Virus record (IMG/VR): IMGVR_UViG_3300022752_000431
Location: 1 to 22,239 of that record
Source of the DNA: a virus
DNA length: 22,239 nt
Strand: one strand, 5' to 3'
Notes under the pieces: model-generated
Database searches by the model: none
Told to the model about the DNA's origin: nothing
Seen by the model: the letters and a program-made list of their open reading frames with translations, nothing else
Shown: positions 1-22,239 of the stretch, in pieces
Layout of the letters: the number at the start of each line of letters is the position of its first letter
Position numbering within the stretch: position 1 is the stretch's first letter
Translations under genes and position numbers: made by a program

Positions 1-88
1 AATTCAAGTCGGGAGTAATACCCTCAGTTCTGACAGGTTCTGGTTTATTAGTTTTTCGGTCAATATTTTGTCTATTTAATCTAGGCAC
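1..88 (-). CDS. 5' end of an unidentified late gene (partial)
   Basis: An open frame begins at a GTG codon (88-86), two bases after the TAA of the gp14-like gene, and stays open for 29 codons to the left edge of the window. The inferred start is MPRLNRQNIDRKTNKPEP. An AGGA sits five bases before the GTG (94-97), so translation is probably coupled to the upstream gene. There is no ATG on this strand in the region, which leaves GTG as the best start. The visible residues are basic and polar and I do not recognise a family. Position after the neck genes suggests a structural or tail-completion protein, but that is inference only. Confidence 0.5.
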   Translation of the reverse strand, partial: MPRLNRQNIDRKTNKPEPVRTEGITPDLN

Positions 89-90
89 CC

Positions 91-609
91 TTATCCTTTA
101 TATGCAGGTGAATTATTATTTCCACCGAATCTAATATTTTTTATTCCTTGCGGCGTCTGACGCGTTGCATGTGCATCAACTACAATCGAAACACTATATC
201 CGTGAGAGTCGCCATTTGGCCACGTTTCTGGATTCTTACCTACAAAATACTGATTAGCATCTACATTATCAACTTCAAAGTATTCATTATCCCAAAATAT
301 GATATCGCCAACTTCCGGATAGAAATCTGCTCGTACTAGAATATCTCGAGATAATGCAAATTTACTTGTTCTAGTATAAGTATGTCCATAATCATCCATA
401 TTTGATGATTTATCATCTTTAGTAACTAAACATGGAATTAATATCGAATCATAGAATGATTTTGCTTCCGATTCACCGTACATGTTAGAATTTGATGATT
501 CTACGATCATTTTAAAGAATTCAATTTCAGTATCTATTATAGCATTAATCAGTTCCGAATTAATAGAAGCTAAAAATTTTGCATCTCGCATTCCTCCAAA
601 AAGAGCCAT
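91..609 (-). CDS. Probable neck / head-completion protein, gp14-like
   Basis: A 172-residue protein that probably joins the filled head to the tail. The N-terminal third is helical. The middle carries a segment around residues 100-125 (VGDIIFWDNEYFEVDNVD) resembling the 'GD-I-F....FEI..VE' stretch I recall in T4 gp14, which is longer (256 residues). The C-terminus is Gly/Asn-rich. It follows the 407-residue gp13-like gene with a 9-base gap, the same order as gp13-gp14 in T4. The start is well supported: AGGAG lies seven bases before the ATG, one of the strongest ribosome binding sites in the window. The neck role rests on a short local similarity and on gene order; another connector protein is possible. 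Confidence 0.55.
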   Translation of the reverse strand: MALFGGMRDAKFLASINSELINAIIDTEIEFFKMIVESSNSNMYGESEAKSFYDSILIPCLVTKDDKSSNMDDYGHTYTRTSKFALSRDILVRADFYPEVGDIIFWDNEYFEVDNVDANQYFVGKNPETWPNGDSHGYSVSIVVDAHATRQTPQGIKNIRFGGNNNSPAYKG

Positions 610-618
610 ATTTATCTC

Positions 619-1842
619 CTATCCTACATATATTTTTAACGGAACTTTTGCTAATATCTCATTCATTTGTGTTGCTTCGGCATTTTGACGGGTTAACATT
701 TGTTCTTTAGTTAATTTATCTAAGAACTCTCGCAACTGCGTAATCAATGCTTCTTTTTCAGATTGACCTTGTGAAACTAAATCTGAACCATTGAGTGTTA
801 CTTCGCCATTTGGAATAGGAACGGAACTATACTTATTACGTACATACCCTAACATTTCTTTTACTAGAGCCGATCCGTATCTATATATCCACGCACGCCC
901 CATATCATTAATACTGCCGTATTTTTGATAAGTATATGGTATATTTGATGCGTCTGTTACAACATTGTTTAAAAGTGCTGTATTACCGAATAAAAGTGCA
1001 TCGTTTGCTTTGTCTTGTTCAAAAATGAATTCAAACCATACTTTATCAAAATACGGAGATGCTAATGTACCTTTTGTAGTTGGCACTGGATAAAATTTAA
1101 TATCGTCTCCATGTATTTCAAAAGAAAAATGTGATTTTCTAATTTGATCATTAAATTCTATTTGTTGTATACGAAACAAATCTGCATGTATAGGCATCAT
1201 CATAAAATTCACCGATGGTGAAAATCCTCCGAAATCAAATGCATCTAACAATTGTTGCGAACCTAATCCTGTTCCAACAAATGGGTCAAAATATCTAACA
1301 ATTGCTGGTGGTGTATTATGCATTACTCGTTTTATTTCAATAGAACTAGAATTACTTAATACTATGCCTAATGATGCTGAGATAGCATCTCGTATGCTAT
1401 ACGTTTGCTGTCCGGGGATGACATCTACCGATGCAGTATACCAACGTACGTTACCTCCGGAATCTGCTTCAGTGCCATATGCTTTTGAAAGTTTAGTTAT
1501 GTAATTAAATGAATTTCCTACTAAAGCTCCGGTAAATCCTTGTGATGTTAAAAAATTAGATGCAGTATTAATTCCTAATGTATTCATCAAATTGTTAACA
1601 ATGTTAACTTGATTGATTTGATTTGAATATTCTATTACTGATGCTTCAAATGCCGTATAAAAGTTTATATCAATTAATTCTACATCCATTATTGGATATC
1701 CTACCGAATTTGCAGCAAATTTAGCAAAACTATCTGCTTCGGATTGAAACATGGGATCAGTATCAAAAAATCCAAATGGTGTAGAACCTGTAGTAAATGA
1801 AGAACTACCTGGCCATATGGGCTTATTTTCGCTATAATCCAT
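619..1842 (-). CDS. Probable neck protein, gp13-like
   Basis: A 407-residue soluble protein with no signal peptide or membrane segment. The N-terminus (WPGSSSFTTGSTPFGFFDTD, residues 9-28) and the following helical stretch (GYPIMDVELIDINFYTAFEA, about residues 48-67) match a type of structural protein I recall from T4-like marine phages, usually annotated as neck or virion protein. The DINFYTAFE..VIEY helices also resemble head-tail adaptor proteins. It is longer than T4 gp13 (309 residues). It lies directly upstream of the gp14-like gene and opens a unit preceded by an ATATTTATAT motif 16 bases from the ATG. AAAAGGA provides a moderate ribosome binding site. Virion-structural is fairly safe; the exact T4 counterpart is not. 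Confidence 0.55.
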   Translation of the reverse strand: MDYSENKPIWPGSSSFTTGSTPFGFFDTDPMFQSEADSFAKFAANSVGYPIMDVELIDINFYTAFEASVIEYSNQINQVNIVNNLMNTLGINTASNFLTSQGFTGALVGNSFNYITKLSKAYGTEADSGGNVRWYTASVDVIPGQQTYSIRDAISASLGIVLSNSSSIEIKRVMHNTPPAIVRYFDPFVGTGLGSQQLLDAFDFGGFSPSVNFMMMPIHADLFRIQQIEFNDQIRKSHFSFEIHGDDIKFYPVPTTKGTLASPYFDKVWFEFIFEQDKANDALLFGNTALLNNVVTDASNIPYTYQKYGSINDMGRAWIYRYGSALVKEMLGYVRNKYSSVPIPNGEVTLNGSDLVSQGQSEKEALITQLREFLDKLTKEQMLTRQNAEATQMNEILAKVPLKIYVG

Positions 1843-1858
1843 GATAATGTCCTTTTAA

Positions 1859-1868
1859 ATATAAATAT
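1859..1868 (-). promoter_or_regulatory. ATATTTATAT motif upstream of the gp13-like gene
   Basis: On the coding strand this reads ATATTTATAT followed by TTAAAAGG, 16 bases before the ATG at 1842. It touches the TGA stop of PhoH (1870-1868). It is one of seven identical 10-mers in the window, all just upstream of genes, and is a candidate late promoter. Confidence 0.55.
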
Positions 1869-2533
1869 CAATATCTTTCATTTAAGAGACGCAAAATTTC
1901 ATCTAGTGCTGCGTGACGATGATTATCAGTTAAAATTATTTCATTTACAAATTGAGATTTAGTTAATTTTGGAACTTCATGCACTGCCGAATCATTTGAG
2001 AACTTTAAATCTATTTGATAACGATCTCCCGTTAATATCATTATACTGTCTTTACCTAGACGAGACAATACCATTTGTAATTGTTGTTTAGTTAAATTTT
2101 GAAATTCATCTACAATACAGATTGCATTATCAAAAGTACGTCCTCGGAAATGTGCTAATGAAACTAATTCAATGTTTTCTTCACGTTCCATTTTATCAAG
2201 TATCTCAGGTTTATTATATACTTTTCGCATATTGCTACGTAATGGAACTAACCATGGATCCATTTTTTCTGCTAATGATCCAGGAAGAAATCCGTTATCT
2301 TCGTTTGATACTGTAGGACGAGTTATTATGATTTTATTGATTGTTCTTTTAAAAAACATATCCAACGCAATTTGAACTGCTAACAATGTTTTTCCAGAAC
2401 CAGCTTTACCTAAAATAAAATTAAATGGTGTTTCAATTATTTTAGCTTTTGCATCTTTTTGTTCTTCTGATAATGATATTGAAAATTTAATATCAGTTTT
2501 AGGTGGAGTTTTCTCCTTGTTTTGAGTAGCCAT
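1868..2533 (-). CDS. phoH: PhoH-like P-loop ATPase
   Basis: A 221-residue cytoplasmic ATPase of the PhoH family. The Walker A loop GKAGSGKT is at residues 42-49, the Walker B segment IVDEFQN is at about 140-146, and a sensor-like ILTGDRYQID follows at about 166-175. The length is close to the single-domain PhoH proteins common in T4-like marine phages, with no added RNase (PIN) or KH domain. The biochemical role in phage is not settled; an RNA helicase or ATPase role has been proposed for the family, and the link to phosphate starvation comes from the bacterial homologue. It sits inside the head/neck gene block, 18 bases after the 92-residue gene, and probably shares its transcript. No clear SD precedes the ATG. 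Confidence 0.92.
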   Translation of the reverse strand: MATQNKEKTPPKTDIKFSISLSEEQKDAKAKIIETPFNFILGKAGSGKTLLAVQIALDMFFKRTINKIIITRPTVSNEDNGFLPGSLAEKMDPWLVPLRSNMRKVYNKPEILDKMEREENIELVSLAHFRGRTFDNAICIVDEFQNLTKQQLQMVLSRLGKDSIMILTGDRYQIDLKFSNDSAVHEVPKLTKSQFVNEIILTDNHRHAALDEILRLLNERY

Positions 2534-2551
2534 AACACACTTTGTTTTTAA

Positions 2552-2830
2552 TTAAGATGATAATTTTACTAATGACTGTTCATGTAATGTCATGTCTTTA
2601 AGTTGTTCTATTTTACCTAGACATTCCATACGCATATCTCTAAACGTTGGTATTGGTGGTTTAGAAGTTAATATCTTTATTTTAATTAATTCTTTATCTG
2701 GACCTAGATCTTTTTCAATATGAACCATTAAAACTAATTCTATTGCACGTATTCTATCTAATACGTCGATAAGTCTACCATCATATCTAATGCTAGCAAA
2801 CATATCATATTTTATTACTTGTACTGACAT
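2552..2830 (-). CDS. Hypothetical protein, 92 aa, upstream of phoH
   Basis: A small soluble protein of mixed alpha/beta character that I do not recognise. It has no membrane segment, cysteine motif or nucleotide-binding loop. The gene is the first after the terminator that closes the capsid unit and is preceded by an ATATTTATAT motif only nine bases from its ATG, which leaves almost no 5' leader if transcription starts there. There is no SD sequence. It is followed closely by phoH, so the two probably form one small operon. The tight spacing, absence of overlap with any other real gene and operon position support it as a real gene. Confidence 0.7.
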   Translation of the reverse strand: MSVQVIKYDMFASIRYDGRLIDVLDRIRAIELVLMVHIEKDLGPDKELIKIKILTSKPPIPTFRDMRMECLGKIEQLKDMTLHEQSLVKLSS

Positions 2831-2839
2831 ATCATTTTA

Positions 2840-2849
2840 ATATAAATAT
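2840..2849 (-). promoter_or_regulatory. ATATTTATAT motif upstream of the 92-aa gene
   Basis: The coding strand reads GATATTTATATTAAAATG and lies about ten bases before the ATG at 2830. It comes immediately after the terminator of the capsid gene, the place where a new promoter would be needed. It is one of seven copies. Confidence 0.6.
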
Positions 2850-2858
2850 CAAAACAGT

Positions 2859-2887
2859 AAAAAAGGGATGACCGGAGCCACCCCTTT
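2859..2887 (-). terminator. Rho-independent terminator after the capsid gene
   Basis: On the coding strand an 11-bp stem (AAAGGGGTGGC with GTCATCCCTTT, including two G-T pairs) closes a TCCG loop on a C-G pair, which fits the extra-stable UNCG tetraloop type. Six T residues overlap and follow the stem base. It lies 27 bases after the stop of gp23 and before the next promoter-like motif, so it should end the scaffold-capsid transcript. Confidence 0.88.
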
Positions 2888-2913
2888 CTTTTAATTAGTT
2901 AAATAGTTAACTA

Positions 2914-4590
2914 TTAAAGAACATTTAATCCATGTACATATACTTTACCGTAGAACTCTGGACGAACCACTTTCTTCGCGTAACGTGTCATGACACCTTT
3001 ACGTGGAGTGAAGTTAACTGGATCATATACTAATGGAGTCATGATAAGTGGAACGTATGGGCTAAATACTGCACCTGTTTCAAGGAATTGACTTCCTCTG
3101 AATCCCATAAGGATTACGTTTTCTTTCATGTATGGGTTTTTGTATACTGTGTATCTGTTATTGATTGCACCAATTTTTTGTACACCGGCAGCAAATTCCA
3201 TTTTGTTACCATCTGTATCAGCTGCAAATCCTGGGATTGACTCAAGGACAGTTGCAACTGCAGGAGAAGTTACAAGGAAGTTAGCACCACCACGTAATGT
3301 TTTTTGGTGAATTTTATTTGATACTTTTTGAAGTTTAGTACCTAAAGTTTGGAACCATCCACCTTGAGTGTTGTAGAATCCATCACCAGCAGATGTTGCT
3401 GCGCCGGCTGCAGATTGTGTAAATCCTGTGCCATTCCAAAAATTATTATTTAATGCTGACCAATACTCAGTTGTTGGAGCTGATGCAATCAACATATCTA
3501 AGATCTCTAAATCAATTTCCATTGATACATACTCAGACAACATTGAAGTCAATTCAGCTTCAGCATCAATTGAATGGTAAGCGTTAAGGTCTTGAGCAAA
3601 TTCAGGTGTCCAAACTGCTTTCAACTTACGTGTTTTAGCAACGATTGGCTCTGATTGAAGCTCTAAGTTAACTTCCGGGATATCAATATCAGTACCTTGA
3701 TTGATTCCTGATGTTCCTGATCCTTTGAATGGATTAGTATCTTCAAAATCACCTCTGGTAATATCTGTTGGTTGTTTGCTATAATTTACATACAATGCAG
3801 ATGCCGCTTTTGCAGCTTGAATTTTAGTAGCGTCAGCTGTTGATACAATAAATGATCCTGTTAAATTAGCATCAACTTTAGTAAATGCTTGTACTGGAAC
3901 AATTTCAGTAGATCCTGATAAGAATGTAAACGATCTAACTGCTAATTTATCTGCATCTGTTGGTAATGCAATTGTTACTTTTTTATAGCTTGATAAAGAT
4001 GCTGAATAATCAGAATCAAAATTTACATCTGATGCATCAGTTATCGTACCTGCACCTGAACCTGTAGATGCTACTGCAGATAAATTTGCTGATGTTATAT
4101 TATTAATTGAATATCCAAATCGACCTGCTCCATAAAGACCACCTGTTGGATCACTTGATGTAGTAGTAACACCAAATAATGAATCGTCAGCATTTGGAGA
4201 ACTAAATGGATCACCTGTTCTGTTCAAGTTATCAGAATCAAATCCTGGTTGAGCTGTACCGTATTTGAAATCTAAATAAAATATAAGTCCTGATGGCAAG
4301 TTCATTGGTTGAACTGAAACGAATTCTTTAGCTGCAAATTCAGCAAAGATTCTTCTTACCAATGGAAGTGCTACACCTGCCCATTCTTCAGATCCTGCTG
4401 CCGTACCTGTAGCTGATGATTCTTTTACCAATTGACGTGCTTGGTTTTCAAGCAATTGAGCCATTCCGGCTTTTTCTGTCTCATTTCTAAGACCTTCTAA
4501 TAGTCCCGTTCTTTCCCATTTATTAACCAAACCTTTAGCGGCTGATCTTTGAGATGCATCTGGACTTTGTAATAATGAATTTAAACTCAT
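2914..4590 (-). CDS. 23: Major capsid protein, gp23-like
   Basis: This 558-residue protein forms the hexamers of the head shell (HK97 fold, T4 gp23 family; T4 protein 521 residues). The family core is clear: VQPMNLPSG at residues 93-101, and a conserved block at 319-362 containing KTRKLKAVWTPEFAQDLNAY and IDAEAELTSML. Between them, residues about 115-300 are rich in Ser, Thr, Gly and Asp and probably include a variable surface insertion. The first 57 or so residues look like the segment removed by the prohead protease; LVKE|SSATG (E57) lies where T4 gp23 is cut, and LLE|G (E32) is an alternative. The ribosome binding site is very strong (AAAGGAGAT), preceded by a run of 11 A. The gene follows the scaffold gene and ends at a terminator. 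Confidence 0.96.
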   Translation of the reverse strand: MSLNSLLQSPDASQRSAAKGLVNKWERTGLLEGLRNETEKAGMAQLLENQARQLVKESSATGTAAGSEEWAGVALPLVRRIFAEFAAKEFVSVQPMNLPSGLIFYLDFKYGTAQPGFDSDNLNRTGDPFSSPNADDSLFGVTTTSSDPTGGLYGAGRFGYSINNITSANLSAVASTGSGAGTITDASDVNFDSDYSASLSSYKKVTIALPTDADKLAVRSFTFLSGSTEIVPVQAFTKVDANLTGSFIVSTADATKIQAAKAASALYVNYSKQPTDITRGDFEDTNPFKGSGTSGINQGTDIDIPEVNLELQSEPIVAKTRKLKAVWTPEFAQDLNAYHSIDAEAELTSMLSEYVSMEIDLEILDMLIASAPTTEYWSALNNNFWNGTGFTQSAAGAATSAGDGFYNTQGGWFQTLGTKLQKVSNKIHQKTLRGGANFLVTSPAVATVLESIPGFAADTDGNKMEFAAGVQKIGAINNRYTVYKNPYMKENVILMGFRGSQFLETGAVFSPYVPLIMTPLVYDPVNFTPRKGVMTRYAKKVVRPEFYGKVYVHGLNVL

Positions 4591-4626
4591 CGTTTTATCT
4601 CCTTTGTTTTTTTTTTTGTTTTAAAA

Positions 4627-5613
4627 TTAAATTAATCCTGCCAATTTTTTCCAACGGTTTGCATATTCAAAACCTTCGTTAAGAATTTGCGTTTTTGGCG
4701 CCGTTGATGCAACTGGTCTTGAAGCATAAGATTTAGATTCTTTAACTACTTTTCTAGTTTTTGTTGGCTTATTAAAGCTTTCTGCTAAAGTAGTAAATAC
4801 TAATTTTGCTTCTCGAGTTGTTGCTGCTCTATCAAAGTTTTCAATAACTTTCATTTTTTGTGCTTCGTTAAGCTCAAAGTTACGGAACAATTTGTTAGTG
4901 TATAACAATTTAGCGTTAAGTAGATTAACTTCGTTGATCACTGATTGAAGTTGTTTTACGGTGCGATATGCTTCTTGAAGATCTTTTTCCATTTTTTTGT
5001 ATTTACCTTCTTCAACTGACGTTTCATCTTCTTCTTCTGGCATTTCTTCTTCTTCTGCAAGAATAGCTTCAATTAATGCATCGATTGATTCATTTGCCAT
5101 TTTATCTTCTTCTTCGTAAGAATCTTCTTCGTACATTCCTTCTTCTACTGCATCGACAGGTGGCACTTCAGTTAATGGCTCATCCATCCCTGCTTCTAAT
5201 TCAGCAATAATTGATTCTAAATTTAAATCTTCTTCTTCAGCTGCATACTCATCTTCTGCTGGCATTTCTTCTTCTGGCATTTCTTCTTCTTCAGCACCAC
5301 CTAAATTCAAATCACCTTCGTAATCATATGAACCATCATTGTCATAATCAACTCCGATTCCTAATGAATCAGGCATATCCATTCCCATTTCGTCAGCGCC
5401 AGCTTCCATTTCGTCAGCACCCATTGCTACATCTTCAGCACCTGCTTCTAATTCTTCTTCGCCTTCTAATTCGCTCATCAATTGAGTTTCTAGCATGCTT
5501 TTCATTTGAGGCATAAATGCTTCTTGTAACGCTAATTTTGCATTTGCTAGTGCAGTTTCTTTAACAGCTTTAGCATCTGCGATTGCTTGTTTTAGCAAAT
5601 CTGATTTTGCCAT
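4627..5613 (-). CDS. 22: Prohead scaffold (core) protein, gp22-like
   Basis: A 328-residue protein that probably forms the internal core around which capsid subunits assemble, before being degraded by the prohead protease. Evidence is position directly upstream of gp23 and composition: a helical Ala/Lys-rich N-terminus (1-45), a long Glu/Met/Asp-rich acidic middle (about 50-205), and a helical C-terminal third with a coiled-coil-like stretch (about 205-285). T4 gp22 is 269 residues, so the acidic region is extended. A predicted protease site, ILNE|G, lies 15 residues from the C-terminus. A strong SD (AAGGAG) lies six bases before the ATG. The gene opens the scaffold-capsid unit and has the longest leader in the window. 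Sequence identity to T4 gp22 is not visible by eye. Confidence 0.82.
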   Translation of the reverse strand: MAKSDLLKQAIADAKAVKETALANAKLALQEAFMPQMKSMLETQLMSELEGEEELEAGAEDVAMGADEMEAGADEMGMDMPDSLGIGVDYDNDGSYDYEGDLNLGGAEEEEMPEEEMPAEDEYAAEEEDLNLESIIAELEAGMDEPLTEVPPVDAVEEGMYEEDSYEEEDKMANESIDALIEAILAEEEEMPEEEDETSVEEGKYKKMEKDLQEAYRTVKQLQSVINEVNLLNAKLLYTNKLFRNFELNEAQKMKVIENFDRAATTREAKLVFTTLAESFNKPTKTRKVVKESKSYASRPVASTAPKTQILNEGFEYANRWKKLAGLI

Positions 5614-5741
5614 TGTTTTCTCCTTAAATTTGTTTTTGGAAATAAGATTATTCTAAATCTTAATAGAAATTATTTATTTGTCGACACTATATAGAAAATA
5701 GCGTATTCTTTAATATATATGAACATGTTTGAAAAAACAGT
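5614..5741 (-). promoter_or_regulatory. Leader and probable promoter region of gp22-gp23
   Basis: This non-coding stretch lies between the terminator after bS21 and the scaffold gene. Near its upstream end the coding strand carries CATATATATTAAAG (about 5710-5721), a variant of the ATATTTATAT-AAA motif lacking the central TT. Closer to the gene a 7-bp hairpin (TAAGATT, loop TAGAAT, AATCTTA; 5643-5662) lies about 20 bases before the SD. A start near the variant motif would give a leader of roughly 90 bases, far longer than for other units here. The promoter is inferred. Confidence 0.4.
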
Positions 5742-5773
5742 AAAAAAGTCCTAACTTTTTTGTTAGGACCTTT
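5742..5773 (-). terminator. Rho-independent terminator after bS21
   Basis: The coding strand has a perfect 8-bp stem, GTCCTAAC and GTTAGGAC, around an AAAAAA loop, flanked by AAA and a six-T run. It lies 14 bases after the bS21 stop. The 14 bases TTTTTTACTGTTTT after the stem are identical to those at the terminator after gp23. Confidence 0.88.
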
Positions 5774-5787
5774 AAAATAATTTAATC

Positions 5788-6039
5788 TTAGCTATTTTTT
5801 TGATGAAAATCTTTAATTTGTTGCAAATACTTAGCTGAATTAAGTTGTTCTCTACGTTTAACACTAGGTTTTGTAAATGTTTTATTGTCTTTAAGTTTTT
5901 CTAATGCACCTGATGATTTAACTTTTCTTTTAAATGTTTTTAATGCATACGCTAAATCTTCTCTGTTAGTTCCTAAAACATTAACGCCTGTTGCGTGTCC
6001 TGGAATAATCGTTTTGTGATGTTTTTGTTTTTTATTCAT
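5788..6039 (-). CDS. rpsU: Ribosomal protein bS21, phage-encoded
   Basis: This 83-residue basic protein matches small-subunit protein bS21. Residues 26-73 follow the family pattern: NREDLAYALKTFKRKVKSSG, then FTKPSVKRREQ and SAKYLQQ. A 24-residue N-terminal extension makes it longer than bacterial bS21 (about 65-71). The KPSV...A-Y-Q end resembles Bacteroidetes bS21 more than E. coli bS21 (KPT...). Y71 aligns without gaps with the tyrosine (Y54, from memory) of the Flavobacterium protein reported to help hide the anti-SD of 16S rRNA. Phage-encoded bS21 is known from other marine phages, where it is thought to replace or supplement the host protein on the 30S subunit. The gene lies last in the protease unit, just before a terminator. 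Its 10-base leader has no SD. Identification is strong; the effect on translation is inferred. Confidence 0.9.
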   Translation of the reverse strand: MNKKQKHHKTIIPGHATGVNVLGTNREDLAYALKTFKRKVKSSGALEKLKDNKTFTKPSVKRREQLNSAKYLQQIKDFHQKNS

Positions 6040-6049
6040 ATATATTAAA

Positions 6050-6526
6050 TTAAATTTTTCCTTGTGGTCTTCTTGTAGGTTGTGGCGGTTGTTGATTAAC
6101 TACATTAAATCTAAAATGTTTAAGTTCTGGTAATTGTGAAAAATATCCTTGAATCTTTTGAGCTTCAGTTCCTGGATCTTGTCCTAAACGAAAATAAAAA
6201 TATCCTAATTTACCTGTTTTTGATTTTGAATGTTTAACTATAGTAAAACCTTTTTTAGTAGTCCATTGCTTGATAGTCTCTGCTACTTGCTCAGCTTGTG
6301 CCGGATCGCGAAGAATATACTGTACGCCTCCTTGATAGTCAGTAATATTATTTACAAGTTGAGCTTCTTGTAATTCTTCTTCCATTGTTAATGCAGATTT
6401 TAAACGTTCGGCTTGATCTGCCATTTGACTCATACGATCAACATCGTCATCTGACAGCTTCGGAATTGAAGCTTGTTCCTTTAGACCGAACCACTCTTTA
6501 TACATTTTTTTAAACTTGCTCATCAT
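6050..6526 (-). CDS. Hypothetical protein in the head module, 158 aa
   Basis: I do not recognise this protein. The N-terminal 60 residues are helical and charged; residues about 65-150 look like a compact alpha/beta domain (GGVQYILRDP, then GFTIVKHSKS and LGYFYFRLGQ) followed by a Pro/Gln/Arg-rich tail. A sequence LKE at residues 15-17 could be a protease site, but the next residue is Gln. Two ATG codons are adjacent (6526 and 6523). AAAGG lies three bases before the first and six before the second, so the second may be the real start, giving 157 residues. It sits between the 137-residue gene and bS21, within the head-core and protease unit, so a virion-internal or assembly role is plausible. 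Confidence 0.72.
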   Translation of the reverse strand: MMSKFKKMYKEWFGLKEQASIPKLSDDDVDRMSQMADQAERLKSALTMEEELQEAQLVNNITDYQGGVQYILRDPAQAEQVAETIKQWTTKKGFTIVKHSKSKTGKLGYFYFRLGQDPGTEAQKIQGYFSQLPELKHFRFNVVNQQPPQPTRRPQGKI

Positions 6527-6557
6527 TGACCTTTATATTATAAGAAAAATATTACAA

Positions 6558-6971
6558 TTATCCAATATCATAATATTTTTTTAAACCTTCTGCAATGTCT
6601 TCATATGCTTGTGCACATTTTCTTTCGTTGATAATAACTTCAGTTGCAGCTTTTTTAAATTCTTTCAAAGCTTCGGACATATATTTAAAATGACGTCCTG
6701 CTGCAGTTGTTTCAACTACGTCATCTGATGATTCATTAACATGGCGTTGAGCTGTTTCAACCATTTGTTCTATTTTACTTACCGTTTCTTCTAATTGACG
6801 CTTACTGTATACCGATTCTCCTAGTTGAGAAAATGTACGCAGTGATTCTACAAATGCACGTTTTTCTTCTAACGTTAATGGCGCTGGGCCTTCTCGAAAT
6901 ACATTAGCTTTTTCTTGTGATTCATTTAATATCGACATGATTCGATTTAAATTGTCTTGCTTAAATATCAT
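6558..6971 (-). CDS. Hypothetical helical protein after gp21
   Basis: A 137-residue, almost wholly helical, soluble protein of unknown function. I place the start at the ATG at 6971, not the upstream one at 6992, because AGGA lies six bases before it (6978-6981) and because this start falls just after the gp21 stop, whereas the longer form (144 residues) would overlap gp21 by 20 bases. Near its N-terminus is ILNE|S (E17), the same LNE sequence seen near the ends of gp21, gp22 and the 263-residue protein, which suggests processing by the prohead protease and a place inside the head. That is inference. Head-core or internal protein is the best guess. Confidence 0.72.
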   Translation of the reverse strand: MIFKQDNLNRIMSILNESQEKANVFREGPAPLTLEEKRAFVESLRTFSQLGESVYSKRQLEETVSKIEQMVETAQRHVNESSDDVVETTAAGRHFKYMSEALKEFKKAATEVIINERKCAQAYEDIAEGLKKYYDIG

Positions 6972-6972
6972 A

Positions 6973-7602
6973 TTATATCCTACATTTACCATCTTCGCAT
7001 AAAATCGAAGTAATGATTTCGTTTACTTTTCCGTATTTATTTATTTGTTTATTTTTATTTACTGATTCATTCATTTGCGTAGGACGCATAAAAGCCCCAT
7101 GTGTTGAAGGATTTGATACAAAGTCCCAACAAATTAATTCAAAATCTTCTTGAACTTCAACTACACCTTCATTACGTAATTCTTTAACTGAGCCTAATCC
7201 TCGGCTAGAAATTCCTAATGTTATGCCAGCTTTGAAAAGTGACTTTAAAATATTGCCTGAGGGTGTATCTAATATTTGTACTGCTCCGCATAAATCATCA
7301 CCTTTCCACCATATTTTTAAAACATTGTGTGATACGTTGTTTAAATTTACTACCGATGACTCTGGATGATCCAATTCTCCTAATGCTCGATGTTGATCAA
7401 TATATTCTTGTTGGTATCGGCGACATTCTCTTTCTAAGATTTGTTTTGGATACACGCGACCGTTTTGATTTTTTGCGCCTGCTCTTTGTAAAACTCCTTG
7501 TACAACAAAACCACCAGGTATTCCATATGCAGCACCATTAGATTCATTTAACGAACCTACGGGGTTAAATGGCATATATTCTACTATTAGTTGTTTTGAC
7601 AT
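6973..7602 (-). CDS. 21: Prohead core protease, gp21-like
   Basis: A 209-residue serine protease, nearly the length of T4 gp21 (212). In T4 this enzyme sits in the prohead core, degrades scaffold and trims the capsid protein before packaging. Visible catalytic candidates are H79 (GELDHPES), S132/S133 (GISSRG) and D160 (CWDFVSNPS), in the His-Ser-Asp order of herpesvirus/T4-type proteases. Its own N-terminus has SLNE|S (E20) and its C-terminus QMNE|S, plausible self-processing sites. The ribosome binding site is strong (AGGAGA, five or six bases before ATG). It is placed after two putative core proteins, as in the T4 order 20-67-68-21. Confidence 0.95.
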   Translation of the reverse strand: MSKQLIVEYMPFNPVGSLNESNGAAYGIPGGFVVQGVLQRAGAKNQNGRVYPKQILERECRRYQQEYIDQHRALGELDHPESSVVNLNNVSHNVLKIWWKGDDLCGAVQILDTPSGNILKSLFKAGITLGISSRGLGSVKELRNEGVVEVQEDFELICWDFVSNPSTHGAFMRPTQMNESVNKNKQINKYGKVNEIITSILCEDGKCRI

Positions 7603-7603
7603 A

Positions 7604-8395
7604 TTATTCTCCTAATGATCTAATTCGTTCTGATATTTTTATTAATCGTTCTGATATTTTATTCAATGCTTTTTTAGATGATTCTTTTAATCCTCCATGA
7701 GCAATACCGGATTCCGTTTTTAATCTGCTTGTATATCTAATTGTTTCTTCAATTTCTTTTAGTTTTTGTGCAACTTGTTTTATTGAATCATTTACACGTT
7801 GCTCCGGAGTTTGTTTTGCATTGCCAAATGCAAATGAACGATAACCTTCAATAAGTTGTTCATATCTTCGATCCATTGCTTCTGTTAGTTTTGGCGTTTG
7901 GCTAGGTGTATCTGTTAATGGTATAGAAGGATATTTTGTTACTTTTTTACCTTGCCAATCTACTTCATTTTCAGCAAATGCAAATTTATCCATCCATTCT
8001 TCTTCCTGTGATTCCGGTCTTTGGTATTCTCCGGGCTTATATGTTGGAGGAGTATTAATACCTTCTTTAACTCGTTTATATCCTAACGTTTCTACGGTAT
8101 CGTCATCAGCATTACCAAATGCTTTTGGCGTCATGTATGATCCAGCTCCTGCAGATGTAGATATTTCCTCTAAATCTTCATGATAGCCTTTATAATCACA
8201 ATGCAAACATCCTTCGCCTTCACACTTTACACATTGTTCTTTATTTTGATGGTGTGATCTAGTTGCCTGTTTAATAGCTTTATCTTTAACTCCTAAATAT
8301 TCTTGGCTCGGCGTTTCTTGTTTACCGTCGCCGTCCCAATCTTTTTCATTTAGAGTTTCAAAGCTTTCTTCTATTTGTCGAAGGAATGATTTCAT
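7604..8395 (-). CDS. Putative prohead core protein with Cys cluster and DxDxDG loop
   Basis: A 263-residue protein in the place occupied by T4 core genes 67/68, between portal and protease. I do not recognise a named family. Two features stand out: D19-W-D-G-D-G24 (KDWDGDGKQE), like the first half of a calcium-binding EF-hand or dockerin loop, and a zinc-ribbon-like C55-x2-C58-x4-C63-x2-C66 (CVKCEGEGCLHC) similar to one DnaJ-type CxxCxGxG repeat. The C-terminal 90 residues are helical and charged. TLNE (E17) may be a prohead protease site. Its ATG overlaps the stop of the 283-residue gene (ATGA), so translation is coupled; GAGG lies seven bases upstream. The core role is inferred from position. 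Confidence 0.72.
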   Translation of the reverse strand: MKSFLRQIEESFETLNEKDWDGDGKQETPSQEYLGVKDKAIKQATRSHHQNKEQCVKCEGEGCLHCDYKGYHEDLEEISTSAGAGSYMTPKAFGNADDDTVETLGYKRVKEGINTPPTYKPGEYQRPESQEEEWMDKFAFAENEVDWQGKKVTKYPSIPLTDTPSQTPKLTEAMDRRYEQLIEGYRSFAFGNAKQTPEQRVNDSIKQVAQKLKEIEETIRYTSRLKTESGIAHGGLKESSKKALNKISERLIKISERIRSLGE

Positions 8396-9243
8396 GCATG
8401 TACCTCATTTAACTCATCAACTAAATCCATGTAACGCATCAAGTTTAAAACATGCGACTCTTTAATCTTTTTAATATTTTCTACATTGCAAAGCATTTCA
8501 GATAATTTTTGTACTTTAATTTGTGTAACTTTATCTGTAATTTTTTTTGAATGCTCCGACAACGTTGTTTTTAATTTTGGAATAACATGTTGAACATATT
8601 GTCGTAATGCTTCGGTATCGTTAACGTTTGTAATGTATTTATTCAATAAATGTTTTTGTGACTCAGATAATGTAGAATATTTTTCATTGAATTTATCAAT
8701 CATTATTTTATAAGCTAACAATCTAGTATCTTTTTCTTGTTTAGAAAGAGTTTCAGTAATGATATCTTTTTCTACTACACGTCGCTCTGTAAGTAAACAA
8801 TGATCTAATACTACGTTTTTACATTCTGCTAATTGTTTGATGTTTGCATTATCTTCATATTCAAACAACATATAAATTGAAGCTAAAACTTTGTAATTAT
8901 TGATATGAGCTTTCGAAAGCGAATCAAAAGAAAACTTTTCAGAAATTTCTTTTACTAAATTATATTTTTGGCGATTCAATAAACTTTTGTTTAGTTTATC
9001 ATATGATTGTCTAACCGATCGAATATATTCTAATGCACGTGCTTCAGATTTATGTTGCTCTTTTATCAATGCATTATATAAATGTAATTCTTTTGCTAAT
9101 TCAGTATTTTTACCAAAATACTTTTTAATTATATCTATAGTATTTGATTTATCTGAAGTTAATGTTTCCGAAGTTAGTTTTCTAACTAACATTTCGAATA
9201 GCAATCCGGTATTTTTATACTTTGAATGTTTTAATTTTTTCAT
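8392..9243 (-). CDS. Putative head-core protein, 283 aa, all-helical
   Basis: A 283-residue, Lys/Glu/Leu-rich protein predicted by eye to be almost entirely helical, without membrane segments or catalytic motifs. The start, HSKYKNTGLLFEMLVRKLTS (residues 6-25), resembles a conserved hypothetical protein I have seen next to the portal in T4-like marine phages, with no assigned function. It opens the unit that runs through gp21 to bS21 and overlaps the next gene by four bases. An ATATTTATAT motif lies 23 bases before its ATG; there is no SD sequence. By position it could correspond to T4 gp67/gp68, but no sequence similarity supports that directly. Confidence 0.72.
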   Translation of the reverse strand: MKKLKHSKYKNTGLLFEMLVRKLTSETLTSDKSNTIDIIKKYFGKNTELAKELHLYNALIKEQHKSEARALEYIRSVRQSYDKLNKSLLNRQKYNLVKEISEKFSFDSLSKAHINNYKVLASIYMLFEYEDNANIKQLAECKNVVLDHCLLTERRVVEKDIITETLSKQEKDTRLLAYKIMIDKFNEKYSTLSESQKHLLNKYITNVNDTEALRQYVQHVIPKLKTTLSEHSKKITDKVTQIKVQKLSEMLCNVENIKKIKESHVLNLMRYMDLVDELNEVHA

Positions 9244-9266
9244 ACTGTTGTCAGTAATTTAATTTT

Positions 9267-9276
9267 ATATAAATAT
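9267..9276 (-). promoter_or_regulatory. ATATTTATAT motif upstream of the core-protein unit
   Basis: The coding strand reads ATATTTATATAAAATT, 23 bases before the ATG at 9243 and between portal and the 283-residue gene. It is one of seven copies and a candidate late promoter. Confidence 0.55.
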
Positions 9277-9284
9277 GTTTAAAA

Positions 9285-11114
9285 TTATAAAATGTTGTTT
9301 TCATCTAACATTGTACCTGAATCTAAATCTTGTTCTGATGATTTAAGTGATTCTGTTATAATTTTAGACGTATTTGATTTATTTTTCAAGTATCTTAAAA
9401 TGTTTTTACCTTCTGCTGTAAATGGTTTTCGTTCCTTAGGTAATGGTTGAAATGCAGTCTTTTGATTTTGCACATCAAATGCTTGATCTAATTCTTTTTT
9501 ACCGGTAGGATCCCAACCGAATGCATTTTTATGTTGTCCAAATTTAATTCCTTCTTTTGGACGTCCACCCGGATCTTTTTCTTCTACATCATCGGAACTC
9601 ATATGCATTGAAGCTAAGTCGTGCGGTGTACCATATGACACTCCTGTTACTGTTGGATCATTGCCTTCTTGTTCAATTTGGTTTTGACGGAAACGAAGTT
9701 TAAGATCTTCAATAACATTGGTTCTTTCTTGAAGCCACTGATCTTCCGACATATTGAATATGAATTCATAAATGTACTTATCTGAAACTAATTTAGAATC
9801 TTTCATTGCATTAGCTAATGTCATTTTTTCAGTCATTAATGCAACTTTTTGCTGATCGTAAATGATTGAAGGAGCTGTTAATTCTAATTCAAATCCAACT
9901 AAATCTTCACCTTCGTATCCCTGAGCATATAAATGTACAATTGCAATTTTATAAAGTTCTGATACTACAATTTTTTGAATACGTTCTATAGTTCTAGCAA
10001 AACGAATATCCATAGATGCTAATGTAGTTTTACCTTCAACTGCTTCTGCATATCCTAAAAATGGTTTAGGAATTTTTAATGCAGCCATCATTTTATCTTT
10101 GATATATTCTAAGTCTTCCGTACCTGTCCAAGTCATTCCTGGCAATGTATCAATAGTTGTTGAAGATTGTCCACCGCGTACTGGTAAATAATAATCTTCT
10201 AACATATTGTTAAGATTGAAACGTAAATTGTAATTTCCTGTTTGTTGATCAATATGTGGAATCTTTTTCATTTTATTGATAATTTGTTCCATAAATGTAT
10301 CAACTTCATTTGGCGGAATATTACCAATATCAATTTTAAAAATACGTTTTTCTGGTGCTCGCATTATTCTGTGAATAAGCATTGCATCTTCCATCATCAT
10401 TAATTTTTGGAACTCTTTACGTGCACCTTCTAACATTGATCTACCATATGGTAAAAAATTTGTATCAGATAACATGCGGAAATGTGCAATTTCAAAAACA
10501 TCATATGCTTCTTTAGCATCAGCCATATGTCTAAATTTAATTACATATTCTCCGGTTTTTTCATCAAATTCTTCATATCGTTCAATTTCATAACTAGAAA
10601 AAGGACGAGCATTTATAATTCCTAATTCATCGACAATATCAATTTTTAAAAAGAAATCGCCATACTTAGTTAAATTGCGTATCCATGTCCACAAATTAAA
10701 TTCAACATTTAATACATCATAAAATAAATTATAAAGTATTTTTTGTATGTTTGTTTTATTTGTTTTGATTGTTAAAATATCACCAAATTGATCTGCTAGA
10801 GTTGATTCATCTGAATATATATCAAGAGCTGCTGATATGATTGGATCTTTATCCATCATTTCGTAATCCGTATATAACTGCATACGATTCTGTTGCATAT
10901 AGTAATTAGAATCATATCCACCGTTCGAATTTGCTCCGGCTTTGTGACGAGATCCATGAAGTCTAGTATATCTGTCCGCAACTTTGCTTTGAGTTAAATT
11001 ACCTGCTCCTTGCAAACGATTGGTGTCGACAACACGAATTTTGTCTTTACCATACATTCTAACAACTACATTTGTATTGAATAGATTCTGTAAACGTTTT
11101 CTTAACGATGCCAT
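9285..11114 (-). CDS. 20: Portal protein, gp20-like
   Basis: A 609-residue portal subunit; in T4 twelve copies form the DNA channel at the head vertex, start head assembly and dock the terminase. The family signature is clear at residues 223-268: YGRSMLEGARKEFQKLMMME, then IHRIMRAPEKRIFKIDIGNI. The upstream block DKDPIISAALDIYSDEST (about 89-105) is also typical. T4 gp20 is 524 residues, so this one has an extra C-terminal tail of about 90 residues, hydrophilic and rich in Lys, Gly and Ser, with IITE|S near the end as a possible protease site. It has its own ATATTTATAT motif 12 bases upstream and no clear SD. It directly follows terminase, without the sheath and tube genes found there in T4. 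Confidence 0.95.
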   Translation of the reverse strand: MASLRKRLQNLFNTNVVVRMYGKDKIRVVDTNRLQGAGNLTQSKVADRYTRLHGSRHKAGANSNGGYDSNYYMQQNRMQLYTDYEMMDKDPIISAALDIYSDESTLADQFGDILTIKTNKTNIQKILYNLFYDVLNVEFNLWTWIRNLTKYGDFFLKIDIVDELGIINARPFSSYEIERYEEFDEKTGEYVIKFRHMADAKEAYDVFEIAHFRMLSDTNFLPYGRSMLEGARKEFQKLMMMEDAMLIHRIMRAPEKRIFKIDIGNIPPNEVDTFMEQIINKMKKIPHIDQQTGNYNLRFNLNNMLEDYYLPVRGGQSSTTIDTLPGMTWTGTEDLEYIKDKMMAALKIPKPFLGYAEAVEGKTTLASMDIRFARTIERIQKIVVSELYKIAIVHLYAQGYEGEDLVGFELELTAPSIIYDQQKVALMTEKMTLANAMKDSKLVSDKYIYEFIFNMSEDQWLQERTNVIEDLKLRFRQNQIEQEGNDPTVTGVSYGTPHDLASMHMSSDDVEEKDPGGRPKEGIKFGQHKNAFGWDPTGKKELDQAFDVQNQKTAFQPLPKERKPFTAEGKNILRYLKNKSNTSKIITESLKSSEQDLDSGTMLDENNIL

Positions 11115-11126
11115 ATATTTCTTTTA

Positions 11127-11136
11127 ATATAAATAT
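11127..11136 (-). promoter_or_regulatory. ATATTTATAT motif upstream of the portal gene
   Basis: The coding strand reads ATATTTATATTAAAAG, 12 bases before the portal ATG and in the 46-base gap after terminase. It is one of seven copies. Confidence 0.55.
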
Positions 11137-11160
11137 AACTAGTTAAAGAACCAAAGGAAT

Positions 11161-12738
11161 TTAAAGTAACCAAGTTAAATTTTCATCATTTGCACCATTA
11201 TTCCATTTCCATGAATCATTTCCTTGGTTTGGTTTGCCGGTGTAAATAACTGGATCTGTTTTTTGAAATTGGGATAATGCACGTTTGCTAAGATCGATTC
11301 CGTGCTGTCGTAGTTTTAAGGATGTATCTCGCAACCATAGTGCAATACAAAACGACATTACTAAATCATCATTATAACCGTTTTGTGCTTGAGCTTTACC
11401 ATTTAACCAAACAAATACAAATAATTCTTGAATAAGACGTTTTGATCTAATTACTGGTGTTCGTTCGCGCATATACATTTCTAATGCAGATATCATTAAT
11501 GGACGTGTACGTGATGTTGTTGATACACCAGGAACCATTTGGGTTTTATCTTTCATATCATAACCTTTTTTAAGTTGTACGTCAACATCAACATATCCGT
11601 CATCTTTATATGTATAAAATAATTTTTCGTAATTTCTATCTAATGCAGGTTGAATTGCCGCCCAACCAATATTAGCATTTTCTATTGCTAATAATGCATT
11701 ATTCCATTCTGTTGCAACCGAAACAAGCATATTACCGAAATCTTTAGGTGGAAGTTTTCCTTTATATTCTGCAACTTGTCGTACGTCTTGTACATCCAAT
11801 ACATGAAATGTTGACCAGTCACCGCCATCGCCTCGAGCAACGTCTGCCACTACTACATAATCTTTTGCATAGTCCGGATATTCCCAAATCCAATATGCAT
11901 TATCATATCCACGACGTTCGATAGGCTCTATGCACTTATTTTCATATTCCATTAATATAGCACCATCTACTACAGTATGTCCGGATGAAATAAAGTCACA
12001 ATCACATTCTTGTGCTGCACCACGTTCACCTAAAAGTTGAGTTTGTTCATCGCGCCATGTTTGATCACGTTCTGGATGTACTGTCCAATGCAGTTTAATT
12101 GTGTGAAATCCGTTGATTTCTTGTTCAGCTTCTGACCATACTGAGTGAAACCAATTTCCTACACCGTTAGGTGTTGATAATACAATAGCACCACCACCTG
12201 TTGATAATGTTGCCTGAGATGCTATCCAAATTTCTTCAATATTACGAATAAATGCTGCCTCATCTATAATAAGCAACGATAATGCTTCTGAACGTGCACC
12301 AGTTGTTGCCGATGATACTGCTTTGATTTGTGAACCATTTTTAAATTTCAAAGAAAGTTTATTGTCGGCTTCAACATTTCCTTTCAACCAACTTGGTAAA
12401 TTTTCGTGCATCACTCGTACTTTTGTTACTAGATTTTTTGCAACTTCTTGTGTTGTTGCAATAACAAGTACGTTAAAATCTTCTTTGAACAACATGCTCC
12501 ATAAAGCAAATCCTGCAGAAAGAGTTGATATTCCTAACTGTCGTGATTTTAATATTACACTGTAACGATTATCACGTAATTCAGTTAATGATGATTCCTG
12601 AAACGGAAATAAATTAAATTTGATCTTGCCTCGTTTAGGATGTTGAATGTAACAATATTGCTTCATGAAAAAAACAGGATCTTTAGCACACATTGCGTAC
12701 TGCTGTTGAATGATCTGTTTTATATTGGGTTGACTCAT
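11161..12738 (-). CDS. 17: Terminase large subunit, gp17-like
   Basis: A 525-residue packaging motor with an N-terminal ATPase and a C-terminal nuclease that cuts concatemeric DNA. The ATPase shows Walker A SRQLGIST (65-72), Walker B LLIIDEAAF (155-163) and the coupling motif LSTPNG (187-192). The nuclease shows D299 (VVVADVARGD), E352 (AIENAN) and D457/D458 (NGYNDDLV), matching the D-E-D acidic set of T4 gp17. T4 gp17 is 610 residues; the shortfall is mainly at the N-terminus. The ATG overlaps the region of the preceding gene's stop by one base of spacing, and no SD is visible, so translational coupling is likely. No small terminase subunit (gp16) gene was recognised next to it; the 214-residue protein is too dissimilar to call. 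Confidence 0.96.
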   Translation of the reverse strand: MSQPNIKQIIQQQYAMCAKDPVFFMKQYCYIQHPKRGKIKFNLFPFQESSLTELRDNRYSVILKSRQLGISTLSAGFALWSMLFKEDFNVLVIATTQEVAKNLVTKVRVMHENLPSWLKGNVEADNKLSLKFKNGSQIKAVSSATTGARSEALSLLIIDEAAFIRNIEEIWIASQATLSTGGGAIVLSTPNGVGNWFHSVWSEAEQEINGFHTIKLHWTVHPERDQTWRDEQTQLLGERGAAQECDCDFISSGHTVVDGAILMEYENKCIEPIERRGYDNAYWIWEYPDYAKDYVVVADVARGDGGDWSTFHVLDVQDVRQVAEYKGKLPPKDFGNMLVSVATEWNNALLAIENANIGWAAIQPALDRNYEKLFYTYKDDGYVDVDVQLKKGYDMKDKTQMVPGVSTTSRTRPLMISALEMYMRERTPVIRSKRLIQELFVFVWLNGKAQAQNGYNDDLVMSFCIALWLRDTSLKLRQHGIDLSKRALSQFQKTDPVIYTGKPNQGNDSWKWNNGANDENLTWLL

Positions 12739-12739
12739 A

Positions 12740-13120
12740 TCAATTTACTAGTTGTGATATAGAAAATGCTGTTAGTATTGCCGTAACGAGTCCGCTTCCG
12801 AACCAAATTCCTTTTGCATCCCACCATTTAGGTTGAAGTTGACGCTGACGTTTAATATATAGATCTATGTTATCATTTAACAATTCTATTTGCTGTTTTT
12901 GATAATCAATTTGCATTGAATCTAATGCTAATAATTTTCTACATGTTTTAATTGCATCTTCTTGTTGTGTTATGATTACATTATTTATACTGTCTGCTTC
13001 CCAAAGTGAATCTAAGGTTTTAGATATTTGTATAATTTCTTGTTCTGTAAAACATGTATCGGGAATATTTTGTGCAAAACTAAATACCGGAAATGATAAT
13101 ATGATTAATAACTTTTTCAT
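12740..13120 (-). CDS. Small secreted, membrane-anchored protein (lysis candidate)
   Basis: A 126-residue protein with an N-terminal signal peptide (MKKLLIILSFPVFSFA|Q, predicted cut after A16), a helical coiled-coil-like middle (about 25-95) with C23 and C60, and a C-terminal membrane segment (about 105-123). The FSFAQ cleavage region is typical of Flavobacteriia and is a main host clue. It would therefore be exported and held in the inner membrane by its C-terminus. The ATG overlaps the stop of the 114-residue gene (ATGA). Two overlapping small membrane proteins with coiled coils just before terminase suggest a spanin- or holin-like pair, but there is no lipobox and no homology I can name, so function is open. 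Confidence 0.75.
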   Translation of the reverse strand: MKKLLIILSFPVFSFAQNIPDTCFTEQEIIQISKTLDSLWEADSINNVIITQQEDAIKTCRKLLALDSMQIDYQKQQIELLNDNIDLYIKRQRQLQPKWWDAKGIWFGSGLVTAILTAFSISQLVN

Positions 13121-13461
13121 GCTTTCTTTTTTCTTCCGCGCTTTTTAGTTTTATTTAAAATATTTTCTTTAGCATCTGCTACAGTTTTAGGTGTTTCGGG
13201 TTGAATTGTTTCTTTTACTTCTTTTGTTTGTTCTATTTGATCAACTAAATCGTCAAGCTCTTGTTTTACTTGAGAACGTTGATCTTCAATAACATCCGTT
13301 TTACCTTGTAATTGATTAATGTTTGAATTGTTCATATCAATCTTTTGATCAATTTTAGATACTTGCTTTTTTTCATGTTTTTTAAAAAATGCAACGAATA
13401 TTGCAAAAAGTGCTAATAGTCCTCCAACTATTAATGCCCAATATTTTTTAATTGTTTTCAT
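13117..13461 (-). CDS. Small membrane protein with coiled coil (lysis candidate)
   Basis: A 114-residue protein with one N-terminal membrane helix (about residues 7-26), a coiled-coil region with regularly spaced hydrophobic residues (about 35-85), and a very basic end (KKRGRKKKA). I choose the ATG at 13461 because GGAG sits six bases upstream (13468-13471); the ATG at 13473 would add four residues and has no such site. The start overlaps the end of the 214-residue gene, and its stop overlaps the next start. The architecture (membrane anchor then coiled coil) is like an inner-membrane spanin, and the neighbour is secreted, but the Lys-rich tail could equally bind nucleic acid on the cytoplasmic side. 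Role uncertain. Confidence 0.75.
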   Translation of the reverse strand: MKTIKKYWALIVGGLLALFAIFVAFFKKHEKKQVSKIDQKIDMNNSNINQLQGKTDVIEDQRSQVKQELDDLVDQIEQTKEVKETIQPETPKTVADAKENILNKTKKRGRKKKA

Positions 13462-14092
13462 CTGTTTCTCCATTAAGTTTATTTAATAATTGTTTTTTAA
13501 ATTTTTCAAATTCTTTTTCTACTTTTTCTTCAAATTCTACTGGAGTCATTTTAGCTGACCAAGTTTCTATTTCTCCTTCAGAATTTGTAACAAATTTAGA
13601 TACATTTGTATATGCATCTTTTAAAAGTTTAATGTCTTGTTCTGCACTACGTAACCATGCTTCGGCATTCTGACGTATACGATTTTTTTCATATTCATCA
13701 TATTTGCCTTGCTTTCTTAAATCATGCTCCATATCAATTGTACATTCATAACACATACCGTTATATTTACGCATTTTTTCATCTAGATGATTTGGCGTTA
13801 AACATGTACATACATCTTTTCTACATTGCGGAAAAGATCGTAATGCATCTCGTATTTCTTGAAATGTTTCTGCATTTTTTGTTTTACGTATACGGAAGCC
13901 ATCTCGTTGTTCAATAACCCAGATATTACCTGCAGCATCCGTTTCTTCCCAGGTATCACCAACTTCATGTCGTTCAGCTAATTTGCCTTTTTGTTTAGCA
14001 TCAGAGAACCCAACAGTTTTTTTGGTTTGAAATTTGTGTTCGCCTTCCAACATTTGTTGGATAGCTTTAATGTTTTGTAACTTTTTACTCAT
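13448..14092 (-). CDS. Hypothetical Cys-rich protein, probable zinc binder, 214 aa
   Basis: A 214-residue soluble protein. Residues 40-70 form a small beta-rich block (RHEVGDTWEE, AAGNIWVIEQRDGF). Five cysteines follow, C90-x4-C95-x-C97 and C114-x2-C117, likely a zinc site, and the C-terminal 90 residues are helical and charged. I recall similar proteins of unknown function from marine T4-like phages, but no named family. It lies between the repeat-containing 325-residue gene (18-base gap) and the membrane pair, in the transcript that leads to terminase. A small-terminase role (gp16) was considered because of the location, but neither the size pattern nor the cysteines favour it. No SD is visible. 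Confidence 0.72.
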   Translation of the reverse strand: MSKKLQNIKAIQQMLEGEHKFQTKKTVGFSDAKQKGKLAERHEVGDTWEETDAAGNIWVIEQRDGFRIRKTKNAETFQEIRDALRSFPQCRKDVCTCLTPNHLDEKMRKYNGMCYECTIDMEHDLRKQGKYDEYEKNRIRQNAEAWLRSAEQDIKLLKDAYTNVSKFVTNSEGEIETWSAKMTPVEFEEKVEKEFEKFKKQLLNKLNGETDENN

Positions 14093-14110
14093 ATAACTTA
14101 TTAATAATGT

Positions 14111-15088
14111 TTAAGACTTTTGTACTTTTTTAGGAATATTTGATACAGATCGTAATTTTCGTATTGCTGCCGCTCTAGTTAAATTGAATTTTTCGTCTGA
14201 TATGCCTGTCATTGATGCAATTAATGGCTGTAATGCTGTATCAATATATTTTTCTAATTTATCATTTGTTTTCGATGCTTGCACTACTGCGTAAAATTCT
14301 TTACTTACTTGTTTTCTTTTTGCTAATTGTTGTGCTGCTTGTTCTTCTGGAGATTGTTCTTCTGGCTTTTCTATTTCCGAATCTGTACTAGATTTTTTAT
14401 CACTGCTACTGTCAGTCGATGTTGAAGTATCAGCTGCAGGTGGTGTTGTAGCTGCAGGTGGTGTAGTTGTATCAGTTGCAGGTGGTGTTGTAGCTGCAGG
14501 TGGTGTTGTAGTATCAGTTGCAGGTGGTGTTGTAGCTGCAGGTGGTGTAGTTGTAGTATCGGCTGTTTGTTCTGCGTCTGGCGTTTCTTCGGATGATTTT
14601 GGTGTTGTTGCAGTTGAAGTTGGTTGTTCTGCTAAATACTGTTTTCTTACTGCTTCAACAAGTTTTATTCGTATATATTTTCTTAGAACATCATCTTTTT
14701 GTTTAGAACTTAAACGATTGATATGTTCTTCTAAAGAATTTACAATTACACCATGATCTATGTTTTCTAATTTATCTAGATAACCTTCAGTATCCTCAAT
14801 TTGAAGTTTTTTGAAAATTTTCTTGGCTTCTTTAGGAGAATATTTACCAGTTTTAACATCTTGATAAACTCGATGTTTAATTTCCGGTACCATGTTTTTT
14901 ACATCATCAATTACAAGTTTGTCTGTTTTTCTAGGAACTAGATCTTGAATTTCTTTTGTAGAATACGGATTCATTGCTCCGTTTTTGTCGTCATAAGTAT
15001 AATCTTTAAGATCTTTACGTGTTTTAGGTTTTTGAGATTTTTCAAAATCTTTTGGTGCTTTGTACTTGCTTTTGTGTTTTTCAGCCAT
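14111..15088 (-). CDS. Hypothetical protein with Thr/Pro/Ala repeat linker, 325 aa
   Basis: The protein has three parts. Residues 1-155 are a charged, helical domain. Residues about 156-255 are a disordered linker: three copies of a 14-residue Asp/Thr/Pro/Ala unit (177-219), then Ser/Thr/Asp and Glu/Pro/Gln-rich sequence. Residues about 256-325 are a second helical domain that ends in basic residues. Such a linker usually separates two independent binding domains. There is no signal peptide or membrane segment, so surface exposure in the cell is unlikely, though a virion location is possible. It follows the fusion gene and has an ATATTTATAT motif 18 bases before its ATG, opening the terminase-containing transcript. 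I cannot assign a function. Confidence 0.75.
   Translation of the reverse strand: MAEKHKSKYKAPKDFEKSQKPKTRKDLKDYTYDDKNGAMNPYSTKEIQDLVPRKTDKLVIDDVKNMVPEIKHRVYQDVKTGKYSPKEAKKIFKKLQIEDTEGYLDKLENIDHGVIVNSLEEHINRLSSKQKDDVLRKYIRIKLVEAVRKQYLAEQPTSTATTPKSSEETPDAEQTADTTTTPPAATTPPATDTTTPPAATTPPATDTTTPPAATTPPAADTSTSTDSSSDKKSSTDSEIEKPEEQSPEEQAAQQLAKRKQVSKEFYAVVQASKTNDKLEKYIDTALQPLIASMTGISDEKFNLTRAAAIRKLRSVSNIPKKVQKS
14432..14560 (-). repeat. Three tandem 42-bp coding repeats
   Basis: Three in-frame copies of a 42-bp unit, the first with one additional Thr codon, encode DTTTPPAATTPPAT-type sequence in the 325-residue protein. Each unit is itself two related halves (TTPPAA and TTPPAT). Near-identity at the DNA level suggests recent expansion by slippage or recombination, so copy number may differ between related phages. 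Confidence 0.9.
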
Positions 15089-15106
15089 TACTTTATTCCA
15101 ATTTTA

Positions 15107-15116
15107 ATATAAATAT
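15107..15116 (-). promoter_or_regulatory. ATATTTATAT motif upstream of the 325-aa gene
   Basis: The coding strand reads ATATTTATATTAAAAT, 18 bases before the ATG at 15088 and one base after the TGA of the fusion gene. It is one of seven copies and would drive the unit leading to terminase. Confidence 0.55.
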
Positions 15117-15117
15117 A

Positions 15118-17184
15118 TCATCGAGCGTATTTCAATACTCCTAGTATCTGATTAACTGGTGCAAAGGCTCCAGTTAATTTATACGTATTACCTTTATAAA
15201 CAAATACTACGCCTTCAGATGGAACTATAGCATCAAAGCCTCCTAAACGTTCTATGCGTCGTAATTCGTGTTCTAATTTTTTAATAGAGTCTATATTATT
15301 TGATGTTTGTAATTCTTTGATCAATTGAGCAATTTCTTGTTTTATTTCTTGAACTGCTTTGCTAGGATTTGCTGCTAGAAAATTTTCTGCATTACGTAAT
15401 ACTACTGCACCTAACCGTAGAAATATGCTTTCAAATGGCTCCATGTTTTGTTTGTAGTATTGTTTGAATTCTTTTTTATCAAATTCAGTCATCCATGCTA
15501 CGAATTCTGGATTTGTAATTTGTTTTTTAAGATTGGAGATATTTGCAGATTTATCAAAAAAGCCCCAACGATAAATAAGTGCAGATAAAATATCATCTGG
15601 AATATCATATCCTAACTGTTGAGCTTTACTTCTAATTACATCTGCCCACCATGCTCTATGATATTCAGTTACTTGATCCGTGTCTTTTAAGTTGTAACGT
15701 GTTCGTAATTGATCTATTTCATTGAAGAATGCAGCTTGTTGATCTTCAAAATCAGCTACTCTACCAATGCGTACTTGTTGTGGAGGAATAAATGAGAATG
15801 TTTTTTGCATATCTGCATTAGCATCTCGAATTACTCCTTGTAACATTTTACCTCCGGTAAAATCTGTTTGAATCACATTGCCGGCTTCATCATATTCAAC
15901 GAGATTATGAAATTGAAGATGTGCTTTATCATATGATATTACATTTTTAGTTGCAGGAAATATTATTTCCATGTTTGCAAACACTCGACCATTTTTAAAT
16001 ATTTGTTGAAGTTGTTGTGGGTTTAATTTATTAAGTGCACTAGTTAAATCTTCTGCACATGCTCTATATGCTTCTACTACTCGTTTATAACCTTCTGCCG
16101 CTTCAGCTCCATTTTTTTGTATGCTTTCTTGATATTTTCTTTCAAAGTCTGCAACAATTTGTTCTGGCGTCATTGGATTGATAACTGTACCTTTATTACG
16201 AGCAAATCCAGGTTGTCCATTTTTCCATGTAACTTGAATATTTTGACCATCAGTTTTTTCAGTAACAGCTTCTTCAATATCTAAACGGCCTTCTAATGCT
16301 CGAGCAACAATTTCTTTCATATCGCCAAATGTTAATCCATGATCATCATATGGATGTGCCATATGCCCTGCTGCGCCGCCTTCTGTTAATATTCGTTCAT
16401 GTAATGGAACGCCAAATGTTGTTTTTTCGAATCGATCAAAATCATATACAAATTCTTTTCCAGGATTTTTATGTAAGAATTTTTTAAGTTTTGATATTTT
16501 TGCATCATGGCGTTTTTGTTGAGCTACAGTCGGATATCCTTCAATTACTGCATTTACGTCTTCTTGCAGTTGTGAAATCCACCATGCTTTTGAAAATAAT
16601 GCTTCTTGTAGACCGGTTAATATTTGCCATGCATTTTTAACTAATGCTTCTTTATATTGCGGATATGATGCTGCAAATGTTGCATAATCATTGTTTTGTA
16701 ATGCTGTTCTAACTGTAGTTGCAGAAACTGGCGTACCATCTGCATACGTTATAGGATCAACATCAACATTTAATTCCGTTGCATCAATACCACTAGGCAT
16801 CGTACGACCTTTTTTATCTCCAATTGTAATATATTTGTCTACATTTGGAACAAATTCTTTAGCACGAACATAATCATCTCCTTTTGTTGATGCTGCCATG
16901 GCATAATTACCTGTAGCATCTTGCGGTAATGCAAATAGATATTCATATGCTGCTACAATCGGAGAATTATGTTCAGTCGGTTGCATTTCAATTTTAGGAG
17001 AAGTATTTAGTAATTCAAATATTTCCATGGTTTTTTCGCGTGTTATACCATCTCGTTCTTTTGGCCCGATAAGCATAATTACGCGTTCTACATTTGGAGA
17101 TTTTACATAACGTTGAGCTAATGCTAAATGAGCTCCCGTTAATGGTTTAAATCCTCCTGGAAAAAGTACTGTTATTTTATTCAT
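15118..17184 (-). CDS. Nucleotidyltransferase fused to a KxDG ligase-like domain
   Basis: This 688-residue protein carries two enzyme domains. Residues 1-180 are a cytidylyltransferase/NMN-adenylyltransferase-type domain: FPGGFKPLTGAH (8-19) stands for the GxFxPxTxGH nucleotide loop and VSATTVR (153-159) for the ISxTxxR motif. From about 300 it has covalent nucleotidyltransferase (RNA/DNA ligase-type) motifs: K310-T-D-G313 (motif I, the lysine that would take AMP), RNKG (329-332, like Ia), E406 (III), EGVV (657-660, IV) and K669 (V). About 250 residues separate motifs III and IV, much more than in T4 RNA ligases, so an inserted domain is likely. The two halves could link NAD-type metabolism to nucleic-acid repair; substrates are unknown. 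A possible protease site, LTE|G, lies at E268 in the linker. It has its own upstream motif. Confidence 0.82.
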   Translation of the reverse strand: MNKITVLFPGGFKPLTGAHLALAQRYVKSPNVERVIMLIGPKERDGITREKTMEIFELLNTSPKIEMQPTEHNSPIVAAYEYLFALPQDATGNYAMAASTKGDDYVRAKEFVPNVDKYITIGDKKGRTMPSGIDATELNVDVDPITYADGTPVSATTVRTALQNNDYATFAASYPQYKEALVKNAWQILTGLQEALFSKAWWISQLQEDVNAVIEGYPTVAQQKRHDAKISKLKKFLHKNPGKEFVYDFDRFEKTTFGVPLHERILTEGGAAGHMAHPYDDHGLTFGDMKEIVARALEGRLDIEEAVTEKTDGQNIQVTWKNGQPGFARNKGTVINPMTPEQIVADFERKYQESIQKNGAEAAEGYKRVVEAYRACAEDLTSALNKLNPQQLQQIFKNGRVFANMEIIFPATKNVISYDKAHLQFHNLVEYDEAGNVIQTDFTGGKMLQGVIRDANADMQKTFSFIPPQQVRIGRVADFEDQQAAFFNEIDQLRTRYNLKDTDQVTEYHRAWWADVIRSKAQQLGYDIPDDILSALIYRWGFFDKSANISNLKKQITNPEFVAWMTEFDKKEFKQYYKQNMEPFESIFLRLGAVVLRNAENFLAANPSKAVQEIKQEIAQLIKELQTSNNIDSIKKLEHELRRIERLGGFDAIVPSEGVVFVYKGNTYKLTGAFAPVNQILGVLKYAR

Positions 17185-17198
17185 GCAATATCCGTTTT

Positions 17199-17208
17199 AT
17201 ATAAATAT
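17199..17208 (-). promoter_or_regulatory. ATATTTATAT motif upstream of the fusion gene
   Basis: The coding strand reads ATATTTATATAAAACGG, 14 bases before the ATG at 17184, in the 46-base gap after the fibre gene. It is one of seven copies. Confidence 0.55.
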
Positions 17209-17230
17209 AGTATTTTGTTTTTACGATATA

Positions 17231-20200
17231 CTATCCAATAAAAGCAACACCCCAATTGTCATTGCCATCAAATGTTACAGTTCCTGCAGTAACTCGAGCT
17301 GTAACTATATCATTTACTGCTAAGTTTACTACAGCGCTTACTCCAAAATGACCGGTATTTGTATTTGATTCCCAAAATGCTAATGGAGTACCAGTACCAT
17401 TTTTATAAAGAGCTACTGACGCTAATGATGAGTTTTGTGTTCTGCCTACATACCAAACATGATATAATCCTGCTATTGGACACGTAAATTGTCCAGTTGT
17501 ATTATTATAATAACTTCCTTGATTGTAGTCAACACCTACAGATGATCCTTTTATATCATTTCCGGAACTAGGAGCATATCCAGATGACCCCGTAATTCTA
17601 AAAGCAGGACGGGCAGGCATTATGATTGAGCCATAGCTTAATGTTAAATCACCGGTTTGTAAATTAACCGAGCCTAATTCTGTTGTTGAACTAGCATTAG
17701 TTCCTTTTAATATCCTAAGTCTATCTTGATAAACATCTATAAAAGATGCAGATGTATAACTACCACCTTTTGCTTGTAATCCTAGTTGTCCGCCTTCCCC
17801 AGTACCTCCAGCGCGCGCTGGACCTAATGTTAAAGTATTTTCTGTGATTAATGAATTAGTTCCAATTGAAACACTTCCAGACATTATAGTGCTTCCGGAA
17901 ATTATTACATCGCTTTTAAATGTATGATCTAATGGATGTTCAGTTCCTGCATATGTTAACCATGTCTGTCCCGAAGAACCTCCTGCAACAAATGTAATTG
18001 CTGCATTTTGTGATAATATAACTTTACTAGTAGGGCTAATCGGCAATCCGGAAAATTTATCCGGTGTAAATACATCATATAATTCCGTATCAGATCTATT
18101 CGTTTCTAATGTAATATCTAATTTAGCAGTCGATGATAATGATGGTAGTTTAAATGTTCCAATTGGATATAATAATGCACAATTGATTCTAACACGTCGA
18201 ACTTTTTCTCCACCTAATGATCCATCTAATACAACTCGATATCCCGTTTGACCAAAAGTTACATTAACAGTATATGATTGTAAATAACTTGCAGAATTTG
18301 CAGTTGTAATAGTAACAGTTTTATCGCGAATAATATTAGCTAGAGCCGTACCTGTAAATGTTGCATCATTAGCAAATACATCGCCGCTACTACTAAGCAA
18401 GAAATTGCTAGATGAAATTTCTAATAATCCGTTGCTGCCACTGATATATGACGAAGACGGATTACCAAAAAAGAATTTATCGGTTCTTACATCTATTTCT
18501 GAATCCGCTGTTGAATATCTAAAATAGCTAGCTGTATTTGCATAAAGTTCTAATCCAACGCCGCTATATGCTCCGCCTCCTTTAGTACCAGCACTTCCGG
18601 CTAATGCCGATCCGCTCCACAATAAAAAGCCTGGAAATCCTGCTGCAAATCCTTCATATCCCAATGATCTAACAAAACCTGTATTTTTATATCCACTAAT
18701 TGCTACACCCGATTCTAATGAATCAGCCACATAAAGTGAACCGGTAAGCATTGAATAATCACCATCAATATAGCGATTACCTCCTTGCCATGATTTGTCA
18801 TACATATATGAGATTTGTTTGCTAACAACACCATCGACATTGTAATATTCTAATTTGAATGAAATTTGATTGTTTGCTTTATGCGGCGTATTAATAAGTG
18901 ATCTAATTCTAGTATAATTCGGTGAATATCCAGCATCGTTATCTGTTGTAGTTCGTACATCAGCAATTTGCCATTGTCCTGTCTCTATTACAAAAAGCAA
19001 TGACGCCGTGCCTTCTGCATCAGTTTCAAAATTAAATACCACGTCATCAAACCGCTGTGAATCTGAAGTTACTTCAATTTCGCCAATGCGCTTTCCTAGT
19101 ATTCTAGGCAATTCTTGATTGAAATAATCAGTTGAATCAAATGCTACAGCACTTCCGGAGATGTATACTGCTAAACGCGGATTAAGTCCTGTTGCATCAC
19201 GTGTACCTAATGCATCAATTGTAACTTTATATGATGATGTTGCAATAAATACTCCGGCGTATGTAGGTTTAGTTTCTACAACGAGAACTGCATTACGAGC
19301 TGATATATTAGTTGCACTAGTAATACTCATTGCATTGTTAAGTGATGCTGTCGACCAAGTAAGTGTTGGGGCAACGCCGGTAGTTTTACCTGTGTATGTA
19401 TATGCATCCCAATATGTATCGATAATGCTTTGAGATGTAAATGCACCAATACTTTGATCTGGAAATAATGATGCTGTGCTAGTTACGAATATTTCTGTTT
19501 CTTCTAATTCAACATCATTAACTAATTCCCATGTACCTACAGTACCTTTATTATTTGTATAAACTTTTATGCGAGATACATCACCTGTTGCTGGTTCTAA
19601 TCCTTTAATTTGTATTAATGCAAATGATTGTGAATTTTCTGTTGCAACATACGTAGGTGTTTGTTCATATGTTAATGAAAATGCCGATGCAGCAAATTCC
19701 GTATAGGTGTGTGGAAAAATACTTTGGCTACTATAAACTGTATATTCTCGATCTAACAAAGCCGTAGTGTCGGATAATATCTTTTTTATCGTACTAACGA
19801 AGGGCGTGGATACCACCGGATAATTAGGAGTAGGCGAAGGATTTTGTGGAGATGTAATTGTAATTGTGCCAGTAGCCATATCTCCGGTGAATTTACCTCC
19901 TACAAGCTCTAATGCAGGTGCACCGTTAAGTGTAAATAATTTTACTGTTCCTGTAGTGTAAGTTGGAAATTGTTGACTGCCGGAATAGATTCTATCCAAT
20001 TGTACGCCAACTTGTTCTGATATATCTAGTGTTGGTAATTTAGAAAATATGATTTCAGATACATTTGATACGTTAGGATTTACAGGTACTGTACGACTCC
20101 ATTTTACATTAGCACGACCTTGCCATTCTGTTGGCACCGGTGCACCTTGTATGGTTTGTGCTTCTGCTAAAAGTGTTATGGTGCAGTCGCCAGGTGATGT

Positions 20201-20485
20201 TTCTGAATAAATGTATATTGCAATTACGCGTGATTTATCTTCATCAATATAATCTACAACTTCCGTATAAATTGGATCGCCATTATAATCTAATACTTCT
20301 AGATTTAATAATCCACCTACTCGTAAATTGCTAGGATGCCCGCGTAATTTAAATAGATTTTTACCTGCAGTTAAACGTGTAGGAAATTCAGTTATTTGAA
20401 AATAGTCCGGTGATGTTAATGATGTATCTTCAAAATAAACTGGGATAAATTCTAAACCTTTATAAACTGTTTCTTTGCGTTTCAT
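17231..20485 (-). CDS. Large fibre-like structural protein with C-terminal C1q-like domain
   Basis: A 1084-residue, Ser/Thr/Gly/Asn-rich, beta-type protein with few cysteines and no signal peptide, as expected for a phage fibre or other virion surface protein. The first 180 residues look like a separate attachment part. The middle has many ISGS, WSGSA and SSSG segments typical of fibre shafts, and residues around 880-955 (LGPARAGGTGEGGQLGLQAK, then DVYQDRLRIL) resemble regions I recall in marine phage structural proteins. Residues about 958-1084 fit a C1q/TNF-like jelly roll: PAFRITGS, then YNNTTGQFTCPIAGLYHVWY, VALYKNGT and final WGVAFIG. Such trimeric domains commonly bind ligands, so this is probably the receptor-binding tip. 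It follows gp46 with a 26-base gap. Whether it is a long fibre, short fibre or head decoration is unknown. Confidence 0.8.
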   Translation of the reverse strand: MKRKETVYKGLEFIPVYFEDTSLTSPDYFQITEFPTRLTAGKNLFKLRGHPSNLRVGGLLNLEVLDYNGDPIYTEVVDYIDEDKSRVIAIYIYSETSPGDCTITLLAEAQTIQGAPVPTEWQGRANVKWSRTVPVNPNVSNVSEIIFSKLPTLDISEQVGVQLDRIYSGSQQFPTYTTGTVKLFTLNGAPALELVGGKFTGDMATGTITITSPQNPSPTPNYPVVSTPFVSTIKKILSDTTALLDREYTVYSSQSIFPHTYTEFAASAFSLTYEQTPTYVATENSQSFALIQIKGLEPATGDVSRIKVYTNNKGTVGTWELVNDVELEETEIFVTSTASLFPDQSIGAFTSQSIIDTYWDAYTYTGKTTGVAPTLTWSTASLNNAMSITSATNISARNAVLVVETKPTYAGVFIATSSYKVTIDALGTRDATGLNPRLAVYISGSAVAFDSTDYFNQELPRILGKRIGEIEVTSDSQRFDDVVFNFETDAEGTASLLFVIETGQWQIADVRTTTDNDAGYSPNYTRIRSLINTPHKANNQISFKLEYYNVDGVVSKQISYMYDKSWQGGNRYIDGDYSMLTGSLYVADSLESGVAISGYKNTGFVRSLGYEGFAAGFPGFLLWSGSALAGSAGTKGGGAYSGVGLELYANTASYFRYSTADSEIDVRTDKFFFGNPSSSYISGSNGLLEISSSNFLLSSSGDVFANDATFTGTALANIIRDKTVTITTANSASYLQSYTVNVTFGQTGYRVVLDGSLGGEKVRRVRINCALLYPIGTFKLPSLSSTAKLDITLETNRSDTELYDVFTPDKFSGLPISPTSKVILSQNAAITFVAGGSSGQTWLTYAGTEHPLDHTFKSDVIISGSTIMSGSVSIGTNSLITENTLTLGPARAGGTGEGGQLGLQAKGGSYTSASFIDVYQDRLRILKGTNASSTTELGSVNLQTGDLTLSYGSIIMPARPAFRITGSSGYAPSSGNDIKGSSVGVDYNQGSYYNNTTGQFTCPIAGLYHVWYVGRTQNSSLASVALYKNGTGTPLAFWESNTNTGHFGVSAVVNLAVNDIVTARVTAGTVTFDGNDNWGVAFIG

Positions 20486-20502
20486 TACATGAAATTTCTT
20501 TC

Positions 20503-20512
20503 ATATAAATAT
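20503..20512 (-). promoter_or_regulatory. ATATTTATAT motif upstream of the fibre gene
   Basis: The coding strand reads ATATTTATATGAAAG, 17 bases before the ATG at 20485. Its first base overlaps the TGA stop of gp46. It is one of seven copies, and the only one with a G after the 10-mer. Confidence 0.55.
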
Positions 20513-22239
20513 CAGGAATGATTAATCTTACTAAATCCTGAGGTTTTATTTACTTCAATTAAATTGTCTACCATATCGCGCATTGAGTCTACGTGTGATA
20601 TAATAATTGAAAAATCAAACTTAGTACGAAAATAATCAAACAAATTAACTACTGAAGAAATGTGTTCTGCATCTAGGCTTCCCCAGCCCTCATCGATTGC
20701 AATAAAATTAGGACGTGGTAATGCTGAAACATTGATAAGTGCTATACGTATTGCTAATGAAGAAATAAATCGTTCCATACCGCTTGTTAATTCTAATGGC
20801 CAAAAATCATCTTCATTGTAAATGATATAGCCATTGATGTTTTTGCCATCCGTACTCAATACCATATTGAAATCTACAATCTGATTAAGCACATTGTTTA
20901 TTTCTGATTCAATCTTAGGAAGAGCTTTTGAAATCAATTCGTATGGAATACCATCACGTTTAACAGATTCTAAATAATATTCATAGGCCTTGTATTCAGT
21001 TTCTAATGCACGATATCGTTCTAGGTTTTGCATAGCCGTAGCTTTTTGTGTTTTTGCTACTTCTATTGCACCATAATTATTTTTAATTTGTCCTTGAATT
21101 ATTTTTATTTCATCGGATAATGCAGTAATTTGTTGTTTGCAAGATTCTATTTGAACATCAATTGCATGATTATGTTTGATTGCAGTTTCATTTTGTCTAA
21201 ATGAATCTTGACGTTCAATTGCAGTTTCTAATTCAGATTCTCGTGTTTGTAAATCACTTTCTAAAATCTGAAGTTGCAATTCATTGCGTTCTAATGTTAT
21301 GCGGTTAGTTGCTAATTTATTACGTAATTGATTGAGTTGTGTTGTTTGTTCAAATACTGGTTGTAACGTTTCAATTTCTTGATTCATTGTTACAATTGAC
21401 TGATTGATTTCATTTAATATGTTTCTATCATGATCAATTGTATTTTGAGCTTCGATTGCGTTTTGTACAAAAACGTTAGATGTACAGTATTTGCATTGCG
21501 GATCATATTCATGGTCGGAAAGATGATCAATTTTTTCTTGTTTTGCATTTACTATTTCCTTTTGTTGACGATATTTTTGTAATAAGATATTAACTGAATA
21601 TGTTTTTGATGCATGCAGTTCTGTTTGTTCTATAATAGAATGCGTGTCAAATGTTTCCAATTGTGTTTCTTGTTGTTCAATTGTTGCATTTAATTCGTCT
21701 AACTCTCGTTCTGCAGTTTCTATTTCAGTTTGAATGTTTTCTATTTGTTTTACAAGTGCAGATTCTTGCCGTTGCAATTCATTGATGTCAGGCCCATTAT
21801 ATGTAGTTGGCATCTTTGTTTCAATAAGCTCAACAATACGTTCTTGCAGAGTATTGCGTTGATCTTGCAAGACATCTTCTTGTTGTTCTAATGCAGTTAT
21901 TGTTTCTTGGTTGTCTGATATAACCGTATCAGCTGTTATGATTAAATCAGCAAAATCTGTTTTTTTATAATCTTTCAAACGACCTGCTGTTTCTTTTATT
22001 TCGTCAGCTGCAAGTTGATATAGTTGTTCAAACACCGTAATGTCTAAAAACTGTGAAAGTAGGTCTTTTCGTTCTTTCTGTGATTTTTCTATAAAATTAT
22101 TGTTATCTGCTTGCAATGAAAATGCCGTTAAAATAAAATCATCATATGTGCCTAAATAACGACGTATGTTTTTATTTGTTTCACTTCGTTCTTCGCCATT
22201 TAAATTTTCTGCATCAGTATAAAAATCAACATCAACTTT
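20512..22239 (-). CDS. 46: Recombination endonuclease subunit gp46 (SbcC/Rad50-like), partial
   Basis: The frame is open to the right edge, so the N-terminus with the Walker A loop lies outside the window; about 575 C-terminal residues are present. An internal ATG at 22116 is not the start: upstream codons continue the family sequence (YLGTYDDFILTAFF). Two long coiled-coil arms surround a zinc hook, CKYC (21484-21495). The C-terminal ATPase part has the signature SGMERFISSLA, Walker B FIAIDEGWGSLD and the switch histidine IISHVD. With gp47 (Mre11-like, not in the window) this protein resects DNA ends for recombination-dependent replication and degrades host DNA in T4. It is the only DNA-metabolism gene of the replication set here, upstream of the fibre gene on the same strand. 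Confidence 0.95.
   Translation of the reverse strand, partial: KVDVDFYTDAENLNGEERSETNKNIRRYLGTYDDFILTAFSLQADNNNFIEKSQKERKDLLSQFLDITVFEQLYQLAADEIKETAGRLKDYKKTDFADLIITADTVISDNQETITALEQQEDVLQDQRNTLQERIVELIETKMPTTYNGPDINELQRQESALVKQIENIQTEIETAERELDELNATIEQQETQLETFDTHSIIEQTELHASKTYSVNILLQKYRQQKEIVNAKQEKIDHLSDHEYDPQCKYCTSNVFVQNAIEAQNTIDHDRNILNEINQSIVTMNQEIETLQPVFEQTTQLNQLRNKLATNRITLERNELQLQILESDLQTRESELETAIERQDSFRQNETAIKHNHAIDVQIESCKQQITALSDEIKIIQGQIKNNYGAIEVAKTQKATAMQNLERYRALETEYKAYEYYLESVKRDGIPYELISKALPKIESEINNVLNQIVDFNMVLSTDGKNINGYIIYNEDDFWPLELTSGMERFISSLAIRIALINVSALPRPNFIAIDEGWGSLDAEHISSVVNLFDYFRTKFDFSIIISHVDSMRDMVDNLIEVNKTSGFSKINHS

Follow-up and report, generated by a model that had tools for sequence, protein, structure and literature searches.

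The window, the whole 22,239-nt stretch that was analysed (IMG/VR record IMGVR_UViG_3300022752_000431), is part of a T4-like phage, with all genes on the minus strand, a T4-like late gene order, and matches to the gp23 capsid (PF07068) and S77 protease (PF03420) families. The features used below are listed by window position, with Shine-Dalgarno (SD) sites given with the dG of the leader.

616..620, minus strand, SD site AGGAG of the 172-aa gene (6 nt spacing, dG -7.3)
1850..1855, minus strand, SD site AAAGGA of the 407-aa head-completion gene (dG -5.5)
2914..4590, minus strand, gp23 major capsid protein (PF07068, E 5.5e-76)
4599..4605, minus strand, SD site AAAGGAG of gp23 (8 nt from ATG, dG -8.9)
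4627..5613, minus strand, gp22-like prohead scaffold gene (328 aa, acidic, adjoining gp23), assigned by position and homologues
5620..5625, minus strand, SD site AAGGAG of gp22 (6 nt from ATG, dG -8.2)
5744..5773, minus strand, intrinsic-terminator-like hairpin (12-pair stem followed by a T-run; -15 kcal/mol, z -4.4)
5788..6039, minus strand, phage bS21 gene (83 residues), a member of PF01165 (40.1 bits, above the curated cut-off of 27), with no SD in its leader (dG +2.0)
5827..5829, minus strand, codon for Tyr71 of bS21, aligned (offset 17) with Tyr54 of F. johnsoniae bS21, the anti-SD masking residue
5965..6039, minus strand, bS21 residues 1-25, holding a phage-specific N-terminal extension
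6973..7602, minus strand, gp21 prohead protease (PF03420, E 1.2e-33)
7609..7613, minus strand, SD site AGGAG of gp21 (6 nt from ATG, dG -7.3)
8402..8406, minus strand, SD site GAGGT of the 263-aa gene (dG -7.0)

The gp22-like scaffold protein had no Pfam or PHROG match. Leader dG values confirmed the sequence-only reading, which had described good SD sites on gp22, gp23, gp21 and the 172-residue gene and none on the genes for bS21, terminase (TerL, dG +0.6), the 92-residue protein (+0.6) and the 283-residue protein (+0.7). The portal gene likewise has no SD (-1.1), and the sites on the 263-aa and 407-aa genes were absent from that reading. A dG of ≤ -7 was found for 5/20 window genes versus 4.6% of shuffled leaders (binomial p 0.0017), and a dG of ≤ -5 for 6/20 versus 12.3% (p 0.03). 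A chance origin of the sites was ruled out by mock windows and shuffles.

Conservation is a stronger test of these sites than statistics on the window alone. Over distinct leaders of the close clade, with SD-like defined as dG ≤ -5, gp22 was SD-like in 52/52, gp21 in 98% of 51, gp23 in 93% of 71, the 407-aa head-completion gene in 83% of 52 and the 263-aa gene in 54% of 28; the corresponding values were 2% of 64 for bS21, 0/33 for portal and 14% of 36 for TerL. The pattern is conserved and gene-specific, being commonest on capsid, scaffold, sheath and tube genes and rare on bS21, and over whole genomes SD strength follows gene class, a relation on which the sequence-only reading had staked its proposal. 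Across the whole genomes of bS21 phages, the SD core is most frequent 9-12 nt upstream of the start codon. The 263-aa gene ends in L-G-E-stop, codons that the gp21 site overlaps, and the Gly codon there is GGA or GGG in 50/50 readable cases (of 51) and never GGT or GGC, which make up 220/408 Gly codons in the window; the site therefore seems to be selected beyond the protein, and this codon choice ruled out a coding by-product. The SD-bearing genes look like high-output genes. The terminator-like hairpin lies directly 3' of bS21 and sets it apart from gp22-gp23; hairpin and T-run are kept in 71/73 relatives.

The best PDB matches of the window bS21 were chains 9i5v and 7jil, the latter from the F. 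johnsoniae ribosome (7JIL). Alignment to 7jil begins at query residue 26 and chain residue 9, and the phage protein reaches about 17 residues beyond the F. johnsoniae N-terminus, before the first helix. It does not have the short host-type N-terminus of the anti-SD-masking bS21 of Bacteroidia, and no such extension was found in 30 cellular bS21 proteins (starts picked within 55-72 residues) from the class search, a set that leaves out L362 and L365 of 32 ‘host’ bS21 as possibly phage-borne. It does carry the aromatic residue of the masking type (Tyr71, equivalent to 7jil Tyr54), as do 119/143 distinct extended bS21 proteins. In a structural model of modest confidence (pTM 0.47; pLDDT 65 for the first ten residues), a helix spans residues 26-43 and is adjoined by the extension. 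Leaders of 143 distinct phage bS21 genes reached dG ≤ -5 in 6 cases and ≤ -7 in none, so the exceptionally strong SD of the rpsU type is missing, and the phage gene is SD-poor, opposite to host rpsU, as had been proposed from the sequence.

To compare phages by bS21 type, genes with an SD core at -14..-8 were counted against a mock window at -30..-24. SD cores were found in 138/865 genes (mock 12) of six sequences with an extended bS21, including the window; in 22/223 (mock 1) of Mel-JY01, whose bS21 N-terminus is shorter and different; in 35/824 (mock 21) of 11 phages with a host-like bS21, 7 of which were sampled over 60 kb or less; and in 32/1,054 (mock 25) of six phages with no bS21. Two Bacteroidia genomes gave 5/360 versus 13 in the mock window, i.e. 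SD avoidance. The share of genes with an SD core at canonical spacing was 14.8% for extended bS21 (1,068 genes, Mel-JY01 included), 1.7% for host-like bS21 (287 genes) and 1.5% where bS21 is lacking (925 genes); single genomes without bS21 had 3/209 (immuto), 1/205 (G015), 2/107 (G016) and 2/203 (G017). Among 143 loci counted by distinct extended bS21 proteins, 701/2,242 genes carried an SD and the lowest locus stood at 10%; several loci overlap as parts of a single contig, and their counts are therefore not independent. In 18 host-like loci with an aromatic residue 54, a class that leaves out L304, L357 and L359 on account of a truncated or uncertain bS21 start, the count was 1/424.

The same association was seen for the capsid gene alone, with an SD in 147/156 bS21-positive versus 4/61 bS21-negative lineages (217 distinct related capsid lineages). 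After L001 and L109-L128 had been dropped, 336 loci were reduced to 249 by removal of 87 that had an unreadable capsid start or lacked both protease and bS21, and then to 217 by removal of identical capsids; a missing gp22 or gp21 start was scored as ‘no SD’, and only the capsid column was therefore used as a test. Across shared ortholog groups, SD sites were present in 111/364 versus 9/232 genes.

SD use accompanies the extended bS21 and is absent in close bS21-less relatives and in nearly all phages with a host-like bS21. Because the host-like group mostly lacks SD use, bS21 type replaces mere presence as the predictor, and is the better one. Exceptions are LR756501, with a host-like bS21 yet SD in 17/167 genes (mock 1); RM378, with no bS21 yet SD in 18/130 (mock 2); the L331/L342/L350/L354 clade, with moderate capsid SD and no bS21 detected; and the 9/156 bS21-positive lineages without a capsid SD. 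Loss of Tyr54 alone was ruled out as the cause in the window clade, where its equivalent is kept, and may serve as the cause in other clades: L357, L359 and L360 combine host-like N-termini and a non-aromatic residue with SD in 9/21, 4/17 and 5/14 genes. LR756508, with Met at 54, shows little SD use (4/120 versus mock 2).

A Bacteroidota-type setting for the window phage, presupposed by the sequence-only reading, is likely from sequence comparison, given that its closest relative in culture infects Flavobacterium and given the bS21 matches to 9i5v and 7jil. A search of 395 genomes of the class gave no spacer or host link. In G270, a 31-base match was rejected as CRISPR-like evidence, being a host coding gene, and a link through a metagenome-assembled Flavobacteriales bin (L357, L359) is weak, as both bS21 matches of the bin apparently lie on phage contigs.

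The occurrence of SD mainly in relatives with a lengthened bS21, and there on the genes in greatest demand, suggests that the phage re-tunes host ribosomes toward its own messages. Its genes would bear start signals of two kinds, and the ribosomes of its hosts probably ignore SD. Ordinary host ribosomes would translate the SD-less bS21 mRNA, the phage protein would take the place of its host counterpart, and the extension, or in some clades the loss of the Tyr54 equivalent, would prevent masking of the 16S tail, upon which SD-bearing phage messages would be preferred; such a takeover would work by feed-forward and have the opposite sign to the autoregulation of host rpsU. The N-terminal helix of bS21, which the extension adjoins, sits over the anti-SD (Chen 2022, PMC9723584), SD-dependent translation rises when the bS21 C-terminus is deleted or Y54A introduced (McNutt 2023, PMC9976891), and a pelagiphage bS21 is incorporated in E. 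coli ribosomes (Mizuno 2019, PMC6375957). We give slightly less than an even chance to the idea that, in the presumed hosts, the extended bS21 supplants its host counterpart and leaves the anti-SD open to phage messages; the Tyr54 equivalent, kept here and as an aromatic residue in most extended bS21, predicts masking and counts against unmasking. A fuller version, somewhat doubtful as a whole, would make the extended bS21 a phage specificity factor in an SD-blind host, unmasking the anti-SD and opening a private channel for the SD-marked phage genes (capsid, scaffold, tail, DNA-binding) at the expense of host messages without SD, with bS21-less relatives having erased their SD sites. If true, exchange of one ribosomal protein would switch mRNA choice naturally and heritably.

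The same correlation would arise with no causal role for bS21 if extended-bS21 phages infect SD-capable hosts and mark high-output genes with SD, the immuto clade having lost its sites in SD-blind Flavobacteriia. A host is known for very few of the loci, SD genes do resemble high-output genes, some ribosomal genes of other Bacteroidia orders have an SD (McNutt 2023, PMC9976891), and phages with a proteobacterial-looking bS21 (L514-L521, L523) use SD like their presumed hosts (8/9 loci, 19-37% of genes in those 8). We nevertheless consider this explanation rather unlikely, because the nearest cultured phage infects Flavobacterium, the window bS21 best matches 9i5v and 7jil, the two sampled Bacteroidia genomes avoid SD, and extended and host-like phages share Bacteroidota-like bS21 cores yet differ in SD use. 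Shared ancestry alone, with bS21 and SD leaders in one ancestor, chance joint loss in the immuto clade and another purpose for the phage protein, for instance to make up for host bS21 lost to destruction during infection, fits the few evolutionary changes that carry the correlation: there are only 3-4 bS21 gains or losses on capsid trees (the first without capsids of 350 residues or fewer, the second without L103, capsids of 480 residues or fewer and near-copies), and a single bS21 origin is not rejected (AU p 0.171, test without L130 and L131). The independent-pairs test, on the first set, had no power. Phage attack on host bS21 has also been speculated upon (McNutt 2023, PMC9976891). SD leaders are, however, short and fast-changing, yet every one of the 143 extended-bS21 loci has SD on at least 10% of its genes, and in the bS21-minus clade SD is missing from many separate genes, which leaves this account improbable.

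The sequence-only reading had favoured a switch acting through bS21 level or type, with the SD sites serving ribosomes that lack bS21. Type held up, in that it correlates with SD use. Shortage, with the phage bS21 acting later as a brake or timer, fared poorly: bS21-lacking F. johnsoniae ribosomes do favour a strong SD (PMC9976891) and the phage bS21 keeps the Tyr54 equivalent, but the bS21-less immuto, G015, G016 and G017 could use SD if shortage were enough and do not, and the phage sites have roughly -6 to -9 kcal/mol, not the < -13 tied to bS21-free ribosomes (McNutt 2023, PMC9976891). We regard it as very improbable.

Among known systems, Flavobacterium phage immuto (NC_055915) shares the late gene order and a 55% identical capsid protein; its whole record gives no bS21 match, and its capsid, scaffold, protease, sheath and tube genes have no SD. 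The bS21 phages of Bacteroidetes described by Chen et al. 2022 (PMC9723584) resemble the window in a T4-like late region with TerL, portal, protease, capsid and bS21, an aromatic residue at position 54, predicted Bacteroidetes hosts and late expression; their bS21 and structural genes are on opposite strands, whereas the window has them on the same strand, and the accessible text contains no analysis of SD on phage genes. The rpS21 of huge phages is also N-terminally extended (Al-Shayeb et al. 2020, PMC7162821); in the available text of that paper no link is drawn between rpS21 and SD, and rpS1 is linked to the lack of SD. bS21 is reported to be the ribosomal protein most often phage-borne (McNutt 2023, PMC9976891; Mizuno 2019, PMC6375957). 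A comparison of huge-phage S21 with ribosome-binding sites reported no clear relation (Watson et al. 2020, PMC7550191); the tie to SD appears here once bS21 type is separated. Why phages so often carry bS21 thereby becomes directly testable with the reporter and purified-ribosome assays published for F. johnsoniae. As in F. johnsoniae rpsU autoregulation (McNutt 2023, PMC9976891), the bS21 state of the ribosome would decide SD preference; host rpsU combines a very strong SD with negative feedback, whereas the phage bS21 gene has no SD and the sites stand on other genes.

The record (IMG/VR, 22,239 bases) covers a late region of a T4-like phage in which all called genes lie on the minus strand, and gp23, the gp21 protease, PhoH, a head-tail adaptor and bS21 were named by using Pfam and PHROGs. 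Its capsid protein has its closest cultured match, at 55% identity over 99%, in Flavobacterium phage immuto, whose gene order is alike except for bS21. The immuto gene annotated "DNA polymerase phi-like" (NC_055915.1, 15627-16868) is a gp22-like scaffold gene by position and homology. Judged from sequence only, the 688-aa protein encoded at 15118-17184 (minus strand) of the window appears nucleotidyltransferase-like at its N-terminus and RNA/DNA ligase-like in its later part; in immuto, a gene annotated NadR lies upstream of TerL. Two small genes at 12740-13473 (minus strand), encoding 126 aa with a signal-like N-terminus and 118 aa with a single hydrophobic segment, look by eye like a candidate spanin/lysis pair.

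Shine-Dalgarno (SD) sites were scored against the 16S tail with gene starts taken as longest-ATG calls. The sites that the sequence-only reading had assigned to gp22, gp23, gp21 and a gp14-like gene are real, with a spacing of 6-8 nt, and the genes it had called SD-less, including bS21 and the terminase, indeed have none; further sites precede the 263-aa and 407-aa genes. Taken by itself, the window shows a small yet significant excess (dG ≤ -7 kcal/mol at 5/20 genes, 4.6% expected, p 0.0017), and the pattern is settled by relatives: across fetched related loci, the gp22, gp21 and gp23 sites are kept in nearly all distinct leaders, and 2% of 64 distinct bS21 leaders carry one.

On two bS21-bearing contigs of ~160 kb each (G006 and G002), 25% and 21% of genes, respectively, have dG ≤ -5 (internal ATGs, 11%); the corresponding value for immuto is 3.7% (internal ATGs, 18%). 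SD genes common to both contigs include gp22, capsid, protease, head completion, sheath and tube as well as single-strand binding protein, RecA and GroEL, and their immuto counterparts have dG of -2.4 to +2.3. Across 69 ortholog groups from six bS21 genomes, SD sites were most constant for capsid (6/6), tube (6/6), gp22 (5/6), sheath (5/6) and gp21 (4/5) and were scarce for TerL, DnaB and DnaG (0/5 each) and portal (1/5); bS21 itself has a site in 2/6 under the looser criterion of this comparison. In T4, portal and TerL are present in few copies, and sheath, tube, capsid and scaffold in many.

A second leader feature, TATTTATAT, occurs seven times in the window:
1855-1867, minus strand, TATTTATAT copy
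2836-2848, minus strand, TATTTATAT copy
9263-9275, minus strand, TATTTATAT copy
11123-11135, minus strand, TATTTATAT copy
15103-15115, minus strand, TATTTATAT copy
17195-17207, minus strand, TATTTATAT copy
20499-20511, minus strand, TATTTATAT copy
All seven are sense-oriented and lie ≤45 nt upstream of a start codon, and the sense bias recurs in relatives with and without bS21 (G006, 16 sense/1 antisense; immuto, 9/2), making the element a candidate late promoter or leader element.

Relatives were collected with four capsid and three bS21 queries. Among 217 distinct capsid lineages, a capsid SD is present in 147/156 bS21-bearing vs 4/61 bS21-less lineages, where absence means absence in the available record only, since many records are fragments. 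Many bS21-minus relatives (L182-L209) retain a weakened gp22 site (TTTAGGAAAA) with the capsid SD gone; this site could be a remnant or a leader element in its own right.

The type of bS21 outweighs its presence for SD use. SD cores at -14 to -8 were compared with a mock window at -30 to -24: phages with extended bS21 had 138/865 genes vs 12 mock, those with host-like bS21 35/824 vs 21, and those without bS21 32/1,054 vs 25. In a histogram of core positions, a peak (-12 to -9) is present in the extended set only. Singly, 6/6 extended-bS21 phages were significant (p 1e-2 to 5e-9), as was Mel-JY01 (22/223 vs 1), whereas 10/11 host-like phages (all except LR756501, 17/167 vs 1) and 5/6 bS21-less phages (including G033, 6/200 vs 1, p 0.06; the exception was RM378, 18/130 vs 2) were not. 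At the locus level, SD sites precede 701/2,242 genes across the 143 loci whose extended bS21 proteins are distinct (lowest locus, 10%), 1/424 genes in 18 loci with host-like bS21 and an aromatic residue 54, and 54/994 genes in 65 bS21-minus loci spanning protease to capsid; the bS21-minus class is therefore not uniform, its fraction exceeding the host-like one.

The main exception to the bS21-type rule is LR756501.1 (L527, L529, L530): this 735-kb phage uses SD sites, yet its bS21 is of the host-like type and carries Tyr at position 54. Mel-JY01 (PP395634.1), registered as a Microcystis phage, has a capsid 54% identical to that of the window and groups with these phages; its host may be a companion bacterium instead of Microcystis.

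On capsid trees (213 rows; 60 representatives) bS21 changes 3-4 times. The bS21-minus immuto clade is the sister group of the window clade (SH-aLRT 99), and further clades that carry bS21 and SD sites branch outside this pair, a topology that fits both having been lost together in the immuto lineage. A single bS21 origin is not rejected (AU p 0.171, 58 rows), and the correlation thus rests on few events together with the separate host-like bS21 phages.

In F. johnsoniae, bS21, bS18 and bS6 are described as masking the 16S tail, and SD-dependent translation as rising upon bS21 loss, C-terminal deletion or Y54A (PMC9976891); Chen 2022 describes the anti-SD as covered by the bS21 N-terminal helix (PMC9723584). 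The window-type extension (consensus M-x-K-K-x-K...S-I-x-P-G...A-V-x-V, alignment A1) directly precedes this helix in a modest-confidence model (helices 26-43 and 58-82). None of 30 cellular bS21 from the class shows it; their starts were picked within 55-72 residues, a choice that agrees with the 64-residue chain 7jil. The extension might keep the 16S tail unmasked despite the retained Tyr54; in other clades Tyr54 is replaced, mostly by Arg. A terminator-like hairpin follows bS21 in 71/73 relatives. Given this hairpin and the missing SD, the bS21 mRNA may be read by unaltered ribosomes and may sit on a transcript apart from gp22-gp23.

No published tie between phage bS21 type and SD use of phage genes was found among mainly open-access journal papers searched by title and the opening of the abstract; a huge-phage study reports no clear relation between S21 and ribosome-binding sites (PMC7550191). 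Phage bS21, its late expression, its N-terminal extension and anti-SD masking are already published (PMC9723584, PMC7162821, PMC6375957, PMC9976891).

What the first reader, a model, noticed from the sequence alone, without database searches (positions are those of the whole stretch)
5788..6039. Phage-encoded bS21 with a Bacteroidetes-type anti-SD-binding tyrosine
The 83-residue protein is a convincing bS21. Its C-terminal part (FTKPSV, then SAKY71LQQ) aligns without gaps to the Bacteroidetes bS21 sequence I recall, placing Y71 on Y54 of the Flavobacterium protein. In that ribosome bS21 helps sequester the anti-SD of 16S rRNA (recalled from published structural work). A phage copy could replace host bS21 and change which mRNAs start well. 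The 24-residue N-terminal extension is not part of normal bS21 and may carry a new function.
Basis: partly seen in the sequence, partly recalled or inferred. Interest (0 to 1): 0.85.

Follow-up and report, generated by a model that had tools for sequence, protein, structure and literature searches.

The report
Phage ribosomal protein S21 with tail
A virus of (very probably) Bacteroidota bacteria carries its own copy of ribosomal protein S21, a kind of gene already known in such viruses; what is new is that this copy belongs to a family with a strictly kept extra tail, and that those viruses mark their coat-protein genes with ribosome-binding signals that Bacteroidia ribosomes are known to ignore.

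Summary
The minus-strand ORF 5788-6039 is a true bS21 (Pfam E 2.9e-10, above NCBI's S21p cut-off). Its best solved relatives include F. johnsoniae bS21, aligned without gaps with Y71 on Y54. The extension is about 17 residues, not 24. As stated the finding is already published: Chen 2022 describes Bacteroidetes phages with bS21 beside TerL, portal, protease and MCP and with an aromatic residue at position 54. Al-Shayeb 2020 noted N-terminal extensions on phage S21. New here: (1) the protein belongs to one clade (60 distinct sequences) whose tail M[NST]KKQKxHxxI[VI]xG is under stronger purifying selection than the core, and in which all members keep Y/F/H at position 54. (2) Unlike Bacteroidota genomes with aromatic bS21 (52), nine Bacteroidia phage isolates, or phages with untailed aromatic bS21, these phages put Shine-Dalgarno sequences at normal spacing on coat and other abundant-protein genes (46% of genes against 4%, 5% and 0%). 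(3) The phage bS21 gene itself has none (0 of 47), whereas host rpsU has the very strong SD used for autoregulation. Best reading: a bS21 substitute that retunes late initiation. That its tail opens SD use is a testable, unproven hypothesis; an SD-using host is the main rival.

The parts
5788..6039 (-). phage bS21 (rpsU-like) gene, 83 aa
   Evidence: ORF and translation; Pfam PF01165 E 2.9e-10; TIGR00030
5989..6039 (-). codons 1-17: N-terminal tail MNKKQKHHKTIIPGHAT; K6, H8, G14 invariant in 60 distinct relatives, V21 just beyond it
   Evidence: pN/pS 0.23 against 0.38 for the core; predicted disordered
5830..5970 (-). bS21 core domain matched by Pfam (residues 24-70)
5827..5829 (-). codon of Tyr71, aligned with F. 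johnsoniae bS21 Tyr54 that stacks on A1534 of the 16S 3' tail
   Evidence: ungapped alignment to 7jil; Y/F/H in every tailed relative
5744..5773 (-). terminator-like hairpin just after bS21 (12 pairs, then U-run), separating it from scaffold-MCP
   Evidence: an equivalent found by a strict scan in 13 of 49 distinct relatives
6050..6526 (-). conserved hypothetical gene directly upstream of bS21, same strand, no SD (1 of 39 relatives)
6973..7602 (-). prohead protease (gp21-like, Peptidase_S77)
7609..7613 (-). AGGAG SD of the protease gene (overlaps the end of the upstream gene)
4627..5613 (-). acidic prohead core/scaffold-like gene (no family hit; inferred from position before MCP)
5620..5625 (-). 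AAGGAG SD of the scaffold gene
   Evidence: conserved in relatives
2914..4590 (-). major capsid protein gp23
   Evidence: Pfam Gp23 5.5e-76
4599..4604 (-). AAGGAG SD of the MCP gene
616..620 (-). AGGAG SD of the gene at 91-609
   Evidence: mean dG -9.8 in 12 relatives
1850..1854 (-). AAGGA SD of the head-completion-like gene at 619-1842
9285..11114 (-). portal protein gp20, no SD (0 of 18 relatives)
11161..12738 (-). large terminase gp17, no SD
12740..13120 (-). small exported protein with signal peptide followed by Gln (SFAQ|NIP), fits the Bacteroidetes Q-rule: host clue
   Evidence: PMC5837995

Best explanation
This is a phage-encoded paralogue of Bacteroidia-type bS21 that is made from the head-gene region and takes the place of host bS21 on the 30S platform. 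Its C-terminal part keeps the contact with the 16S 3' tail (aromatic at position 54). Its gene lacks the SD that controls host rpsU, so it can be made on ordinary bS21-replete ribosomes. Its conserved, basic, probably flexible N-terminal tail lies on the side where mRNA and the SD helix would pass, and tunes initiation in favour of phage late mRNAs, whose coat-protein genes carry SDs. Shown: bS21 identity, Y54 equivalence, tail conservation, SD pattern, missing SD on the bS21 gene. Inferred: incorporation into host ribosomes, Bacteroidia host, effect of the tail.
For: Family and structure matches. Tailed clade is one branch (100/100) among aromatic Bacteroidia-type bS21. 60 of 60 distinct tailed proteins have Y, F or H at position 54 (plus L042 read by eye because the script misplaced its motif). 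Tail pN/pS 0.23, core 0.38. GGAG/AGGA 4-10 nt before ATG in 137 of 298 genes of tailed phages against 0 of 157 in untailed, mostly aromatic-bS21 phages and 18 of 488 in 52 aromatic-bS21 Bacteroidota genomes; 16 of 323 genes in nine Bacteroidia phage isolates. Sharp spacing peak at 5-9 nt. The same shows contig by contig: 21-48% in seven long tailed contigs, 1% in immuto, 4% in G110. Host rpsU mean dG -14.6; phage bS21 0 of 47 at or below -6. Host bS21 autoregulation through the strong SD, and Y54A or C-terminal deletion raising SD use: PMC9976891. Phage bS21 entering E. coli ribosomes: PMC6375957. Bacteroidota host clues: nearest isolates include Flavobacterium phage immuto (TerL and MCP about 55%); all 11 signal-peptide proteins of tailed phages show Gln at the expected cleavage site by eye.
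Against: No ribosome, infection or expression data. The host is inferred: no CRISPR match was found (best 31-nt match not in an array). The equally close phage Mel-JY01 is recorded from Microcystis, has SDs and a non-aromatic bS21. SDs of MCP and scaffold (dG about -6 to -9) are weaker than the < -13 kcal/mol linked to bS21-free ribosomes in F. johnsoniae. Tail plus SD is one evolutionary lineage, so their link could be coincidence. Keeping the aromatic residue should favour ASD sequestration, not SD use.
Confidence: 0.5

Rival explanations
1. The tailed phages infect an SD-using host (another Bacteroidota class such as an Ignavibacteria-like lineage, or even a cyanobacterium). The SDs merely follow the host's habit and the aromatic residue is a relic of where the gene came from.
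For: Mel-JY01 (host recorded as Microcystis) is as close as immuto in TerL, uses SDs and has a tailed, non-aromatic bS21. Several Bacteroidota genomes with Arg at position 54 use SDs. High Q-values are also reported for Ignavibacterium album, and Gln after the signal peptide was also seen in 2 of 5 SP-like proteins of Arg-type genomes by eye.
Against: All 60 tailed bS21 keep Y/F/H at position 54 over deep divergence, expected only if it still acts in a Bacteroidia-like ribosome. The bS21 gene nests in Bacteroidia-type sequences. The phages are low in GC (0.31-0.34), while the SD-using Arg-type genomes sampled were 0.45-0.67. Their signal peptides follow the Q-rule.
Confidence: 0.35
2. An ordinary spare bS21: it only keeps ribosomes complete late in infection, without changing mRNA choice; the tail is an anchor that helps it outcompete host bS21.
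For: Core and Y54 match the host protein. The phage gene has no SD, so it would escape host autoregulation. Competitive binding by basic tails was suggested by Al-Shayeb 2020.
Against: Does not explain why only tailed phages carry SDs on coat genes while other Bacteroidia phages, with or without bS21, do not.
Confidence: 0.3
3. SD use in infected cells comes from another phage product (for example one that removes host bS21 or alters bS6/bS18), with bS21 only a passenger.
For: bS21-free Bacteroidia ribosomes gain SD use, and a phage protease against host bS21 was proposed in PMC9976891.
Against: No candidate was identified here. The SDs of MCP and scaffold are weaker than the strength needed by bS21-free ribosomes.
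Confidence: 0.15
4. Not a functional bS21 (decayed or chance similarity).
For: None found.
Against: Curated cut-offs passed, purifying selection, conservation in more than 80 contigs.
Confidence: 0.01

Closest known systems
bS21 of freshwater Bacteroidetes jumbo phages, clades a-e (Chen et al. 2022, PMC9723584)
   Same: Bacteroidia-type bS21 with aromatic residue at position 54, set between TerL/portal/protease and MCP in myovirus head regions; proposed substitution of host bS21 late in infection
   Different: There bS21 lies on the strand opposite to the head genes; here it is co-directional (67 of 85 tailed loci with both neighbours on the same strand, none with both on the opposite strand). 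The tail sequence, SD usage and the missing SD on the bS21 gene are not reported in its main text
Phage S21 with N-terminal extensions (Al-Shayeb et al. 2020, PMC7162821)
   Same: N-terminal extension on phage S21, suggested to aid ribosome binding or preferential initiation
   Different: No clade-specific motif or link of S21 to SD usage was found in the passages read; SD absence was linked there to rpS1, not S21
Flavobacterium johnsoniae bS21 (PDB 7jil; PMC9976891)
   Same: Ungapped core, KPSV motif, Y54
   Different: No 17-residue tail; its gene has an extended SD, the phage gene has none
Pelagiphage HTVC008M bS21 (Mizuno et al. 2019, PMC6375957)
   Same: Phage-borne bS21; that one was shown to enter E. 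coli ribosomes
   Different: Alphaproteobacterial type; ribosomes carrying it were nearly inactive in E. coli translation

Membership tests
bS21 ribosomal protein family | Profile match above curated cut-off | tested here: met
   Pfam 40.1 bits (cut-off 27), TIGR00030 34.2 bits (cut-off 28.95)
bS21 ribosomal protein family | Helical fold with N- and C-terminal helices | tested here: met
   AlphaFold2: helices 26-43, 45-51 and 58-82; mean pLDDT 76, pTM 0.35. Foldseek found no significant PDB match, as may happen for isolated helices
bS21 ribosomal protein family | Bound in the small ribosomal subunit | not testable with these tools
   Needs biochemistry
Bacteroidia-type (ASD-sequestering) bS21 | Aromatic residue aligned with F. 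johnsoniae Y54 | tested here: met
   Y71, ungapped; Y/F/H in all tailed relatives
Bacteroidia-type (ASD-sequestering) bS21 | Phylogenetic placement with Bacteroidia sequences | tested here: met
   Tailed clade nested among aromatic sequences (97/92), on a long branch of 1.86 and with only 78 columns
Bacteroidia-type (ASD-sequestering) bS21 | Genome whose genes lack SDs | tested here: not met
   46% of genes near tailed bS21 carry SDs; this concerns how it works, not whether it is a bS21
Chen 2022 bS21 phage clades a-e | bS21 beside TerL, portal, protease and MCP | tested here: met
Chen 2022 bS21 phage clades a-e | bS21 on the strand opposite to head genes | tested here: not met
   Same strand in the window and in relatives
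rpsU autoregulated by extended SD | Strong SD before the bS21 gene | tested here: not met
   0 of 47 phage upstreams at or below -6; host mean -14.6

The most novel reading that the evidence does not exclude
A phage installs a private initiation code. Its tailed bS21 replaces host bS21 and makes the SD-blind Bacteroidia ribosome respond to SDs, which the phage carries on its abundant late proteins and the host lacks on nearly all mRNAs; the bS21 gene itself is SD-less so that it can be made before the switch.
Probability: 0.22. Interest if true: 0.92.

Novelty: new variant of a known kind. Interest (0 to 1): 0.6.

Why it matters
Whether phage bS21 selects phage mRNAs has been an open guess since 2019. 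This clade gives a concrete and cheap test: its phages carry SDs where their presumed hosts do not, and their bS21 has a conserved tail where untailed relatives, whose phages lack SDs, do not. If true, it would be a viral change of ribosome mRNA specificity by swapping one ribosomal protein. If the host turns out to be SD-using, the pattern still gives a host marker.

Tried and rejected
Decayed or chance ORF: rejected. CRISPR link to a Bacteroidia host: 395 genomes searched with 19.9 kb of the window, no array match. The genome-contig scan with the tailed alignment found no bacterial copy of the tailed protein; pattern-limited. Foldseek of the model: nothing significant. NCBIfam scan of exported proteins for Bacteroidota-specific domains: none. 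The automated Q-rule scripts misjudged some sites; the sequences were judged by eye. Treating Arg at position 54 as a marker of SD use: rejected, since one Arg-type group (MLGVEV) has weak SD use. bS21-lacking Bacteroidia genomes as SD-using hosts: too few genes to tell. Capsid tree to order tailed phages, immuto, Mel-JY01 and LR756508: unresolved.

Full report
OBSERVATION. The ORF is at 5788-6039 on the minus strand and encodes 83 aa. It is a bS21: Pfam Ribosomal_S21 E 2.9e-10, 40.1 bits against a cut-off of 27; NCBIfam S21p 34.2 bits against 28.95; PHROG ribosomal protein S21. The best PDB sequences are bS21 9i5v and 7jil (F. johnsoniae). 7jil aligns 26-78 to 9-61 without a gap, which places Y71 on Y54.

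SURROUNDINGS. The window is the head region of a T4-like myovirus: TerL, portal, prohead protease, two small genes, bS21, a scaffold-like gene, MCP gp23 and PhoH, all on the minus strand. A terminator-like hairpin lies right after bS21 (5744-5773) and another after MCP (2859-2890). The closest isolates are Flavobacterium phage immuto (TerL 54.6%, MCP 55.1%) and Microcystis phage Mel-JY01 (56.4%, 53.7%). Gene order is the same; Mel-JY01 has RpsU in the same place. The immuto stretches read (about 95 of 160 kb, the head region included) hold no bS21.

RELATIVES. Scans of viral contigs gave 28 and then 80 or more relatives (239 confirmed). Sixty distinct proteins share the tail M[NST]KKQKxHxxI[VI]xG...V.V; K6, H8, G14 and V21 never vary. 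Pairwise pN/pS is 0.23 in the tail and 0.38 in the core. AlphaFold2 leaves residues 1-25 unstructured and predicts helices after that. All tailed proteins have Y, F or H at the Y54 position (one sequence, L042, was mis-parsed by the script and read by eye). In a tree the tailed proteins form one branch (100/100) among aromatic Bacteroidia-type bS21 and untailed phage bS21. The tree has only 78 columns and the branch is long, so its exact place is unsure.

SD USAGE. Using one crude gene caller for all groups, GGAG/AGGA lies 4-10 nt before ATG in 137 of 298 distinct genes around tailed bS21 (46%; control window 1.7%). For phages with untailed, mostly aromatic bS21 it is 0 of 157; for 52 Bacteroidota genomes with aromatic bS21, 18 of 488 (3.7%, control 3.5%); for nine isolated phages of Bacteroidia, 16 of 323 (5.0%, control 6.2%). 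In tailed phages the motif peaks sharply at 5-9 nt from the start codon, as real SDs do; untailed phages have none at 4-9 nt. Contig-wide values for seven long tailed contigs are 21-48%, against 1% for immuto and 4% for an untailed bS21 phage. SD-bearing families are MCP, scaffold, protease (overlapping coding sequence), the gene at 91-609, the head-completion gene, and in G104 genes that look like tail sheath and tube by sequence. Portal, PhoH, the gene before bS21 and bS21 itself lack SDs. Many of these genes are homologous, so the very small Fisher values are descriptive only; the tailed clade is one evolutionary event.

AUTOREGULATION. Host rpsU genes show the expected extended SD (mean -14.6 kcal/mol, 29 distinct leaders), the positive control for the method; no phage bS21 leader reaches -6 (0 of 47). 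In F. johnsoniae that SD lets ribosomes lacking bS21 make bS21 (PMC9976891). The phage copy therefore stands outside this control.

HOST. Evidence for Bacteroidota: bS21 type and tree; the immuto relationship; GC 0.31-0.34; and exported proteins with Gln right after the signal peptide (all 11 candidates by eye), as the Bacteroidetes Q-rule predicts (PMC5837995). The Q-rule is not unique to Bacteroidia, and no CRISPR match was found. The host class is therefore probable, not shown.

MECHANISM. Most likely the protein replaces host bS21 on the 30S late in infection, keeps the contact with the 16S 3' tail through Y71 and, by its tail, biases initiation towards phage late mRNAs. The boldest form is that it gives SD response to an SD-blind ribosome. 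It fits the pattern (SD on abundant late proteins, none on bS21 itself) but conflicts with retention of the sequestering aromatic residue, and rests on the inferred host. The main rival is an SD-using host, for which Mel-JY01 (SDs, Arg-type bS21, recorded from Microcystis) is the best argument.

KNOWN WORK. Chen 2022 (PMC9723584) already describes Bacteroidetes phages with bS21 in this neighbourhood, an aromatic residue at Y54 and the replacement idea; there bS21 lies on the opposite strand. Al-Shayeb 2020 (PMC7162821) noted extended phage S21. Mizuno 2019 (PMC6375957) showed a phage bS21 entering E. coli ribosomes. Searches of the held literature found no report of SDs in bS21 phages of Bacteroidota; that library is incomplete. 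The finding as given is therefore known; the tailed same-strand clade with SD-marked late genes is a new variant.

Noticed in passing
window 15118-17184 (-): 688-aa protein with a nucleotidyltransferase-like start (FPGGFKPLTGAH) and an EKTDGQN motif in its second half (ligase-like by eye). No confident Pfam or PHROG hit; relatives annotated cytidylyltransferase-like in Mel-JY01; N-terminal half also in Prevotella Lak phages.
   Followed up: partly
L223 / PP395634.1 (Microcystis phage Mel-JY01): Recorded as a Microcystis phage but close to Flavobacterium phage immuto; it has a tailed, non-aromatic bS21, many SDs, and one exported protein with Gln after the signal peptide. Its true host deserves a check.
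   Followed up: partly
L023, L025, L027 upstream of bS21: Untailed bS21 phages carry several tRNA genes (Ile, Leu, Arg, Gly) before bS21, and a T-arm-like GGTTCGATCC stretch ends right at the bS21 start.
   Followed up: no
L371 (LR756508.1) about 34714-34953: A 484-kb uncultured phage with 54.5% identical MCP has an unannotated bS21 just before the scaffold gene, non-aromatic (Met) at position 54, with no SD usage in the region.
   Followed up: partly
L269 8001-8168: bS21 in this 72-kb viral contig nearly equals a bacterial bS21 (L291), so the contig may be prophage or host DNA.
   Followed up: no
bacterial loci L093-L221: The extended SD before rpsU is confirmed in 29 distinct Bacteroidota leaders (mean dG -14.6).
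   Followed up: yes
genomes L291-L370: Across Bacteroidota genomes, an aromatic residue at bS21 position 54 goes with no SD usage, while Arg-type genomes vary from weak to clear SD usage.
   Followed up: partly
window 20512-22116 (-): SbcC-like gene listed with a TTG start near the window end; probably cut off by the end of the contig.
   Followed up: no

Follow-up and report, generated by a model that had tools for sequence, protein, structure and literature searches.

A putative head-packaged precursor of a T4-like phage joining a HIGH-type nucleotidyltransferase to an RNA-ligase-like domain through a candidate prohead-protease site

The internal proteins IPI–IPIII and Alt of phage T4 carry a capsid-targeting sequence, are cut by gp21 and are injected. 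RNA repair in T4 is known as a response made after infection. RNA ligases such as Rnl1, Rnl2, Naegleria Rnl and the ligase domain of Trl1 share a core fold with motifs in the order I, RNKG, III, IV and V, and their motif V usually holds two lysines (KxK). Kinase, phosphatase and ligase together make up the classical RNA end healing-and-sealing set (T4 Pnkp/Rnl1). HIGH-type nucleotidyltransferases (NTases) are found in NadR/NadM and phage NAD salvage, and as the separate cytidyltransferase gene (T4-GC 190) of T4-like cyanophages. The T4 prohead protease gp21 cleaves after L/I-X-E, as stated in the available part of PMC9026906. Phage polyvalent proteins, as described in the available part of PMC5512222, are late products that combine a number of unrelated enzymes in a single chain, which is probably injected and is afterwards divided by a fused zincin-like peptidase; no RNA ligase is reported among them in that part of the paper.

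Here, we analysed a window of 22,239 nucleotides from an uncultivated virus, which represents a T4-like myovirus head module with every gene on the minus strand (Table 1). A PhoH gene and a gp46-like (SbcC-like) gene are also present. The gene under study has a fibre-like gene on one side and small genes ahead of the terminase on the other. We consider it somewhat better than an even bet that its product is a precursor which is packaged in the head, cleaved by the prohead protease and used to deliver RNA-ligase-type and NTase enzymes at infection, with RNA sealing as the likeliest task of the ligase. According to this model, the precursor would be packed into the T4-like prohead, and a gp21-type protease would cut the linker after (L/I)-x-E, at E194, E208, E263 and above all E268, freeing a HIGH-type NTase and an ATP-dependent RNA-ligase-type enzyme. 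Both would be ejected with the DNA and be active before phage gene expression. The ligase would seal RNA, such as tRNA cleaved by a nuclease of the host's defences, while the NTase may supply NAD or serve some other role; in relatives, the ligase would be assisted by a P-loop kinase and a HAD phosphatase, released from the same precursor or from a neighbouring one. Prediction and comparison support both putative folds, the motifs, the conserved junction and the head-module position, and we infer the packaging, cleavage and ejection of this protein as well as its RNA and NMN substrates.

Table 1. Features of the window discussed in the text (aa, residues of the encoded protein)
Feature	Coordinates	Strand	Residues	Basis
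Whole gene (688-aa protein, proposed precursor)	15118..17184	(-)	1-688	Intact open frame, ATG start; full-length relatives 96-58% identical
HIGH-type nucleotidyltransferase (NMNAT/PPAT-like), predicted	16621..17184	(-)	1-188	Foldseek on predicted structure
GGFKPLTGAH, HxGH-type motif	17128..17157	(-)	10-19	Located in translation
VSATTVR, ISxTxxR-type motif	16708..16728	(-)	153-159	Located in translation
Variable linker	16381..16620	(-)	189-268	Four (L/I)xE sites: after E194, E208, E263, E268
LTE/GG junction; predicted cleavage by the prohead protease after E268, between 16381 and 16380	16375..16389	(-)		Conservation in relatives
KxDG RNA-ligase-like domain, predicted	15121..16380	(-)	269-688	AF2 + VIA-align
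Motif I, K310-T-D-G (EKTDG = 309-313)	16246..16257	(-)	310-313	Sequence and 60-row alignment
RNKG (ARNKG = 328-332)	16189..16200	(-)	329-332	Located in translation
Motif III, E406 within NMEII	15967..15969	(-)	406	Sequence and 60-row alignment
Helical insertion between motifs III and IV	15229..15750	(-)	about 479-652	Secondary structure of model
Motif IV, EGVV	15205..15216	(-)	657-660	Located in translation
Motif V, K669 within YKLTG	15178..15180	(-)	669	Located in translation
Terminase	11161-12738	(-)		
Portal	9285-11114	(-)		
Gene next to protease, MKSFLRQIEE-type N-terminus, possible second head-targeted protein	7604..8395	(-)		N-terminal motif in relatives
Prohead protease, gp21 homologue, proposed cutter	6973..7602	(-)		phrog_207 head maturation protease, E 1.8e-55
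Major capsid protein	2914-4590	(-)		

The fused gene described in the initial annotation is real, as a single intact frame of 688 residues holds all of the motifs named there. The insertion of about 250 residues that it placed between motifs III and IV was likewise borne out, with 250 residues from E406 to E657. In a 60-row alignment of relatives, K310, D312, G313, R329 and E406 (K46, D48, G49, R65 and E142 of the C half) were invariant and E657, G658 and K669 (E393, G394 and K405) were at least 90% conserved, indicating that the ligase motifs are not due to chance. When codons were compared on the protein alignment with two close relatives, the ligase half showed 84 synonymous and 11 non-synonymous codons of 420 against L007 and 25 and 6 against L006; the corresponding counts for the N half were 38 and 20 (L007) and 19 and 19 (L006). 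Codon changes in the ligase half are mostly synonymous, and those in the N half are less so. The window protein itself gave no significant match in Pfam, NCBIfam or PHROG.

The first half is predicted to be a HIGH-type NTase with an NMN/pantetheine-phosphate adenylyltransferase-like fold, in agreement with the NMN/cytidylyltransferase-type domain first suggested. Foldseek gave nicotinate nucleotide adenylyltransferases as the best matches to the first ~188 residues (E 5.7e-4), and the HxGH-like and ISxTxxR-like motifs are present in a Rossmann-like fold. A PDB profile search reached phosphopantetheine adenylyltransferases only at E 0.43–0.68. The cut-off of PF01467 was reached by relatives L001 and L003 and by marine proteins; the match of the L290 NTase to phrog_3462 (E 3.4e-4) was below cut-off. 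The enzyme is probably NMN adenylyltransferase-like, with NMN as its putative substrate; every substrate-specific model scored below its cut-off.

Additional domains were found in relatives. Five of the six marine relatives scanned begin with a P-loop kinase that exceeds the AAA_33 and Zeta_toxin cut-offs of Pfam, so that kinase, NTase and ligase lie in one chain; the window-type proteins scanned showed no kinase. The linker of L039 contains a HAD domain (PHROG 'polynucleotide kinase', 9e-12), those of L015 and L034 contain a zinc ribbon as read from sequence, and those of L037, L043 and L048 contain another inserted domain. LR756508 has an extra ParB-like domain.

Relatives of the first half also occur in cyanophages. 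The separate NTase gene of L125, used as a query, matched 388 phage records, mostly of T4-like cyanophages. The cyanophage cytidyltransferases are HIGH-type NTases like the N half of the window protein, and all nine examined (S-CAM7, S-ShM2, DSL-LC02, ACG-2014f, S-SCSM1, P-SSM4, P-SSM2, S-N03 and S-RIM8) start with a leader of 10–12 residues ending in LxE or IxE. This leader was absent from RaK2 and Xanthomonas phage X1, and the HTVC008M NTase starts differently. The cyanophage cytidyltransferases differ from the window protein in being encoded by a separate gene, and the S-SCSM1 copy is a virion protein, having been detected in virions by mass spectrometry according to the available part of PMC9602691, with which the sequence-record note agrees. 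A cytidylyltransferase was also reported from S-CREM2 virions, with contamination allowed by the authors, in the available part of PMC10665884. Both papers interpret the protein as an NMNAT, and the leader is not mentioned in their available parts. In these sources, virion presence is reported for relatives of the N half only, and the virion papers leave room for the cytidyltransferase being a contaminant. A window-type NTase profile gave no match to the cyanophage cytidyltransferases at E 10, and by sequence the two groups are tied together only via the L125 gene as an intermediate.

In all seven cyanophage regions viewed, the gene immediately upstream of the cytidyltransferase encodes DUF6267 (PF19782, T4-GC 71), and pelagiphage HTVC008M has DUF6267, a P-loop kinase and an NTase within four genes. 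A leader precedes DUF6267 in HTVC008M and Melnitz-3. Since DUF6267 neighbours the NTase gene in these regions, with a kinase close by in HTVC008M, and the marine relatives fuse kinase, NTase and ligase, sequence comparison suggests that these functions may be carried either as neighbouring genes or as fusions. The DUF6267 sequence has HLEH..ED followed by KWDG, then EG(F/Y)V and, towards the end of the chain, a lysine (K-V), a motif order that would suit homology with the window ligase. In a profile comparison with the ligase half, however, hhalign fell short of significance, giving a probability of 0.7% (E 0.079), and the likeness is kept as a resemblance only; the window protein gave no match to PF19782 at the Pfam gathering score. 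None of the papers searched mentions DUF6267, a possible relative.

The P-loop kinase and the NTase might instead form a NadR-like pair (ribosylnicotinamide kinase and NMNAT) that supplies NAD against NAD-depleting defences, with the ligase as a separate passenger. The nearest families to the NTase of the relatives in NCBIfam and PHROG, all below cut-off, are nicotinamide-nucleotide adenylyltransferases, which agrees with the interpretation in the cyanophage virion papers. However, the kinase matches Zeta_toxin, AAA_33 and seryl-tRNA kinase rather than the NadR kinase, and it belongs to another family and lies at the opposite end of the chain compared with NadR/NadM; no Nudix domain was seen, and a ligase is attached. 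With no kinase in the window-type proteins scanned and with the ligase left unexplained, NAD supply appears rather doubtful as the purpose of the whole set.

The linker between the two halves is the place where domains are inserted in relatives, and its length and content vary freely. It is rich in E and L/I. Junctions were tallied in 284 anchored ORFs, which were reduced to 199 unique ones after duplicates were dropped, with six anchor-less ligase ORFs excluded. Where sequence was present ahead of the ligase (198 unique relatives), P3 was L or I in 194 of 198, P1 was E in 185 of 198 and P1' was G in 198 of 199, while P2 was free. Thirteen of the 198 junctions have no E at P1; M stands there in ten, and broken frames account for two of the thirteen. 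In 62 full-length window-type proteins, drawn from 105 full-length proteins examined and related rather than independent, [LI].E occurred 230 times in the linker versus 97.6 ± 8.6 in shuffles (2.4-fold), and 169 versus 87.9 ± 8.1 times when the junction was left out. The N half was depleted in the motif (48 versus 81 ± 9) and the ligase half was at the chance level (277 versus 266 ± 15). At least one site beyond the junction was present in 61 of the 62 linkers. Since control patterns were raised in the linker too (per 100 residues, 1.89 for E.[LI] and 1.80 for [LI]E versus 2.79 for [LI].E) and the proteins are related, the excess is support, not proof.

Over 169 residues, T4 gp21 and the protease encoded in the window share 36% identity (E 1.4e-31). 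When T4 gp23 is aligned to the window capsid protein, its cut site falls in a gap; therefore, this comparison does not fix the specificity of the phage's own protease. An L/I-X-E motif, as in gp21-cut internal proteins, is present at the would-be N-terminus of the mature ligase, a match at the level of the motif. Judged from these sequences, the ligase junction looks like a prohead-protease cut site.

Stand-alone forms of the ligase point in the same direction. The eight intact cases (L129, L127, L128, L002, L125, L131, L130 and L124), counted after broken frames (L118 and L028) and contig-cut copies had been set aside, all have a short leader ending in E/GG, with L or I at -3 in seven. It is in these leaders that the likeness to the capsid-targeting sequence of T4 IPII/IPIII lies, as found by comparison with the T4 record. 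In L124, leader-type starts were found in 13 of 29 ORFs of at least 80 aa, the ligase included, versus 0.05 in shuffles. They were also found in 7 of 21 ORFs in each of L127 and L128 and in 9 of 22 in L129, and were fewer in L130 (1 of 18) and L131 (3 of 12). The same pattern gave no leader-type starts in L296 and L212.

The (L/I)xEGG stretch could alternatively be the structural start of the ligase domain rather than a cut site, as the GG and the subsequent GHMxHP are nearly invariant and form one continuous stretch. Such a start would not readily fit the fixation of P3 and P1 with P2 free, nor the crowding of additional [LI].E sites in the linker only. Moreover, the first five residues of the C-half model (ILTEG) have pLDDT below 50, so that the model shows a disordered junction, and the stand-alone ligases have merely a short leader before (L/I)xEGG. 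We regard a purely structural role as unlikely.

The precursor proposed here shares the (L/I)-x-E motif with the T4 internal proteins and Alt, and a gp21 homologue is encoded in the window, but it would differ from them as a leaderless two-enzyme (NTase and ligase) precursor with a mid-chain cut. It has no T4-type N-terminal leader, the NTase domain beginning at residue 4, and no leader-type starts were found in four window-type loci (L008, L011, L061 and L103), indicating that window-type phages do not use that leader form at N-termini. This counts against the model, which would have to bring a leaderless protein into the prohead core. Relatives of the gene next to the protease have [LI].E within the first 35 residues in 78 of 79 unique N-termini, whereas three module neighbours showed no leader (p325, 0 of 69; p118, 1 of 75; p214, 8 of 181). 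Compared with the polyvalent proteins, which carry their own cutter, the window protein gave no peptidase match.

The two halves occur as separate genes in LR756500, L125 and the Lak phages. Together with the protease-like joint, this separability makes it more likely that the fusion serves co-packaging than catalysis. It also speaks against the earlier suggestion that the fusion implies shared chemistry, such as NAD-dependent ligation or NAD-cap chemistry. An uncut bifunctional enzyme of the cytoplasm, made late in infection, with an NTase that provides or consumes NAD(P) or some other adenylylated metabolite and a ligase that either draws on this metabolite or acts in RNA repair, would account for the intact motifs of both halves, the single frame in most relatives and the resemblance of the first half to NMN/NaMN adenylyltransferases. 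It is nevertheless distinctly improbable in view of the separate halves, the protease-site-like junction and the free variation of the linker; furthermore, a location among head genes would be odd for an early metabolic enzyme.

The C half is predicted with confidence to adopt an RNA-ligase core fold with a large helical insertion. Its model, obtained with AF2 for this half alone on a diverse 60-row alignment, has a pLDDT of 89.2 and a pTM of 0.86, whereas the ligase half was poor in the prediction of the whole protein (pLDDT 67, pTM 0.34). In Foldseek, the leading PDB matches were T4 Rnl1 and Rnl2 together with RNA ligases from archaea and fungi (best E 0.001). In VIA-align, 30 of the best 31 of 50 PDB rows were RNA ligases, the lone exception being titled putative DNA ligase, at Z 8.8–6.9, where the program's own note describes a Z near 8 as middling. 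The top row was the Naegleria RNA ligase (Z 8.8, 4.2 Å over 188 residues), and the aligned range, model residues 1–418, covers the KTDG and EGVV/K669 segments. The most matched families in the sequence libraries were RNA_ligase (PF09414; 14 of 60 members, all weak, best E 1.9e-4) and the T4 Rnl1 family phrog_562 (15 of 60 members, all weak), with no match of the window protein to either. A PDB sequence search with the ligase profile returned chance matches only. The RNA-ligase call is persuasive because the top rows are nearly all of one family and the sequence libraries independently name the same family.

With a motif I lysine, the motif order I–III–IV–V and the nucleotidyltransferase core fold, the C half has the features of the RNA-ligase superfamily. 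It differs from Rnl1, Rnl2, Naegleria Rnl and Trl1 in a helical subdomain of ~170 residues between motifs III and IV, in ending after motif V and in the form of that motif (KxTG). The initial annotation called the ligase-like domain complete; every motif is indeed there, but no C-terminal domain follows motif V, as the chain ends 19 residues past K669, and motif V has a single lysine (K669-L-T, KLTG). An NAD-dependent DNA ligase was rejected, as the window protein has no Ia NAD-binding domain and no OB-fold match. A ligase acting on nicked phage DNA after injection, and not on RNA, would bring an early benefit and would use a core fold common to DNA ligases (Z 6.7–5.1 for the others in VIA-align), but is very unlikely, since RNA ligases outscore them (Z up to 8.8), no OB-fold domain lies past motif V and the sequence libraries favour RNA ligase families.

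As kinase, phosphatase and ligase form the classical set, the ligase most likely serves RNA repair. RNA repair had already been raised in the initial annotation, and the kinase and HAD-phosphatase domains of relatives strengthen this idea, which we consider a good guess as regards the RNA substrate. We tentatively extend it, at rather less than even confidence, to a virion-borne polyprotein kit of kinase, NTase, HAD phosphatase and RNA ligase that would be cut by the protease and injected to repair tRNA, or other RNA, cleaved by the host, starting in the first seconds of infection and before phage gene expression. To our knowledge, no virion-delivered RNA ligase has been described before, and such a kit would be the first. 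The initial annotation knew of no characterised enzyme with this layout, and none turned up in our literature searches on the domain layout and on RNA ligases carried in virions. If the model is true, RNA repair would be moved to the moment of DNA entry, head-maturation proteolysis would be newly used for processing a multi-enzyme precursor, and (L/I)xE in a leader or linker would offer a simple rule by which to predict which proteins uncultured T4-like phages inject. If the family is packaged, this would also help to explain the recurring NMNAT-like proteins in cyanophage virions.

The gene is a member of a family that is very abundant in uncultivated T4-like phages and essentially uncharacterised, and it is located just upstream of the terminase. 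When uncultivated viral contigs were scanned with the window protein alone, 50 relatives were found among 56 stretches, and an alignment-based scan gave at least 558 relatives among the 599 stretches listed. Scans with the more distant Mel-JY01 protein and with a two-row alignment of distant forms gave at least 304 relatives among 315 stretches and 114 among 155, respectively; none of 60 stretches was confirmed with L125. A terminase was present in 73 of 80 loci of at least 9 kb in the first set and in 51 of 60 such loci numbered L123–L291 (L124 and L125 are counted in both), and it lies downstream of the gene on the same strand wherever gene order was given. In prokaryote contigs, a relative was encoded in 3 of 72 stretches, and two of these sequences (L124 and L125) look like phage sequence from their gene content. 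Among 50,697 phage records, the window protein matched only 18. Fifteen of these are Lak phages with the first half only, and the ligase half was matched in the remaining three, namely Microcystis phage Mel-JY01 (PP395634), the sole annotated isolate in which the gene was found, and two uncultured huge phages. The Mel-JY01 relative is annotated as 'cytidylyltransferase like protein'.

L124, L127, L128 and L129 are among the relatives that carry the ligase as a stand-alone gene with a short leader, an N-terminal stretch ending in E that resembles the T4 capsid-targeting sequences cut by the prohead protease gp21. Across these four entire loci, short genes are arranged in arrays with nearly identical MKSIxxYIxE-type leaders, which were present in 13 of 29 ORFs in L124, 7 of 21 in both L127 and L128, and 9 of 22 in L129. 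These arrays probably represent large sets of head-packaged proteins within one phage group, and the MKSIxxYIxE-type leader may offer a means of listing the injected proteome.

In cyanophages, DUF6267 (T4-GC 71) may be an overlooked ligase. The family displays the ligase-like motifs KWDG and EG(F/Y)V and a late lysine in L294, L295, L306, and L308–L311, where a cytidyltransferase gene adjoins it. A head-targeting-type leader was present in the cytidyltransferases of L294 and L295, the two that were read.

Near the gene, the 214-aa protein was retained in 74/80 loci of at least 9 kb and in 48/60 of a second set, numbered L123–L291. The two small genes were kept beside it in 66/80 and 44/80 loci; one has a signal-peptide-like start and the other a membrane helix near its N-terminus.

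Features flanking the gene in the window
Feature	Position	Evidence
Two small genes ahead of terminase	12740-13473	
214-aa protein	13448-14092	Cysteine cluster
Fibre-like protein, C1q-type domain at its end	17231-20485	Pfam C1q, E 5.3e-9

Altered forms were also observed. The gene is interrupted close to the linker/ligase junction in L054 (8842-9616), and HNH-endonuclease-like residues precede the ligase; judged from sequence alone, the split appears to be due to an inserted homing endonuclease. The nucleotidyltransferase of L003, an uncultured huge phage, has a ParB-like domain (3471-3900) fused ahead of it; a similar domain occurs in Pseudomonas F116-type and Aeromonas phages.
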